Part shown: positions 1 through 64,000 of the stretch, piece after piece | Position numbering within the stretch: position 1 is the first letter of the stretch | Layout: the number at the start of each line of letters is the position of its first letter | Origin: Ardenticatena sp. | GTDB taxonomy: Bacteria > Chloroflexota > Anaerolineae > Ardenticatenales > Ardenticatenaceae | NCBI GenBank assembly: GCA_015487975.1 | Contig: WFOS01000022.1 | Location: 51,732 to 115,731 of the forward strand | Length of the DNA: 64,000 bases | Direction: 5' to 3' | The notes under the pieces: generated by a model | What the model saw: the letters and a program-made list of their open reading frames with translations, nothing else | Databases searched by the model: none | Told to the model about the DNA's origin: nothing | Made by a program: the position numbers and the translations under genes

Positions 1-153
1 GCGGCGGCGTTCTTCGCGCTCAAGCGAGAAGATGGAATAGCGAGATTCCTGCCATGCCAAGCGCCCCATGTTGAGATAGAGCAGCACGCCCAGTATGCCC
101 ACGATGTAAATGAGCCAGTCGTATTGTTCGACGTAGGTCAAGATCGTTTCCAT
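1..153 (-). CDS. 5'-end of a small membrane protein, truncated by window edge
   Basis: Reverse frame open from ATG at 153 to window start: METILTYVEQYDWLIYIVGILGVLLYLNMGRLAWQESRYSIFSLEREERRR; one hydrophobic TM segment. Confidence 0.5.
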   Translation of the reverse strand, partial: METILTYVEQYDWLIYIVGILGVLLYLNMGRLAWQESRYSIFSLEREERRR

Positions 154-352
154 GCCCCTCGTTGTCCCCCACAGTTGTTGACAGGCGTCCAGATTGTATG
201 GTATGGGCAGGGTGTGTCAAAGGAGATTTGTCGCTCCTGTGGCGGAGCACAGGCGCATAAAAAAACTGATCACGTCGAGACATAGCGGCATTCGCCATTC
301 ACCTTCCCCATGCTATACTGCGGCCGAAAACCCTCGAAGAGGAGGCTGCATA

Positions 353-1402
353 ATGAAGATGAAGGCGCTTGCCAAAACACGCCCCGGCCCGGGGCTCGAA
401 CTCATCGAGACCGACGTTCCCACTCCGGGCCCACACGATGTCCTCATCGAAGTCACCGCCACCTCGATTTGCGGGACCGACGTTCACATTTACCGCTGGG
501 ATGCATGGAGTCAACACCGTATCAAGCCCCCCCTTATTCTTGGCCACGAATTTGCCGGCGAAATCGTAGCTGTCGGTGACGCTGTCACCGGCCTGGAACC
601 AGGCATGGCGGTTTCCGCCGAAGGGCACATTGTCGATCATACCTGCGCTGCTTGTCGTGCCGGGCAAGCGCACCTCTGCCGCAATACACAGGTCATCGGC
701 ATCGACCGTGACGGAGCATTCGCCGAGTACGTCCTCGTCCCAGCTGAAAATGTCTGGGTAAACGCGCCTGACACCCCGCCGGAAATCGCTTCGCTGCAAG
801 ACCCCTTCGGCAATGCCGTCCACACCGCGTTTGCTTTCGACCTGGCGGGGCAACACGTGTTGGTCAATGGGTGTGGCCCCATCGGCTTGATGGCGATTCC
901 CGTTGCACGCGCAATTGGCGCACGCACCATCTTCGCCACCGACATCAATGAGCAGCGGCTGGCGCTGGCACGCCGCATGGGTGCTGACTACGTCCTCAAT
1001 CCCCGTCATCAGGATATCGTCGCCGAGATTCAGGCGGCAACCGACGGCGACGGCGTGGACGTGGTCCTGGAAATGAGCGGCGCTGCGCCCGCGATCCGCA
1101 CCGCGCTGGAAGCGTTGCGACCCGGCGGCAACGTCGCGGCGCTGGGGCTGGTGGGCAACGCGCTGGAACTGGATTGGAGCGACCTCATCGTCATCAAAGG
1201 CGCAACGGTGCAGGGCATCTACGGGCGCAAAATTTGGGACACGTGGTATCGCATGCGGGCACTGCTGCAAACCGGCGCTGTGGACTTGCAACCACTCATC
1301 ACCCACCGTATCACGCTCGACGAATTCGAGCGCGGGTTCGAGCTACTGATGAACCCCGGCGATGAAATTGTCGCCAAGGTGGTAATGTACCCCAATCCGT
1401 AA
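353..1402 (+). CDS. tdh: L-threonine 3-dehydrogenase (zinc-dependent MDR family)
   Basis: [23 protein letters not shown]...[13 protein letters not shown]...[18 protein letters not shown] upstream of ATG 353; followed by kbl. Confidence 0.93.
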
Positions 1403-1433
1403 GCCAACAAAGAAAGCGCAAGGAGGAAGCATC

Positions 1434-2627
1434 ATGACCACCCAACAAGACCCACTCGCCTGGATCGATGACGAAATCGCCGCACTCAAAGACGCCGGGT
1501 TGTACACCCATATTCGCGTCATCGATTCGCCTCAGGGTGCCTGGTTGACGATCGATGGGCGCCGTCTGCTCAATCTCTGCTCGAACAACTACCTGGGGCT
1601 TGCCAATCATCCGCGCCTGGTACAAGCCGCCCAAGAGGCGATGGACCGCTACGGTGTGGGGCCTGCTGCCGTGCGTACCATTGCTGGCACCATGTCGCTG
1701 CACATCGAACTGGAACGGCGACTGGCGGCGTTCAAAGGCGTCGAGGCTGCCATCACCTTCCAGAGCGGCTTTACGGCCAATCTGGGCACCATCCCGGCAA
1801 TCGTGGGGCGTGAGGATGTGATTTTCAGCGACCAGCTCAACCATGCGAGTATCATCGATGGCTGCCGCCTCAGCCGCGCTAAAATCATCGCCTACCCCCA
1901 CAACGATGTCGATGCGCTGGAAGACCTCATCGAAGAGCATCGCGCCAACTACCGCCGGGCGCTCATCGTCACCGATGGCGTCTTCAGCATGGATGGCGAC
2001 ATTGCGCCCCTGCCGCAACTGGCCGAAGTTGCCAAACGGCACAACTGTATCCTCATGGTGGACGATGCCCATGGCGAAGGTGTCCTGGGGCGTGGTGGTC
2101 GTGGCATCGTCGATCATTTCGACCTGCACGGCATCGTGGACATCGAAGTAGGCACACTTTCGAAAGCGTTTGGCGTGGTGGGTGGTGTCATTGCTGGGAA
2201 CAAGCGGCTTGTGGAATGGCTGCGCCAGCGCGGGCGCCCCTTCCTCTTTTCCAGCGCTATGACAGTGCCCGATGTAGCAGCCTGCCTGGCAGCGCTTGAC
2301 ATACTGGAAGAGAGCACCGAACTCGTCGATCGCCTGTGGGAAAACGCCCGCTACTTCAAAGCCGAAATGCGCAAGCTAGGTTTCGACACTGGTCAAAGCG
2401 AAACGCCCATTACCCCCGTCATGCTGGGCGAAGCCCCACTGGCGCAAACGTTCAGCCGTCGCCTATTCGAGGAAGGCGTCTTTGCCACAGCCATCGGCTA
2501 CCCGACCGTCCCGCGCGGCGCGGCACGTATCCGTGTCATGCCAAGTGCGGCGCACGCCAAAGAAGACCTCGATTTTGCGCTGCAAGCCTTCGCCAAGGTG
2601 GGGCGCGAGTTGGGCGTCATCAGCTGA
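1434..2627 (+). CDS. kbl: glycine C-acetyltransferase (2-amino-3-ketobutyrate CoA ligase)
   Basis: [16 protein letters not shown]...[16 protein letters not shown]...[15 protein letters not shown] motif; adjacent to tdh. Confidence 0.93.
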
Positions 2628-2649
2628 GCACCAACGTGCCACCAACGGC

Positions 2650-2685
2650 AACGCGGGGCGCTGTTGTGCCCCGCGTTCTGTTCTT
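2650..2685 (+). terminator. Rho-independent terminator after kbl
   Basis: aacgcggggc-gctgttgt-gccccgcgtt 10-bp stem followed by T-rich tract. Confidence 0.7.
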
Positions 2686-2705
2686 GTCTGGTGGTCAGGT
2701 GTGCA

Positions 2706-4031
2706 TTATGGCCAAATCCCCCGGTCGAGTGTGGCTTGCGCCACACGCTCGATGGCGCAGACATACGCCGCTGTGCGCAGCGGCACTTCGAGCCGTTCCG
2801 ATGCCGCCCACGTCTTGTCGAGCGCCCGCAACAGCACTTTGTGCAACTGCCGCTCGATTTCCTCTTGCGACCAAAAGAAACTTTGCAAATCCTGCACCCA
2901 CTCGAAATAGCTCACCACCAATCCCCCAGACGCTGCCAGAATGTCGGGAATGAGCATCACATCGGACTTTTCGGCTGCCAAGAGACGGTCGGCGCGTGGC
3001 GTGACGACCCCAGGCCCCCCTTCGACGATGACCCGTGCCTGCACCAAGTGGGCATTGTCGGCACGAATCTGGTTGCCCAACGCAGCCAGCACCAGAATGT
3101 CAACCGGCATCGTCAGCAAATCCTCGTCGCTGATGGTTTCGGCACGTGGGAAACCAGCCACCGAGCCATGTTCGCGGGCATACCGCTGCACTTCTTCCAC
3201 ATCGAACCCGGTCGGCGCGTAGATTCCGCCGCCCATGTCGGTAATGGCAATGATACGCGCACCCCGCTCCCACAAATAGCGGGCGGCGTGAGAACCGACA
3301 CGCCCAAACCCTTGCACCGCGACAGTGGCGCCTTCCAATGGCATGTCGAGCCGCGTCAAAATCTCCTCGGTCACATATGTGAGCCCCAATCCAATCGAGC
3401 CGCGCCACCCAACGGTACCACCCAATGGTTCCGGTTTCCCAGTAGCAATCGCGGCCACGGAGTAGCCCTTCGCCATCGAGATGGTATCCATCACCCACGC
3501 CATCGTCTGCTCGTTGGTGTTGAAATCGGGCGAGAGAATATCCTCTTCGGGGCCGATGTTGGGCAAAATATCCATCACATAACGGCGCGTCAAGCGTTCC
3601 AATTCGCCATCACTCAACGCGAAGGGATCGACCGCCACACCACCTGCTGCCCCGCCGAACGGAACATCGACGAGTGCTGCCTTCCAAGTGTTCCACATCG
3701 CAAACGCTGTCACTTCCGAAAGCGTCAATCCCGCATGATAACGGATGCCACCATGCGATGGGCCAAGTGTCACATCATGTTGCACGCGGAAACCATCGAA
3801 CACTTGCACACGGCCATCGTCCATGACGACAGGGAAATTGACGATAACCGCCCGGTCGGCGTGGCGAAGGAATTCGATGAAATCTGCTTCGAGGTCGAGA
3901 TAGGGCAACGCACTTTCGAATTGCTCGATCGCCACATCGAACGGATTGGGCCCACTGGCAAAAGCCCCAGTTCGATGACGCAATCGTCGTAACGGCGCAT
4001 CGGCCGCTGTCGAAGAAATGCGGTGTGTCAT
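2706..4031 (-). CDS. Glu/Leu/Phe/Val dehydrogenase paralogue, probably non-catalytic
   Basis: GDH fold along full length, but catalytic motif GGAKGG reads GGAAGG and KGG(L/I)R reads HGGIR; AAGGAGG before ATG 4031. Confidence 0.9.
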   Translation of the reverse strand: MTHRISSTAADAPLRRLRHRTGAFASGPNPFDVAIEQFESALPYLDLEADFIEFLRHADRAVIVNFPVVMDDGRVQVFDGFRVQHDVTLGPSHGGIRYHAGLTLSEVTAFAMWNTWKAALVDVPFGGAAGGVAVDPFALSDGELERLTRRYVMDILPNIGPEEDILSPDFNTNEQTMAWVMDTISMAKGYSVAAIATGKPEPLGGTVGWRGSIGLGLTYVTEEILTRLDMPLEGATVAVQGFGRVGSHAARYLWERGARIIAITDMGGGIYAPTGFDVEEVQRYAREHGSVAGFPRAETISDEDLLTMPVDILVLAALGNQIRADNAHLVQARVIVEGGPGVVTPRADRLLAAEKSDVMLIPDILAASGGLVVSYFEWVQDLQSFFWSQEEIERQLHKVLLRALDKTWAASERLEVPLRTAAYVCAIERVAQATLDRGIWP

Positions 4032-4080
4032 ACATGCCTCCTTGCATGTCATCTCATCGCAAACGAATGCTCACATTGGC

Positions 4081-5340
4081 TTATGGGTAGAACCCGCGCA
4101 GTTTGTATGCCGTCGCCACGCGGCTGAGCGCTAACATGTAGGCTGCGACGCGCAACGGTACGTTGTGTTCTTGTGCGAGTGTGTATGTTTGGTCGAACGC
4201 TCGCACCAAAATTTTGCGTAACTGCTGCGTGACTTGCTCATCGGTCCAGAAGAAGCTTTGCAAATCCTGCACCCACTCGAAGTACGAGACGATGACACCG
4301 CCACTGTTTGCGAGAATATCGGGAATGATATGGATGCCCTTCTCACGCAACACCTTGTCAGCGGCGGGGGTAACCGGGGCGTTGGCGGCTTCGACGATCA
4401 CACGTGCGCGGATGGATTCGACATTGTCAGCAGTAATGATATTTTCGATCGAAGCGGGAACCAACACGTCGCATTCCAGTGCGAGCATGTCCTCGTGGGT
4501 GATAGGTTCGCCTTGTGGATATCCAACGACAGAGCCGGTTTCTTCCTTGTAGGCATACAACTCACGAATGTCGAAACCGTTGGGATTGTAGATCGCGCCA
4601 CTTCGGTCGCACACGGCAATCACTGTCGAGCCGAGCACATGTTCGAGCATGTACGCCACTGTGACGCCCACTTTGCCAAAACCGTGCACCACCACACGCG
4701 CTCCGCGCAGATCGAGCCCAATCCGGTCGGCCAGTTCACGCAGCACGAACACCACCCCACGGCCAGGGGCACGTCGCCGTCCAGCGGAGCCCCCAATCAC
4801 AGCTGGCTTCCCCGTGACGACGGCGGGCACGGAATAGCCTTTCACCATCGAGTAGGTATCCATGATCCATGCCATCACCTGCTCATCCGTGCCCAGGTCG
4901 GGGGCGGGGATATCGCGCTCGGGCCCAATCAACAGGATGATTTCAGAGGTAAAACGGCGCGTCAACCGTTCGAGTTCATCCCTGGAAAGCGCCTTGGGGT
5001 CGCACAACACGCCCCCTTTGGCACCCCCAAAGGGCAAATTGACAACCGCCGTTTTCCACGTCATGAGCATGGCCAGGCCAGTCGCCTGTTCGAGAGTGAG
5101 GTTGGGGTAATAGCGCAAGCCCCCTTTGGCGGGACCACGAACGGTGTTGTGGTGAACGCGGAAGCCGGAGAACACTTTGACGCTTCCGTCGTCCATTTTG
5201 ACGGGGAAATGCACGTCAAGCACACGCTGGGGAACGTAGAGTTGGTCGCGCACGCCCTGGTCGATCTTCATCAACTCGGCGGCTTCGTCGTAAAAATGCG
5301 TTGCTACTTCTTGCATGGTTGGGCTATCGTTGCCGTTCAC
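4081..5340 (-). CDS. glutamate dehydrogenase (catalytic form)
   Basis: KGGLRYYPNLTLEQATGLAMLMTWKTAVVNLPFGGAKGGVLCDPK intact; GTG start at 5340 with GAGGAGG. Confidence 0.92.
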   Translation of the reverse strand: MNGNDSPTMQEVATHFYDEAAELMKIDQGVRDQLYVPQRVLDVHFPVKMDDGSVKVFSGFRVHHNTVRGPAKGGLRYYPNLTLEQATGLAMLMTWKTAVVNLPFGGAKGGVLCDPKALSRDELERLTRRFTSEIILLIGPERDIPAPDLGTDEQVMAWIMDTYSMVKGYSVPAVVTGKPAVIGGSAGRRRAPGRGVVFVLRELADRIGLDLRGARVVVHGFGKVGVTVAYMLEHVLGSTVIAVCDRSGAIYNPNGFDIRELYAYKEETGSVVGYPQGEPITHEDMLALECDVLVPASIENIITADNVESIRARVIVEAANAPVTPAADKVLREKGIHIIPDILANSGGVIVSYFEWVQDLQSFFWTDEQVTQQLRKILVRAFDQTYTLAQEHNVPLRVAAYMLALSRVATAYKLRGFYP

Positions 5341-5411
5341 ACGCCTCCTCCTCGAGGTTTGCTCAATTTTGCATGCGCTGGGGCGGGCGTCACCACCCGC
5401 CCCATCTGTGT

Positions 5412-6869
5412 TTACTCTGGTCGTCGCGCTTCCAATTCCTGCGTCAACAAATCCAGCACGACCTTGGGGTTGGCTTTGCCACGTGTGGCACGCATCACCT
5501 GCCCCATAAGCCACTTCGCAACCTGCTCGCGTCCACCAAGGTACGCGGCAACTTCATCGGGATGTGCATCGAGCACGTCACGCACTACGGTGAGCAAAGC
5601 ATCGGCGTCGCTCACCTGTTTCAAGCCACGAGATTCGACGATCGCGGCGGGTGATTGCCCAGTTTCAAGCACCTCGACCAGCACTTGCTTGGCGACATTG
5701 TTGTTGATGTCGCCTTTTTCAACCAATACCAGCAATTCGACAAGGTGAGAATGCGTCAGCGGCATCGATTCGAACGTCATGTCCCGTTCGCCTAGGCGGC
5801 GGAAGAGTTCGCCTGTCATCCAGTTGGCAATGGTTTGCGCCGATACAACCGGCTGGCTTTGCACCCCCAAGCGAACCGCCTCCTCGAACCATTCGGCGGT
5901 CGTGCGGTCGGCGACCAGCAAATCGGCGGCGTACTCGCTCAGACCATATTCAGCCACAAAGCGGGCGGCCTTCTGGTCGGGCATTTCGGGGAGTTGCGTG
6001 CGGATGGCTTCCACCCATTCGCGGCTCACGGTGAGCGGCGGCAAATCAGGTTCGGGGAAGTAGCGATAGTCGTGGGCTTCTTCCTTGGAACGCTGCGACA
6101 CCGTGCGATTCTCGCTTTCGACCCAACCACGTGTTTCTCGGACCACAGAACCACCGCTTTCGAGCACCTTGATTTGGCGCTGAATTTCGTATTCGAGCGC
6201 CATTTTGACGCTGCGAAACGAGTTCATGTTTTTGACTTCAACTTGCGTTCCAAAACGGTCGCTCCCTTTGGGGCGCACGCTGACGTTGGCATCGACACGC
6301 AAGGCGCCAGCTTCCATATCGCCACTGGAAACGCCCAAATAGCGCAGGATGGTGCGTAGTTTTTGCAAGAAGAGGCGGGCTTCCTCGGGGGTGCGAATAT
6401 CCGGCTCGGTCACAATCTCCATCAGCGGGACGCCACTGCGGTTGTAATCCACCAGTGCTTTGCCCCCCATGTGGTAGAGCCGCCCGGTATCTTCTTCGAG
6501 GTGAATACGGCGAATGCCAACACGGCGCGTTCGACCATCCACCTCGAATTCGAGAGAGCCGTTGCGCGTCAGTGGCAAATCGTACTGAGAGATTTGATAG
6601 GCCTTAGGCAGGTCGGGGTAGTGGTAGTTTTTGCGGTCCCACTTGGTGAATTCGGGAATCTCACAATTGAATGCCAGCCCGGTGAGGATGGTGTATTCGA
6701 CAGCGCGTTTGTTGATGACCGGCAACGAGCCTGGCAGCCCCAAGCAAACGGGGCAAACATGCGTGTTGGGCGGTGCATCTTGATACGCAGCGTCGCAGCC
6801 ACAAAACATTTTCGATTGTGTGAGCAACTGTGCGTGGACTTCCAACCCTATGATGGCTTCGTATTCCAT
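5412..6869 (-). CDS. gatB: aspartyl/glutamyl-tRNA(Asn/Gln) amidotransferase subunit B
   Basis: [25 protein letters not shown]...[17 protein letters not shown]. Confidence 0.97.
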
Positions 6870-6954
6870 CTTTTTCCCTCATGCATCAAATTTGCTACTC
6901 AACAAAATTTGAGTTCGACTATATTACATTCAAAATTACGAACGAAAATTTGAG

Positions 6955-8130
6955 TTACGCATCCGTTTCCAAAGAGCGCACGACTTCAAGGATGGCATCA
7001 GCCTGATATAAGCGTGGGCGTACATCTTGACGCGAAAGGATATCTAGTTGTACTAATTTTTCAACGACATTTTGTGCAGTTTGAAAGGAAGCCAGATCCA
7101 ATGCTCGCTGTACGTCACTTATCGAGACAATTGGCTGAACAAAGAGACGATCCACAAGACGCAACGCATTCGTCGAGCGTGTTTCTTGTCGGACTCGTTC
7201 ACGCCACTTCCGTTGTATATCCTGTAACTGCTTGATGCGCTTGGCTGTGCGGTCGGCCTCTTCCTTGACACCACGAAGAAAGAACACGATCCATGCTTCC
7301 CACGTCCCTTCCATACTGACTGCCAAGAGTGTCTCATAATACTCCGTTCGATGCCGCTCGAAAAAGGCGCTCAGATACAACAAAGGGATTGGCAAAATGT
7401 TCCAATGTACAAGCAAAAGGGCAATGAACAAACGGCCAAGACGGCCGTTCCCATCCACGAATGGATGTATCGCTTCGAATTGATAATGGACGCACGCCAA
7501 GCGCACCAAGGGTGGATGTCGATCTTCATCATGCAAATACTTTTCGAACGCATCCAGACATGCCATCAATTCGTCCGGAGGCGGTGGGACGAATGTTACT
7601 GTGCGCAGCGTACTATTGGGTGCGCCAATCCAATTTTGCGTCGTTCGAAATCCCCCCGGTGTGGCATACTCACCACGGACATCTTGCATCAGTTTGGCAT
7701 GGATCTCACGCAAAAGTCGCAAAGAGAGCGGCAATGTATCGATACGTTCGAGTGCATATTCCAACGCGACGACGTAATTGTGTACTTCGCGAACGTCTGC
7801 CAGTTCAGCCGGTGAGCGTTGTCGAAGACCACCGGCTTCGTATGCCAGCAACGCTTCGAGGTCCGAACGGGTTCCCTCGATACGAGAAGAAAGAACCGCT
7901 TCTTGCCGCATCAACGGCGCCACCAGCAATGACGGGTTCGGCAACGTTCGCCCGAGCCCGGCCAATTCACCAACGGCGCGGTCGGCGTCGGACAACGCGC
8001 GCACGACATCTGGACGATAGTCCACGTCCGGAGGCAATGGATGCGGCACGAAAGCCCAGTACGCGGCTTCTCCACGTCCAATGTGGCGCAAGCGTCCCGC
8101 CCGTTGTCCACGAAACGTTTTTGGATCCAT
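6955..8130 (-). CDS. Fic family protein (predicted AMP/NMP transferase)
   Basis: Fic core motif HPFVDGNGRLGR; N-terminal inhibitory-type motif SSRIEG. Confidence 0.9.
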   Translation of the reverse strand: MDPKTFRGQRAGRLRHIGRGEAAYWAFVPHPLPPDVDYRPDVVRALSDADRAVGELAGLGRTLPNPSLLVAPLMRQEAVLSSRIEGTRSDLEALLAYEAGGLRQRSPAELADVREVHNYVVALEYALERIDTLPLSLRLLREIHAKLMQDVRGEYATPGGFRTTQNWIGAPNSTLRTVTFVPPPPDELMACLDAFEKYLHDEDRHPPLVRLACVHYQFEAIHPFVDGNGRLGRLFIALLLVHWNILPIPLLYLSAFFERHRTEYYETLLAVSMEGTWEAWIVFFLRGVKEEADRTAKRIKQLQDIQRKWRERVRQETRSTNALRLVDRLFVQPIVSISDVQRALDLASFQTAQNVVEKLVQLDILSRQDVRPRLYQADAILEVVRSLETDA

Positions 8131-8133
8131 CAC

Positions 8134-9333
8134 TCACTTCGCGATTCGCATACGCTGTTCGCGCTTGACACGCGCCACAAAGCGGTCGAGACGGTTCAAT
8201 GCTTCTTCGATTTGTTCGTACGCGGTGGCATAGGCACAGCGCACGAATCCTTCGCCACTGGGACCAAACGCCCCTCCGGGAACAACGGCCACATGTTCTT
8301 CCTGCAAGAGGCGCATCGAGAAGGTTTCGCTATCTAGCCCGGTGGAACGCACATCTGGGAAGGCGTAGAACGCGCCACGCGGCTCGAAGGTCGGCAAGCC
8401 GATGGCATTCAGCCCGTCTACAATCAACCGGCGGCGGCGGTCGTACGCCTGCCGCATACGTTCGACGTCGGCTTCGGCGTCGGGCGAGGTGAGTGCCGTC
8501 ATGGCAGCGTACTGGGCAAGGGTGGGCGCACTCATAATGAGGTACTGGTGCATTTTGCGCATGGCTGCAATCAGCGGCGCGGGGCCACACGCATAGCCCA
8601 GCCGCCAGCCGGTCATGGCGTAATCTTTCGAGAAGCCGCCCAGGTGAATAGTGCGTTCGCGCATGCCGGGCAAAGATGCGAAACAGACATGCTCGACGCC
8701 ATACACAAGGCGGTCGTAGATCTCATCGCTGAATACGAGCACGTCGTGCCGCTCGATCACATCGGCGATTTCGAGCAGCCGTTCGCGCGTCATCACCGCA
8801 CCGGTGGGATTGTTGGGATAGCCAATCAGGATGGCTTTGGTGCGTGGGGTGATGGCCTGCTCGATCACCTCGCCTGTAACTTGAAAATCGTGCTCCACAT
8901 AGGTGGGGACATAGACCGGCACCCCCTCGACCATGGCAATGTTCGGGCCGTAGCTGACAAAACAAGGCTCGGGAATGATAACTTCCTCCCCTGCTTCGAC
9001 GAAGCTGGCAGCCGCGAGGAACAAGGCTTCGCTGACACCGACCGTTACCAACACTTCCGTATCAGGGTCGTAATGCACGCCGTAGCGAGCAGCCATCATC
9101 TCAGCAATCGCGCGGCGCAGTTCGGGCAAGCCGCTATTCCCGGTGTAGCCCGTTTTACCGGCACGCAAAGCAGCAATGCCGGTCTCTACGATGGGGCGCG
9201 GCGTCACGAAATCTGGTTCGCCAATCCCCAAAGAAATCACATCGGGCATATCGTTGAGAATATCGAAGAAGCGGCGAATGCCACTCGGTGGCACGTTGCG
9301 AATGCGTTGCGCAAGAAAACGTTCGTACTCCAC
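8134..9333 (-). CDS. class I/II pyridoxal-phosphate aminotransferase
   Basis: SLGIGEPDFVTP...YPNNPTGAVM...LGGFSKDYAMTGWRLGY; GTG start 9333 with AGGAAGGAG. Confidence 0.9.
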   Translation of the reverse strand: MEYERFLAQRIRNVPPSGIRRFFDILNDMPDVISLGIGEPDFVTPRPIVETGIAALRAGKTGYTGNSGLPELRRAIAEMMAARYGVHYDPDTEVLVTVGVSEALFLAAASFVEAGEEVIIPEPCFVSYGPNIAMVEGVPVYVPTYVEHDFQVTGEVIEQAITPRTKAILIGYPNNPTGAVMTRERLLEIADVIERHDVLVFSDEIYDRLVYGVEHVCFASLPGMRERTIHLGGFSKDYAMTGWRLGYACGPAPLIAAMRKMHQYLIMSAPTLAQYAAMTALTSPDAEADVERMRQAYDRRRRLIVDGLNAIGLPTFEPRGAFYAFPDVRSTGLDSETFSMRLLQEEHVAVVPGGAFGPSGEGFVRCAYATAYEQIEEALNRLDRFVARVKREQRMRIAK

Positions 9334-9367
9334 GGCGTGCTCCTTCCTCTTCCCATCACGTGTTGGT

Positions 9368-10360
9368 TCACCGGCTAAAATCAACCGATGACGAATCCCC
9401 TACATTGAGGCGGCGGTACCGCCCTCGCACAGTCGCATCTTTGCCAACCAACGATTGATCCAGCATGGTGGCTTCGATGCGCGCGTTGGCATCGATGATA
9501 CTGTCGCGCACGATGGATTCTTCGATGACACACCCTTCTGCCAACGTGACGTATGGACCCACGATCGAATCGCGAATGACCACATGTTCGCCAATGTAGA
9601 CCGGCGGCACAATGGTACTGTTTTCCAGCACCGCACTGTTGGGTATGGTCAGGTGGTTCCTTTCCAGCAAATAGCGATTGGTGTGCAAAATGGCGTCGGG
9701 CGTGCCGCAATCTTCCCAGACTGAGACCGGCCAGGCTTCCAGTTTTGCGCCCCGCTCGATCATGATTTGCAAGGCATCGGCAAGGAAGTATTCCCCTTTG
9801 GTCATGATATTACGGGCAATCAATTCGTCGATGGCGTCGAACAGCCCGGCGTAATCTTCGATGTAGTAGACACCAATCACCGCCAGGTTGGAAACCGGTT
9901 CGCTAGGCTTTTCAACGAAGCGCGTAATGTAGCCCTCTTCATCGAGCGTCACGACACCAAAGCGGCGTGGATCGTCCACCTCTTTGACGAAAATCACGCC
10001 ATCGGACGAGATGGAACGCAAACCAGCTAGGTCGGCCTCGAAAATGGTGTCCACGAAAATAATCAGCACCGGTTCGTGGACGAATTCGCGCGCCATGGCG
10101 ATAGCGTGTGCCTGTCCTTTGAGTTCTTTCTGTTCGGCGTAATGCGTGCGGAAGTCGTAGTTGGCCTCGACATATTCGCGAATTTGTTCGCCGAGGTAGC
10201 CCACAATGAACGTGATTTCTTCGACGCCAATCTCTTTGAGCATATCCAGGATATGCCCTAACACCGTGTTGCCAGCCACTTGCATCAGCGGCTTGGGCTT
10301 GGTATAGGTGTGCGGGCGTAAACGGCTGCCGAATCCCGCAACTGGAATGATGACGTGCAT
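9368..10360 (-). CDS. nucleotidyltransferase (sugar-1-phosphate nucleotidyltransferase family, RmlA/GlmU-like)
   Basis: MHVIIPVAGFGSRLRPHTYTKPKPLMQVAGNTVL; C-terminal hexapeptide-repeat-like segment. Confidence 0.88.
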   Translation of the reverse strand: MHVIIPVAGFGSRLRPHTYTKPKPLMQVAGNTVLGHILDMLKEIGVEEITFIVGYLGEQIREYVEANYDFRTHYAEQKELKGQAHAIAMAREFVHEPVLIIFVDTIFEADLAGLRSISSDGVIFVKEVDDPRRFGVVTLDEEGYITRFVEKPSEPVSNLAVIGVYYIEDYAGLFDAIDELIARNIMTKGEYFLADALQIMIERGAKLEAWPVSVWEDCGTPDAILHTNRYLLERNHLTIPNSAVLENSTIVPPVYIGEHVVIRDSIVGPYVTLAEGCVIEESIVRDSIIDANARIEATMLDQSLVGKDATVRGRYRRLNVGDSSSVDFSR

Positions 10361-10377
10361 GCCTGACTCCTTTGTCA

Positions 10378-11847
10378 TTATGCGTTTGTCTCGGATGGCG
10401 TGCGCGTATGCCAGTCGGTCGCCTGTTCGTAGACGTGTGCGATTTGCAACAGCGTGGTTTCATCCCACGCACGGCCAATCAACTGCAAGCCGACCGGCAA
10501 TCCATCGGCGAACCCACATGGAATGCTGATGCCCGGCAACCCTGCCAGGTTGACAGTCAACGTGAAAATGTCAGCGAGGTACATTTGGATGGGATCGTCG
10601 GTGCGCTCACCAAGTTCGAACGCGGGAACAGGTGACGTGGGACCGACCACCACATCCACTTGCTCGAACGCCTGCTCGAAATCGCGGCGGATGAGGGTGC
10701 GCACCTTTTGCGCCTTCTTGTAGTATTGGTCGTAGTACCCCGCCGAGAGCGCATACGTCCCGAGCATAATGCGGCGCTTTACTTCGGGGCCAAAGCCCTC
10801 ACCCCGCGATTTTGCAAAAAGGTCCCAGATATCACTCGTTTGCGAAGCGCGGTGCCCGTACAGCACACCATCGTAGCGCGCCAGGTTGGATGAGGCTTCG
10901 GCTGGGGCAATCAGGTAGTACACAGGCAAGCCATACTCGCTGTGGGGCAAGGTAATGTCCACAAGGGTAGCGCCCAGCGATTCGTAGGTCGCAAGCGCGG
11001 TCTGGACGGCTTCACGCACGCCAGGGTGAAGCCCGGGGGTGTCGAGCCAATCACGCACAACCCCCAGGCGCTTGCCTTTTACGTCGGCCTGCGCCAATGC
11101 CGCCACATAGTCGGGCACCGGACGCTGCCCAGAGGTCGAGTCGAGCGGGTCGTGCCCAGCGATGACAGAGAGAAGCAACGCCGCGTCGGCGACGGTGCGT
11201 GTCAGCGGGCCGATCTGGTCGAGTGATGAGGCATACGCAATCAGCCCATAGCGGCTCACGCGGCCATAGGTAGGCTTCAGGCCGACGACGCCACACAATG
11301 CGGCAGGTTGGCGCACGCTGCCCCCCGTATCCGTGCCGAGGGCTGCGGGGGCTTCGGCGGCTGCCACCGCGGCCGCGCTTCCCCCACTGGAACCACCGGG
11401 GACGCGGGTTGTATCCCATGGGTTGCGTGTAGCACCGAAGGCTGAATTTTCAGTCGAAGATCCCATGGCAAATTCGTCGGTATTCGTTTTGCCTAGGAAG
11501 AGAGCGCCGGCTTCGCGGAGCCGCTGGACCACAGTGGCATCGAAGGGAGGAACATAGGTTTCGAGCATGCGCGAACCGCACGTGGTACGCACACCTGCAG
11601 TCGAAATCACATCCTTGAGAGCGAGTGGGACGCCCAAAAGGGGGGCGTTTTCGCCCTTGGCGCGGCGTTCATCGGCTTGGCGGGCTTGTTCACGTGCTTC
11701 ATCGGCGGTCACTGTGAGGAATGCGTGGATATGCGGTTCAACTGCTTCGATACGCGCCAGATAGGCCTCGGTGATTTCTTGGGCACTGCTCTCGCCCGTG
11801 TCAAGCAATCGTTTGATGTCAACCAATGTCAAGCGTTCGATATCCAT
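10378..11847 (-). CDS. gatA: aspartyl/glutamyl-tRNA amidotransferase subunit A
   Basis: amidase signature [32 protein letters not shown]. Confidence 0.97.
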
Positions 11848-11887
11848 CGTTCAGCAACCTTCTTGAATTGGATTTTGGGAGGGAAAG

Positions 11888-12184
11888 TCAGGCGTGTTCT
11901 TCCAGCACCGTTGGCACGATGACGAAACCATCCTGCGCCTGGGGTGCATTCGCCAGCGCGGCATCGCGTGGCAAAGAGGGGTGGACAACATCGTCGCGCA
12001 TCACGCCCTGAACGTCCACAGCGTGGGCAGTGGGTGGAATAGCGTCTGTATCCAGTTCTTGCAGGCGCTCGGCATAGGAGAGAATGGCTGACAATTGCGA
12101 GCGGAACATTTCTTTTTCGTCTTCTGTGAGTGCCAGACGTGCCAACTGTGCAATGTGTTCAACTTCCTCACGTGTCAAAGCCAT
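11888..12184 (-). CDS. gatC: aspartyl/glutamyl-tRNA amidotransferase subunit C
   Basis: MALTREEVEHIAQLARLALTEDEKEMFRSQLSAILSYAERLQELDTD; immediately before gatA. Confidence 0.95.
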   Translation of the reverse strand: MALTREEVEHIAQLARLALTEDEKEMFRSQLSAILSYAERLQELDTDAIPPTAHAVDVQGVMRDDVVHPSLPRDAALANAPQAQDGFVIVPTVLEEHA

Positions 12185-12366
12185 AAAGCACACCCCATTC
12201 ATTCGTTCTCGAAGTGGCGCTATTATACTCGCGAACGATGAGATGGCGAATGCCATTTGGCACCCAGGCAGAGGTTTCATGTGCAAATAAACATTGTTTC
12301 AAGGCATGTGCAATCGAAAAACAATCAACGAAAGTTTATTCATCTTGTCAACTTCTTGCTGCGAAT

Positions 12367-12394
12367 TTGACAGAAAGTGCTTTTTTCTTATAAT
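12367..12394 (+). promoter_or_regulatory. sigma70-type promoter (TTGACA-N16-TATAAT)
   Basis: Perfect -35 TTGACA (12367-12372) and -10 TATAAT (12389-12394). Confidence 0.8.
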
Positions 12395-12423
12395 GTAGGG
12401 CGTTCGAGGAAAGGATAGTAGGC

Positions 12424-12477
12424 ATGACACGATCGAGTGAATCAAGCAACCAGCGCCGTGAATACGAAAGGGCGTGA
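12424..12477 (+). CDS. putative 17-aa leader peptide MTRSSESSNQRREYERA
   Basis: ATG preceded by AGGAAAGGA; TGA lies inside the 5' arm of the following terminator stem. Confidence 0.45.
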   Translation: MTRSSESSNQRREYERA

Positions 12478-12505
12478 GCACGATGGGCTCTCACGCCCTT
12501 TTTTC
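12467..12505 (+). terminator. Rho-independent terminator/attenuator between promoter and downstream CDS
   Basis: AAAGGGCGTGAG...CTCACGCCCTTTTTT. Confidence 0.8.
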
Positions 12506-12548
12506 TTTGGTCAAAGCCCGTCAGAACAAAGAAAGGATGCGGCAGCCT

Positions 12549-12914
12549 ATGTTTGGATCGAAAACCCCCTTCCTGTTTCCGCATGAAAGCGTTCCGCACC
12601 TTCGTGATTGCCGTTCCGACAAAGCGTGGGTTGACCTTGTGGACCACATTGCCGCCCTTCCCGAAACACACGAAGAGAGCCTGGCATTTCAATTGATGGT
12701 TATTCATATGGCGGGATGTTTGCGCTGTACGAACTATAAAGCGAATCTCGGATGCACTGTCTGTTCACAACGCGCTGTCCGCAACACCAAAGCCCCTATG
12801 AGTACGATTATGCGCTGGTTCAAACGTGCACAAAACGAGGTGCGTCAGTTTCTTGAAACACTTTCCGAAGAGGCCAAAGCCACCGTGAGCGGTGATGACC
12901 GCCGCGCGGCCTGA
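12549..12914 (+). CDS. small cysteine-motif protein of unknown function
   Basis: MFGSKTPFLFPHESVPHLRDC...GCLRCTNYKANLGCTVCSQR (CxxC-x8-CxxC); flanked by promoter/attenuator and terminator; alternative ATG at 12537. Confidence 0.7.
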   Translation: MFGSKTPFLFPHESVPHLRDCRSDKAWVDLVDHIAALPETHEESLAFQLMVIHMAGCLRCTNYKANLGCTVCSQRAVRNTKAPMSTIMRWFKRAQNEVRQFLETLSEEAKATVSGDDRRAA

Positions 12915-12938
12915 CGCATTTGGAATGCGCATGTCTGC

Positions 12939-12966
12939 CCCCGTCTCTCGCAGACGGGGGTTTTGC
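12939..12966 (+). terminator. Rho-independent terminator
   Basis: CCCCCGTCT-ctcgc-AGACGGGGGTTTT. Confidence 0.8.
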
Positions 12967-12980
12967 TTTCTGGGGACTTG

Positions 12981-13667
12981 CTATTCAGGGCGCATCAAGC
13001 CTTCGCGCCAGGCATAGACAGCCGCTTGGGTACGATCAGAGAGGTTGAGCTTGGCGAGGATATGGCTGACATGCGCTTTCACAGTGCGTGTACTGATGAT
13101 CAGACGTTCGGCAATTTCTTGATTGGTCAGCCCTTCTGCGACCAACCGCAGCACTTCGATTTCTCGTTCGGTCAATGCTGCAAAAGCAGGCGGAACGGCA
13201 GCAGAGGAGGATGGCGGCGACATATGGATCGATTCTTGCCGAAACTCTTGCATGAGTCGCATCGCGATATGTGGATGTAATACGGGCTGCCCTTGTGCAA
13301 CACGCCGAATGGCGTCGGCAAGGTCATCAGGCGCAATGGTTTTCAGGAGATAGGCCAGCGCCCCCGCCTGAACAGCAGGAAAAATCTTCTCGTCTTCTGC
13401 ATACGATGTCAACACGACGATTTGGGTGCGGGGGCTATGCTGTTTGATATGCCGTATGGCAGTAATTCCATCCATTTCAGGCATCACCAAGTCAAGCACG
13501 ACCACATCTGGCGGCGTCTGTTCGACAAAGTGTACGGCTTCCTTGCCAGAAGCCGCTTCGCCGACGACGTGAATGTCATTTTGAGTTTCCAAAAACGCAC
13601 GCACCCCCTGCCGAACGACGGCATGATCGTCTACGATGAGAACCGTAATGGGAGAGAGGTCCGTCAT
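12981..13667 (-). CDS. NarL/FixJ-type (LuxR HTH) response regulator
   Basis: receiver VLIVDDHAVVRQGV...VVLDLVMPEMDG; C-terminal LTEREIEVLRLVAEGLTNQEIAERLIISTRTVKAHVSHILAKLNLSDRTQA. Confidence 0.95.
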   Translation of the reverse strand: MTDLSPITVLIVDDHAVVRQGVRAFLETQNDIHVVGEAASGKEAVHFVEQTPPDVVVLDLVMPEMDGITAIRHIKQHSPRTQIVVLTSYAEDEKIFPAVQAGALAYLLKTIAPDDLADAIRRVAQGQPVLHPHIAMRLMQEFRQESIHMSPPSSSAAVPPAFAALTEREIEVLRLVAEGLTNQEIAERLIISTRTVKAHVSHILAKLNLSDRTQAAVYAWREGLMRPE

Positions 13668-15214
13668 GTTGCTTCCCTCGCTGATTGTGCATATGGGACA
13701 TAGGCCATGATATGGGTCCCGTGTCCGGGGTTGCTTCGAATCGTCAATCGTCCTCCTAATGCCCGCACGCGCTCGTGCATACTGACAAGGCCAACGCCCG
13801 CTGTTGCCTCGTGTACATCGAACCCAACCCCGTCGTCTTCGATCGAGAGGAGCACGCCATCAGGGGTCGATGCAAGGTGCACCTTCACAGAATGCGCCTG
13901 GCTATGGCGTTCGACGTTGTTGAGGGCTTCTTGGAGCAGGCGAAACAAGGCGATCTGATGGGGCAGCGGAAGAGGTGGAACCTCATCGACGTCAACATCG
14001 GTTGTGCAGCCAGTATGTTCTGCCCATTGGGCCACATAGATTTGCACAGCCTTGGGCAAGGGGTGATCACGTAATGGCAATGGGCGCAATTCGTGAATCA
14101 ACGCTGTCAATTCTTCCTGGGCATGGCGCAAGAGCCGTTGGGCTTCATGTAACGCGCCTCGTGCACGCACAGGCTCGGTCTCCAAGAGCGCCTGTACCAC
14201 GCCTAATTGCATGCTTGCGGAAAAGAGATGTTGCTTGACGGCATCATGCAATTCACGCGCCAAGCGATGACGCTCTTCGAGCATCGCCACCATCTCGCGC
14301 GTGTGAACGAGATGTTGCAACTGAGCAGCCATCTCGTTCAAGCGCCGCGCCAGTGCCCCCAGCTCATCCTGGGTATCGTCTTGCACCATGATCGTAAAAC
14401 GCCCAGCTTCCCACTCACGGGTTGCGCGTTCCAGTTTTTCCAACCGCTGCGACAATGTACGCGCTGTCCAATAGCCAAACACGGTTCCCAAAAGTGCCGT
14501 CAGGATGATGATGAGCGCGATGGCACGCATAAATGGAGCAACGAAAAGACGGATACGCTCCAAGATGTGTTGCGGCCAGGCGAGGATGATCACCAATGCG
14601 CCTACCGGGGATCTGCTCGATTCGGATACGACAGGGTAGATCAACGCGATTCCGTCACCGAGCGAGATGGTTTGTGCATCGGCCGTTGGGCTTGTGAGCA
14701 GAAGATCGAGTCTGGCCAAGACGTCATACGAAAAGCAGGCAGCATTCAGAGAAGCGCACGCTTGTGCAGGCTCGAATGCGACGATGTTCCCTTGCTGGTC
14801 GACGAATGCCGCCTCTGCGATGAAAGCGGGGGTCAGATCGACCCGCCACGCTGGTTCGGCAGCGTCGGCAGAGCGAATCGTATTTTGGAACACAAGTGAC
14901 TGCAACCATGTATCCAGTGTTTCCGCATCCGTTGGTTCCGAGGCAAGCGCGGGCGCCAACGATGGGATCGTCTCGCGTATGAACACGTCGAGTAGATTCG
15001 CCACGCGATCGGGTGTGATGGTGAGTGCCAAAAAGAGAACAAGGAGACTCCCCGCCAAGACGATTGCGCTGAGCGTAACGAGCGTATACGACCAAGCGAG
15101 TTTCCAGCGCAGGTGCTGTCGTGGTATCAACGTGCGTATGCGCATTCGTATGCGAGTGCGTCTTTGTCGCGGGCTATGCGCTTTATGTTTTGCATCTGGT
15201 TGCTCGACATTCAT
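13664..15214 (-). CDS. HAMP-containing sensor histidine kinase (HisKA_3 type)
   Basis: two TM segments, HAMP, ELHDAVKQHLF phosphoacceptor motif, C-terminal ATPase domain IEDDGVGFDVHEATAGVGLVSMHERV. Confidence 0.94.
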   Translation of the reverse strand: MNVEQPDAKHKAHSPRQRRTRIRMRIRTLIPRQHLRWKLAWSYTLVTLSAIVLAGSLLVLFLALTITPDRVANLLDVFIRETIPSLAPALASEPTDAETLDTWLQSLVFQNTIRSADAAEPAWRVDLTPAFIAEAAFVDQQGNIVAFEPAQACASLNAACFSYDVLARLDLLLTSPTADAQTISLGDGIALIYPVVSESSRSPVGALVIILAWPQHILERIRLFVAPFMRAIALIIILTALLGTVFGYWTARTLSQRLEKLERATREWEAGRFTIMVQDDTQDELGALARRLNEMAAQLQHLVHTREMVAMLEERHRLARELHDAVKQHLFSASMQLGVVQALLETEPVRARGALHEAQRLLRHAQEELTALIHELRPLPLRDHPLPKAVQIYVAQWAEHTGCTTDVDVDEVPPLPLPHQIALFRLLQEALNNVERHSQAHSVKVHLASTPDGVLLSIEDDGVGFDVHEATAGVGLVSMHERVRALGGRLTIRSNPGHGTHIMAYVPYAQSAREAT

Positions 15215-15235
15215 CGCCAATGAGCAAAGCTGTTT

Positions 15236-16006
15236 TCAATGAATAAGGATATCTTGTCGAGTGAACAAGCGAAGATGAACGAACAAGAGGCTCAAGAACA
15301 ATGCGCCCCATACGCCCACAGCTACGCTTCCTTCACGCAGCAATGTTGTATCGTACACTGCTGCTTCGAGCAAATGTTGTTGCAGGGCAAACAAGAGACG
15401 CAGAGGGGCTATCGGGAGTCGATCACCAAAGGCAGCAATCACATAAAACGGCAATAGAGCCCCCAGAATGGCCAAAAGAAGGTTTTTGGTGCGCAAAAAG
15501 AGCAACTGGCCGACAACGACGAAAAGATAGAGCAGGAAGCCAGTCCAGAGATACGCGGCTATGAAACGCACGAGCATGGCAAACACGGAAAGCTGACGAT
15601 CTTCGATGAGCTCTGGTGTAAAGCCAAACAAAATGGCCGCTACCAAGAGCGTCCCCAGGAGGTACGGGAGCATCAAGAAGACAAGTGTGATCCCGGCTGC
15701 GCCAACTTTGGTCAGCAAAAATCGTTGGCGAGCAATATGCTCGATGAAGGGGCGACGAATGGTTTGCCATTGGAATTCGGCTGCCAGCAGATAGACCCCC
15801 GTTGCCACTGCCAGGAAGGGCAAGAACAACACGCTATACAAGTTGAGACTGCGAAGGGTAAACACGGAGCCGGTGGTGCGTATCAATCCAACTTGTGTTG
15901 CGGCATATGCCACAAAGGCTTGAATCAAAATCAGGCATAATGGGGCCAGGCAGATCCCTATGAAACGGCGATTCCGAACGAAAATACGCCATTCAACGCG
16001 CAACAT
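15236..16006 (-). CDS. ABC-2-like multi-TM permease of exporter
   Basis: MLRVEWRIFVRNRRFIGICLAPLCLI..., about 6 hydrophobic segments; overlaps the ATPase gene. Confidence 0.8.
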   Translation of the reverse strand: MLRVEWRIFVRNRRFIGICLAPLCLILIQAFVAYAATQVGLIRTTGSVFTLRSLNLYSVLFLPFLAVATGVYLLAAEFQWQTIRRPFIEHIARQRFLLTKVGAAGITLVFLMLPYLLGTLLVAAILFGFTPELIEDRQLSVFAMLVRFIAAYLWTGFLLYLFVVVGQLLFLRTKNLLLAILGALLPFYVIAAFGDRLPIAPLRLLFALQQHLLEAAVYDTTLLREGSVAVGVWGALFLSLLFVHLRLFTRQDILIH

Positions 16007-16964
16007 GGCTTTCCTCCATGCGAAGATGTGTCGCCGAATTCGATTTGGGTTCTTCGATGGTTTCTCGGATCCCCAAAATGTGGAAAAACGTTTCTTCCAG
16101 ATGAGTGCGTTCCGATTCTACGCCGATCACACGAACACCATGTTGTACCAGGGAACAGATGATCTCGCCTATCGTCTGGGATGTTGGCACATGGATACGA
16201 AGCGTATCGCCTTGTGCCACTGCGCGAAGCCCACACAGGCGCAACACTGATGCAGCCCGTTTTGCATCGTCTACACGCACATCATGTACGCCCGATGGCG
16301 CCATCAGGACCGACAGCTTTTCTTCGCACAACATACGACCATGGCTGATGATGCCGATGCGATCGGCGATTTGTTCGACCTCGGACAGAATATGGCTGGA
16401 AAGCAAGATGCTCATTCCCTCAGCCCGGAGTGCTCGAATGAGCCTCCGCATATCGCGTACGCCATTGGGGTCGAGCCCGCTGGTTGGTTCGTCGAGAATG
16501 AGCAAACGAGGGCGAAACAGAAGCGCTTGCGCAATGCCCAATCGCTTTTTCATCCCCGTCGAGAAACCACCAACTGGACGATGGGCCGCGTCTGCCAATC
16601 CAACGCGCTCCAAATGTGGCCACACGTCCGCCTGTGTCAGTGGCTGGCCGCGGCGATGGGCTGTGCACAATACATTCTCGATTGCCGAAAGATGGGGATA
16701 AAAAGCAGGCGTATCGACAAACCCTTCTATGCCCTGCAAGCGTTCGGGGTGCCCCGGCGCTACGTCATGCCCATGCCAACGGATTGTCCCCGAATCGGGA
16801 ATCAACAAGCCGAACAGCATTGAAAGCAGGGTCGTTTTTCCAGCGCCATTGGGGCCCAACAGCCCGTAAACTTCGCCTTCGTAGACGCGCATATCGAGGC
16901 CATCGAGGGCGCGTACAGAACCATATTGCTTGACCAAATGTTGCACTTCGAGGAGAGGGGGCAT
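15993..16964 (-). CDS. ABC transporter ATP-binding protein
   Basis: Walker A GPNGAGKTTLL; FSTGMKKRLGIAQAL signature; Walker B LLILDEPTSGLDP. Confidence 0.96.
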   Translation of the reverse strand: MPPLLEVQHLVKQYGSVRALDGLDMRVYEGEVYGLLGPNGAGKTTLLSMLFGLLIPDSGTIRWHGHDVAPGHPERLQGIEGFVDTPAFYPHLSAIENVLCTAHRRGQPLTQADVWPHLERVGLADAAHRPVGGFSTGMKKRLGIAQALLFRPRLLILDEPTSGLDPNGVRDMRRLIRALRAEGMSILLSSHILSEVEQIADRIGIISHGRMLCEEKLSVLMAPSGVHDVRVDDAKRAASVLRLCGLRAVAQGDTLRIHVPTSQTIGEIICSLVQHGVRVIGVESERTHLEETFFHILGIRETIEEPKSNSATHLRMEESHVAR

Positions 16965-16976
16965 GGGTATCGCTCC

Positions 16977-18176
16977 TTAGTGGTGGGGTTGTACATTCCG
17001 AATGCCTAGAAGATTCAAGATCCGATAGCCAATGAAACCGGCAAGAAGAACATCGATAAGCCACAGAATGAGCAAGGACGGCATATCGGGCGCCAACCAT
17101 CGATACAGAGACCGATGAATGGCGTACACGACGGCGGTCGTCAGGAGAGCGATGAAAACAAAATCTATCGAGACGACGATCATTTGATCGAAAGATGGCT
17201 TTCTTCGTTTGGTTCGCCACCAATAGCGGAACGAAGCCCAAGCGTGACTCCGAACGTCGATGTCCTTGAAAAGACCTTGGGAAATGATTTGATATCCATC
17301 CGTCGGTAAAAATGGTGAGAGGTTGAACAAGAAAAGCAGATAGTTGATCGTCGAGAACGAGAGGAAAAAGGCTTTCCATGTTCCTCCGAAATCGGCATAC
17401 CATGCTACCAACCAGGCCATATTGCCGAGCAACAAGTTCATCAGCGGCCCGGCTGCCAAGGTGAACAATCGTCTGCGCAAGGGTAACGTATATAACCCAG
17501 GCAATTGAATACTCAGAAACGGCATGACCAGCAAATACAGGCGCAACGTCAAGCGCCTTGGAAAAACACCATCCCGAGACGATACCCATGCGTGGGCCAA
17601 TTCATGCAAGGGAATGGCGAACAACCAGATACTCAGATATGAAAGCACGAGCGAATGCGCGTTCATGGAATGTCGTGCAGACAACCCAGCTTGGAGCATG
17701 GACTTGGCTTGCGCAACATTCGACAGGACGAGGAACACCACCATACCAAGCGATGCGATAACTGAGATGCCAAAAGTGTATTCGAAAATCCGCGCCCACC
17801 GTTGGAGAAACCTTCCTAATGGCGTAAGCGGAAGAGAAACGAGCGTCCAAGAGAGCATCCGAAAGTGCGAATAAAAAGCGCGCGTTTCCTCTTTGCCATC
17901 CTCTTTGGTGAGCCCAGCCTGACACAGCAATTCGACAAATTGCTCCACGTTGGTTTGGATATCATTTTCTCGCAATCTCGCTTCGATTTCTTGGATAGGC
18001 ACACCTTCACGAAGAAGATCCAGAATCCGACTGACAACGGGATAACGCACTTCATCCACAACCAAATACCGGTCGACTTCGATGCTCCCCACCAGATAAT
18101 ACGTGGTGCCGTTTTTGGTAAACAGCGGCCATGATTGCAAATCTGGTCGAAGCTCGAAACTGCGAACCATCGACAT
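16977..18176 (-). CDS. M50-like membrane metalloprotease with N-terminal PqqD-like domain
   Basis: HELAHAW (HExxH), NLSPFLPTDG third-ligand motif, multiple TMs; N-term YLVVDEVRYPVVSRILDLLREGVPIQEIEARL PqqD-like; GGGAGGG before ATG 18176 (GTG alternative 18182). Confidence 0.8.
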   Translation of the reverse strand: MSMVRSFELRPDLQSWPLFTKNGTTYYLVGSIEVDRYLVVDEVRYPVVSRILDLLREGVPIQEIEARLRENDIQTNVEQFVELLCQAGLTKEDGKEETRAFYSHFRMLSWTLVSLPLTPLGRFLQRWARIFEYTFGISVIASLGMVVFLVLSNVAQAKSMLQAGLSARHSMNAHSLVLSYLSIWLFAIPLHELAHAWVSSRDGVFPRRLTLRLYLLVMPFLSIQLPGLYTLPLRRRLFTLAAGPLMNLLLGNMAWLVAWYADFGGTWKAFFLSFSTINYLLFLFNLSPFLPTDGYQIISQGLFKDIDVRSHAWASFRYWWRTKRRKPSFDQMIVVSIDFVFIALLTTAVVYAIHRSLYRWLAPDMPSLLILWLIDVLLAGFIGYRILNLLGIRNVQPHH

Positions 18177-19615
18177 CAGCACCCTCCCATGATGGATTGC
18201 GATTCCAGCCGCAGTTGTCGATAGTGTATGACAAAACGATGCCAGTCACGTGGCGTTTGGCGAATGCGGGCGAGTTCTGCCATCATCGTTTCCAAGACGG
18301 CTTGGATGATCCAGCAATTGATCGTTCGGCCGCCGAGATGGCCGTTTTCGATGGAGTGCGCTCCAAGACAACTTGTGCATACGTGCCGCGCCCAACATTT
18401 TTGGCAGATACGCCGGCAATGTTTGGCATTTTGTTCGTAAAAGGCATGCCCCTTTCGACGATACGCCTCATTGTCAAGTGAATGGAGTGCCGATTGCTGA
18501 ATGAAATTCCTTTTTTCGACGAACATGAAGCAAGGATAGAGATTACCGGCGATGTCGATAGCAAGATCATGGACACCAGCAGCACAGACCAACGGTTGTG
18601 GAATTTTGAGGAGCAAAGTTCGCAAAAGCCCCGTCACGAAGGAAAACAACTTGGGTTCACCAGCGACAAGCGATTGCAAAGCACGCACGGTTGCCGTTTT
18701 GTAGTCTTCTACGAGGCGTTTGCGTTCATCACGTCGCCATCGTTGGGGATCTTGGGCACTATAGGAAGCCGGCACGAGATGAGAATGGTAGATTCCATTT
18801 TCGGCCAAAAACTCGACGATGTCCCATACACGATACCCCTGTCGCATACTGTCCGGACTGTACGTCACTTCTACGGAAAAAGGAATTCCTTCTTCTCGAA
18901 GGTGTCGTAGTGTCTGCGAAACGTGCTTGAAACTGCCCTCTCCCTTCTTGGTAATCCGCGTTCGGTCATGAATCTCCGGGGGACCATCGATGCTTACATT
19001 CAAAAAAATGGCATAGCGTTTCACGACATCGGCAACACGTGCATTCCACACCGTCCCATTCGTCGTGGCACCAAAACGAGGACACTGTGCGATTTGGCCT
19101 TTTTCAGCGAGATTCGTGAAGAATTGGCAGATCTCTTCGATGAGATCGACATTCAAAAAAGGTTCCCCGCCGAAGAATTGCACGCTTGCCACACCTTTGT
19201 AATAGTCGAGGATGTTTTGGATGGCCGTAGTTGCTATTTGCCTGCGCAAGTTTGCGATAGGGCCTCCGTAAGCCCCCCCGGATGCATAGCAGTAGGTACA
19301 TTGCAAATTGCATGCCGTCGTCGTCAAAATCGTGAGTCGGTTCAAAATGTGTGTGCCTTGGCTCGCTTTCTCGAAACGCATCCGGACCCTTTCGCGTTCC
19401 TGTGCGATTTTTCGTTTCATCGCATGCCAATCACGAGATGTATCGTCCGTCAGTGCCGAAACATCCTGCCCCCGTTTTCGCGCTCGAATCCATGCGAACA
19501 GCTCATCGCTACTCTGAAAGAACACCATGCTCTCGGGGTCGAAGACGAACAGGCGTCCATCATCCGAACGAAAAGTGTGCACATCCTTCGATACATCATG
19601 TCCACACATTTGCAT
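18176..19615 (-). CDS. radical SAM/SPASM peptide-modifying enzyme
   Basis: TTTACNLQCTYCYASGG (CxxxCxxC), FFGGEPFLN, SPASM Cys set CAAGVHDLAIDIAGNLYPC...CRRICQKCWARHVCTSC; alternative start 19609. Confidence 0.92.
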   Translation of the reverse strand: MQMCGHDVSKDVHTFRSDDGRLFVFDPESMVFFQSSDELFAWIRARKRGQDVSALTDDTSRDWHAMKRKIAQERERVRMRFEKASQGTHILNRLTILTTTACNLQCTYCYASGGAYGGPIANLRRQIATTAIQNILDYYKGVASVQFFGGEPFLNVDLIEEICQFFTNLAEKGQIAQCPRFGATTNGTVWNARVADVVKRYAIFLNVSIDGPPEIHDRTRITKKGEGSFKHVSQTLRHLREEGIPFSVEVTYSPDSMRQGYRVWDIVEFLAENGIYHSHLVPASYSAQDPQRWRRDERKRLVEDYKTATVRALQSLVAGEPKLFSFVTGLLRTLLLKIPQPLVCAAGVHDLAIDIAGNLYPCFMFVEKRNFIQQSALHSLDNEAYRRKGHAFYEQNAKHCRRICQKCWARHVCTSCLGAHSIENGHLGGRTINCWIIQAVLETMMAELARIRQTPRDWHRFVIHYRQLRLESQSIMGGC

Positions 19616-19624
19616 CCCTCCTTG

Positions 19625-20872
19625 TCAGCCCAATGGCTCTACTCGAAAGACCACGATGCCTTTGGGGGTCGTCAACGCCAACGAATAATCGAGCCAGAAT
19701 GGGGGGTAATTGGGATTCGTATTGGCTTTCTCGATCAATGTCCCGTCACCCTCGGCAATCGTTGCCTGGGCGGCCAACGAGAGGGTCGTGGGCGGGGTCA
19801 ATGTATAGAGGAAAATCGAATCCAAACTTCGCACCGAGAGCCAATATGTCTGCTCTTGTCCTTTGTCGCGCTTTGGTTGAATGGAAATCCCGCCCAACAG
19901 CACATTCTTTGGAATAGGCAATGGAATGCCTAAGACACGTACCTTGCCCCCGGGCAAAGGCGTGTTGTTGAATGTGCCATCAGGAGCAACGAGATAGATC
20001 CCCTTGACATAGTTCGCGAACGCAATTCCCTCAGCATCCCTTGGCGATGGAAACGCCACCGCTCCGTAATTGATGTCGCTATTTTCGATGTGCCAACGTC
20101 GCTTGCCACGTGCGTCTACGAAATACACATGGCTGTGAGAAAGGACGACGACACCATCCTCACCAGCGCGGAAGCGCACGGCTTTGACTTCGGCAATGAA
20201 TTTTGCACTCTTGAACCGCCATAGCTCTTGAAGTTGCTCTGTCGTGCTGTCGAAGGCCACAAGCAACCGCCCTGATGCCACATAGAGGCGTGAATCGTCG
20301 GGTGTGGTTTCGAGATACACTGCCTCTGGCTGTGCATGCTCTCCAATACCGCGTGCCAATGTGTCCATACGCTCTCCGGTATTCGGATCGACACGCCATA
20401 CCGTGACACCATCGCTCACGACCAATCCGAGCGTATCGACCAACAATGCGTCGAGTGCGGGCTGCTCGAAGACCTGCTCCCAGAGGCTTTCGCCTGTTTT
20501 CCCGTTCAAGCGGATAAGGCGAGGGGGCTTGGTGTTGTCATTCGTGACCACCACGATGTCTCCCTCAGGAAGGACCAACGCGCGAGTCGGTGTTCCTTCG
20601 AGGAGCACTTGCCAGCGCGTTTCGCGTTTCGACTTGTCGAACAAGGTCAAGCGTCGTGTTGGGGTCTGTTGAACGCGTGCCCCCATGAACAAAATCGCCT
20701 CTTCGGTTTCTTGAAGGATTTGCCCACCGGGTGGCAGCATCACATCGAGCGTCTCTTCGATTTCCAATGTGCGAATGTTGGTTACACTTGGCGCATCCTT
20801 GCGGGCGCATGCCGACAAAAAAGTGAGCAAGAACATGCCAACGAGCGGGAAAACCCATTTGAACGAATCCAT
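19625..20872 (-). CDS. lipoprotein with predicted PQQ-like beta-propeller
   Basis: MDSFKWVFPLVGMFLLTFLSACARK lipobox; repeated LNGKTGESLWEQVF / DARGKRRWHIE blade-like motifs; GGAGGTGTGAAATG start. Confidence 0.75.
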   Translation of the reverse strand: MDSFKWVFPLVGMFLLTFLSACARKDAPSVTNIRTLEIEETLDVMLPPGGQILQETEEAILFMGARVQQTPTRRLTLFDKSKRETRWQVLLEGTPTRALVLPEGDIVVVTNDNTKPPRLIRLNGKTGESLWEQVFEQPALDALLVDTLGLVVSDGVTVWRVDPNTGERMDTLARGIGEHAQPEAVYLETTPDDSRLYVASGRLLVAFDSTTEQLQELWRFKSAKFIAEVKAVRFRAGEDGVVVLSHSHVYFVDARGKRRWHIENSDINYGAVAFPSPRDAEGIAFANYVKGIYLVAPDGTFNNTPLPGGKVRVLGIPLPIPKNVLLGGISIQPKRDKGQEQTYWLSVRSLDSIFLYTLTPPTTLSLAAQATIAEGDGTLIEKANTNPNYPPFWLDYSLALTTPKGIVVFRVEPLG

Positions 20873-20905
20873 TTCACACCTCCTATCCACTTGGATGAGG
20901 GGCGA

Positions 20906-20943
20906 GAGCCGGTCGAAGGATCCGACCTTCCAATGACCGGCTC
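20906..20943 (-). promoter_or_regulatory. intra-operon stem-loop between precursor peptide and downstream genes
   Basis: minus strand GAGCCGGTC-attg-GAAGG-tcggat-CCTTC-GACCGGCTC, no T-tract. Confidence 0.6.
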
Positions 20944-20977
20944 CCATCTCCCGTCAAGCTGTCAGATGGTCAGGTGC

Positions 20978-21103
20978 TTACGCCGCCACGCAGATGAGCC
21001 CGCAAGCACCACCGGCACATACGAGACCGCCCCAGTCAGGGAACGCCGACTGCAATGCCGTTTCTTCGATGATTTCCAAGTCCGTCAAATCGATGAATGT
21101 CAT
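20978..21103 (-). CDS. putative RiPP precursor peptide (41 aa)
   Basis: MTFIDLTDLEIIEETALQSAFPDWGGLVCAGGACGLICVAA; strong RBS GGAGGGAG 4 nt before ATG; first gene of the radical SAM/M50/ABC operon. Confidence 0.8.
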   Translation of the reverse strand: MTFIDLTDLEIIEETALQSAFPDWGGLVCAGGACGLICVAA

Positions 21104-21189
21104 CTCTCCCTCCTTGTTGTTGGTTTGGGGTTGGTTGAAGGTGCACGACCAATATGCGGGGAACGAAGATGTCAGTGGTGATGCCCCAA

Positions 21190-21210
21190 GGAGTTTGCTC
21201 GAGCAACTCC
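21190..21210. promoter_or_regulatory. near-perfect palindrome upstream of precursor gene
   Basis: GGAGTTTGCTCGAGCAACTCC, 10-bp inverted repeat with one bulged T. Confidence 0.35.
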
Positions 21211-21301
21211 ATCGACACGATAGCCGTTTGCCGAGCGAGATACAATGTCCCTACGACCAATTTGTATTGTCCTCGGGGACGATTTTCGTTTCACCATGCA
21301 A

Positions 21302-21335
21302 CAAAAAATGCGAGCATGACTGCCTTCATGCTCGC
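21302..21335 (-). terminator. Rho-independent terminator after the 21358..21870 gene
   Basis: minus strand GCGAGCATGA-aggcag-TCATGCTCGC-ATTTTTTG. Confidence 0.75.
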
Positions 21336-21357
21336 GTTTGCTCTGCGAAGCGTCTTC

Positions 21358-21870
21358 TCACGTCTCCCCAGACGTCTTGCGCCACACTTCCACCAATGCC
21401 CCTGCGAGCTCATCAGCCATCGTCGCTATCTCTGCGTGCCCCAACCAAAAGGTGCCCACTGGCTCCATATCGAACGCATCGCTCACCACTTCGACGAACG
21501 CTCGCCCTTCGGGCAGACGGGCTTCCCAAGCTGCCATTTCGCCTGGCAACGGCCAGTCGGTGCTGACATCGAACATCACACGCACCTGCTCGACAATCGC
21601 CAAAGGCATCCCCGCCGACAAAAGCCGTTCTCTCACCGCTGCCTCTAATGTCTCGCCCCATCGGGTTTGGAGATGTTGGGCGTACAGCTGCTGCAAAACT
21701 GGCGCTTCGACTTTGAGCCACGCTTCCAATGTTTCTTCATCCAACCGTTGCCAGCGAGCCTCTATATCCCCCCAGCGAAAAACGACGGTATCCCCCTGCT
21801 CCACAAGTGCCCAGGGCGGTACATCCTCGTCACATCCCGTGATCAAGCGCAGTAGCGCATCGACCCCCAT
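21358..21870 (-). CDS. conserved hypothetical protein
   Basis: 170-aa ORF MGVDALLRLITGCDEDVPPWALVEQG...; GAGGAGG upstream of ATG 21870; bounded by terminators. Confidence 0.65.
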   Translation of the reverse strand: MGVDALLRLITGCDEDVPPWALVEQGDTVVFRWGDIEARWQRLDEETLEAWLKVEAPVLQQLYAQHLQTRWGETLEAAVRERLLSAGMPLAIVEQVRVMFDVSTDWPLPGEMAAWEARLPEGRAFVEVVSDAFDMEPVGTFWLGHAEIATMADELAGALVEVWRKTSGET

Positions 21871-21895
21871 ACCATCCTCCTCGAAGCCAATCAAT

Positions 21896-21919
21896 GAAAG
21901 GGGGCACATGTGCCCCCTT
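21896..21919. terminator. palindromic terminator, possibly bidirectional
   Basis: AAAGGGGGCA-CATG-TGCCCCCTTT. Confidence 0.6.
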
Positions 21920-21949
21920 TCAAACGCTTCCATTTTCCGCCTTCTTCCG

Positions 21950-22834
21950 CTACACCAAGGCGCGTCGTCGAATGATCAACCCTGCTCCAAGCAGGAAAAC
22001 GCCAATGCTTACGAGCCACCATCCTGCTGGCGCAGGTGCGCGCCCTGTTTGAGGTAGCGTTTGCGGTGCCCCCCCGAGGTAGAATGTGCGCGCGTTCAAC
22101 GGCTGTACGGGGCGATTATTGTGGTCGTAAATCGCCTGGAAGGCAGCAATCTGCTCCGTGGACATTTCGACCGGTGTCGCCATCACAACCCACTTGACCC
22201 CTTCCGTGCAAGGCGGGGTCGTAAACGAACCATCATAGCGATAGTACGACGTATCCGCTGGTAGCAACTCCATGGCGTTCACAGAAACACCTTCGATCGT
22301 CTGCGGGTCTCCTGGGTTGGGGGGTAAATGGTCCCAGACAGATTGATAGGCGGTATTCTCGGCCCCTTCGCGAATGAACACCCCCACGACTGCATACTCG
22401 CCATCATCGCTCTGATGCACAAAATGTGCTTCGATTGGGAAGTATTGGCCTTGCCAGGTATGCTCACTTGGTGCGTGGAAGTGGAACTGCAACAGCTTGT
22501 ACTGCTTGCCTTCCAACGTCATGAAACTCCCTTCCCCATACGCCACCTTGACCGTATGCCCATTGTTTACAATGGTCAGCGGTGTCGATTGGTAGACAAA
22601 CTGAAGATCAGGCTGATTGACCGGTGCCCATGCGGGAATATCGATGGGCGACTGTTCACGCCCCGTTGCGCACGTCGCGTAATCGGGGCTCAATTGCCCC
22701 CAATACGCCGGTCCCTGCTCGCCATCGTACCCCCATTCTTCTGCCCCGCCTTCGGCGGCAACGATCTGCGAGAATGCCAACCCCCCACCCCACAGCAGCA
22801 TACCAGCCAGCAGCATACGGATAGCCCAACGCAT
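21950..22834 (-). CDS. alpha-type carbonic anhydrase with LPXTG-like C-terminal anchor
   Basis: signal peptide; YWGQLSPDYATCATGREQSPIDI; LQFHFHAPSEHTWQGQYFPIEAHFVHQ; C-term LPQTG + TM + RRR. Confidence 0.93.
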   Translation of the reverse strand: MRWAIRMLLAGMLLWGGGLAFSQIVAAEGGAEEWGYDGEQGPAYWGQLSPDYATCATGREQSPIDIPAWAPVNQPDLQFVYQSTPLTIVNNGHTVKVAYGEGSFMTLEGKQYKLLQFHFHAPSEHTWQGQYFPIEAHFVHQSDDGEYAVVGVFIREGAENTAYQSVWDHLPPNPGDPQTIEGVSVNAMELLPADTSYYRYDGSFTTPPCTEGVKWVVMATPVEMSTEQIAAFQAIYDHNNRPVQPLNARTFYLGGAPQTLPQTGRAPAPAGWWLVSIGVFLLGAGLIIRRRALV

Positions 22835-23072
22835 CGGAGCACCTCCTGCATTCGTTCGTTGACATACTCATCCATCACACAACTATCTTCATCGCATGTG
22901 AACCACCTCCTTTCGACCTGTGCACATTCATACCCCCTGCGAGGAACAACAGCCCATACCAAGAATGCCCTACGAGCATCGATGCGCACATGCCCATATC
23001 GCTACCATGCCATCACGCCCAAAAGATGACAAATATCACCCCTTTCACATGCCCTATTGTTGACTAAATCAC

Positions 23073-23100
23073 TTGACTTTGTCTAGAAAGTGTGTATCCT
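23073..23100 (+). promoter_or_regulatory. probable promoter of iron transporter operon
   Basis: TTGACT-N16-TATCCT upstream of ATG 23143. Confidence 0.45.
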
Positions 23101-23142
23101 GGCGCCGCATTTCGTCAACCAGCACAGGAGGAATACCAAACC

Positions 23143-24228
23143 ATGTCACGTGCAAAGATCAGTCTGTTGCTGACGGCTCTCCTGATGGCACTCGTCGTCG
23201 TTGCCTGCGGGAATGAGAGTGGCGAAGCGACCCCTGAACCGAGTGCCAGCCCTGAGGCCAGTGAAATGCCTGGGCAGAGCGATACCGATCTGGAAAGCGG
23301 CGGGCTCGTCATCTATTCGGGCCGCTCGGAAAGCCTCGTCGGGCCAATCATCGAACGATTCGAAGAAGAGACCGGCATCGATGTGAAAGTGCGCTACGGC
23401 GGCACGGCCGAAATGGCTGCAACGATTCTGGAAGAAGGTGATCGCTCGCCCGCTGACATCTTCTACGCGCAAGACCCCAGTGGTCTAGGCGCTGTTGCCG
23501 TGCAAGGGCTCTTCGAAGAATTGCCCGCTGACATTCTCGAACGCGTCGATCCGCGCTTCCGCGCCGACGATGGCTCGTGGGTTGGCATTACCGGCCGCGC
23601 GCGTGTGGTGGTGTACAACACCGACCGCCTCTCGCCGGAAGACTTGCCCAGCGACCTGTGGGGGTTCACCGACCCACAATGGAAAGGGCGCATTGGCTGG
23701 GCGCCCACCAATGGCTCGTTCCAGGCCATGGTCACCGCCATGCGTGCCATCTGGGGTGAAGAACGCACCCGCGAATGGCTGGAAGGCATCCTTGCCAATG
23801 AGCCCACGGTCTACGAAAACAACACCTCGATTGTGGCGGGTGTTGGCGCGGGCGAAGTTGACGTTGGCTTCGTAAACCATTACTATCTCTACCGTTTCCT
23901 GGCTGAACAAGGTGAGTCCTTCCCGGCACGCAACTCCTTTTTGCCGGGTGGCGGTCCGGGTTCGATCGTTCTGGTCTCGGGTGTGGGCATCCTGAAAAAC
24001 GCCGAACACCGTGACACCGCCGAACAGTTCGTGCGCTTCCTACTTTCGGAAGAAGCCCAAACGTACTTTGCCGAAAAGACGTTCGAATACCCGATGAACC
24101 CGGCAGTGAAGCCCTACGGCGACCTGCCGCCGCTGGACTCGCTCAACGTTCCCAACGTCGATCTGTCGAATCTGACCGATTTGCAAGGCACGATCGAACT
24201 CTTGCGTGAGGTTGGAGCACTGCCGTAA
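23143..24228 (+). CDS. iron(III) ABC transporter substrate-binding lipoprotein (FbpA/FutA-like)
   Basis: lipobox VVACGNE; GLVIYSGRSESLVGPIIERFEEETGIDVKVRYGGTAEMAATI; AGGAGG RBS. Confidence 0.9.
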   Translation: MSRAKISLLLTALLMALVVVACGNESGEATPEPSASPEASEMPGQSDTDLESGGLVIYSGRSESLVGPIIERFEEETGIDVKVRYGGTAEMAATILEEGDRSPADIFYAQDPSGLGAVAVQGLFEELPADILERVDPRFRADDGSWVGITGRARVVVYNTDRLSPEDLPSDLWGFTDPQWKGRIGWAPTNGSFQAMVTAMRAIWGEERTREWLEGILANEPTVYENNTSIVAGVGAGEVDVGFVNHYYLYRFLAEQGESFPARNSFLPGGGPGSIVLVSGVGILKNAEHRDTAEQFVRFLLSEEAQTYFAEKTFEYPMNPAVKPYGDLPPLDSLNVPNVDLSNLTDLQGTIELLREVGALP

Positions 24229-25868
24229 TGGCGCATTCGTCGAATCCTCGCTTGCAACGCCGAACCCGAGGGGGACGAGTTCATCGTCCCCCTCCTTTGC
24301 GTGTCAGCACAGCACTCATGCTCTGGGTGCCCTCACTCACGGCATCCCTGCTGGTACTGCTTCCCCTTACCTATCTGGCATTGCGCGTGTTCAGCGGCGG
24401 GTTTGCCGCTTGGCGGCTGGTTTTCCGCCCTAGCACGCTCGAAGTCATCTGGAATTCGGGGCTCCTGGCGGCGGCAGTCACGGTCTGCTCCGCGTTGATT
24501 GCATTGCCGCTTGCCTGGCTGACCGTGCGCACAGACCTGCCAGGCCGCCGTACTTGGACCGTGCTGGTCTCTTTGCCCCTTGTCATTCCCAGCTATGTGG
24601 GGGCGTATCTCTTCATCGCGGCGCTGGGGCCACGCGGGATGGTGCAACAATGGCTTGAAAGCACCATTGGCATCACCCGCCTCCCTACCATCTACGGCTT
24701 TCCTGGCGCCCTGATCGTCCTCACGCTGATGACCTACCCCTACATGTACCTGAGCATACGCGCTGCCCTGCAAGGGCTCGACCCCAGCCTGGAAGAAGCC
24801 GCCCGCAGCCTTGGGCACACGGGCTGGGCAACGTTCCGGCGCGTGACACTACCACAATTGCAGCCAGCCCTCGCCGCAGGCGGTTTGCTTGTCGCGCTCT
24901 ACACCCTCCGCGACTTCGGCGCGGTCTCACTCATGCGCTACAACACGTTTACGCGCGTGATTTATGTCCAGTACAAATCTTCGTTCGACCGCACATCCGC
25001 CGCCGCGCTGGCACTGGTGCTGGTGGTGTTGACGCTTGTGCTACTCGTCATCGAAGCACGCATTCGCGGGCGTGCCCGCTACCACCGAGCAGCCGTTGGG
25101 GCAGCACGACGCGCCAAAGTCGTCAGGCTGGGGCGCTGGCGCTGGCCGGCACTTGCTTTCTGTGCCAGCATCGTGTTGCTGGCACTCGTGCTCCCGGCGG
25201 CGGTCCTCTTGTACTGGCTGGTGCGTGGTTGGTTGGCTGGTGAAGAGTTCGTCTCCCTGTGGGGCCCATTGCGCAATTCGCTGAGCGTCTCAGCCATTGC
25301 TGCTCTGGTCACGACAGCATTCGCCTTGCCCATCGCCTTCGTCGAAGTCCGTTGGCCAAGCCATCTGAGCCGCTTCGTCGAACGCGCCACGTACATCGGC
25401 TATGCCTTGCCTGGCATTGTGATTGCACTGGCGCTGGTCTTCTTTGGCGTGCGTTTTGCCCGCCCCATCTACCAGACCATCTGGTTGCTCATTCTGGCAT
25501 ATGTGGTGCTTTTTCTGCCACAAGCCGTGGGAGCGATACGTTCCTCACTTCTGCAAGTCAATCCTGCCGTCGAAGAAGCGGCCCGCAGTCTGGGGCGCAA
25601 GCCGTGGGAAGTTCTGGTGTACATTACGCTGCCGCTCGTGCGCCCCGGGCTCGTGGCCGCATTTGGCCTTGTCTTCCTGACCACTATGAAGGAACTGCCG
25701 GCAACGCTCATCCTAGGGCCGTTCGATTTCAAGACGCTGGCCACTGTCGTGTGGGGCGCCGTTTCCGAAGCCTTTTTTGCCCGTGCGGCTGCACCCGCGT
25801 TGCTCATCATCCTGGCTTCTTCGCTGCCCATGGCCTTTTTCGTCGTGCGCGAAGAAACCCACGAATGA
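24228..25868 (+). CDS. iron ABC transporter permease (FbpB-like, fused two-domain)
   Basis: two copies of EEAARSLG EAA motif; start overlaps stop of preceding gene. Confidence 0.92.
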   Translation: MAHSSNPRLQRRTRGGRVHRPPPLRVSTALMLWVPSLTASLLVLLPLTYLALRVFSGGFAAWRLVFRPSTLEVIWNSGLLAAAVTVCSALIALPLAWLTVRTDLPGRRTWTVLVSLPLVIPSYVGAYLFIAALGPRGMVQQWLESTIGITRLPTIYGFPGALIVLTLMTYPYMYLSIRAALQGLDPSLEEAARSLGHTGWATFRRVTLPQLQPALAAGGLLVALYTLRDFGAVSLMRYNTFTRVIYVQYKSSFDRTSAAALALVLVVLTLVLLVIEARIRGRARYHRAAVGAARRAKVVRLGRWRWPALAFCASIVLLALVLPAAVLLYWLVRGWLAGEEFVSLWGPLRNSLSVSAIAALVTTAFALPIAFVEVRWPSHLSRFVERATYIGYALPGIVIALALVFFGVRFARPIYQTIWLLILAYVVLFLPQAVGAIRSSLLQVNPAVEEAARSLGRKPWEVLVYITLPLVRPGLVAAFGLVFLTTMKELPATLILGPFDFKTLATVVWGAVSEAFFARAAAPALLIILASSLPMAFFVVREETHE

Positions 25869-25885
25869 ACCTGCCTGCGACACCC

Positions 25886-25914
25886 AAAAACGCCCCCGCA
25901 TTGGGGGCGTTTTT
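25886..25914 (+). terminator. Rho-independent terminator
   Basis: AAAAACGCCCCC-gcatt-GGGGGCGTTTTT. Confidence 0.85.
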
Positions 25915-25959
25915 GAAGTTTGGCCTTTTTTTGAAAAAGGAGCACCTCGTTGCTGAGAA

Positions 25960-26007
25960 CCTTGGGGTGGGGAGAACCGGATTTGGAACGCCTGGGCCTA
26001 TGCCATG
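25960..26007 (+). repeat. direct repeat copy A
   Basis: ccttggggtggggagaaccggatttggaacgcctgggcctatgccatg; near-identical to 26380..26425. Confidence 0.8.
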
Positions 26008-26010
26008 TCG

Positions 26011-26088
26011 CTGTTGGCCGCTTATCGCGCGTGGGGACTCACGAGGGGATCTCGGTTGCCGACACGCTGGTGGCAGGGCGGGGCCGCT
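26011..26088 (+). repeat. dispersed element module shared with window end (63921..64000, opposite strand)
   Basis: ttggccgcttatcgcgcgtg...gccgacacgctggtggcagggcggggccgct aligns to reverse complement of 63921..64000. Confidence 0.75.
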
Positions 26089-26236
26089 GCTCCTTGAACA
26101 GCGTGTGGCGTACCTACCGGGTCGCCTGGTGGGGCCATCACCGCTTCCAGCCAGTCCCCCTGGAACACGTGCTCACCACTGGAGATTTGCCTTCGGCCCG
26201 TCTTCGAGGCTTTTTGGGCGTGCCTGACTCGCTCAG

Positions 26237-26271
26237 GAGGTGCGACGCACCCGCCAGGTGCGTCGCACCTC
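26237..26271. repeat. palindrome of dispersed element (copy 1)
   Basis: GAGGTGCGACGCACC-cgcca-GGTGCGTCGCACCTC, 15-bp perfect stem. Confidence 0.85.
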
Positions 26272-26379
26272 GAAAACCTCCTTATGAGAAGTGAGCCCAT
26301 ATCGAGGCCGAACGCAGATTGCAGGAAGCGGTCCACGCGCTGAGTGTCGGGTGCCACACCGTCACGCTGTTGCTGATAC

Positions 26380-26425
26380 CCTTGGGGTGGGAAGAACCGG
26401 ATTGGAACGCCTGGGCCTATGCCAT
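26380..26425 (+). repeat. direct repeat copy B
   Basis: cccttggggtgggaagaaccggattggaacgcctgggcctatgccatg. Confidence 0.8.
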
Positions 26426-26604
26426 GCTGGTGTACATCAGCATTGGCACATTGTTTATTTGCAAAATATCCTCAGTTTTTGTTACTACCGCCCACTTCTG
26501 CAAGCCGAAATCTCAGCAAAAGGGGGTGGGGTTTTCTTCTGATTTCCATGCATTCTTATCCAATATCTCTCATGCAGAATCGATCTCTCAAGGGAGCGAG
26601 CCCT

Positions 26605-27321
26605 ATGCGCGTGCGTCCTTCATCTTTCGTGTTTGCCCTCATCGCGCTCGTCATGACCACCGTTTTCATACTGTTCAGCGTTCCGACGTCCGAACCTGTC
26701 GCCGCAGAAAAGAGTGACATCGTCCCCGGTCAGTACATCGTCGTGCTCGACGATTCCGTTTCAGCCTCGGCCTTGCCCACTGTCGCCAACGAAATGGCAT
26801 TGCGGCATGGATTGGGCATTGGGCGTTCGTACACCCATGCCATGCGTGGCTTTGTCGCCACCGTGCCTGCCGGGCGCTTGGCCGCTCTGCAAGCCGATCC
26901 TCGCGTGCGCGCTGTTGCCCCCGACCGCTATGTGAGTTTCAACCCGAAACCCTGCCGCAACAATTGCGACAGTGGGCCCCAAGAGATTCCTACTGGCATC
27001 GATCGCATCGATGCCGAGCTCAGCGCCACTGCCAACATCGATGGAGTGGACGACCGTGTGGATGTGGACGTTGCTGTCATCGACACCGGTATCTCGTCCC
27101 ATCCCGACCTGAATGTCGTTGGCGGCTACAACACCATCAGCGGTACATCCATGGCAACACCACATGTTGCGGGCGCAGCAGCGCTCTACAAAGCCACACA
27201 CCCCAATACGACACCCGACGATGTGAAGAATGCGCTCCTGAGTAGTGGCACAACCGACTGGGACAACAGCGACGATCCGGATGGCATCAAGGAGCCATTG
27301 CTGAACGTCAGCGGCTATTGA
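26605..27321 (+). pseudogene. S8 subtilisin-like protease with internal deletion of the His-box segment
   Basis: signal peptide, I9-like propeptide, VAVIDTGISSHPDLNVVGGYN directly followed by TISGTSMATPHVAGAAALY; no HGTHVAG. Confidence 0.75.
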
Positions 27322-27352
27322 GCCAAAAAGCACCCCCAAGGGCTTGCAGAAG

Positions 27353-27388
27353 CAACAACGCCCGCTCCTGTGAGCGGGCGTTGTTCGT
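27353..27388 (+). terminator. Rho-independent terminator
   Basis: AACAACGCCCGCTC-ctgt-GAGCGGGCGTTGTT. Confidence 0.75.
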
Positions 27389-27399
27389 CTCCCGATATG

Positions 27400-27873
27400 T
27401 CAAAGCGGCAAATGAGTAGTGAATTTGATTTCATCCATGACCAGGTGTGTTGCCACACGTACCAGTGGGCCAGCGTGCGCCAATTTTTCGTGAACGAAAG
27501 TGTTCAATTCAGATGGTGAATGCAACACAACGCGCAGCATGTATTCATACTCGCCTGTGAGGGCCACAAACGTCTGCACTTCTGGCATGGCCATGACGGC
27601 TTCTCGAAATGCGGCGACCGTTTCTGTGTTTACGTTGCCCAGTGAGACGAAAATGTACGCGACTGTGTCATACCCCAGGGCCTCACGGTTGAGCACCGTT
27701 GTGTGGGACGCAATCACACCATCGTTGTACAGGCGGCGCACACGCGACAGAATGGCCGGCGAAGACATGTTCATCTCGCGTGCCAGTTTTGCCCAAGGTA
27801 CGCGGCCATCTTCCTGAGCATGACGAAGGATTTGCACATCCTTTTCGTCAAGTCGAATGCTTTTTTTCGGCAT
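27400..27873 (-). CDS. Lrp/AsnC family transcriptional regulator
   Basis: MPKKSIRLDEKDVQILRHAQEDGRVPWAKLAREMNMSSPAILSRVRRLYNDGVI. Confidence 0.93.
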   Translation of the reverse strand: MPKKSIRLDEKDVQILRHAQEDGRVPWAKLAREMNMSSPAILSRVRRLYNDGVIASHTTVLNREALGYDTVAYIFVSLGNVNTETVAAFREAVMAMPEVQTFVALTGEYEYMLRVVLHSPSELNTFVHEKLAHAGPLVRVATHLVMDEIKFTTHLPL

Positions 27874-28020
27874 TTTCGTTTTCCCCCGTTGATTGTAAGG
27901 CCTTTCCGCAAAAAGGATTGCTTTTACTAAGCAAAACAAACGTTGGTTATTTTATTCGGTTTCACGAACAAATCAAATGCCACTTTGCCAATCGGTAGGC
28001 TTGAATGCCCTTCGGCACAC

Positions 28021-28050
28021 AAAAATGCCTCGGCGTTTGCCGAGACATTT
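28021..28050 (-). terminator. Rho-independent terminator after hom
   Basis: minus strand CTCGGC-aaac-GCCGAGGCATTTTTG. Confidence 0.65.
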
Positions 28051-28066
28051 TCCCCTGCCCCTAGGG

Positions 28067-29173
28067 TCAGGCGGACAAGAGCGCAAGCTGGAACATATCT
28101 GCCAGGACCCCAGCAGCCGTTACTTCTACACCAGCCCCAGCCCCCTGCACCACCAACGGGCGTTCTCGATACCGTGTTGTCGTGAAAGCAATCAGGTTGT
28201 CGGTGCCACGCAACGCACCCAACGGGCTTTCGCGGGGAACCGCCCGCACGCCAACGAAAACTTCTGCTTCGGAGATCTCCGCCACATAGCGCAAGACAGC
28301 CCCTTGCGCAGCGGCATCGTCAACTCGTGCCTGCATCTCCGCATCCAACTCATCCAGGCATGCCAGAAACTCATCGCGCGAGAGCGAAGCAAACGATTCC
28401 GGGTACAATGGTTCGACAGAGAGCGCTTCCATTTTGAGGGGAAGTCCGATGGTGCGCGTGAGGATAAGCGCTTTGCGCGCGACATCCATACCGTTCAAGT
28501 CGTCACGCGGGTCCGGCTCGGTATACCCCAAACGATGTGCTTCACGTACAGCCGCCGAAAATGAATGCCCGGCTTCCAAGGCGGACATGACAAAGCCCAA
28601 TGTTCCACTCAATGCCCCTTGCACTCGTAGCACGGTATCGCCTGTGTCCAACATACTTCGCAAAGTGGACATCACCGGCAACCCCGCGCCTACGGTTGCC
28701 TCGTAGCGCAGCGGGCCAGCATGCAACAGGTCCCACAAGTGTAGGTCGGCCGTGAGCGGCTTTTTGTTGGCCAACACGATCCCATAGCCCAATGTACGTG
28801 CCCGCTGGAATGCAGGCGCCATGGTTTCGGCCTCAGCCGCGGTCGCATCGACGATGATGGCACCCGGCCAGCCAGCAACGTCCACCAACGCCGCCGTATC
28901 GTTTTGCCAGTAGCCTTCGGGGTGTTCCGCCAAGCGCTTGCCCTGCGCTTTCCATTCGACCAGGGCTTCCAAGAAAAGCGGCGACATCCCTTCATCCTCA
29001 TGGCGTGTCGCCACCAGAGCACCGTCGCTATCGGCAAGCGCCACATAGGCAAACTGAAAGCCATAGCGAGATTGCTGTTCGCGTGTCGCCAATACCTGGC
29101 GTACAAGCGCACGCCCAACGCCGCCAACACCAAATTGAATGATTGGAATGGTCCGCATCCGCCTCTGCTCCAT
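28067..29173 (-). CDS. hom: homoserine dehydrogenase
   Basis: IIQFGVGGVGRALVRQVL; GIVLANKKPLT; GLPVMSTLRSMLDTGD; adjacent to aspartate kinase and thrC. Confidence 0.92.
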   Translation of the reverse strand: MEQRRMRTIPIIQFGVGGVGRALVRQVLATREQQSRYGFQFAYVALADSDGALVATRHEDEGMSPLFLEALVEWKAQGKRLAEHPEGYWQNDTAALVDVAGWPGAIIVDATAAEAETMAPAFQRARTLGYGIVLANKKPLTADLHLWDLLHAGPLRYEATVGAGLPVMSTLRSMLDTGDTVLRVQGALSGTLGFVMSALEAGHSFSAAVREAHRLGYTEPDPRDDLNGMDVARKALILTRTIGLPLKMEALSVEPLYPESFASLSRDEFLACLDELDAEMQARVDDAAAQGAVLRYVAEISEAEVFVGVRAVPRESPLGALRGTDNLIAFTTTRYRERPLVVQGAGAGVEVTAAGVLADMFQLALLSA

Positions 29174-29185
29174 GTTCGGCTTGGT

Positions 29186-30628
29186 TTATTTCGGTGCAAC
29201 GACCGCCGGTGCATCTTCGACAGGCGGCTCGCCCAGCGAGAACGCATCATGGATGGCACGCACGGCATCGTTGGCGTCGGCGGCTTCGACGACCAGCGAG
29301 AGGTTGTATTCGGAACTTCCCTGGGCAATACTGACCACATTGATTTCATGCTCGCCCAAAGCGCCGAATACACGCGAAGCAATGCCCGGCGTGCGCCGCA
29401 TGCCTCCGCCCACGACTGCTACAATCACCACATCATCCTGCACCCAAACGCGGTCAATAGCGCCAATGGACAGCTCATGCATAAATTCCTGTTCCAATGC
29501 CTGGACAACGCGCAGGCTTGCATCCGAAGGCACCACAAAGCAGATGGACTGCTCGGATGAGCTTTGCGAAATCATGAGCACACTCACATCCGAGTGCGCC
29601 GCCGCCCCAAAGACTCGCGCTGCCACGCCAGGAACGCCCAGCATACCACGACCTTCGACAGTCACCAATGCCAGGTTGCGAATCGCCGTGACGGCTTTCA
29701 CCGCTCGTCCGTTGACCGTATCATCGGGCACGATGAGTGTACCGGGGTGGGTGGGGTTGAAGGTATTGAGGATGCGCACTGGAATGCGCTTTTCGACAGC
29801 CGGGCGTACTGTTTTGGGGTGCAACACGCGCGCCCCAAAGTAGGCCATTTCGGCTGCTTCGGTGTAGCCAATGCGGCTGAGCGTGCGTGCGTTGGGCACA
29901 ATGCGCGGGTCGGCGGTGAGCACACCATCCACATCGGTCCAAATCCAGATCTCGTCAGCATCGAGGGCATGCCCCAAAATGGCGGCTGTGTAGTCCGAAC
30001 CGCCGCGCCCCAACGTGGTGACAATGCCGTCGCGTGTGGCTGCCAAAAAGCCAGTGACGACCGGCAAGGTACGTTGTTCCAGCAAGGGCAACAGGCGAGC
30101 ACGTGTCCGCTGGCCTGTTTCGTCCAGCAAGGGATTAGCGGCCCCGAAGCATTCATCGGTGACAATCAACTCGTTGGCGATAATGGCCTCGGCGGGCACA
30201 TCCTGCGTTTGCAAGTAAGAGGCAACCAGCCGCGCTGAAAAACGTTCCCCCAGCGACGAAATCAGGTCCATGGCGCGCGGGGTCACTTCGCCCAAAATGG
30301 CGATGGCTTCGCACAAATGCATGAACATGGACAGTTCCTGCTTGATGGCAGCCAGATCAGGGCCAGTGGTGCGCCCCAGCAACACGCCAGCGGCTTCGGC
30401 ATGGCGTTCCCAGATGGTGGTGCTTGCGGACCGTGCTGCGGCATCGTCCCCCTGTGCTGCGGCCAATGCCGCGTCGATGAGCATATCGGTCACACCACGC
30501 ATGGCGCTGACAACCGCCACCACGTCGTGCCCTTCGGTGTATGACTGCTTCAAAATCTCACCTACCCGACGAATGGCATCAGCGTTGCCAACCGACGTTC
30601 CGCCAAACTTCATCACCAGCCGACTCAT
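29186..30628 (-). CDS. aspartate kinase
   Basis: MSRLVMKFGGTSVGNADAIRRV; GFLAATRDGIVTTLGRGGSDYTAAILG; ACT domains. Confidence 0.95.
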   Translation of the reverse strand: MSRLVMKFGGTSVGNADAIRRVGEILKQSYTEGHDVVAVVSAMRGVTDMLIDAALAAAQGDDAAARSASTTIWERHAEAAGVLLGRTTGPDLAAIKQELSMFMHLCEAIAILGEVTPRAMDLISSLGERFSARLVASYLQTQDVPAEAIIANELIVTDECFGAANPLLDETGQRTRARLLPLLEQRTLPVVTGFLAATRDGIVTTLGRGGSDYTAAILGHALDADEIWIWTDVDGVLTADPRIVPNARTLSRIGYTEAAEMAYFGARVLHPKTVRPAVEKRIPVRILNTFNPTHPGTLIVPDDTVNGRAVKAVTAIRNLALVTVEGRGMLGVPGVAARVFGAAAHSDVSVLMISQSSSEQSICFVVPSDASLRVVQALEQEFMHELSIGAIDRVWVQDDVVIVAVVGGGMRRTPGIASRVFGALGEHEINVVSIAQGSSEYNLSLVVEAADANDAVRAIHDAFSLGEPPVEDAPAVVAPK

Positions 30629-30662
30629 GGAGCACCTCCTTTCTTCCTCCTGTTGACAATCA

Positions 30663-31712
30663 TCACCATCCTAATGCCCGTACTGCATCCTCGATGGTCG
30701 GTTCAATGGGAACGACCTGCCCGCTGTTTGCAATGGCCGTTTCGGGATCTTTGAGTCCATGCCCTGTAAGCACGCAAACGATGCGCTCCTGCCCGCTCAA
30801 CCAGCCCTCATCGAGTGCACGGCGCAAACCAGCCACGCTTGCCGCGCTGGCTGGCTCGCAAAAAATGCCTTCATACATCGCCAGGAGACGCTGGGCTGCC
30901 AAAATCTCCTCGTCGGTGACGGCTTCGATGCGCCCCCCGCTTTCATCGCGCGCCTTCACCGCGCGCTGCCACGAGGCCGGATTGCCAATGCGAATTGCGG
31001 TTGCCACTGTTTCGGGGTGTGGCACCACTTCACCACGCACAATGGGCGCTGCGCCAGCTGCCTGAAACCCAAACATGCGCGGCAACTGTGTTGCCCGTCG
31101 GGCTTCGTGATACCGCTTGAAGCCTTCCCAATAGGCGGTAATGTTGCCTGCATTGCCCACCGGCAAACAGACAACATCTGGGGCGTCGCCCAACACGTCC
31201 ACAATTTCGTACGCCGCGGTGGTTTGCCCTTCAATCCGATAGGGGTTGATGGAATTGACGAGCGCCACATCGTACGTTTCGTGCAACGCCCGCACGAGGC
31301 GCAAGGCATCATCGAAAGAGCCTTCGACGGCCAGTACACGTGCGCCGTACATGAGCGCCTGCGCCAGTTTTCCCAAGGCAATTTTGCCGCCAGGCACAAC
31401 AACAATGGCTTCCAGCCCCGTTCGTGCGGCGTAGGCGGCTGCGGCGGCACTGGTATTCCCGGTGCTCGCGCAGATGATGGCACGGGCGCCATGTTCAAGG
31501 GCATTGGCAACTGCCATGACCATACCACGGTCTTTGAAGGAACCAGTCGGGTTCGTCCCCTCGAATTTGAAGTAGAGGTGGGGCACACCCCATTCAGCCG
31601 CCAGACGATTGGAGCGAATGAGTGGCGTATCGCCTTCGTTGAGGGTGATGAGCGGTGTACGTTCGGTCACAGGCAAAAAATCACGATACCGCGCGAGCAC
31701 TCCTGGTTTCAT
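30663..31712 (-). CDS. thrC: threonine synthase
   Basis: TPLIRSNRLAAEWGVPHLYFKFEGTNPTGSFKDRGMVMAVA PLP-Lys motif. Confidence 0.93.
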   Translation of the reverse strand: MKPGVLARYRDFLPVTERTPLITLNEGDTPLIRSNRLAAEWGVPHLYFKFEGTNPTGSFKDRGMVMAVANALEHGARAIICASTGNTSAAAAAYAARTGLEAIVVVPGGKIALGKLAQALMYGARVLAVEGSFDDALRLVRALHETYDVALVNSINPYRIEGQTTAAYEIVDVLGDAPDVVCLPVGNAGNITAYWEGFKRYHEARRATQLPRMFGFQAAGAAPIVRGEVVPHPETVATAIRIGNPASWQRAVKARDESGGRIEAVTDEEILAAQRLLAMYEGIFCEPASAASVAGLRRALDEGWLSGQERIVCVLTGHGLKDPETAIANSGQVVPIEPTIEDAVRALGW

Positions 31713-31750
31713 GAGAATGGTTGCCTCCTTCCTTTTCCTCGCCAGATATC

Positions 31751-31802
31751 AAAAAAGGCCCCCACGGGAGTGGGAGCCTCGTTGCTCGAATCTCTGGATT
31801 CG
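31751..31802 (-). terminator. hairpin plus terminator just upstream of thrC (terminator/attenuator)
   Basis: minus: CGAATC-caga-GATTCG, then GGCTCCCAC-tccc-GTGGGGGCC-TTTTTT. Confidence 0.7.
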
Positions 31803-31809
31803 GCTGTCG

Positions 31810-32304
31810 TCAATCCTCACCACGCATGGCAGTGCGGGTGCGTTCCAACATGGTTTTGGCGTCGGTATCGTGTGGGTTGACACGCAACGCCTCGGTGAAA
31901 TAGCGTTCGGCGTCGGCGTAGTCGCCACGGTGGTGATGGACAAGCCCCAACATGTAATGCACATTTGGCGCGTCGGGGTCGGCTTCCAATGCGCGCAACC
32001 ATGCATCAATGGCGCCTGCCTGTCGTTCGGGAGTGCTAGTTTCGAGCGGCCCCAGGCGTGCTGCGGCCAGGTTGATCCAGGCATTGGCGTTATCGGGAGC
32101 GAGTTCGGCAGCACGTTCCAACAGAGGCTGGGCTTTTTTGTGCATGCCAGCCAGAATGTACGCGCCCCCGAGGTTGAGCAAAATGTCCACGTCATCGGGT
32201 TCGGCGGCATGCGCAGCTTCCAGCGCTTCGATGGCGCGTTTGAAATGGCGTTCGTGCAAAGCGCGGATACCTTCTTTGAACAGCGCTTCGGTTTCGGGTT
32301 TCAT
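31810..32304 (-). CDS. tetratricopeptide repeat protein
   Basis: successive TPR motifs, e.g. AEPDDVDILLNLGGAYILAGMHKKAQPLLERAAELAPDNANAWINLA. Confidence 0.88.
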   Translation of the reverse strand: MKPETEALFKEGIRALHERHFKRAIEALEAAHAAEPDDVDILLNLGGAYILAGMHKKAQPLLERAAELAPDNANAWINLAAARLGPLETSTPERQAGAIDAWLRALEADPDAPNVHYMLGLVHHHRGDYADAERYFTEALRVNPHDTDAKTMLERTRTAMRGED

Positions 32305-32323
32305 GGGTACATGCTCGTTTGAT

Positions 32324-33238
32324 TTACGTCTGCAAAAGCCAGTTTAGCAGAAGTGCAAGCGTGAGCAAACTTGCCACAGTCGTCGTCATGACGGCCAGCG
32401 TGGCAAAAATGGGGTCGGAATCGAATTCGATAGCGAGAATGGTCGTATTGACGGCGACAGGCATGGCGCTTTCCAACACGAAGACGGCCACAGCCAGCGG
32501 CGACAATCCGAAGAAGGGGACGATGAGGGCGGCGAGGGTGGGAGCGCCAATCAGCCGCAATCCGCTCACCAAGGTAAGAGCGGGGGCATGTTCGGCACGA
32601 AAGGGATTGCGCATTGCATTCAACAATTGAATGCCTAGGATGACGAGCATGACGGGTACAGCAGCTTGCCCCAACAGATGGACGGCACGTGCCACTGGTG
32701 TCGGGAGCGTCAGATGCAACGCCCCCAGCAGCAATCCCGCGCAGGCGGCGTACACCACGGGCACACGCACCACGCGGTGAATAGCCTGGCGCACACCGGC
32801 ACGACCTCGCGCGGAAAGGTAAACCGCCAGGGTCGAGGTGATGATGGCACTAATGGTCATGTAGACGGAAGCATAGGCAACACCTTCTTCCCCAAAGGCA
32901 AAGAAGGTAACAGGCAAGCCATAGTTTCCAGCGTTGGGGATGAGTGCAGCCACGATGAAGGCGGCTGCGGTAGGGGGTGGTAAGCGTAAAACGCGGGCGC
33001 CAAGTGCAGCAATCCCCCAGAGCAGGACGGTCAACAAGCAGAGCGCGGCGGCAACGAGCAAAAAAGTACGCCCGCCGATGGTGGAACGCACCAGGGCATC
33101 CAGCACAAGGGCGGGCGACAGGATGTAGAAAGAGAGCCGCGAGATCGTCTGGATATCAAGTTGCAGGGAGGCCTGCATTCCTGCGACGAAAAGCACCACC
33201 AGAAAAACAGGCAAGACGATAGTCAGCAACGTTGTCAT
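32324..33238 (-). CDS. AEC family (auxin efflux carrier-like) transporter
   Basis: about 10 TM segments; LIPNAGNYGLPV motif. Confidence 0.88.
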   Translation of the reverse strand: MTTLLTIVLPVFLVVLFVAGMQASLQLDIQTISRLSFYILSPALVLDALVRSTIGGRTFLLVAAALCLLTVLLWGIAALGARVLRLPPPTAAAFIVAALIPNAGNYGLPVTFFAFGEEGVAYASVYMTISAIITSTLAVYLSARGRAGVRQAIHRVVRVPVVYAACAGLLLGALHLTLPTPVARAVHLLGQAAVPVMLVILGIQLLNAMRNPFRAEHAPALTLVSGLRLIGAPTLAALIVPFFGLSPLAVAVFVLESAMPVAVNTTILAIEFDSDPIFATLAVMTTTVASLLTLALLLNWLLQT

Positions 33239-33265
33239 GGCGAGTGGAGCACGAGTGCCTGGTTG

Positions 33266-34384
33266 TCAAAATGTGTCGTCTTCGTTGCGTTCGTCTTCGT
33301 CGTCTTTTTCTTCCCATTCCTCTACATAGGCCTCGTTGTACGCATCATCGTAGACTTCATCATAGACGTCGGTGTCGAAGTCGTCGTCGTCTTCGGGGCC
33401 CAGTTCGATGTAGGTATCGGGATCATCTTCAAACGTAAACAGATCAAGCATGTCGGGCACCTCCAACGCATTGAAACGTGCCATCTCGATGGCTTCTTCG
33501 ATGTATTCGGCCAGTTCGTCATCAGTGGTGCGCTGCAACAGATTTTCGAGCGCTTCGATGGCGCGTTCTGTGCCGATCTCACTCAGCGCCCAAATGGCCA
33601 CATCGCGCACCTGCGCGTCGGGGTCGGCGAGCAGGTCCACAAGTGCAGGCACGGCAGCTTTGTCGCCCAAATGGCCTGCGGCGCGAGTGGCTTCGTAGCG
33701 AATTTCGGCGCTGGGGTTGCCGAGTTCCCGCCGAATGATGGGCGCCCACTCTGGTTCGCCGGTGCGCCCCATGGCAAAGATGGCGCTGACACGCATGTCA
33801 TGTTCTGGTGCAGCATACGCATCACGAATCGCGGCCCGGGTGACCTCATTGCTCACCGCCGCCATGCTTTCAAGCGCCCGTCGCCGCACTTCAAGTGGTT
33901 CGCTGGCATCGCGGAAAATATTCAGCAATGTTTCGACAATTTCCGCTGCGTTCGTCAGGGCAAGCCCCCCCATCTCGTACTCGAAGAGCGGATGCCCCAG
34001 CCCCAATGCCGCACGCGCCCGCACGCGGGGGTCTTCGGTACGGTCGCGCAGCATGGCCAGCAAACGGCGCGTCAGGCGGGGCAGGCTGGGGGTGTTTGTT
34101 TCCCACAACCCATCCACTGCCTGCATGCGCACCTCGGGATCGGGGTCATCCAGCAGCACGAAAAAGAGTGGTGTGAAATCAGTGGTGCTATCGATTTCAG
34201 CGAGATCGAGCAAAGCAGTTGCGGCCTGTCGGCGACGTTCCACAGGCAAAGCGAACCAGACATCGCGGAACGTTCGTTCATCGAAATGCAAAGGGTCACC
34301 CAATCCAAGCAGAACAGGCGTGGAGAGAGGGACATCAGATTGCAAATGCTGGATGGCAGCCTGAAACTTCGTGCTCATCGCCAT
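33266..34384 (-). CDS. HEAT-repeat protein with acidic C-terminal tail
   Basis: repeated DPDAQVRDVAIWALSEIGTERAIEAL units; C-term PEDDDDFDTDVYDEVYDDAYNEAYVEEWEEKDDEDERNEDD. Confidence 0.88.
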   Translation of the reverse strand: MAMSTKFQAAIQHLQSDVPLSTPVLLGLGDPLHFDERTFRDVWFALPVERRRQAATALLDLAEIDSTTDFTPLFFVLLDDPDPEVRMQAVDGLWETNTPSLPRLTRRLLAMLRDRTEDPRVRARAALGLGHPLFEYEMGGLALTNAAEIVETLLNIFRDASEPLEVRRRALESMAAVSNEVTRAAIRDAYAAPEHDMRVSAIFAMGRTGEPEWAPIIRRELGNPSAEIRYEATRAAGHLGDKAAVPALVDLLADPDAQVRDVAIWALSEIGTERAIEALENLLQRTTDDELAEYIEEAIEMARFNALEVPDMLDLFTFEDDPDTYIELGPEDDDDFDTDVYDEVYDDAYNEAYVEEWEEKDDEDERNEDDTF

Positions 34385-34485
34385 TCGTCCTTGTTGTATT
34401 CGTATCTTCTCAGTCTAAGTCATCATGATATTGTAATCGCTTTGGGTGGGGTGTCATCTTGGGATACTGTGTACACAGACATCGG

Positions 34486-36000
34486 TCAGCAAAGGCCAGC
34501 ACGGCAGCGTGCCTCGTCGAACCAGGCGCGGGTTGCGCTGGTGCGAACGCGCTCAGCCACAAAGAGCCGCTCGGGCAGGCGAAAAAGCGTGGCAAAGGGA
34601 ACATCACGCCAGAGATACGACCAGATGGTCGTATAGAGTGCGTTGCGCTGGGCATCATCACACTGCGGGACACTTGCGGCTTCCGCCGCCAAGTTCTGCA
34701 CATCAGCGTTGGTGTAGCGCGTCAGGTTGAGGTCGGCAGCGCGAGGGTCGGTGTCAGGGCCAACAAGCGGGAAGATGTCAGCGTCGGAAGGCAATACAAA
34801 GGGAACCAAAGCGACCTGCCATGTTTCGCTGTGCAATTTCTCTTCGACGGTGATGGGGCGTCGATACAACACATCCGTTGCGACACCCAATCGTGCCCAT
34901 GCACGTCGAAGAAGCGTTCCTAAACGTTCCCAACGGGCATCGGTGGCACTCAGTGGAAGCACGAGCTGTACACGCAGAGGGGCGCCGTCGGCGTTTTCGC
35001 GCATTCCATCGCCATCGCGGTCGCGCCAGCCTGCTTCGTCGAGGAGCATGGCTGCAGCCTGTTGGTCTGGTGCAAGAGCGCGCCCATCCACAACACCACG
35101 CGGTGCGAGCGCATCCAGCAGAAAGGGGGCGCTTTCGTACGCGTCGCGGTAGAGCGTGTCACGGTCGAGCGCCAGCCAGAGCGCACGGCGCACGGCCACA
35201 TCGTCCACAGGTGTGCGCTGGGTATTGAAGAGCAGCATGGCAACGAGGAAGCCGGGCACATCTTGGGCATTGGCACGCAAAGCGGGGGGCGGAATCTGAC
35301 CGTACAGCCACGTATCCCCCAAGAGCAGATCGAGGTCGCCGCGTGTCCAGGCCTTCACAGGATCGTCAAGCAACATCAGCTGAATATCGGGCTGGTTGGG
35401 TTGGCGGGCCACCAAACGCCACGTTGTTGCCCTTTCGGACGTGATGGTGAAAGCCCCACTGGTGCGTGTGGGGGGCCACGATTCAGCGAGTAGAGGCCAC
35501 TGCAAGAGTGTGCTCACAGCCGCACACAAGGGGGGACGTGTCCATTCGACGATGAGGCTCGCGCCCTCGGTGCGCACTTCCTGAACAAGTGAGCCATATG
35601 GATGACGAGTTTGCCAGGCGGTCAACGCGTCTTGCCAGAAGGCAACGTCCCCCTGAATGGGCATCAGGCGCAACGTGCGATCATCGTCCCACGCCCAAGT
35701 GGCACTTTCTGGCATCAGGCGTCCATCATCGGCACGGCGAGCAGCAGTCGTCGCCAGCCAGGTACGCAAGAGAACATCCGCGGCACGAGGCGCGTCCCAG
35801 ATAGTTGGGAAGAGCGCGGGTGTCTCCGTGATCCCAATACGCACAACCGCAAGCGGGGGAATTGGCGTCGCGGTTGGGCGTGTTGGCGTCGGCGTGATGG
35901 AGCCAACGACTGGGGAAGCTGTAGGTGTTGGACGGGGGGACGGGGCCGTCCGACACCCCAACAAGAGCAGGCACAACATCAACAGGAAGAAGCGCTGCAT
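34486..36000 (-). CDS. ABC transporter substrate-binding lipoprotein, family 5 (peptide-binding type)
   Basis: lipobox LLLGCRT; VRRALWLALDRDTLYRDAY; DEAGWRDRDGDGMREN. Confidence 0.85.
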   Translation of the reverse strand: MQRFFLLMLCLLLLGCRTAPSPRPTPTASPVVGSITPTPTRPTATPIPPLAVVRIGITETPALFPTIWDAPRAADVLLRTWLATTAARRADDGRLMPESATWAWDDDRTLRLMPIQGDVAFWQDALTAWQTRHPYGSLVQEVRTEGASLIVEWTRPPLCAAVSTLLQWPLLAESWPPTRTSGAFTITSERATTWRLVARQPNQPDIQLMLLDDPVKAWTRGDLDLLLGDTWLYGQIPPPALRANAQDVPGFLVAMLLFNTQRTPVDDVAVRRALWLALDRDTLYRDAYESAPFLLDALAPRGVVDGRALAPDQQAAAMLLDEAGWRDRDGDGMRENADGAPLRVQLVLPLSATDARWERLGTLLRRAWARLGVATDVLYRRPITVEEKLHSETWQVALVPFVLPSDADIFPLVGPDTDPRAADLNLTRYTNADVQNLAAEAASVPQCDDAQRNALYTTIWSYLWRDVPFATLFRLPERLFVAERVRTSATRAWFDEARCRAGLC

Positions 36001-36002
36001 GG

Positions 36003-36551
36003 TTACGAATCCACCTGAATGCCAAGTGTGCGCAAAATCGCGCGAATGCGCTCCACTTTCTCAGAGGGCAGCCAGAGTGCGCCAGCAGTGTATTCGTCAT
36101 ACGTTCCCAGAAAGGCGGCATTTTGATGTCGCCCGCTTATGGGAATGAGAACGCGCGTCGGGTCAATCGTTTTGAAACGCAGATTCAAGCGAATCGGCTC
36201 GGGATACCAGACTTCTACGGTCACAAACCGCTCGTAAGCCTCTTGCAATGAGACTGCACTTAGGCCAGTCGTTTCAGAAAAGCCACGCGATGACCGCAAC
36301 GCATCGGCGACGGCTTGCGCTAACGGCTCATAAGCGGGGTCATCTGGCCCAAGTTCGTAGCGTGTTCCCGCCGCATACACAATGATGCGTTGCGGTGGTA
36401 CATCAACCTGTGCGGGCAGAACCCACAAAAAATTACCTAAAAGCAGGGAAGTGAAGATGTAGCCGATAAAGAGAATCGTCAGGACCGTGACAACAAGCCC
36501 AGAAAGCAGATTCGTTTTGAGACGTCCATCATCGTGATACTTTTTCACCAT
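36003..36551 (-). CDS. hypothetical membrane-anchored protein
   Basis: N-terminal TM NLLSGLVVTVLTILFIGYIFTSLLLGN; adjoins 34486..36000. Confidence 0.65.
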   Translation of the reverse strand: MVKKYHDDGRLKTNLLSGLVVTVLTILFIGYIFTSLLLGNFLWVLPAQVDVPPQRIIVYAAGTRYELGPDDPAYEPLAQAVADALRSSRGFSETTGLSAVSLQEAYERFVTVEVWYPEPIRLNLRFKTIDPTRVLIPISGRHQNAAFLGTYDEYTAGALWLPSEKVERIRAILRTLGIQVDS

Positions 36552-36586
36552 TGTCGTTCCTCGATATCACGCCAACCATACAGGAA

Positions 36587-36612
36587 AAATCCCCGCCTTG
36601 GGGGCGGGGACA
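36587..36612 (-). terminator. Rho-independent terminator
   Basis: minus GTCCCCGCCcccaaGGCGGGGATTTTT. Confidence 0.8.
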
Positions 36613-36637
36613 TATGGCAATACGTATGGTAGCCAGT

Positions 36638-37651
36638 CTAGACGAGATGGCAAGCGACAAAGTGACCTGCGCCGACATCGCGAAATTCGGGTTCCACTTC
36701 GCTGCACATATCGACCGCGATGGGGCAACGCGTATGGAAGCGACACCCTGGTGGTGGATTGAGAGGGCTAGGCACATCACCTTCGAGAATGATGCGTTCG
36801 CGCTTCAGCGTGGGATCGGGAATAGGAATAGCCGACATGAGCGCCTGCGTGTACGGGTGCAAGGGGTTTTTGAACAACTCGTCACGGTCGGCAAGTTCCA
36901 CCATTTTCCCCAGATACATGACGGCAATGCGATCGGAGATGTGCTCCACCACGCTGAGGTTGTGTGCAATGAAGAGATAGGTCAACCCATATTCTTGCTG
37001 CAGATCTTTCAACAAGTTGAGCACCTGTGCCTGAATGGAAACGTCTAGCGCTGAGACAGGCTCGTCGCAGACGATGAAACGCGGCTTGAGCGCCAGTGCT
37101 CGCGCAATACCGATACGCTGGCGTTGACCACCAGAAAATTCATGGGGGTAGCGTTTGCGATATTCGGGGCGCAACCCCACCGCATGCAAAACTTCGGCAA
37201 CGATAGCATCACGCTCGGCTTTGTCTTTGACACCATGAATGATCAACCCTTCGGCAATCTGGTCGCCAATCACGACACGCGGGTCGAGCGAGGAGTAAGG
37301 GTCCTGGAAGATGATTTGCATCTCGCGGCGCATGCGCTTCATTTCCGAAGGGTTCAATGTGCTCAAATCAACACCGTCGAAATACACCTTCCCCGACGTT
37401 GGCTCAACAAGCCGCAAAATCGTGCGCCCAACGGTGGTTTTCCCACACCCAGATTCCCCTACCATACCGAGGGTTTCACCAGCTTTGATAGTGAAGCTCA
37501 CACCATCGACAGCCTTCACCCAGGCCTGAATACGCTGCAAAAGGCCACCACGCACGGGGAAATATTTGCGCAGATCCTGCACGACCAACAGATCGTCATT
37601 GGAAAAAGTTGGCGTTTGGAGCATTGGTTCGCTTTGCACTGTCATCGTCAT
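36638..37651 (-). CDS. oligopeptide ABC transporter ATP-binding protein (OppF-like), locus A
   Basis: [29 protein letters not shown]-term [13 protein letters not shown]. Confidence 0.95.
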
Positions 37652-37660
37652 TCATTCTCC

Positions 37661-38722
37661 TTAAGCTGGTGTCGGCGCAGACGCCGCCTTGCGGGCCTCA
37701 CTTTCCAACTGATCCAGATTCGGCGCGTAAAGGAAGCAGCGCACAAGATGGTTGTCGTCAATCTGGTAGAGTGGGACATCGCGCTGCGTACAGACTTGCA
37801 AACCATTCTCCACGCGAGCCTCGCACCGGTTGGCAAAGCGGCAGCCTGGTGGCAAATCAATCAAAATGGGGACAGAGCCAGGAATGGTTTCCAGCTTGTC
37901 GCGCAATTTGCCAAGCACCGGGACAGAGCTGAGCAAACCGCGTGTGTAGGGGTGTTTGGGGTCTTCGAAGATCGTGACCACGTCAGTGTATTCGACAATC
38001 TGCCCAGCGTACATCACCGCCACGGTGTCGGCCATTTCGGCCACAACGCCGAGGTCGTGGGTGATGAGCAAAGTCGTCATACCGACACGCTCGCGCAACT
38101 CGCGGATGAGGTCGAGGATTTGCGCCTGGATAGTCACATCGAGCGCCGTCGTCGGCTCGTCGGCGATGAGCAAGTCGGGCTCACTGGCCAGCGCCATGGC
38201 AATCATGACACGCTGCGCCATTCCCCCCGACAATTCATGGGGGAAGGCTTCGTAACGTTTTTCTGGCGCAGGAATCCCTACCATGCGCAACAATTCGATG
38301 ACACGTTCGCGGCGCTCTCTTTCATTCAGATCAGTGTGAATTTCCAACACTTCGGCAATCTGATCGCCCACCTTGAAGACGGGGTTGAGATAAGAAAGCG
38401 GCTGCTGGAAAATCATCGAGATGCGATTCCCGCGGATATGACGCATCTCACGTTCTGGTAAGTCGAGCAAGTTCTGCCCATCGAAAATGATTTCCCCTTC
38501 TACAATGCGACCGGGGTAATCAATCAAACGCATAATCGAAAGCGAGGTCACACTTTTCCCGCAGCCTGATTCCCCCACGAGGCAGAGCGTTTCTCCACGT
38601 GCAATTTGAAACGAAACACCATCTACAGCCTTGACAATCCCTTCTTCTGTGTAGAAGTAGGTGCGCAAATTGCGAACATCCAAAAGTGGATTGCTAGTTG
38701 AGATTCGATACCGTTTCGCCAA
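37661..38722 (-). CDS. oligopeptide ABC transporter ATP-binding protein (OppD-like), locus A
   Basis: [41 protein letters not shown]. Confidence 0.95.
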
Positions 38723-38747
38723 CGTTCAACTCCTCTCGTCAGGTCGC

Positions 38748-39641
38748 TCAGATTTTCAATCTCGGGTCAAGGGCGTCGCGCAAACCATCACCGATGAAAT
38801 TGAAACTCAGTGATGTCATGAAAATGAAGAAGCCGGGGAAGAAGGCTTTCCATGGCGCCGTCCACATGTCAGCCTGTACGTTTTGCAACATCTGCCCCCA
38901 GGTTGGTGTTGGCGGAGCAATCCCAAACCCCAGGAAAGACAAGGCAGCCTCAGTAATAATCACCCCACCAACTTCAAGACTTGCTGCGACGATAATAGGG
39001 GCAAAACTGTTCGGTAACAGGTGCATGAAGATGATACGCGGCGTACTCGCCCCCATTGCACGTTCGGCTTCGATGAATTCCTGCTCCTTCAATGAAAGCA
39101 CCATCCCTCGCACCAGACGAGAGGTTCCCATCCAACCAAACACCACCAACACGACAATGATGAGCCAGACGTTCCCCCCACCAAAGATGGCACTGACGAC
39201 CAGCAAAATAGGGAGCGTAGGCAACGTCAGCATGAAGTCCACAATGCGCATCAAAATCGAATCGACGATGCCGCCATAGTAGCCAGAAACAGCGCCTACG
39301 ATGGTTCCTATCGTGATCGAAAGAATCGTCACTGTAAACCCGACGAAGAGCGAGATACGCCCCGCGTAGAGCAAACGTGCCAGCATATCGCGCCCAAGCT
39401 CATCGGTACCCAACCAGTGCCCCTCTGTCAAAGGGGGCAAATTGCGCTTCGCCATCTCGATGCGGGTTGGGTCATACGGCGTAATCAAGGGGGCAAAAAT
39501 CGCCGACAAGACGAAAATCGTAATCACAATCAATCCAAAAACGGCCAGGCGGTGGCGCAGAAACTGGCGCAACACCACTCGCCACTGGCTTTCTTCTTCT
39601 AGCGAGAGAAGTTGTTCAGCATCAAGCTCTGCAACAGCCAC
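38748..39641 (-). CDS. oligopeptide ABC transporter permease (OppC-like), locus A
   Basis: HWLGTDELGRDMLARLLYAGRISL; EAERAMGASTPRIIFMHLLPN. Confidence 0.95.
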   Translation of the reverse strand: MAVAELDAEQLLSLEEESQWRVVLRQFLRHRLAVFGLIVITIFVLSAIFAPLITPYDPTRIEMAKRNLPPLTEGHWLGTDELGRDMLARLLYAGRISLFVGFTVTILSITIGTIVGAVSGYYGGIVDSILMRIVDFMLTLPTLPILLVVSAIFGGGNVWLIIVVLVVFGWMGTSRLVRGMVLSLKEQEFIEAERAMGASTPRIIFMHLLPNSFAPIIVAASLEVGGVIITEAALSFLGFGIAPPTPTWGQMLQNVQADMWTAPWKAFFPGFFIFMTSLSFNFIGDGLRDALDPRLKI

Positions 39642-39668
39642 GGTATCGCTCCTTCTTCTTCACCAATT

Positions 39669-40718
39669 TTACGAGTAGCGGATACGCGGATCGACAAATG
39701 TGTACAGAATGTCGGCCAGCAGGTTTGCAAACACCACAAGTATGGCACTAATGAACAGGTACGCCATCACAACCGGCCAATCACTTCGACTCAATGCATC
39801 GACGTAGAGGCGGCCAATTCCTTTCCAGTTGAAGACGGTTTCGGTCAATACCGCACCGCCAAAAATACCCGGAATCTGAAAGACGATGATTGTCACGATG
39901 GGGATCAATGCGTTCCGCAACGCATGCTTCAGGATCACCACCCGCTCTGACAATCCTTTGGCGCGTGCGGTACGCACATAATCGGAGCGCAACACTTCCA
40001 GCATAGACGAGCGCATGTAGCGGCTCCAACCAGCCATGTAGAGCAGGCTCAATACGAGCGAGGGCAAGATGAGGTGCACCAGTCGGTCAGTGAGACTGCC
40101 CGGTTCTGCCCCTAAGAGATAGAGCAGACTCCCTGGGCGTGGCGCACGCAAGCTAATCACGTCACCTGTGGGGAAGTAGGGAAGCCCCCATTCCTGGAAT
40201 TTGAATGCAAACAGGATAATGAGCATCAACCCAAACCAGAAAACGGGCATGGCAATTCCGAAGAAGGTAAAGGTAGTGAGAATGTAGTCGAATTTGGAGT
40301 ACTGGTGGACTGCGCTGTAAATCCCCGCAGGAATTGCGACGATCAACGAGATGATTGTCGCAGACGTCATCAACAAAATGGTGTTCGTTAGACGACTTTT
40401 CAACAAGAAAGACACATCTTGCCCTTGCGCAACAGCCCAGGATTTCCCCCAGTCCCCACGAATGGCTTTGCTGAGCCAATTGATGTAGCGCACATGAAGA
40501 GGAATCGGGTTGCCATTTTCATCACGCAAACCGAGCATCTGCTCCATGCGCTCGATATCCTGCTGGGTAACTTGCGACTTTTTATCTCCCGCACCAGCAA
40601 TCCGCAACCCGGAAAACGGCCCCCCAGGTACAGCATTCAACAACGCATAAATCGCCGCTGATGAAATAATGAGCACCAACGTCGATTGAATGATGCGACG
40701 GATGAGATATGTGGTCAT
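39669..40718 (-). CDS. oligopeptide ABC transporter permease (OppB-like), locus A
   Basis: MTTYLIRRIIQSTLVLIISSAAIYALLNAVPGG; RTARAKGLSERVVILKHALRNALIP. Confidence 0.95.
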   Translation of the reverse strand: MTTYLIRRIIQSTLVLIISSAAIYALLNAVPGGPFSGLRIAGAGDKKSQVTQQDIERMEQMLGLRDENGNPIPLHVRYINWLSKAIRGDWGKSWAVAQGQDVSFLLKSRLTNTILLMTSATIISLIVAIPAGIYSAVHQYSKFDYILTTFTFFGIAMPVFWFGLMLIILFAFKFQEWGLPYFPTGDVISLRAPRPGSLLYLLGAEPGSLTDRLVHLILPSLVLSLLYMAGWSRYMRSSMLEVLRSDYVRTARAKGLSERVVILKHALRNALIPIVTIIVFQIPGIFGGAVLTETVFNWKGIGRLYVDALSRSDWPVVMAYLFISAILVVFANLLADILYTFVDPRIRYS

Positions 40719-40882
40719 GCCAACCTCCTCATTCGTATACCACCTGCTGGCGGCACAATTCCCTTCCGATATTTGCAAGCAAGGCGCGCGTAATAGTACC
40801 CAATCTCTCTATATTTTCCAAACAAGCGTTCGTAAGCAAAAGGCATCAAACCAAACATCAAGCATACTACGCAACATCATTT

Positions 40883-40924
40883 CTCACAAGAAGGGGGGCG
40901 ACACGGGGTCGCCCCCCTTGTGAG
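40883..40924 (-). promoter_or_regulatory. intra-operon stem-loop after peptide-binding protein gene, locus A
   Basis: CTCACAAG..GGGGGGCGAC...GTCGCCCCCC..CTTGTGAG, no T-tract. Confidence 0.6.
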
Positions 40925-40939
40925 CGTCTCACCAGCGGC

Positions 40940-42889
40940 TTATTGTTGCGAGACGATGTCCCATTCTTCGACGTTGTAGAGCTCGCTGTTTTCGGTCGGG
41001 TCCATGTTGAAGCCGACCACTTCCGGACGCGTTGCCGCAACCTTCAAGCGCTGGAAGAGCGGGATGATGGGCAACTGGTCTTCGCGCGTGAAGATTTCTT
41101 GCGCTTTGGCCCAGTTGGCCGCCTGCTCTTCGCGAATCAGCGTGCTCTGTGCCGCACGGACAGCCTGGTCGTATTCGGGGTTGCAGTAGGCCGTGTTGTT
41201 CAAGCCAGCCCAGCCATTCGACTCATCGGGCACGCCGTCGCAGGTGTAGAGGTCACCTGGCGGTTCCACACCGGTCAGCCACGCGAACTCGGCCAGGTCG
41301 TACTTGCGCGAGAAGAGCGGGCCATCCGGCGGATCACCGAAGTAGACACCGGCCGGCAGGTATTCGAGTTCGATGTCGATGCCGATATCCTTCATGTTCT
41401 GCTGGAAGATTTGCGTGACTTGTTCACGCATCTTGTTGCCCGAGGTCGTGTTGAGCACGAACTTGAGCGGCGTACCATCGGGCACCTGGTACGTTTCGAC
41501 TTCCTTCGTGCGCCAGTTCACCCATTCGCAGGAGACGCCGTTGGCTTCGCGGATACCGTCGCCATCGTTGTCCACCCAGCCGGATTCTTCCAGGATCTGA
41601 GCGGCACGTTCGGGGTCGAACGGATACGTATTGACGGAATCTGCTGCATACATCGGGTGTTCTTCGGGTAGCCAGACATTCAAGACCTTGCTACGACCAA
41701 AGAGGACTTCGTCCACCATCGTCTGGCGGTCGGTGGCCAGCACCATCGCCAAGCGCACCGGTGCACAGCGGCCCAGCGCGGGGCGATCATCACCCGGATC
41801 GAGCTGGAAGTCGATGTGTTCCCACACCGTACCAGTCACGAAGTAGGGCTTCAGCAGGCCTTCCTGTTCCGCGTTGATGAGGAACGGTGCCTGGTCGACG
41901 CCCATACCATCCTGCGTCCCCACGTCACACTGACCAGCCAACAACTGCGCCAGCAGCTGGTTGGTGTCGGGGATGAACTTGTAGATGAGGCGATCCACCT
42001 TCGGCAGGCCTTCGCTGGCACGCCAGTAGTTGGGGTTCTTCACCAGCGTGATGTGGTCACCAGCCACCCATTCGGCGCCCTCAGCACGCAGCGAGAAGCC
42101 ACCAAACGAAAGCGGCGAGCGAGCGAATTTTTCATCGTTGCGAATTTCATCAGGCGTCAAACCTTCCAGTTCGTGGCGCGGCACCGGCCCCCAGGCGTTC
42201 AGCCAGTAGGTCGAGTCCACCCAACCGGGAACACCCGTCCAGACCGTGGTGTAGTCGTCGGTCGCTTCATACGACGCGGTCACGTCGTAGGTGAAGCGGC
42301 TGGGCACACCACTGTCGGGGCGGTTCCCCAATTCATACGCCATGACCGAGTCATAGGCAGTGAGCGGCGTACCATCTTCCCAGGTGATGCCTTCCTTCCA
42401 CTTGAAGGTCACGCGCATCGCCTGCATGGTGGTGGGCTCGCCGGTGTAGGTCACCACATCGCCCTGCTCGGGGTCATAGACCATCATACCTTCGGTGACT
42501 TCGACATCGATGAATTCAGCATCGCCATCTTCCAGGCTGGGGCGCTTTTCGAGCAATACCGGCTGGTAATCATACGAGAGCCCGGTATAGACGGGATCGG
42601 TCAGTGCGTGGAGCACCGCCGTTTTCACCAGTGCGTTCGTCCCACCCACCACGTCGTAGAGCAACGTGTCGGGCTCTTGCGCCATACAGACAATCAATTC
42701 TTTCGGACCGGTGTCAACCGGTTCGGGCGTCGCCGTCACAACCTTTTCGACGACCTTTTCGACTGTTTCGCCTTCCACAATTTCCGTTACGACAACGGTT
42801 TGAACCACTGTCTGGCCTTCACCGCCGCCGCACGCCGCCAATGCGAAAAGCGCAAAGACGGCAACAAACAACACAAGTACTTTCCTCAT
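40940..42889 (-). CDS. peptide ABC transporter substrate-binding lipoprotein, locus A
   Basis: lipobox LAACGGGEG; family 5 SBP features VRLAMVLATDRQTMVDEVLFG. Confidence 0.93.
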   Translation of the reverse strand: MRKVLVLFVAVFALFALAACGGGEGQTVVQTVVVTEIVEGETVEKVVEKVVTATPEPVDTGPKELIVCMAQEPDTLLYDVVGGTNALVKTAVLHALTDPVYTGLSYDYQPVLLEKRPSLEDGDAEFIDVEVTEGMMVYDPEQGDVVTYTGEPTTMQAMRVTFKWKEGITWEDGTPLTAYDSVMAYELGNRPDSGVPSRFTYDVTASYEATDDYTTVWTGVPGWVDSTYWLNAWGPVPRHELEGLTPDEIRNDEKFARSPLSFGGFSLRAEGAEWVAGDHITLVKNPNYWRASEGLPKVDRLIYKFIPDTNQLLAQLLAGQCDVGTQDGMGVDQAPFLINAEQEGLLKPYFVTGTVWEHIDFQLDPGDDRPALGRCAPVRLAMVLATDRQTMVDEVLFGRSKVLNVWLPEEHPMYAADSVNTYPFDPERAAQILEESGWVDNDGDGIREANGVSCEWVNWRTKEVETYQVPDGTPLKFVLNTTSGNKMREQVTQIFQQNMKDIGIDIELEYLPAGVYFGDPPDGPLFSRKYDLAEFAWLTGVEPPGDLYTCDGVPDESNGWAGLNNTAYCNPEYDQAVRAAQSTLIREEQAANWAKAQEIFTREDQLPIIPLFQRLKVAATRPEVVGFNMDPTENSELYNVEEWDIVSQQ

Positions 42890-42972
42890 GTTCTCCTCCT
42901 ATTCAGAGACGGTTTGAGGTTGACACATCGAACAACAGCGAACAACACTCTCAAATCGCTACGGCGTATCAC
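42886..42972 (-). CDS. putative 28-aa leader ORF upstream of and overlapping the locus A SBP gene
   Basis: GTG start after AAAGGGG: MIRRSDLRVLFAVVRCVNLKPSLNRRRT; TGA overlaps SBP ATG (ATGA); conserved with 48067..48180. Confidence 0.4.
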   Translation of the reverse strand: MIRRSDLRVLFAVVRCVNLKPSLNRRRT

Positions 42973-43080
42973 CCCCTTTCAGGTTGTGGATAGATGCTGC
43001 CTCTCCAGTACGGAGAGCAACATGACACGAGTGCCATGCAGGCACGCCGTATCCTCACCATGGACACGACCGGGAAGCCT

Positions 43081-44046
43081 TTACTTTTCTACAACAAGCC
43101 AGCGTGGATGCAAATCATCCCCCGGGCTATGCGTAATGCGTCGCACGTCGCTCCCATCGGCTTTCATCACGTAGACTTCTACATCACCATCCCGGTCAGA
43201 AATGAACGCGATGTGTGTTCCATCCGGCGACCATGCCGGGTCACTATCACCAAATGTGTTGTTTGTCAGTTGGGTGAGCGTGTTGTCATCGAGGTCGAGG
43301 ATATATAGCTCGGTATCGTCGCCATCCATGTCGCTAGAAAACAGAAGGCGGCGACCATCGGGTGACCAATCGGGGTTCGTATCGCGGGCGTCGTTTTTGG
43401 TCACATTCCGCACTGTGCCATCGGCATCACGAATGTAAATATCAGCATCACCATCACGCACCGACATGAACGCCATTTGCGAACCGTCGGGGGACCAGGT
43501 CACATACATATCCAAACCAAGGCCATCTGTCAAACGTTCAACCGTGTTGGTCTTGGTATCGAGCATCCAAATCTTCGTGTTTCCTGGGACTTCCAAGAAA
43601 CCACCCTCCATGGGTTTGCGATAAGTACGGTTCGATGAAAATGCCAAACGCACACCGTCTGGCGCCCATTCCGGCACAACGCTGAATGCATCACCAGGGC
43701 TGTTCGTCAGCCGTTCAACAGCGCTCCCATCGATACGCATCACATAGATGTCGGCAGAACCATCACGTTCGGATGTGAAGGCAATGCGTGAAAAATCGGG
43801 TGAGACACTTGGTGTCCCATCATATGCGGGATGATTCGTCAAATTCACAACCGTCCGACCTTCCAGATCAGTCATATACACTTCGGCGTTTCCATCCCGA
43901 TACGATTCGAAAACGAGGCGCCAAGTTGTGGGGTCATCCAGACGAGGCGACACGTCTGATGATCGACATCCGAGCAGCCCCCCCACAATAAGGCCGGCAC
44001 CAATCAACCACCAAAGCATCTGTATCGGCTTCATCGCACGCGCCAT
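43081..44046 (-). CDS. TolB-like/WD40-like beta-propeller lipoprotein
   Basis: lipobox LLGCRSS; repeated SPDGxxxAFxSxRDGDxDIY motifs. Confidence 0.9.
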   Translation of the reverse strand: MARAMKPIQMLWWLIGAGLIVGGLLGCRSSDVSPRLDDPTTWRLVFESYRDGNAEVYMTDLEGRTVVNLTNHPAYDGTPSVSPDFSRIAFTSERDGSADIYVMRIDGSAVERLTNSPGDAFSVVPEWAPDGVRLAFSSNRTYRKPMEGGFLEVPGNTKIWMLDTKTNTVERLTDGLGLDMYVTWSPDGSQMAFMSVRDGDADIYIRDADGTVRNVTKNDARDTNPDWSPDGRRLLFSSDMDGDDTELYILDLDDNTLTQLTNNTFGDSDPAWSPDGTHIAFISDRDGDVEVYVMKADGSDVRRITHSPGDDLHPRWLVVEK

Positions 44047-44058
44047 ACACCAGCTATG

Positions 44059-45090
44059 TTATTCGCCGCGCAGGCGCGGATCGAATGCATCACGGATCCC
44101 ATCACCCAGCATGTTGAATGCCAATGTCGTAAGTGTCAGCGCAATGCCTGGCACCATTACCTCCCATGGGGCAGTACGCAATGCCTGATACGTCTCCGAA
44201 ATCATCAAGCCCCAGGAAGGCGTCGGCGGGTTGACCCCCAGGCCGATGAATGAAAGAAACGCTTCCAAACTGATATAGCCAGGAATAGCAAGCGTTTCTG
44301 CGACGATGCAAGGGCCTAAGATATTCGGGAGCAGGTGCTTGAAGATAATGCGGCGATCGGTTGCTCCAATGGCGCGAGCCGCTTCGACAAACTCTTTCTT
44401 CTTGTAAGACAACGTCTGGCCACGAGCGATACGCGCCATTCCTAGCCAGTTGATGGCACCAATAGCAATGAAGATGAAGAACATGCCCCCCATGGCCTTG
44501 TCGATGTCGAGGAAAAATTGCCAGATACCTGCGGCATCACCTCGACGGGCCTGGGCTTTGAAGAAAACCTGCATCAAAATGACGAAAATCAGAAACGGGA
44601 AACCATACAAGAAGTCTACAATGCGCATCATGATGTTATCAACCCGTGTGCTGGAATAGCCGGAAATCAGCCCATAAACCAACCCAATCCCCAGGCTTAC
44701 CAGCGACGCCACGATGGCCACTGTCAGCGAAATGCGCGTCCCGTAGAGCACGCGGCTGAGCAAATCACGCCCCAGATAATCGGTGCCTAACAAGAACAGC
44801 TGACCATCTTCGGTACGGGTCAATGGGGGCTTATCCGTGTACAAAAAATTCGCTGTGCCATAACGGTAAGGTGCCAGCAACGGCTTTGTTTCACCGCCAG
44901 TGAAGAACGTGAACAACGCATTGTCCACGAACAATGCGATAAAGACCAAGATCAGAATGAAAATCCCACTGATGACCGCGACACGGTTTTTCAACAATTG
45001 GCGGAACGCATCGTGCAAAGGACTGCGGCCGCGCCGTTTGGCAGCCTCAACCATCCAATCCTTTTTAGCTGTCGTTGTCTGCACTGTCAT
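44059..45090 (-). CDS. oligopeptide ABC transporter permease (OppC-like), locus B
   Basis: LGTDYLGRDLLSRVLYGTRISL; EAARAIGATDRRIIFKHLLPN. Confidence 0.95.
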   Translation of the reverse strand: MTVQTTTAKKDWMVEAAKRRGRSPLHDAFRQLLKNRVAVISGIFILILVFIALFVDNALFTFFTGGETKPLLAPYRYGTANFLYTDKPPLTRTEDGQLFLLGTDYLGRDLLSRVLYGTRISLTVAIVASLVSLGIGLVYGLISGYSSTRVDNIMMRIVDFLYGFPFLIFVILMQVFFKAQARRGDAAGIWQFFLDIDKAMGGMFFIFIAIGAINWLGMARIARGQTLSYKKKEFVEAARAIGATDRRIIFKHLLPNILGPCIVAETLAIPGYISLEAFLSFIGLGVNPPTPSWGLMISETYQALRTAPWEVMVPGIALTLTTLAFNMLGDGIRDAFDPRLRGE

Positions 45091-45126
45091 TCCCTCTTTC
45101 CCTCCACCAGACCGCAACAAGGCGGC

Positions 45127-46101
45127 TCAATCGTAGCGAATACGCGGGTCAAGCCACGCATATGCGATATCAACAAACAGGTTTGCCAGAACCAGCAGGA
45201 CCGAGTAGAGCAATGCCGTTCCCATGACGACCGGATAGTCACGGTTGGTCACACTTTGCACGAAGTGGCGTCCCAGACCAGGGATACCGAAAATCTGCTC
45301 AACCACGAACGTTCCCGTCACCACACCAGCAAAAAGCGGCCCCAGAATTGTAACCACAGGGATAAGCGAGTTCTTGAGCGCATGCACGATGATCACAGTC
45401 CGCTCGGGTAAACCTTTGGCACGCGCTGTCCGAATGTAATCTTCACGGATGACCTGCAACAAACTCGCACGGGTCAGACGGGCAATCGAAGCCGATAGCG
45501 CCGTCCCCAAAGTAATCGTGGGCAAAGCAGCATGGCTCCAAAAATCACTGTTCATTGGGGGAATAAAGCCAAAATATAACTCGGTGTAATCAACCCCCCA
45601 TTGTGCAGCCGGGAACCAGCCTAACTTGACAGCAAAAATCCAAATCAAGAAGGGGCCCAACACAATATTAGGAATCGAAACACCCAAAATAGCAACAAAC
45701 GAACTCAAATAGTCAAGCCATTGATTGTGGTTGAGCGCAGCGATGATACCCGCCGGAATACCAATCAAAAGCCCCAGAGCCAACGACAAAATCCCTAACT
45801 GAAACGAAATGGGAAATGTTTGTTTCAAAATATCATTCACCGTCTGGTTCCGATATCGGAACGAGGGGCCCAAATCCCCACGCATCAAATCCATCATGTA
45901 ATCGGCAAACTGCACGTAAATCGGCGCATCGAGATTGTATTTACGCTTCAAATTCTCGCGCACACTTTCGGGCAAAGAACGGTCGCCAGCAAAGTCAAAA
46001 GGGCCACCTGGTAACGCACGTGAAAGCCCAAAGGTCGTTGCCGCAATCAAAAACAAAACCGGTATATTCCACAACAATCGCCGAATGATATATTTCGTCA
46101 T
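45127..46101 (-). CDS. oligopeptide ABC transporter permease (OppB-like), locus B
   Basis: MTKYIIRRLLWNIPVLFLIAATTFGLSRALPGGPFD; RTARAKGLPERTVIIVHALKNSLIP. Confidence 0.95.
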   Translation of the reverse strand: MTKYIIRRLLWNIPVLFLIAATTFGLSRALPGGPFDFAGDRSLPESVRENLKRKYNLDAPIYVQFADYMMDLMRGDLGPSFRYRNQTVNDILKQTFPISFQLGILSLALGLLIGIPAGIIAALNHNQWLDYLSSFVAILGVSIPNIVLGPFLIWIFAVKLGWFPAAQWGVDYTELYFGFIPPMNSDFWSHAALPTITLGTALSASIARLTRASLLQVIREDYIRTARAKGLPERTVIIVHALKNSLIPVVTILGPLFAGVVTGTFVVEQIFGIPGLGRHFVQSVTNRDYPVVMGTALLYSVLLVLANLFVDIAYAWLDPRIRYD

Positions 46102-46136
46102 CGAGCTTCAACTCCCTATTCGCAGAATCGAGCCTA

Positions 46137-46166
46137 GTGGGGTGGGGATGGCGCTCCCCACCCCAC
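46137..46166 (-). promoter_or_regulatory. intra-operon stem-loop after peptide-binding protein gene, locus B
   Basis: GTGGGGTGGGG-agcgccat-CCCCACCCCAC, no T-tract. Confidence 0.6.
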
Positions 46167-46183
46167 CAGAGGGCATGCTTAGC

Positions 46184-48070
46184 TTACTTCCCCATGGCGG
46201 CGTTGCGAGCGTCGACGTCAAGATTCCACTGCCACAGGTACATGCGGCCCGGTTCACCCCAGACGCGGTCGAGCCATGGCTTGGCCACCGCCACGCGGGT
46301 GTAGTAGTAAATCGGCGCCATCGCGGCGATTTCGTCCACGAGCAACTGCTCGGCACGCTTGTAGAGCGCCAACTGTTCTTCAGGCGATGCCGTCTGAGCG
46401 GCCTTCGTGGTTTCGGCGAATTCACGCACCAGATCGCCGACTTGCGGATCGTCGTACGAGAGCAGCGGGCGGTTCGAACCTTCTTCTGGATTGAAGACTT
46501 CGTGCACCCAGTTGTTGGCGTGCGGGTAGTCCGCGCACCAACCCAAGCGGTAAACGTTGGGCTTGTCTTCCAGCGGACTATCCTTTTCGATCGTCTTCAG
46601 GTAGACGCGCCATTCCTGAGTTTCGATGGTCACCGTAGCCTGCGGGAAGGCCTGCTGCCACATCGCCTGGATGGCCTGAGCAATCTTGGCGTGGCTTTCG
46701 CTCACGTTGTGCATGAGCAAGATGTCCAAGCCAGCGCCATCCGGATAGCCAGCTTCTTCAAGCAGCTTCTTGGCTTCTTCGACAGCCTTGGCATAGCCCC
46801 AACCACCCATCTCTTCGGGCAGCGCCCACGGCGCAACTTCGGGATCACCAGCGGGCGAACCGAAGTTGAGCGGGTTGGTGAAGGCGTTCGCCGGAATCTG
46901 ACCACCCTTCAAGACGGCATCGACAAGCGTCTTGCGGTCGATCGCCATCGAGAGCGCGCGGCGCACGTTGACATCATCCGTCGGTGCCTTCTTGGTAATG
47001 AAGCCGTAGTAGTACGTGCAGTTGATCGGGTTGTTGACCAGTTCCTTGCTGAGCACCGGATCGGTCTTCACACGATCCATCTGCTCGAGTGGCACACCAG
47101 CCGTATCAAGCTCGTTGCTTTCGTAGAGCGCAAATGACGTCGAGGCTTCTTCGATCATCACACCGTGCAGGCGTTCGATGTTCCCAGCCTGATCGGCATA
47201 TTCTTCCCAGCCATACCAGTGCGGGTTGCGCACCAGGTCAAGGCGGTCACCATGGACCCACTCGTCGATGACATAGGGGCCGTTGGTCACGATGAAGCCA
47301 GGCTCGACCCAGCGGTCACCCTTTTCTTCGATGACCCACCGCGGAACGGGGAAGGTCACCGGCATGCTGGCGATCTGCGGGAAGAAGCCAGCGCCGTAGT
47401 TCAACTCGAATTCGACCGTGAAGTCGTCCACAGCGCGAACGCCCACGGCGTCGTAGAGTTCCTGGAAGTTTTCGGCTTCCGGATCGGCCGTGTTGAGTTC
47501 TTCACAGCCCTTGATGATGTAAAGGATGTAGGAATAGTCCGAACCCGTGCGCGGGTCACAGGTGCGCTTCACACCATAGACCACATCCTGGGCCGTCACA
47601 ACACGCGGATTGCCTTCGTCGTCGGTCACGACTTCGGTTTCACCACCCGGCACATGGCGGACCCAGACAGCGTTATCGCGCATCTTGAAGGTCCAGACCG
47701 TGTTGTCTTCGTTCGCGCTCCATTCTAGCGCCAATTCGGGAATCGCTTCCGAGGTTTCAGGATCCAGATCGGTCAGACCAAGGAAAATTTCTTCGATGAG
47801 CGCGTGCGACGTCGTATCGGTCGAAAGCGCAGGATCAGCCGTTGGCGGCTCCGTACCCCAGTTGATGTTGACCGTCACCGGTTCTGGGCCGGTCGGTTCC
47901 GGGGTAGCCGTCACCACCACAACCTTTTCAACCGTTTCACCTTCCACAACCTGAGTTACAACTTTGGTCACTTCTTTGACGACTTCGGTCGTCTCTCCGG
48001 ACTGACCACCACAGGCAGCCAATACGAGCAGGCTAACCAGTGCGGCGACGAGAAGTGCTACCCTTCTCAT
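46184..48070 (-). CDS. peptide ABC transporter substrate-binding lipoprotein, locus B
   Basis: lipobox LAACGGQ; WGTEPPTADPALSTDTTS; VRRALSMAIDRKTLVDAVLKGG. Confidence 0.94.
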   Translation of the reverse strand: MRRVALLVAALVSLLVLAACGGQSGETTEVVKEVTKVVTQVVEGETVEKVVVVTATPEPTGPEPVTVNINWGTEPPTADPALSTDTTSHALIEEIFLGLTDLDPETSEAIPELALEWSANEDNTVWTFKMRDNAVWVRHVPGGETEVVTDDEGNPRVVTAQDVVYGVKRTCDPRTGSDYSYILYIIKGCEELNTADPEAENFQELYDAVGVRAVDDFTVEFELNYGAGFFPQIASMPVTFPVPRWVIEEKGDRWVEPGFIVTNGPYVIDEWVHGDRLDLVRNPHWYGWEEYADQAGNIERLHGVMIEEASTSFALYESNELDTAGVPLEQMDRVKTDPVLSKELVNNPINCTYYYGFITKKAPTDDVNVRRALSMAIDRKTLVDAVLKGGQIPANAFTNPLNFGSPAGDPEVAPWALPEEMGGWGYAKAVEEAKKLLEEAGYPDGAGLDILLMHNVSESHAKIAQAIQAMWQQAFPQATVTIETQEWRVYLKTIEKDSPLEDKPNVYRLGWCADYPHANNWVHEVFNPEEGSNRPLLSYDDPQVGDLVREFAETTKAAQTASPEEQLALYKRAEQLLVDEIAAMAPIYYYTRVAVAKPWLDRVWGEPGRMYLWQWNLDVDARNAAMGK

Positions 48071-48180
48071 ACGCTCTCCTCCTTGCTTTCTTCTCGGAGT
48101 TTCAATGACATCATGTGTACGTCCCTACGATTCGAGTACCATTCCAGGTACTCCACTCTCAAATCGCTGCGGCGTATCAC
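48067..48180 (-). CDS. putative 37-aa leader ORF upstream of and overlapping the locus B SBP gene
   Basis: GTG after AAAGGGG: MIRRSDLRVEYLEWYSNRRDVHMMSLKLREESKEESV; TGA overlaps SBP ATG. Confidence 0.4.
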   Translation of the reverse strand: MIRRSDLRVEYLEWYSNRRDVHMMSLKLREESKEESV

Positions 48181-48283
48181 CCCCTTTGCAGGAAAATTGG
48201 AACTAGCCCATATTGGGCAGCGTTCCCATTACCAAATACACGCCAACGTGCCATTCGGTTCAAAATCAGGGTGAAGAAGGTCG

Positions 48284-49267
48284 TTAGTGAACGAGGTGAC
48301 ACGCAACGTAGTGACCACCGCCAGCATCTTTGAATTCCGGTTCGACCTCTTTGCACACATCGATGACAACCGGACAACGGGTATGGAAGCGGCAACCAGA
48401 TGGCGGATTGACTGGGCTGGGCACATCCCCTTTGAGGATGATGCGCTGACGCTGTGCTTCGATTTCCGGGTCTGGGATTGGGACTGCCGACAGAAGTGCC
48501 TGCGTGTAGGGATGCAACGGGTTTTCGTACAACTCGTTGCGGTCGGCCAGCTCCACAATCTTTCCCAGATACATCACAGCCACACGGTCGGAAATGTGGC
48601 GCACCACACTCAAATCGTGTGCAATGAAGAGGTAGGTCAATCCGAACTGGGCTTGCAAATCTTCCAGCAAGTTGATGACCTGCGCTTGAATAGAAACGTC
48701 CAGCGCCGAAATCGGCTCGTCGCAAACGATGAATTCAGGGTTGACGGCAAGGGCGCGCGCAATACCGATACGCTGACGCTGACCACCAGAAAACTCATGC
48801 GGGTAGCGCGTGACGAAATAGGGGTTCAACCCCACCACTTCGAGCAGTTCGGCCACGCGGTCGAGTTTTTCTTTTCCCTTTGCAATGCCATGCACTTCGA
48901 GCGGTTCACCCACGATGTCCCCCACGGTCATGCGTGGGTTGAGTGAGGCATAGGGATCTTGGAAAATCATTTGCATGCGGCGGCGCATACGGCGCAGCTC
49001 TTCACCTTTCAGCGTAGTCAGGTCAACCCCATCGAAGTAGACATGACCAGCAGTGGGGCGGTATAGTTGCAACACAGCCCGTCCCGTGGTGCTTTTGCCA
49101 CATCCCGATTCACCTACCAAGCCCAATGTCTCACCACGCCGAACGGTGAAGGAGATATCATCCACCGCTTTCACATCGCCAATGTGGTGTTGGATGAGAA
49201 TCCCCTCGGTGATGGGGAAGTACATTTTTAGTCCTTGCACATCGAGCAAGACATCACCCTGGCTCAT
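48284..49267 (-). CDS. oligopeptide ABC transporter ATP-binding protein (OppF-like), locus C
   Basis: [28 protein letters not shown]; start overlaps stop of the OppD gene. Confidence 0.95.
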
Positions 49268-50286
49268 TGAGATTCCTCCGTGTTGGATGCATGCCACTGA
49301 TGCATAATCTCAGCCCCTTCTGGTTTGACCCAGCATGCACTGTAATGCCCCTTGCTGACTTCTTCGAGGGGTGGATCGACTTCCCAACATTTTTCGATGG
49401 CAAAACGACACCGAGGGGCAAAGGGGCACCCAGTGGGATAATCAATCAAGTCGGGCGGCAACCCTTCGATGGCTTGCAAACGTTCACGTTGTTTTTCATC
49501 CAGGCGCGGGATGCTTTGCAGCAGACCAATCGTATAGGGGTGGCGAGGGTTCTTGTAGAGTTCATGCACGGGCGATGATTCAACGATTTGCCCGGCATAC
49601 ATCACGATAATGCGGTCGGCAAGCCCAGCCAGAAGTGCAAGGTCGTGTGTAATCCAGATGACGGACATGCCGATCTCATCACGCAGGCGTTTCACAAGCT
49701 CCACAATCTGCGCCTGAATCGTCACGTCGAGCGCTGTGGTTGGCTCGTCGGCGATGAGCAGGCGGGGATGGCAGGCCAGTCCCATGGCAATCATTACACG
49801 TTGCCGCATCCCCCCTGAAAACTGGTGAGGATAGCTGTCGATCCGTTCTTCGGCCGCTGGAATCCCCACCATTTTGAGCAGCTCGATGGCACGTGCCCGC
49901 GCCTGCTGGTGGTTCATGCCCAGGTGGAGTTCGAGAACTTCGGTGATTTGACGCTCGATCGTCAAGACGGGGTTCAGGGACGTCATGGGGTCCTGGAAGA
50001 TCATGGCGATGCGGTTCCCCCGCACTTCGCGCATTTCTTCCTTGTCGATTTTGAGCAGGTCGCGCCCTTCAAACCAGACCTCCCCGTTGGTAATCTCACC
50101 AGGTGGTTGGGGAATGAGGCGCATGACCGACAACATGGTCACACTCTTGCCGGAACCAGATTCGCCCACGACGCCCAACGTTTCTCCTTCATCAACATAG
50201 AAGGAGACACCGTTGACAGCGTGGACGGTTCCATCCTGCGTGTGGAAGCGAGTTTCGAGGTTTTTGACTTCGAGTAATCGTCCCAT
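49264..50286 (-). CDS. oligopeptide ABC transporter ATP-binding protein (OppD-like), locus C
   Basis: [41 protein letters not shown]. Confidence 0.95.
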
Positions 50287-50403
50287 ACTTTCTCCTTTGA
50301 AAGGCTCTCGGTCCCCCTGGTGGCTTGGATTCCGGTGCACCAGTGTATCGAAAGTATGAAAAAGGGCAATTTGCTTTTTTTTACGGCTGCATCTTGCCCC
50401 ATA

Positions 50404-51393
50404 TCAGGTGAGACGGTCTTGCGGGTTCAGGGCTTCGTTCAAACCGTCTCCGATAAAGTTGAAGGCAAATGTCAACGCGGCGACGGCGAGACCCGGTGCC
50501 CACAACAACCATGGCGCCGATGGTGAACGCCATGATGCAAATTCGTTGTAAATCATTGCTCCCCATGACGGCGTTGGCGGGGTGATGCCAATACCCAGAA
50601 AGCTGAGCGATGCTTCCGCAACGACAGCGCTCCCCATGCTCATGCTCAGGGCTACGATGACGGGCGGCAAGGCGTTGGGAAAGATATGCTGCCACATAAT
50701 CCGCCACGGGGAAACGCCCAGAGCACGCGCGGCTTCGACAAATTGTTGTTCGCGCAGGCTCAATACCTGCCCACGCACGAGACGCGCCAGCCCAGGCCAC
50801 CCCACCAAACTCAGCGCGATGACGACGACAAAAAATTCAACATAGCCGGCTCGTACCCAGGGCTTGATGCGCTCGAATTGCGAAAGCCATGCCGCCAATC
50901 GTGGTTGCAGTGTGGCAGCCAGCAACAGGGCAAACAAAAGCCCCGGAAAGGCGAAGAGCACGTCGCTCAAACGCATCACGATTTCATCAATCCAGCCGCC
51001 AAAATAGCCGGCCAGCAGGCCGAAAAACACCCCCAACACAACGCCCACGACCGTGGCCGTCGGCGCGACGATGAGCGCTGTACGTGCCGCCCAAATCATG
51101 CGGCTGAACTGGTCGCGCCCCAACGCATCGGTGCCCAGCGGGTGCGCGAACGATGGCGGCTGATTCGCAGCGTTATAGTTGGTTTTGTCGTAGCCGTAGG
51201 GGGCAATCCAGGGTGCGAAAAGCCCCACCACAACCCATGTGAGTACGATCAGCAATCCGATAACCGCCATGCGGTTGCGGGCATAACGCCGTGTAAAATC
51301 GGTAAAACGTCGCCAGCGTACCTGCCACACGCTGACACGCAATGGGGCACGTCGGTCAATCGCAAGTTGCTCTGGCGTGGGCATCTGCATCAC
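50404..51393 (-). CDS. oligopeptide ABC transporter permease (OppC-like), locus C
   Basis: HPLGTDALGRDQFSRMIWAARTAL; EAARALGVSPWRIMWQHIFPN. Confidence 0.95.
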   Translation of the reverse strand: MMQMPTPEQLAIDRRAPLRVSVWQVRWRRFTDFTRRYARNRMAVIGLLIVLTWVVVGLFAPWIAPYGYDKTNYNAANQPPSFAHPLGTDALGRDQFSRMIWAARTALIVAPTATVVGVVLGVFFGLLAGYFGGWIDEIVMRLSDVLFAFPGLLFALLLAATLQPRLAAWLSQFERIKPWVRAGYVEFFVVVIALSLVGWPGLARLVRGQVLSLREQQFVEAARALGVSPWRIMWQHIFPNALPPVIVALSMSMGSAVVAEASLSFLGIGITPPTPSWGAMIYNEFASWRSPSAPWLLWAPGLAVAALTFAFNFIGDGLNEALNPQDRLT

Positions 51394-51431
51394 TCACAAT
51401 ACACACATTAAGTTGTTTCGGTTCAATTCTG

Positions 51432-52364
51432 TTACTGGTACCGAATGCGCGGGTCCACAAAGGCGTACAGAATATCCACCAGCAAATTCGCCAGGGCATA
51501 CCCGATGGCAATCAAGAGGACCAAGGCCATGATGACCGGGTAATCGCGTGAGAAAAAGGCCTGAAACGCCAGCCGACCAACGCCCGGAATGCCAAAAATC
51601 GTTTCGGTGATGAACGATCCCACGACCAAGCTCCCCAGCATCAATCCCAAAATCGTCAGCAAGGGGATGAGGGCATTGCGGAGCGCATGCACGAAGAAAA
51701 TGCGCCGTTCGTGCAATCCCTTCGCGTAGGCAGTGCGGATGTATTCCTGCGACAGCACATCAATCAAGTTGGCGCGGGTCTGCCGGGCAAACACAGCGAT
51801 TGGGCCAGCACTCATCACAATGACGGGCAAAATGATGTTGCGACTAAAAATGCCATTCCAGCCACCGGGGGGCAGAAGGCGCCATTTGTACGCGAAAAGC
51901 CACAACAGAATGGGGGCAATGAGGAATGTCGGCAACGAAATCGCCACGACAACACCCGTCATCGTCAGGTAGTCGAGCCAGGTGTTGCGTTTGAGTGCTG
52001 CAAAGACCCCTAGTGGGACCCCCACAAGCAGACTTACCACCAACACGACAGCATTGAGTTGCAACGTGATGCTGAGACTGCGTTTCAGCAAATCGCTGAC
52101 CGGGCGCCCACGCGCCATGGTAAGACTTTCGCCAAAATCGCCATGCAACGCCCGCCAGACATAGTCGGCGAATTGCACAAGCAAAGGGCGGTCGAGCCCC
52201 AGTTCGTGGCGCAAACGCTCGACCGCCTCTGGATTGCTATGTTGTCCCAACAAGAGTTGGGCTGGGTCGCCCGGGCCGTAGTACCCCAACACGAAGGTCA
52301 GAAACGTCACGATGAGCAAGAGGAAGGGCATCCAGAGCAACCGCCGCACAAGGTAGGCTGTCAT
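51432..52364 (-). CDS. oligopeptide ABC transporter permease (OppB-like), locus C
   Basis: MTAYLVRRLLWMPFLLLIVTFLTFVLGYYGPGDPA; RTAYAKGLHERRIFFVHALRNALIP. Confidence 0.95.
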   Translation of the reverse strand: MTAYLVRRLLWMPFLLLIVTFLTFVLGYYGPGDPAQLLLGQHSNPEAVERLRHELGLDRPLLVQFADYVWRALHGDFGESLTMARGRPVSDLLKRSLSITLQLNAVVLVVSLLVGVPLGVFAALKRNTWLDYLTMTGVVVAISLPTFLIAPILLWLFAYKWRLLPPGGWNGIFSRNIILPVIVMSAGPIAVFARQTRANLIDVLSQEYIRTAYAKGLHERRIFFVHALRNALIPLLTILGLMLGSLVVGSFITETIFGIPGVGRLAFQAFFSRDYPVIMALVLLIAIGYALANLLVDILYAFVDPRIRYQ

Positions 52365-52380
52365 GGCGAACCTCGTTGTC

Positions 52381-54084
52381 TCACCGTTCGATACGCACGT
52401 ACTTCAGCCGCGGTACGATGGTGGGCGAGAAACGCAAGCCCTTCACCCACGGTTTCACCAGCCAGTATTCTTTGCCATAGGAAAGTGGAATGAGGGGCGC
52501 ATCTTGCAAGATGAGCGCTTCGGCCTGCTGGTAGAGATCCAGCCGGCGTGTTTCATCTCGTTCCACGGCGGCTTCTTTCAGCAATTCATCCACCTGCGGG
52601 TTGCAGTAGCCGAAGTGATTGTCCAGGCTGTCGCAGGCGAACAAAATTTCCAGGAAGTTTTGCGGGTCGGGGTAGTCGGCAATCCACCCCAGATTGAACA
52701 TCTGGTATGGGTTGGGATCGCGTTGCAAGTCGAACAGGAAGGTGGCCCATTCGGTTTGTTCGATGGCCACCTGTATACCCAAGTTCTGCTGCCACATGTC
52801 CACCATTGCTTCGACGGAGCGCGGCACAGCGCCACCAGCCCCCGAAATGTGCAGAGTGATGTCGGGCAGGTTTTCGGCGCTGCCGTAGGATGATTCGGCC
52901 AGGGCGCGTTTGGCTGCTTCGGGGTCATATTCGTAGGCACGCACATCGGGGTTGTACCCAGGCATGCCAGGCGGCAAAATGCTGTGGGCGGGTTCCACCA
53001 GTCCTTCCATCACCACGTTGGCCAGTGCATCCACATTCACAGCCTGCGCGAACGCCTGCCGCACTTTGGGATCGTCGAATGGCGGCTGAGCATTGTTCAA
53101 GCCCACATAGCCCAACGACAACGTGTTGAAGGTCACCAGTTCCTTGTTGAGCGGGTCGGCAGGGTCTTGCACACGGGCAATATCGGCCAGCCCCACAGGG
53201 ACAGCATCGAGTTCATCGGTTTCGTACATGGTCATGGCCGAACCGCCCGAAAGCAGGTACACCACACTCACCGCAGGCTTGGGGTCGCCATAGTAGCGCG
53301 GGTTCGGTTCGAGCACGAGACGTTCGCCGAAGGTGTATTCCTTCAAAACGAAGGGGCCTGTGCCGTTGGGATTGTCGGACGCCCAGGTGCGCCCACCATT
53401 TTCGACCGTTTCGCGATCGACAACGAAGGCGGTGGGATAGGTGAGTTTGGCAAGGAAATAGACTTTGGGTTCGTCGATGGTGAGTTCGAGGGTGTAATCA
53501 TCAATCACGCGCACGCCGCGCACGTCATCCGCTTGGCCGCGCAGTTTCTCGCGACACCCTACGATATCACCCAGATAGGTGTCCGCCACAGGTGATTGCG
53601 TGCGCGGGTCGCACGCCCGTTCGAAGCTGTACTTGAAATCGTCTGCTGTAACGGGGCGACCATTGGCAAAGGTGACATCCTCGCGCAGGTAGAAGGTATA
53701 GACCGTGCCGTCGTCGGAGATCTCCCACGATTTGGCAATATCAGGTTGGACGGAGAGATCATCAGGGGCAATTGTGACAAGGCCGCTAAACAGTTCGACG
53801 ATGTACTCTGCGGATGTTGCGTCGCTGGTGAGCGCAGGATCCAGCGTCGGTGGTTCGCCACCAGGCAGACGCAGAACACCTTCACTGCTCCCGCTCGCTT
53901 GGTCTTTGGTTCCCGTTTCGGGTTGGGACTGCGATTCTTTCACAGCCGGGGTGCGTGTGTCTTCCACCGTTTCACGCTGGAAGAAGTAGAAGGCCCCCCC
54001 AATGAGCAACACGCACAGGAAGAGCGTGACGACAACACCCCCTAGCGCCAGCACGATGGCAAGTGTGCGATTCGAGTTGTTCAT
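52381..54084 (-). CDS. peptide ABC transporter substrate-binding protein, locus C
   Basis: N-terminal TM/signal; LRLPGGEPPTLDPALTSDATSAEY; family 5 SBP. Confidence 0.93.
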   Translation of the reverse strand: MNNSNRTLAIVLALGGVVVTLFLCVLLIGGAFYFFQRETVEDTRTPAVKESQSQPETGTKDQASGSSEGVLRLPGGEPPTLDPALTSDATSAEYIVELFSGLVTIAPDDLSVQPDIAKSWEISDDGTVYTFYLREDVTFANGRPVTADDFKYSFERACDPRTQSPVADTYLGDIVGCREKLRGQADDVRGVRVIDDYTLELTIDEPKVYFLAKLTYPTAFVVDRETVENGGRTWASDNPNGTGPFVLKEYTFGERLVLEPNPRYYGDPKPAVSVVYLLSGGSAMTMYETDELDAVPVGLADIARVQDPADPLNKELVTFNTLSLGYVGLNNAQPPFDDPKVRQAFAQAVNVDALANVVMEGLVEPAHSILPPGMPGYNPDVRAYEYDPEAAKRALAESSYGSAENLPDITLHISGAGGAVPRSVEAMVDMWQQNLGIQVAIEQTEWATFLFDLQRDPNPYQMFNLGWIADYPDPQNFLEILFACDSLDNHFGYCNPQVDELLKEAAVERDETRRLDLYQQAEALILQDAPLIPLSYGKEYWLVKPWVKGLRFSPTIVPRLKYVRIER

Positions 54085-54168
54085 GCTCAATACTCCTTGC
54101 GCTTCACAGTTGACGGGACTGGCAGGCATTCCAAGTGCGCGAAACTATACCGAGGGGCACGCTTGGCG

Positions 54169-55038
54169 TCAAAGGTCTTCGCGGTTCGTATGTCCGGCGA
54201 GAATGTGCAAATAGCGTTCCGCGTCGGCGCGGTGTTCAGCATGGTGAATGCGTTCGTACAAGGCAATCAAATTGCGTAACATACGTGCTAGCATCGCGAG
54301 GTCGTCTACTTCTTGAATCGCCTGAATGTGGGCCGGCATTCCCTGTGCAGCCATCCAGCGACGCAGGGCCTCGGTATCCAACACGCGCCCCTGGCGGAAT
54401 GGGTCGATGAAGATGTCGTATTCGGGTGGCCCGTAGCGAACCACGAAATGCCCTGGCAATGCCACCGGCACCAGTGGTGCATTCAGGCGGCGGGCCACGC
54501 TCAGATAGACCACGCAGAGCGTGAGGGGCAAACCACGCCGTCGGGCGAGCGTTTCGTGCAAGAAGGCGTTGCGCGGATGATAGTATTCGTCGGTATCGCC
54601 CCGAAAGCCATGTTGCGATGCCAACCAGTCGGAGAGCAAGTATGCCCCAGTGAGCATGGCACTTTGTGAAACAGGTGGGGGAGTGTGCCCCACCAATGGT
54701 TCGGCCAGTGCATCCAGTTGTTCTTTCAGGTGGAGAGGGTCGATGTCAGGGTCCGCCCAACGACTTACCAGGATAGCCCCGTCCTCGACATTGGGAAGAC
54801 GAGCAAGGCGTTTCCACTCCTCATCGAGGGTATGCGCCCAGATACGACGGTAGAGGTAGCCAGCGAGGTCGGGCGCTTCATCGGCGAGTTCTTCCAAAAG
54901 GGGCAAGACGGCTTGCCCCGCGGCGATGAGTTCAGCCTGAGCACGACGGGCAATCGACTCGGTGGGATCGAGCGCGAGGGCGAGCAGGGCACGCAAGTCG
55001 TTTTCATCCAGCGGTCGGTGTTCGTGCAAGGGGTGCAT
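54169..55038 (-). CDS. SirB1-like transglutaminase-core family protein
   Basis: NAFLHETLARRRGLPLTLCVVYLSVARRLNAPLVPVALPGHFVVRY; DIFIDPFRQGRVL. Confidence 0.88.
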   Translation of the reverse strand: MHPLHEHRPLDENDLRALLALALDPTESIARRAQAELIAAGQAVLPLLEELADEAPDLAGYLYRRIWAHTLDEEWKRLARLPNVEDGAILVSRWADPDIDPLHLKEQLDALAEPLVGHTPPPVSQSAMLTGAYLLSDWLASQHGFRGDTDEYYHPRNAFLHETLARRRGLPLTLCVVYLSVARRLNAPLVPVALPGHFVVRYGPPEYDIFIDPFRQGRVLDTEALRRWMAAQGMPAHIQAIQEVDDLAMLARMLRNLIALYERIHHAEHRADAERYLHILAGHTNREDL

Positions 55039-55070
55039 ACGCCAATGCCTGTTGATTCATCAGGTTGCCA

Positions 55071-55128
55071 CCATGTGTGGGAGTGTATCGAGATCAAGGT
55101 GACCTCCCATGTGTGGGAGTGTATCGAG
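55071..55128. repeat. two 22-nt direct repeats, period 36, inside a 9-bp inverted repeat
   Basis: ccatgtgtgggagtgtatcgag at 55071 and 55107; tcatcaggt 55057 / acctgatga 55149. Confidence 0.8.
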
Positions 55129-55170
55129 CCCTGTTGCTTTTGACAAACACCTGATGATTGGTTGAAAAGC

Positions 55171-56994
55171 CTAATTCCGTCCAAACGAATCGCGCGGATT
55201 GCGCCGTTTGGCCTGGCGCTGTGCCAGCGCGGCGTATTCTTCCTGCGCCCGCAGTTGCAGGTCGTACATGTGGGCATACAGCCCCTGTTGCGCCAGTAAT
55301 TCGTCGTGTCTCCCCTGTTCGACCAGACGCCCTTCATCGAAAACGAGAATGCAATCGGCATGTTGCACCGCGAGCAAACGCTGAGCGATGATGAACGTGG
55401 TGCGCCCTTTCATCAAGCGGTTCAATGCGCGGCGTATGGTGTACTCGGTTTCCGTATCGACTGCTGAAAGCGAATCATCGAGGATGAGAATGCGAGGGTC
55501 TTGCAAAAGAGCGCGCGCAATGGCAATGCGCTGACGTTGCCCACCTGACAACGTGACGCCCCGCTCACCCAGCACGGTCTCGTAGCCATTGGGAAGTTCC
55601 ATGATGAACTCATGGGCAGCAGCGGCTTTGGCTGCGGCCACAACTTCATCTTCGGTCGCATCGGGGCGCCCAAAGGCAATGTTTTCGCGCACCGTGGTAC
55701 TGAACAAGAACGCATCTTGCAAGACCATGCCGATATGGCGACGCAGGCTCGCCAGCTTGAGCTGCCGCACGTCGTAGCCGTCTATCAGCACACGCCCAGC
55801 GCTGACATCGTAGAAACGGGGGATGAGCGATACCACCGTGCTCTTGCCCGATCCCGTTGGCCCCACGATGCCAACAACCTGCCCAGGTGGGACATGGAAC
55901 GACACATCGTGCAGAATGGGCTTCCCATCGTGGTAAGCAAACGAAACATGCTCGAACGTTACGCTTCCTCGCATAGCGGGTATCTCGATGGCATCGGGGG
56001 TATCTTCGATCGTGGGCGCAGTGTCCAGAATGTCGAAAATGCGCTCGGCACTGGCGGTGGCATCAGCAGCACGTGCCACCAGAAAGCCTAGCTGACGTAC
56101 AGGCGCGTTGAGTTGCGAGAGATACGAAACGAAGGCAAAGAGCGTCCCCACCGTCATCGAGCCAGCCAGCACCTGCCCTCCACCAAACAGCAACACCAGC
56201 CCAATGCTGAATGCAATCAGAAAGCTCATGAACGAAAAATTGTTCGCCCAGGTGTTCACCAGGTGCACACGCTGACGATAAAATCGTTCGTTTTGCTGGC
56301 GGAATTTTTGCAGTTCGTAGGGTTCACGCGCAAAGGCTTTCACCACTCGAATCCCCGTCAGGCTCTCCTGCATCACACTGCTGATGCGCCCCAGTTGTTC
56401 CTGCACAGCGTGGGACATACGGCGCAAACGTGTCCCCAGGCGCACGGTGATAGCCACCAGAATGGGCAGTGGGAGCAAGGCAACCAGCGCCAATGTGAAG
56501 TTGGCCCGCAACAACACCACGATAATGCCAAACAGCAGGACAGCGACGTTGATGAGTTGCAACAAGCCTGTGCCAGTGAACCGTTGGGTTTGTTCCACAT
56601 CCCCCGTAAGTCGGCTCATCAAATCGCCTGTTTGGGCACGGTCGAAAAAATCGAACGAGAGCCGCTGCAAATGTTCGTAGAGGCGTTGCCGCAGGTCATA
56701 CGCCACGCGGAACGAGAGCCACTGCCCGTAGAACATCATCGCATAGCCCGCCACCGCACGCAGGAGCGCCACCAGCAAAATGAGCAGGGCAGAGATGAGT
56801 AACACGCGCGTTTCACCCGCCAGCAAACCACGGTCGATAACATCGCGCACAATCCAGGGCACGACGAGGTTGAGCGCAGTGACGGTGAGCATCGCGCCGT
56901 ACGCCAACACCAACTGGCGTGGATAGGCGAAAATGGCACGCAACAAGCGCCGCATTGTGCCTGCTGAGGACCAGGAAACGCGCTTCATTCTCAT
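55171..56994 (-). CDS. ABC transporter, fused membrane and ATP-binding domains (exporter type)
   Basis: [51 protein letters not shown]. Confidence 0.96.
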   Translation of the reverse strand: MRMKRVSWSSAGTMRRLLRAIFAYPRQLVLAYGAMLTVTALNLVVPWIVRDVIDRGLLAGETRVLLISALLILLVALLRAVAGYAMMFYGQWLSFRVAYDLRQRLYEHLQRLSFDFFDRAQTGDLMSRLTGDVEQTQRFTGTGLLQLINVAVLLFGIIVVLLRANFTLALVALLPLPILVAITVRLGTRLRRMSHAVQEQLGRISSVMQESLTGIRVVKAFAREPYELQKFRQQNERFYRQRVHLVNTWANNFSFMSFLIAFSIGLVLLFGGGQVLAGSMTVGTLFAFVSYLSQLNAPVRQLGFLVARAADATASAERIFDILDTAPTIEDTPDAIEIPAMRGSVTFEHVSFAYHDGKPILHDVSFHVPPGQVVGIVGPTGSGKSTVVSLIPRFYDVSAGRVLIDGYDVRQLKLASLRRHIGMVLQDAFLFSTTVRENIAFGRPDATEDEVVAAAKAAAAHEFIMELPNGYETVLGERGVTLSGGQRQRIAIARALLQDPRILILDDSLSAVDTETEYTIRRALNRLMKGRTTFIIAQRLLAVQHADCILVFDEGRLVEQGRHDELLAQQGLYAHMYDLQLRAQEEYAALAQRQAKRRNPRDSFGRN

Positions 56995-57830
56995 AACTCC
57001 AATCCCAGGCGTTCGCGCCATTCGCGCACCCGCGCACGACGTTCAGCACGGGCAGCCAGGGCTTCTTGCGATGGCTGTATCAGGTGGGCGTCGAGTGTGT
57101 CGAGCAGGTCGGTGATCTTGTTGAGCAGCTGCGTCACAGGCGCAACCAGTCCATCCACCAGCGGATCGAGCAGGCGCACATCGACATTTCCAGCCGCTGT
57201 ACGGGGGAAGAATGTGGCACGCACGGGCTGAATCAGCCCGGTGTCGATGGCAACGACACTTTCGGGAATCTGTGCCACCAATGCGGCCATTTCGTCGAAG
57301 ACGGCAGTTGCCTGTTCTCCCACCCCAAACGGCAGATACCCGAGCATGCGACGCAAAAAGTCAGCAGTACGTTGCGCAATGCCACCCGTGCGTGCATCCG
57401 CCGCCACCAGCGCCTCTTCCAGCCGTTGCAGGCCAGCGGCAAGTGCCTCTACAACCTGCTCGGCAACTGCCAGACCATCATCTAGCACGGCCAGCCCGTC
57501 ATCCAGTTGTTTGAGCAGGTCGGTAGCGTGCTGAATGCCCCCCTGCACACGCTGTACCATATCGCGCACCGCTTCGAGCGGTGTTGCCAGGGCAGACAAT
57601 CCACGCGCCAGCGTTTCATCCAGGCCGACACCTTCCAGCGCTTCGTAGGCGGCGACCAGTTCGCGCCATTCGTCCAGCGTCGCATCGAAAGCCGCCTGCA
57701 TCTCGGCACGCACGGCGGCTTCCCGCCGTTCAGCGCTTTCCGACCAGGCCACGCCGCCACCAGTCGCAGCACCAACGAGCGCGCCCAGCCCTCCCAAGAG
57801 AAGATCCCGACGATTGAGGTTGTCGTGCAT
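56991..57830 (-). CDS. hypothetical protein with Tat-like N-terminus
   Basis: MHDNLNRRDLLLGGLGALVGAATGGGVAW; helical remainder; ATGA overlap with ABC gene. Confidence 0.75.
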   Translation of the reverse strand: MHDNLNRRDLLLGGLGALVGAATGGGVAWSESAERREAAVRAEMQAAFDATLDEWRELVAAYEALEGVGLDETLARGLSALATPLEAVRDMVQRVQGGIQHATDLLKQLDDGLAVLDDGLAVAEQVVEALAAGLQRLEEALVAADARTGGIAQRTADFLRRMLGYLPFGVGEQATAVFDEMAALVAQIPESVVAIDTGLIQPVRATFFPRTAAGNVDVRLLDPLVDGLVAPVTQLLNKITDLLDTLDAHLIQPSQEALAARAERRARVREWRERLGLEL

Positions 57831-57878
57831 GTCACGCCCTCCTTTCAACACGTGGGCAAACGTGGCCTGCCGGATGGA

Positions 57879-58661
57879 TCAGCCCAACGGCCAGCCCAAC
57901 ATCAAACCGCCATCGACTACCAACACCGACCCTGTGGTGTAGTCGGAATAGGGCGAAGCGAGATAGAGCGCCGCTCCAATCAGATCTTCGACTTCGCCAA
58001 AGCGCCCGGCTGGCGTGAGTTCGAGCATTGGTTCGGCAAATTGCGGGGTTGCCCAAATGAGCTGGCTGAAACGGGTGCGGATGAAGCCTGGCGCAATCGC
58101 GTTGACGTGAATGTTGTCGGAGCCCAGTTCCACGGCAAGGTTCTGCGTCAGCATGATGACGGCGGCTTTGCTGACGCTGTAAATCCCCATGCCGGGCGCC
58201 GGTTTCAAGCCGGCAATGCTGGCTATGTTGATGATTTTGCCGCCCCCCACGGTCCGCATGTGCGGCACAACAGCACGCGCCATGCGGGCATAGCCAAGCA
58301 CGTTCACATCCATGATTTTCTGCCACACGGCATCATCGGCATCGAGGATGGGGCCAAAATGGGGGTTGGTCGCCGCATTGTTGACGAGAATATCGATGCG
58401 CCCGAAGGTTTCTCGCGTGCGTGCTACCAAGTTCTCGATCGCATCGGGGTCGCCGACGTGCGTCGCAATGGGCAAGGCTGCGCCCCCATCCGCGCGAATC
58501 TCCTCGGCAACAGCGTCCAGCCCTGCCTGTTTGCGGCTAGCAAGCACCACTGCCGCGCCGGCGTGTGCGTAGGCTTTGGCGATCGCCGCCCCAATCCCAC
58601 GGCTGGCGCCTGTGATGATGGCCACTTTACCACTCAAATCGAAGGTGGGTTTGGTCGTCAT
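57879..58661 (-). CDS. SDR family oxidoreductase
   Basis: [21 protein letters not shown] (TGxxxGxG); [16 protein letters not shown] (YxxxK). Confidence 0.95.
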
Positions 58662-58687
58662 GGATGCCTCCTCTGCTTTGCGGTTGG

Positions 58688-59893
58688 TTATTCTTCGATA
58701 AACCGCCCCTGCTCCACTCGAATCAATCGCGCGTTGGCACGCACATCGGGGGCGAGCTGGTTGGGGTCGGTGGTCGTCATGAAAACTTGCGTATCGTCCA
58801 GCAACAAATGGCTGAGCAGGCGTCGTCGTTCGTGGTCGAGCTCACTCATCACATCGTCCAGCAGCAAAATGGGCGCTTCGCCCTTCTTGTCGCGCAACAG
58901 CGCGACTTCGGCGAGTTTGAGCGCCAGCGCAGCGGTACGTTGTTGCCCCCGTGAACCGAAGTCGGTCATGTCCACACCATTGACCAGGAAGCGCACATCA
59001 TCCCGATGGGGGCCAATCAGGGTCATACCACGTTCGAGCTCGTGCACACGCACGGCAGTCAGTTCTTCGCGAAAGCGCGTTTCGACATCATCGAGCGAGA
59101 GCAACGAGCCTTGGACACCCCACATCTCTGGTGTGAATCCCAGCGACAATTGGTGTGCATTGCGGGGCCCCAGTTCCAGGCGTGGCATGTATTGCATGTG
59201 CAAGCGTTCGCGCCCACCCGTCAGGTCGGCATGCATACGTGCGGCAATTTCATCCAACTGGGCAATGATTTGTTGACGGCGTACGATCACATACGCCCCG
59301 TGGCGCACCAGCTGGTCGTCCCAGAGTGCCACCACATCGGGGTCGCCACCCCGTTCCTGAAGCATGCGCAAGGTGGCATTGCGCTGTTGCAGCACTTCGG
59401 CGTACTTTGCCAGGTCGCGGCAATAGTCACGGTCGATCTGGCAGATAGTGAGGTTGAGATACCGACGGCGCACAGCAGGGCTGCTGGCAATCAGGCTCAT
59501 GTCCTGTGGCAGAAAAAGGACCGTTGTGATTTCGCCAATGTAATCGAGAATCGTCAGACGCTGTTCGTCCCAGAAAATCGTTTTCTGCGTGCGCTGCTGT
59601 TCCACATCCGAGAGGTTCACAATCATACGAGCGCGATGTGCTCCATCTCGACGTTGGACGACCGCTTCAAGCGACGCAAAGGGCAACCCGTCTTCGGCAG
59701 CATCGAAATGGACCAGTTGGGCATCGCGGCGGGCGTGTACCGAACGCGCCGTACTCAAAAAAGCAATGGATTCGAGAAAATTGGTTTTGCCCTGTGCATT
59801 CTGGCCGTAGAGCACAATCAAACCACGGTCGAAATGGGCTTCGAGGCGGGCATAGTTGCGAAAATTGGTCAGGCGGTATTCGGTCAGGTACAT
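58688..59893 (-). CDS. recF: DNA replication/repair protein RecF
   Basis: [44 protein letters not shown]-term [18 protein letters not shown]. Confidence 0.95.
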
Positions 59894-60041
59894 GGGTCTC
59901 GTGAATGCTTGGTGGTTTTGCGGTCGTTGTAGCCCACGCCGCAGCGTGGTATTATAGCGTAGCAGACGCGCAAAGAGAAGCCCTTTTGCTGACTATGCGA
60001 GCAAAGTTGCACACATCACCTAAAAGGAGCGCCTTGTACCC

Positions 60042-60449
60042 ATGCACACCACACCACCTGAATTCACACTCGAACATCGCTGGTCGGTCATGATGGGGGA
60101 TGCCATCACACTGTTGCTGTTCGCCGCACTGGGGCGTGCGAGCCACGCCGAAGCCCTCACCATTCCCGACATCATCGACACCGCCTCACCCTTCTTGCTG
60201 GGCTGGTTCATCATGGCGCCGTTCCTCGGCGCCTATCGCCCCATGGCGTTCGACACGCCCCGCCACACCATCCGCGCCACGCTGCTCGCCTGGGCAGGCG
60301 GAATCCCGCTGGGGCTGCTGCTGCGGGCGTGGCTTTTCAAGCGCAACGTGCCGCTTTCGTTCGCGCTGGTGACACTCGCCACCACCCTCGTCATGCTGTT
60401 GGCGTGGCGGCTGATGTTCTGGTGGCTCCGCAACCGCCTGGCATCATGA
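60042..60449 (+). CDS. DUF3054-type membrane protein
   Basis: GDAITLLLFAALGRASH...FLLGWFIMAPFLGAYRP...TIRATLLAWAGGIPLGLLLRAW. Confidence 0.82.
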   Translation: MHTTPPEFTLEHRWSVMMGDAITLLLFAALGRASHAEALTIPDIIDTASPFLLGWFIMAPFLGAYRPMAFDTPRHTIRATLLAWAGGIPLGLLLRAWLFKRNVPLSFALVTLATTLVMLLAWRLMFWWLRNRLAS

Positions 60450-60471
60450 AACAACATGGAAGGAGCGATAC

Positions 60472-61134
60472 ATGCCTTCACTCGATGAAATCGTGGCCTA
60501 TATCGACGCCCGCTTGGAAGAAAAAGACGCCGTGCGTGAACACGTGCTCTCGCTTTCGCGCAAAGTGGTGCAACATGCCTCCAAAGCCATTCGCGCCACC
60601 CACCGCCGCGAATGGGAAACCGCCGAACACCTGCTGGAAGAAACAGGGGCACTGGTGGCACAGATGAACACTACCGCAGCAAAGTTCGCCGACATCTTTT
60701 TTGCAGGCTACACACAAGATGCGCAAAAGGAATTTGGGGAAGCCCAACTGACCTATGCCTTCGTGCGCAATTTGCCCATTCCCACCCCGGATGAGCTGGG
60801 CATTGAGGATGCCGTCTATCTGAACGCCATGGGCGAAGCAGCCAGCGAGCTGCGCCGCACCATCCTGGACCTGGTGCGACAAGATCAGTTCGATGAAGCC
60901 CATCGCCTGCTCGCCCGTATGGAAGACGTGTACAGCCTGCTCCAAACCGTGGACTATCCACACGCGATCACCAACAACGTACGTCGCACCAACGATATGC
61001 TGCGTGGTGTGCTCGACCGCACCCGTGGTGATGTGACCACTGCTTTCAAACAGTACGAACTGCGCCGCGCACTGGCGGATTTCGAGAAACGTGTACAATC
61101 CGCCGTCTCACAAACACCACGAAACGAGAGTTGA
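60472..61134 (+). CDS. translin family protein (archaeal/bacterial type)
   Basis: all-helical; EHVLSLSRKVVQHASKAIRATHRREWETAEHLLEE; GYTQDAQKEFGEAQLTYAF; GIEDAVYLNAMGEAASELRR. Confidence 0.8.
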   Translation: MPSLDEIVAYIDARLEEKDAVREHVLSLSRKVVQHASKAIRATHRREWETAEHLLEETGALVAQMNTTAAKFADIFFAGYTQDAQKEFGEAQLTYAFVRNLPIPTPDELGIEDAVYLNAMGEAASELRRTILDLVRQDQFDEAHRLLARMEDVYSLLQTVDYPHAITNNVRRTNDMLRGVLDRTRGDVTTAFKQYELRRALADFEKRVQSAVSQTPRNES

Positions 61135-61146
61135 GACGGAGGAGAT

Positions 61147-62886
61147 ATGGACCGCGAGATTCCAAGCCTGGGAAGTGAAGAAATCGAACTCTATATTCGC
61201 ACCTATTTTTCGCTCTTGCGCAGCAGTGTGCCTGTGCGCGTCAAAGCGCTGGAAGAAACCCACGCCGGTATGCGTTCCAGCCTGCACGCGCTGGCAGAAT
61301 CCCCCTTGCCCGACATTGGCGCATTTACCTACGCCTACCTGCGGCTTCCCCCCATCATCTCCCAAACGCGGCTGGTGATGCTGGGGCAATCCGAAGAAGT
61401 CTTTGCCCGTCGTGGCTACCACGATGTCCACCTCTGGACGCCTGTGGAAGCGCCTGCCCGTCGCCGCAAGATCTACTACAACGGCAATGGGTTGCTCGCG
61501 GCATTTGTCGCCAGCGTCTCCGATATCGACGACATGGTACCCACCCTGACCGCTTTTCAGATCGAATGGAACAAAATGCACCATCTGCTCAACACCGACA
61601 AAGGGCTGGTGGCTCGCCTGCAAGATGTGGCCGAACATGGCGGCTGGACCGCTGAGGATTCCGCCCGCGTGCAAGACGCGCTCCAGCTCGACGATGGGCC
61701 TTGGCGACAGCTGCGGCGGCTCTTCGGGACACAGCTGGCCGCCAAACTCGCGGAGATCGCCTCGCGTGAGCAGGATTTGCAGGTCCTCTTGCTGGCCAGT
61801 TCGCTCACCGATTACGAACGCGCTACACGCCGCTGGTGGGACACCATCGCCGAACACGCCCGCCGTGTCCTCTTGGGGAACCGCCCCGTCTACTTCGTGT
61901 CGAGCAACACGCACAGCATCCTGAACCTGCTGAGCGGCTACGCCCTCGCTCATGAACAAGACATCCTCGATTTTCTACACGAAGCCAATCCCGAAGGGCT
62001 GGCCGATGCACTCGACGCCGCCACATTGGACGATCCAGACCACTTCAACCTGCTCTACTACGCCCTGCGCTACTACCTGCAAGACGCCAAACGTGCTGCC
62101 GAACACCACCGCTGGCTGCACGAAAGTGGCTTCTTGCACATCGACAACCCGCTCTATCTGGACGTGTCGGCACAAATTTTCGAGCTCAACCGCCTGATTC
62201 CCGACCGCTTCGACCCGCGCATTCGGATGAGCGACCTCGATTTGCTGCGCCGTTCGGATGCGCTCATTTTCAACGTCGATTACCCGCTTGGCATGGCCGC
62301 GTATCAGGTGCTTTCCGAAGTGGCGGCACGGTTTGGGCACATCATGGGGGTCTACATCATGGGCAAAGCCGCCACGCTCAACGGGCGCGTCGGCGACGCC
62401 ATCATCCCCGAAGTGGTACACGACGAGCACTCACGCAACACCTTCCTGTTGCGCAACTGTTTCAGCGCCGAAGACGTGGCCCCCTACATGAAGCGTGGCA
62501 GCGTGCTCGACAACCAGAAAGCGCTCACCGTGCGCGGCACATTCCTGCAAAACCGCGACTTCATGCACGTCTTCTACCGCGAAGGCTACACCGACCTGGA
62601 AATGGAAGCGGGTCCATACCTGAGCGCCGTGTACGAGAACAACTATCCCAAACGCTATCCCGTGAATGAAATCGTCAAACTCTACAACGTACGCTACGAC
62701 GTGGGCATTTTGCACTACGCCTCGGATACGCCCTACAGCAAACGCCAACAACTGCTCTCCGAATCATTGCGCTTTCGCGGCGTCGAGCCCACCTATGCCG
62801 AATCCGTTGCCATCATTCGACGCATCTTTGCTCGTGAAATCGAGCGGCAAAAATATCATCACGCGGCCACATCCGAAGCGCCATGA
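61147..62886 (+). CDS. conserved hypothetical protein, C-terminal region resembles nucleoside phosphorylase/nucleosidase fold
   Basis: GKAATLNGRVGDAIIPEVVHDEHS...ALTVRGTFLQNRDFMHVFYREGYTDLEMEAGPY motif order resembles PNP/UDP phosphorylase superfamily. Confidence 0.65.
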   Translation: MDREIPSLGSEEIELYIRTYFSLLRSSVPVRVKALEETHAGMRSSLHALAESPLPDIGAFTYAYLRLPPIISQTRLVMLGQSEEVFARRGYHDVHLWTPVEAPARRRKIYYNGNGLLAAFVASVSDIDDMVPTLTAFQIEWNKMHHLLNTDKGLVARLQDVAEHGGWTAEDSARVQDALQLDDGPWRQLRRLFGTQLAAKLAEIASREQDLQVLLLASSLTDYERATRRWWDTIAEHARRVLLGNRPVYFVSSNTHSILNLLSGYALAHEQDILDFLHEANPEGLADALDAATLDDPDHFNLLYYALRYYLQDAKRAAEHHRWLHESGFLHIDNPLYLDVSAQIFELNRLIPDRFDPRIRMSDLDLLRRSDALIFNVDYPLGMAAYQVLSEVAARFGHIMGVYIMGKAATLNGRVGDAIIPEVVHDEHSRNTFLLRNCFSAEDVAPYMKRGSVLDNQKALTVRGTFLQNRDFMHVFYREGYTDLEMEAGPYLSAVYENNYPKRYPVNEIVKLYNVRYDVGILHYASDTPYSKRQQLLSESLRFRGVEPTYAESVAIIRRIFAREIERQKYHHAATSEAP

Positions 62887-63107
62887 GCCGCCGCTACACA
62901 CGCGCTTCCGAATTGAACGAATTTGCCTATTGCCGCCGCGCCTGGTATTTACACCAGGTGCGCGGCTTTCCCTCTGCGAACCAGACCAGGCTTGCCGAAG
63001 GTGAAGCCGCGCACCGACGCCACGGGCAACGTGTGCATCTCGCCATCTGGGCATGGCGGTTGGGGCTTTTACTCCTGCTGGTCGGGCTTCTGCTCTGGTG
63101 GTGGTAA
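62883..63107 (+). CDS. N-terminal half of Cas4-like nuclease with C-terminal TM helix
   Basis: ASELNEFAYCRRAWYLHQVRG (Cas4 N-terminal Cys motif) then LAIWAWRLGLLLLLVGLLLWWW; ATGA overlap with previous gene. Confidence 0.7.
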   Translation: MSRRYTRASELNEFAYCRRAWYLHQVRGFPSANQTRLAEGEAAHRRHGQRVHLAIWAWRLGLLLLLVGLLLWWW

Positions 63108-63109
63108 AC

Positions 63110-63613
63110 ATGGCGGTTCTGCTGCTCATCTTGGGGGCGTTTCTGCTCATCTGGGGGTGGTTGGCACGTCGTCGCAGCGGTTTACCACATGGGCGCATCG
63201 TTGCCAGCGACATCAGTGGCTGGCGCTCACTCGAAAAGCCCTTCGTCTCGCATCGCTATCGGCTCACAGGGCGCCCCGATTACGTCATCGCGCACGGGCG
63301 CACGCTTCTTCCGGTTGAAGTGAAACCACGCCGACGCGCCACACGCCCCTACGAGGGCGATGTGTTGCAATTGTTGGCGTATTGCCTGCTGGTGGAAGAC
63401 GCCACAGGCCATGCCCCCCCGTATGGCATACTGGTCTATGCCAATCAGCATTGGCAGATTTCCTTCGATGCACACGCCCGTCGGCAGGTATTGGCCGCAC
63501 TCGCCGAAATCGAAGCCGCACGGCGCGGCGGCGAACAAGCACGCAGCCATACCAACCCAGCACGTTGTCGGCGGTGCGGCTTCCGTGACCAATGTGGCGA
63601 CGCCCTGGCATGA
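63110..63613 (+). CDS. C-terminal half of Cas4-like PD-(D/E)XK nuclease with N-terminal TM helix
   Basis: MAVLLLILGAFLLIWGWLARRR; GRPDYVIAHGRTLLPVEVKPRR; DVLQLLAYCLLVED; CRRCGFRDQC. Confidence 0.78.
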   Translation: MAVLLLILGAFLLIWGWLARRRSGLPHGRIVASDISGWRSLEKPFVSHRYRLTGRPDYVIAHGRTLLPVEVKPRRRATRPYEGDVLQLLAYCLLVEDATGHAPPYGILVYANQHWQISFDAHARRQVLAALAEIEAARRGGEQARSHTNPARCRRCGFRDQCGDALA

Positions 63614-63880
63614 ACGATTACGCCAATCTGGTAATTACCCAGATCTCTGCAAAGAAGTGAAAACGTGGCACAAGCCACACAGGACGCGCTGAGAGCATGT
63701 TGGCGTCCATTCACCCGTCTGTTTCCAGGCCGACGGCTCCAGCGCAGCGAACGTACTGGTGGTGGCGATCGACCCAGTGCAGTTCGAAAAGCCCTCTGCA
63801 CGGCGAGTGGATGGGGTGAGCAAGGGATCCAAACGCACCCCGCCTCACCTCGAGAGGCACACACGCCTGACGTTACTTCA

Positions 63881-63913
63881 AGGAGCGACGCACCTGCCAG
63901 GTGCGTCGCTCCT
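63881..63913. repeat. palindrome of dispersed element (copy 2)
   Basis: AGGAGCGACGCACCT-gcc-AGGTGCGTCGCTCCT, 15-bp perfect stem. Confidence 0.85.
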
Positions 63914-63920
63914 CAGGCCT

Positions 63921-64000
63921 AGCGGCCCCGCCCTGCCCCCAGCGTGTCGGCGGCCGAAGGCCCCCCTCGTGAGCCTTCACGCGCGATAAGCGACCAATAC
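63921..64000 (-). repeat. dispersed element module, copy of 26011..26088, truncated by window end
   Basis: reverse complement ggtcgcttatcgcgcgtg...gccgacacgctgggggcagggcggggccgct. Confidence 0.75.

Follow-up and report, generated by a model that had tools for sequence, protein, structure and literature searches.

Several described systems for peptide maturation resemble parts of the locus reported here. In streptosactin (GggA/GggB), Cys residues are joined to the alpha-carbon of Gly or Ser in four-residue rings with the Cys first, in C-x-x-G/S motifs (PMC8172795). In the NxxC ranthipeptides of Streptococcus (NxxcA/NxxcB) a radical SAM/SPASM enzyme links Cys to a residue upstream at i-3, again within a four-residue ring (PMC8326336, PMC13361665), the bond in NxxcA running from Cys23 to the beta-carbon of Asn20 (PMC8326336). 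Known sactipeptides other than ruminococcin C and streptosactin have donor Cys in their N-terminal part and acceptors in their C-terminal part (PMC8326336), and the acceptors of freyrasin (PapA/PapB) and the SCIFF peptides lie in CX3D/E motifs or are Thr. The epipeptide locus of Bacillus (yydFGHIJ/epeXEPAB) combines a precursor, a radical SAM enzyme, an M50 protein, an ABC ATPase and permease, and a LiaS-type link (PMC7026026); its product YydF is epimerised only, and epipeptides are matured by an M50 protease (PMC10885120). Daptide gene clusters encode an RRE fused to an intramembrane site-2 protease (MpaP), and such fusions remove leaders (PMC10036551); an aminotransferase, a dehydrogenase, a methyltransferase and an invariant C-terminal Thr are further daptide features.

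The locus described here lies within a 64,000-nucleotide stretch of DNA from Ardenticatena sp. (contig WFOS01000022.1), referred to as the window. It resembles the NxxC ranthipeptides in having a radical SAM/SPASM enzyme and, by prediction, four-residue rings in which Cys reaches upstream to i-3, but Gly, which has no beta-carbon, stands in the place of the Asn in all three motifs, and there are several motifs per peptide. With streptosactin it would share four-residue rings and an alpha-carbon acceptor, although the conserved Gly in the window family is N-terminal to the Cys. The PapA/PapB and SCIFF/CteB ranthipeptide systems provide the closest curated enzyme families and the closest solved structure, yet the window core contains none of their acceptors and the enzyme scores below the cut-offs. 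The epipeptide gene set is also similar, but here the core is rich in Cys and carries GxxC motifs, the enzyme is of the SPASM type, and the operon includes a lipoprotein and its own two-component system. With the daptides the locus shares an RRE fused to a site-2 protease, and the daptide leader motif ELExMEAP is comparable to the LxxLEExxAP of the window family (PMC10036551), whereas the window cassette has no aminotransferase, dehydrogenase or methyltransferase gene and its peptide no C-terminal Thr. Tentatively, the predicted topology may mirror that of streptosactin and correspond to NxxC with the link at the alpha-carbon. The best overall explanation, which we regard as reasonably likely, is a radical-SAM RiPP in which thioether rings would join Gly(i-3) to Cys, with leader removal by the M50 protein and export or protection by the ABC transporter.

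The precursor gene and its operon

A preliminary description of the window had proposed that an unlisted ORF encodes a 41-residue precursor peptide. This ORF was confirmed, on the minus strand (20978..21103; 41 codons, with the ATG at 21103 and the stop ending at 20978), and its translation, MTFIDLTDLEIIEETALQSAFPDWGGLVCAGGACGLICVAA, is identical to that originally quoted. The strong ribosome-binding site reported with it was likewise found, as a Shine-Dalgarno sequence (AAGGAGGGAG / GGAGGGAG; 21106..21113, minus) 2 nt 5' of the ATG, and purine-rich sites precede the homologous precursors at four other loci (L008, L020, L021 and L022). With the border between leader and core placed by inference, the leader MTFIDLTDLEIIEETALQSAFPDWG would span 21103..21029 and the core GLVCAGGACGLICVAA 21028..20981 (both minus). 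The core is devoid of Asp, Glu, Asn, Gln, Ser and Thr and ends in VAA; Cys29, Cys34 and Cys38 have the C-x4-C-x3-C spacing noted previously, and all three sit in G-x-x-C motifs (G26LVC29, G31GAC34 and G35LIC38). A curated-model search gave no Pfam or NCBIfam match to the precursor, and no paralogue stood above noise in the same genome.

Homologues at matching positions together with divergence at silent sites identify the ORF as a real gene and not a chance frame. Between the window precursor (G000) and its homologue in genome G143, 37 of 123 nucleotides differ, 24 of the 37 at third codon positions (pS 0.82, pN 0.13), and residues 27–38 of the core show nine synonymous changes and no nonsynonymous ones. 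Judged from these alignments, the ORF is under strong purifying selection, and its reading as a precursor peptide holds up well. The preliminary description had named a lack of protein-level conservation in homologous clusters as a refutation; instead, these clusters keep the protein, both leader and core, while their silent sites have drifted apart. Two antisense ORFs on the plus strand (20336..21181 and 20994..21566) were considered and rejected, as conservation fits the precursor frame best (33/41 residues identical, against 26/40 in the best other frame).

The precursor is the first gene of a tightly packed operon of eight genes on the minus strand. It is followed by genes for a 415-residue PQQ_2/BamB-like beta-propeller lipoprotein (19625..20872, minus), assigned from curated-model matches and carrying the lipobox LSAC; a radical SAM/SPASM peptide maturase (18176..19615, minus) with an RRE-like N-terminal domain (residues about 11–85); and an intramembrane M50 protein of the site-2 protease type (16977..18182, minus), the presumed leader peptidase, with HExxH at residues 193–197 and an N-terminal PqqD-like RRE fold at 15–94. 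The remaining genes encode an ABC transporter ATPase (15993..16964, minus), for which the closest curated model is the lantibiotic protection subfamily (221 bits, below the cut-off), a weakly ABC2_membrane_4-like ABC permease (15236..16006, minus), a sensor histidine kinase of the LiaS/NarX type with HAMP and HisKA_3 domains (13664..15220, minus), and a NarL/LuxR-type response regulator (12981..13667, minus). The radical SAM gene had been described as adjacent to the precursor; it is in the same operon but is not the immediate neighbour, since the lipoprotein gene intervenes. An orthologue of the lipoprotein, 44% identical, occupies the same position at L008, and this conservation in the cluster makes it a candidate immunity or peptide-binding factor.

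The window is collinear with the same-genus genome G001 up to position 12910 and again from about 21358 onwards, where an ORF upstream of carbonic anhydrase is alignable to G001 at the protein level. All eight cassette genes are missing from G001, which instead has one WD40-like lipoprotein (L052:5201-6178). Relative to G001 the cassette is a discrete insertion, which marks the limits of the system and shows that the two-component system belongs to it. Because the lipoprotein at the empty site is unrelated, genes may be exchanged at this position as at a hot spot. The GC content of the cassette (0.534) is a little lower than that of the flanks (0.56 and 0.59). A terminator-like hairpin of 10 pairs followed by ATTTTTTG (21310..21335, minus) lies 5' of the operon, between it and the 21358 ORF; it is a consensus match only, the total count of such sites being not clearly above that in shuffled sequences. 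A promoter scan found no consensus sigma-70 promoter 5' of the operon. A perfect sigma-70 consensus (TTGACA-16-TATAAT, 12/12) is present elsewhere, at 12367-12394 on the plus strand, 5' of a conserved ORF (12474..12914).

Relatives of the precursor and the GxxC pattern

Precursor homologues are located immediately 5' of the lipoprotein gene in other genomes of the class Anaerolineae, namely G143 (80% identical), G250, G268 and G004. Gene order in G250 and in G143 essentially matches the window through the ABC permease. The G268 homologue, in which Tyr replaces the second Cys, is on a short contig that extends into the lipoprotein gene. In G004, which belongs to the same family, three precursor paralogues stand in tandem (L021:1175-1669, G004:C169), one of them with seven consecutive GxxC motifs (GGAACPGAACGGACGGAGCGGLCAGLLCGGVC), and are followed by a diverged lipoprotein gene that is truncated where the contig ends; no close radical SAM enzyme was found in the G004 assembly, which can be attributed to the contig ending within the lipoprotein gene. 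In another class of the phylum, G441 encodes a related radical SAM enzyme and M50 protein together with a short GxxC precursor (L022:4723-12274). A radical SAM enzyme 31% identical to that of the window is encoded on the Actinomyces oris plasmid NZ_CP116225.1, where an unannotated short ORF with a GTG start (L056:936-1040; MTLVERDDEIDLDELVQLEEDVSPATGGGCGAFC) carries two GxxC motifs behind the leader of the family, and the locus also holds a YydH-like M50 protein and ABC genes.

To quantify the pattern we used 11 precursors found through either the enzyme or the leader (G000, G143, G250, G268, three of G004, G150, two of G152, and G441). In this small sample, drawn partly from fragmented MAGs, Gly is at position -3 of 38 of the 42 Cys residues; the four exceptions are all in the distant member G150, where two of six Cys fit, and outside it the count is 36/36. 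When the non-Cys core residues were shuffled, none of 20,000 trials reached the observed count, whether all precursors or one set per lineage were used, and the excess survives taking the maximum over ten offsets, although this is not a strict probability and it overstates independence because precursors within a lineage are related. No other offset near a ring size approaches this count: Gly is found at +1 in 21/39, at +2 in 18/38, at +3 in 9/34, which is about background, and at +6 in 19/27, the last reflecting the spacing of neighbouring GxxC motifs. The Actinomyces oris ORF, which is not among the 11, is an independent instance of the pattern. When 346 kb of fetched loci were searched for short ORFs with every Cys in a GxxC motif, the family and one chance frame were returned. 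E13, G26 and C29 do not vary in an alignment of ten precursors, and the family leader follows the pattern I-D-L-x-D/E-L-x-x-x-E-E, but the C-terminal residues are variable (VAA, IGL, IVV, CS and CGK). The term "GXXC" in combination with radical SAM was not found in the literature searched.

Maturation enzymes and proposed chemistry

As in radical SAM RiPPs generally, a precursor with a conserved leader shares its operon with a radical SAM/SPASM enzyme, in which neither the CX3CX2C motif nor any of the seven SPASM cysteines varies among seven homologues. The best-matching curated families are PapB (ranthipeptide), nif11, QhpD, SCIFF and CcpM, with GggB further down (105 bits), and the score against the PapB model NF047865 is 191.4 bits, below the cut-off of 340. 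Because the enzyme scores well under the curated cut-offs, its chemistry is not transferable by family. The closest solved structure, both by profile (4e-46) and by fold, is the thioether former CteB, and the relatives of the enzyme are mostly thioether formers. The AlphaFold model of the enzyme (mean pLDDT 75.9, from an alignment of just 7) shows with confidence an N-terminal βββ-α domain of the RRE type (11–85), and the M50 model has a βββ-ααα domain (15–94) of the same type on a site-2-protease body, these types being assigned by eye from predicted secondary structure; leader-recognition (RRE) domains are thereby predicted on both proteins. The fold search with the M50 protein gave weak matches only, to the site-2 proteases SpoIVFB and mjS2P, and the best curated model is the daptide MpaP (63.6 bits). 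Against the YydH/LiaK model NF058609 it scores 38.7 bits, below the cut-off of 225, and with a precursor that matches no NCBIfam model the locus falls outside the epipeptides as these models define them.

We propose that the radical SAM enzyme would bond the sulfur of every Cys to the alpha-carbon of the Gly at i-3. The product would contain three four-residue thioether rings in succession (G26-C29, G31-C34 and G35-C38), with an expected mass change of -6 Da and presumably no free Cys. The RRE-fused M50 intramembrane protease would cut the leader off near the conserved Gly-Gly, the ABC transporter would export the product, protect the producer, or both, and the co-inserted histidine kinase and response regulator would sense the product or envelope stress and regulate the operon. 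Leader cleavage by the M50 protease is very probable, and the presence of thioether cross-links, judged from sequence comparison, only slightly less so; that the acceptor is the Gly(i-3) alpha-carbon has about an even chance. The GxxC Gly is suggested as the partner because it is an invariant residue at a fixed distance from every Cys, and the link is predicted at the alpha-carbon because Gly has only that carbon, but this Gly could be structural instead.

The preliminary description had named sactionine or ranthionine links as alternatives. The known ranthionine types, PapB-type CX3D/E and NxxC-type Cys-Asn, are excluded because the window core lacks Asp, Glu and Asn, whereas the GxxC pattern suggests a sactionine to the Gly alpha-carbon. 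The conserved Gly(-3), the putative partner, is upstream of the Cys; in classical sactipeptides donors are N-terminal to acceptors, and given that layout (PMC8326336) the predicted topology would be unusual. The combination of Cys with the alpha-carbon of an upstream Gly(i-3), for which streptosactin and NxxcA each offer a precedent for one half, was not found in the literature searched, which excluded most subscription papers. The operon and the GxxC pattern point to secreted, sulfur-stapled peptides of an uncharacterised family. It is possible, if somewhat short of probable, that this is a new RiPP family of Chloroflexota and Actinomycetota built on ladders of adjacent four-residue Cys-to-Gly(i-3) alpha-carbon rings, with three predicted rings in the window peptide and up to seven in a G004 precursor.

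An alternative is that the thioethers are formed to other acceptors (Ala, Leu, Ile, Val, or a Gly downstream of the Cys) and that the GxxC Gly provides flexibility only. Known sactipeptides use many types of acceptor residue, mostly C-terminal to the Cys (PMC8326336, PMC8172795), the window has a streptosactin-like Cys29-x-x-Gly32, and Gly is frequent at +1 (21/39) and +2 (18/38); however, no downstream position is invariant, and the contrast between Gly at +3 (9/34) and at -3 (38/42) leaves us to regard this alternative as unlikely. A little less likely again is an absence of thioethers, with the radical SAM enzyme epimerising the peptide, as in epipeptides, or making C-C links, and the Cys forming disulfides or binding metal. 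Epimerisation needs neither Cys nor Gly(-3), yet these are the most conserved features of the core, and they form regular GxxC ladders with up to seven Cys in G004; moreover, the top curated matches of the enzyme are thioether formers and not epimerases. This has to be set against an operon layout and LiaS-like kinase that resemble yydFGHIJ, where epimerisation is the sole modification of a product that induces LiaRS (PMC7026026), and against the weak similarity of the M50 protein to YydH/LiaK (38.7 bits). Finally, pearlin pathways use the M50 proteases TglG and TmoG to release residues from the C-terminus (PMC10885120), and the peptide could in principle be a carrier from which a C-terminal small molecule is released; variable C-terminal residues, an internal repeated motif as the conserved feature, and a cassette without a ligase gene make this very improbable.

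If the Gly(i-3) linkage is correct, it would represent a radical-SAM thioether topology with the simplest acceptor, in a four-residue unit that can be repeated and would be of use in peptide stapling. The GxxC motif with the I-D-L-x-D/E-L-x-x-x-E-E leader offers a rule for recognising unannotated precursors, as on the Actinomyces oris plasmid.

Product function and further loci

For the mature peptide we favour, at roughly even confidence, an envelope-active bacteriocin-like antimicrobial with self-protection and feedback sensing. The operon kinase is LiaS-like and the arrangement parallels the yyd/epe locus, the product of which permeabilises membranes and induces LiaRS (PMC7026026). The main rival, which we consider rather unlikely, is that the modified peptide is a quorum-sensing signal with the downstream two-component system as its receptor. 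Kinase and regulator are indeed within the inserted cassette, and response regulators flank the L008 and L020 clusters, at L020 also with a kinase, but the ABC ATPase has its best match among transporters for lantibiotic protection, which fits self-immunity, and the three paralogous G004 precursors fit an arsenal better than one signal.

Chloroflexota RiPPs appear little explored in the literature found. Searching genome contigs with the single radical SAM protein gave no relatives, and a two-sequence profile gave two records, one being the G143 contig. In a Hydrogenedentota genome (L009) a radical SAM enzyme 65% identical to that of the window lies at the edge of a contig, and the genome yielded no precursor, so that the assignment to this genome may be a binning artefact. 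Viral contigs searched with the precursor profile gave no match. Radical SAM matches on Methylocystis plasmids were rejected, as they sit between transposition genes with no GxxC ORF.

Several other loci vary in composition. The related radical SAM gene of G395 (L044:6772-7653) is apparently truncated, with a SPASM-like remainder in another frame, and no intact precursor was seen at that locus. G150 has two tandem precursors (L042:311-589, 607-750), one interrupted by Ns, beside a related radical SAM enzyme and M50 protein, and its Cys-rich cores mostly depart from GxxC. In G152 (L043:6865-7686) two tandem longer precursors with repeated CGLDC adjoin a PapB-like radical SAM gene, and the conserved C-terminal region after their Cys block is possibly a follower-peptide version. 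A polyprenyl-synthetase-like gene comes after the RiPP cluster in G250 (L020:4220-7610) and G143 (L008:10343-11269), with response regulators on both sides at these loci and a GAF-containing histidine kinase in G250, a neighbourhood whose gene content is reminiscent of ComQ/ComP-type signalling. The G441 locus is flanked by a squalene-hopene-cyclase-like protein, identified by eye, and by a 794-residue protein with no Pfam match.
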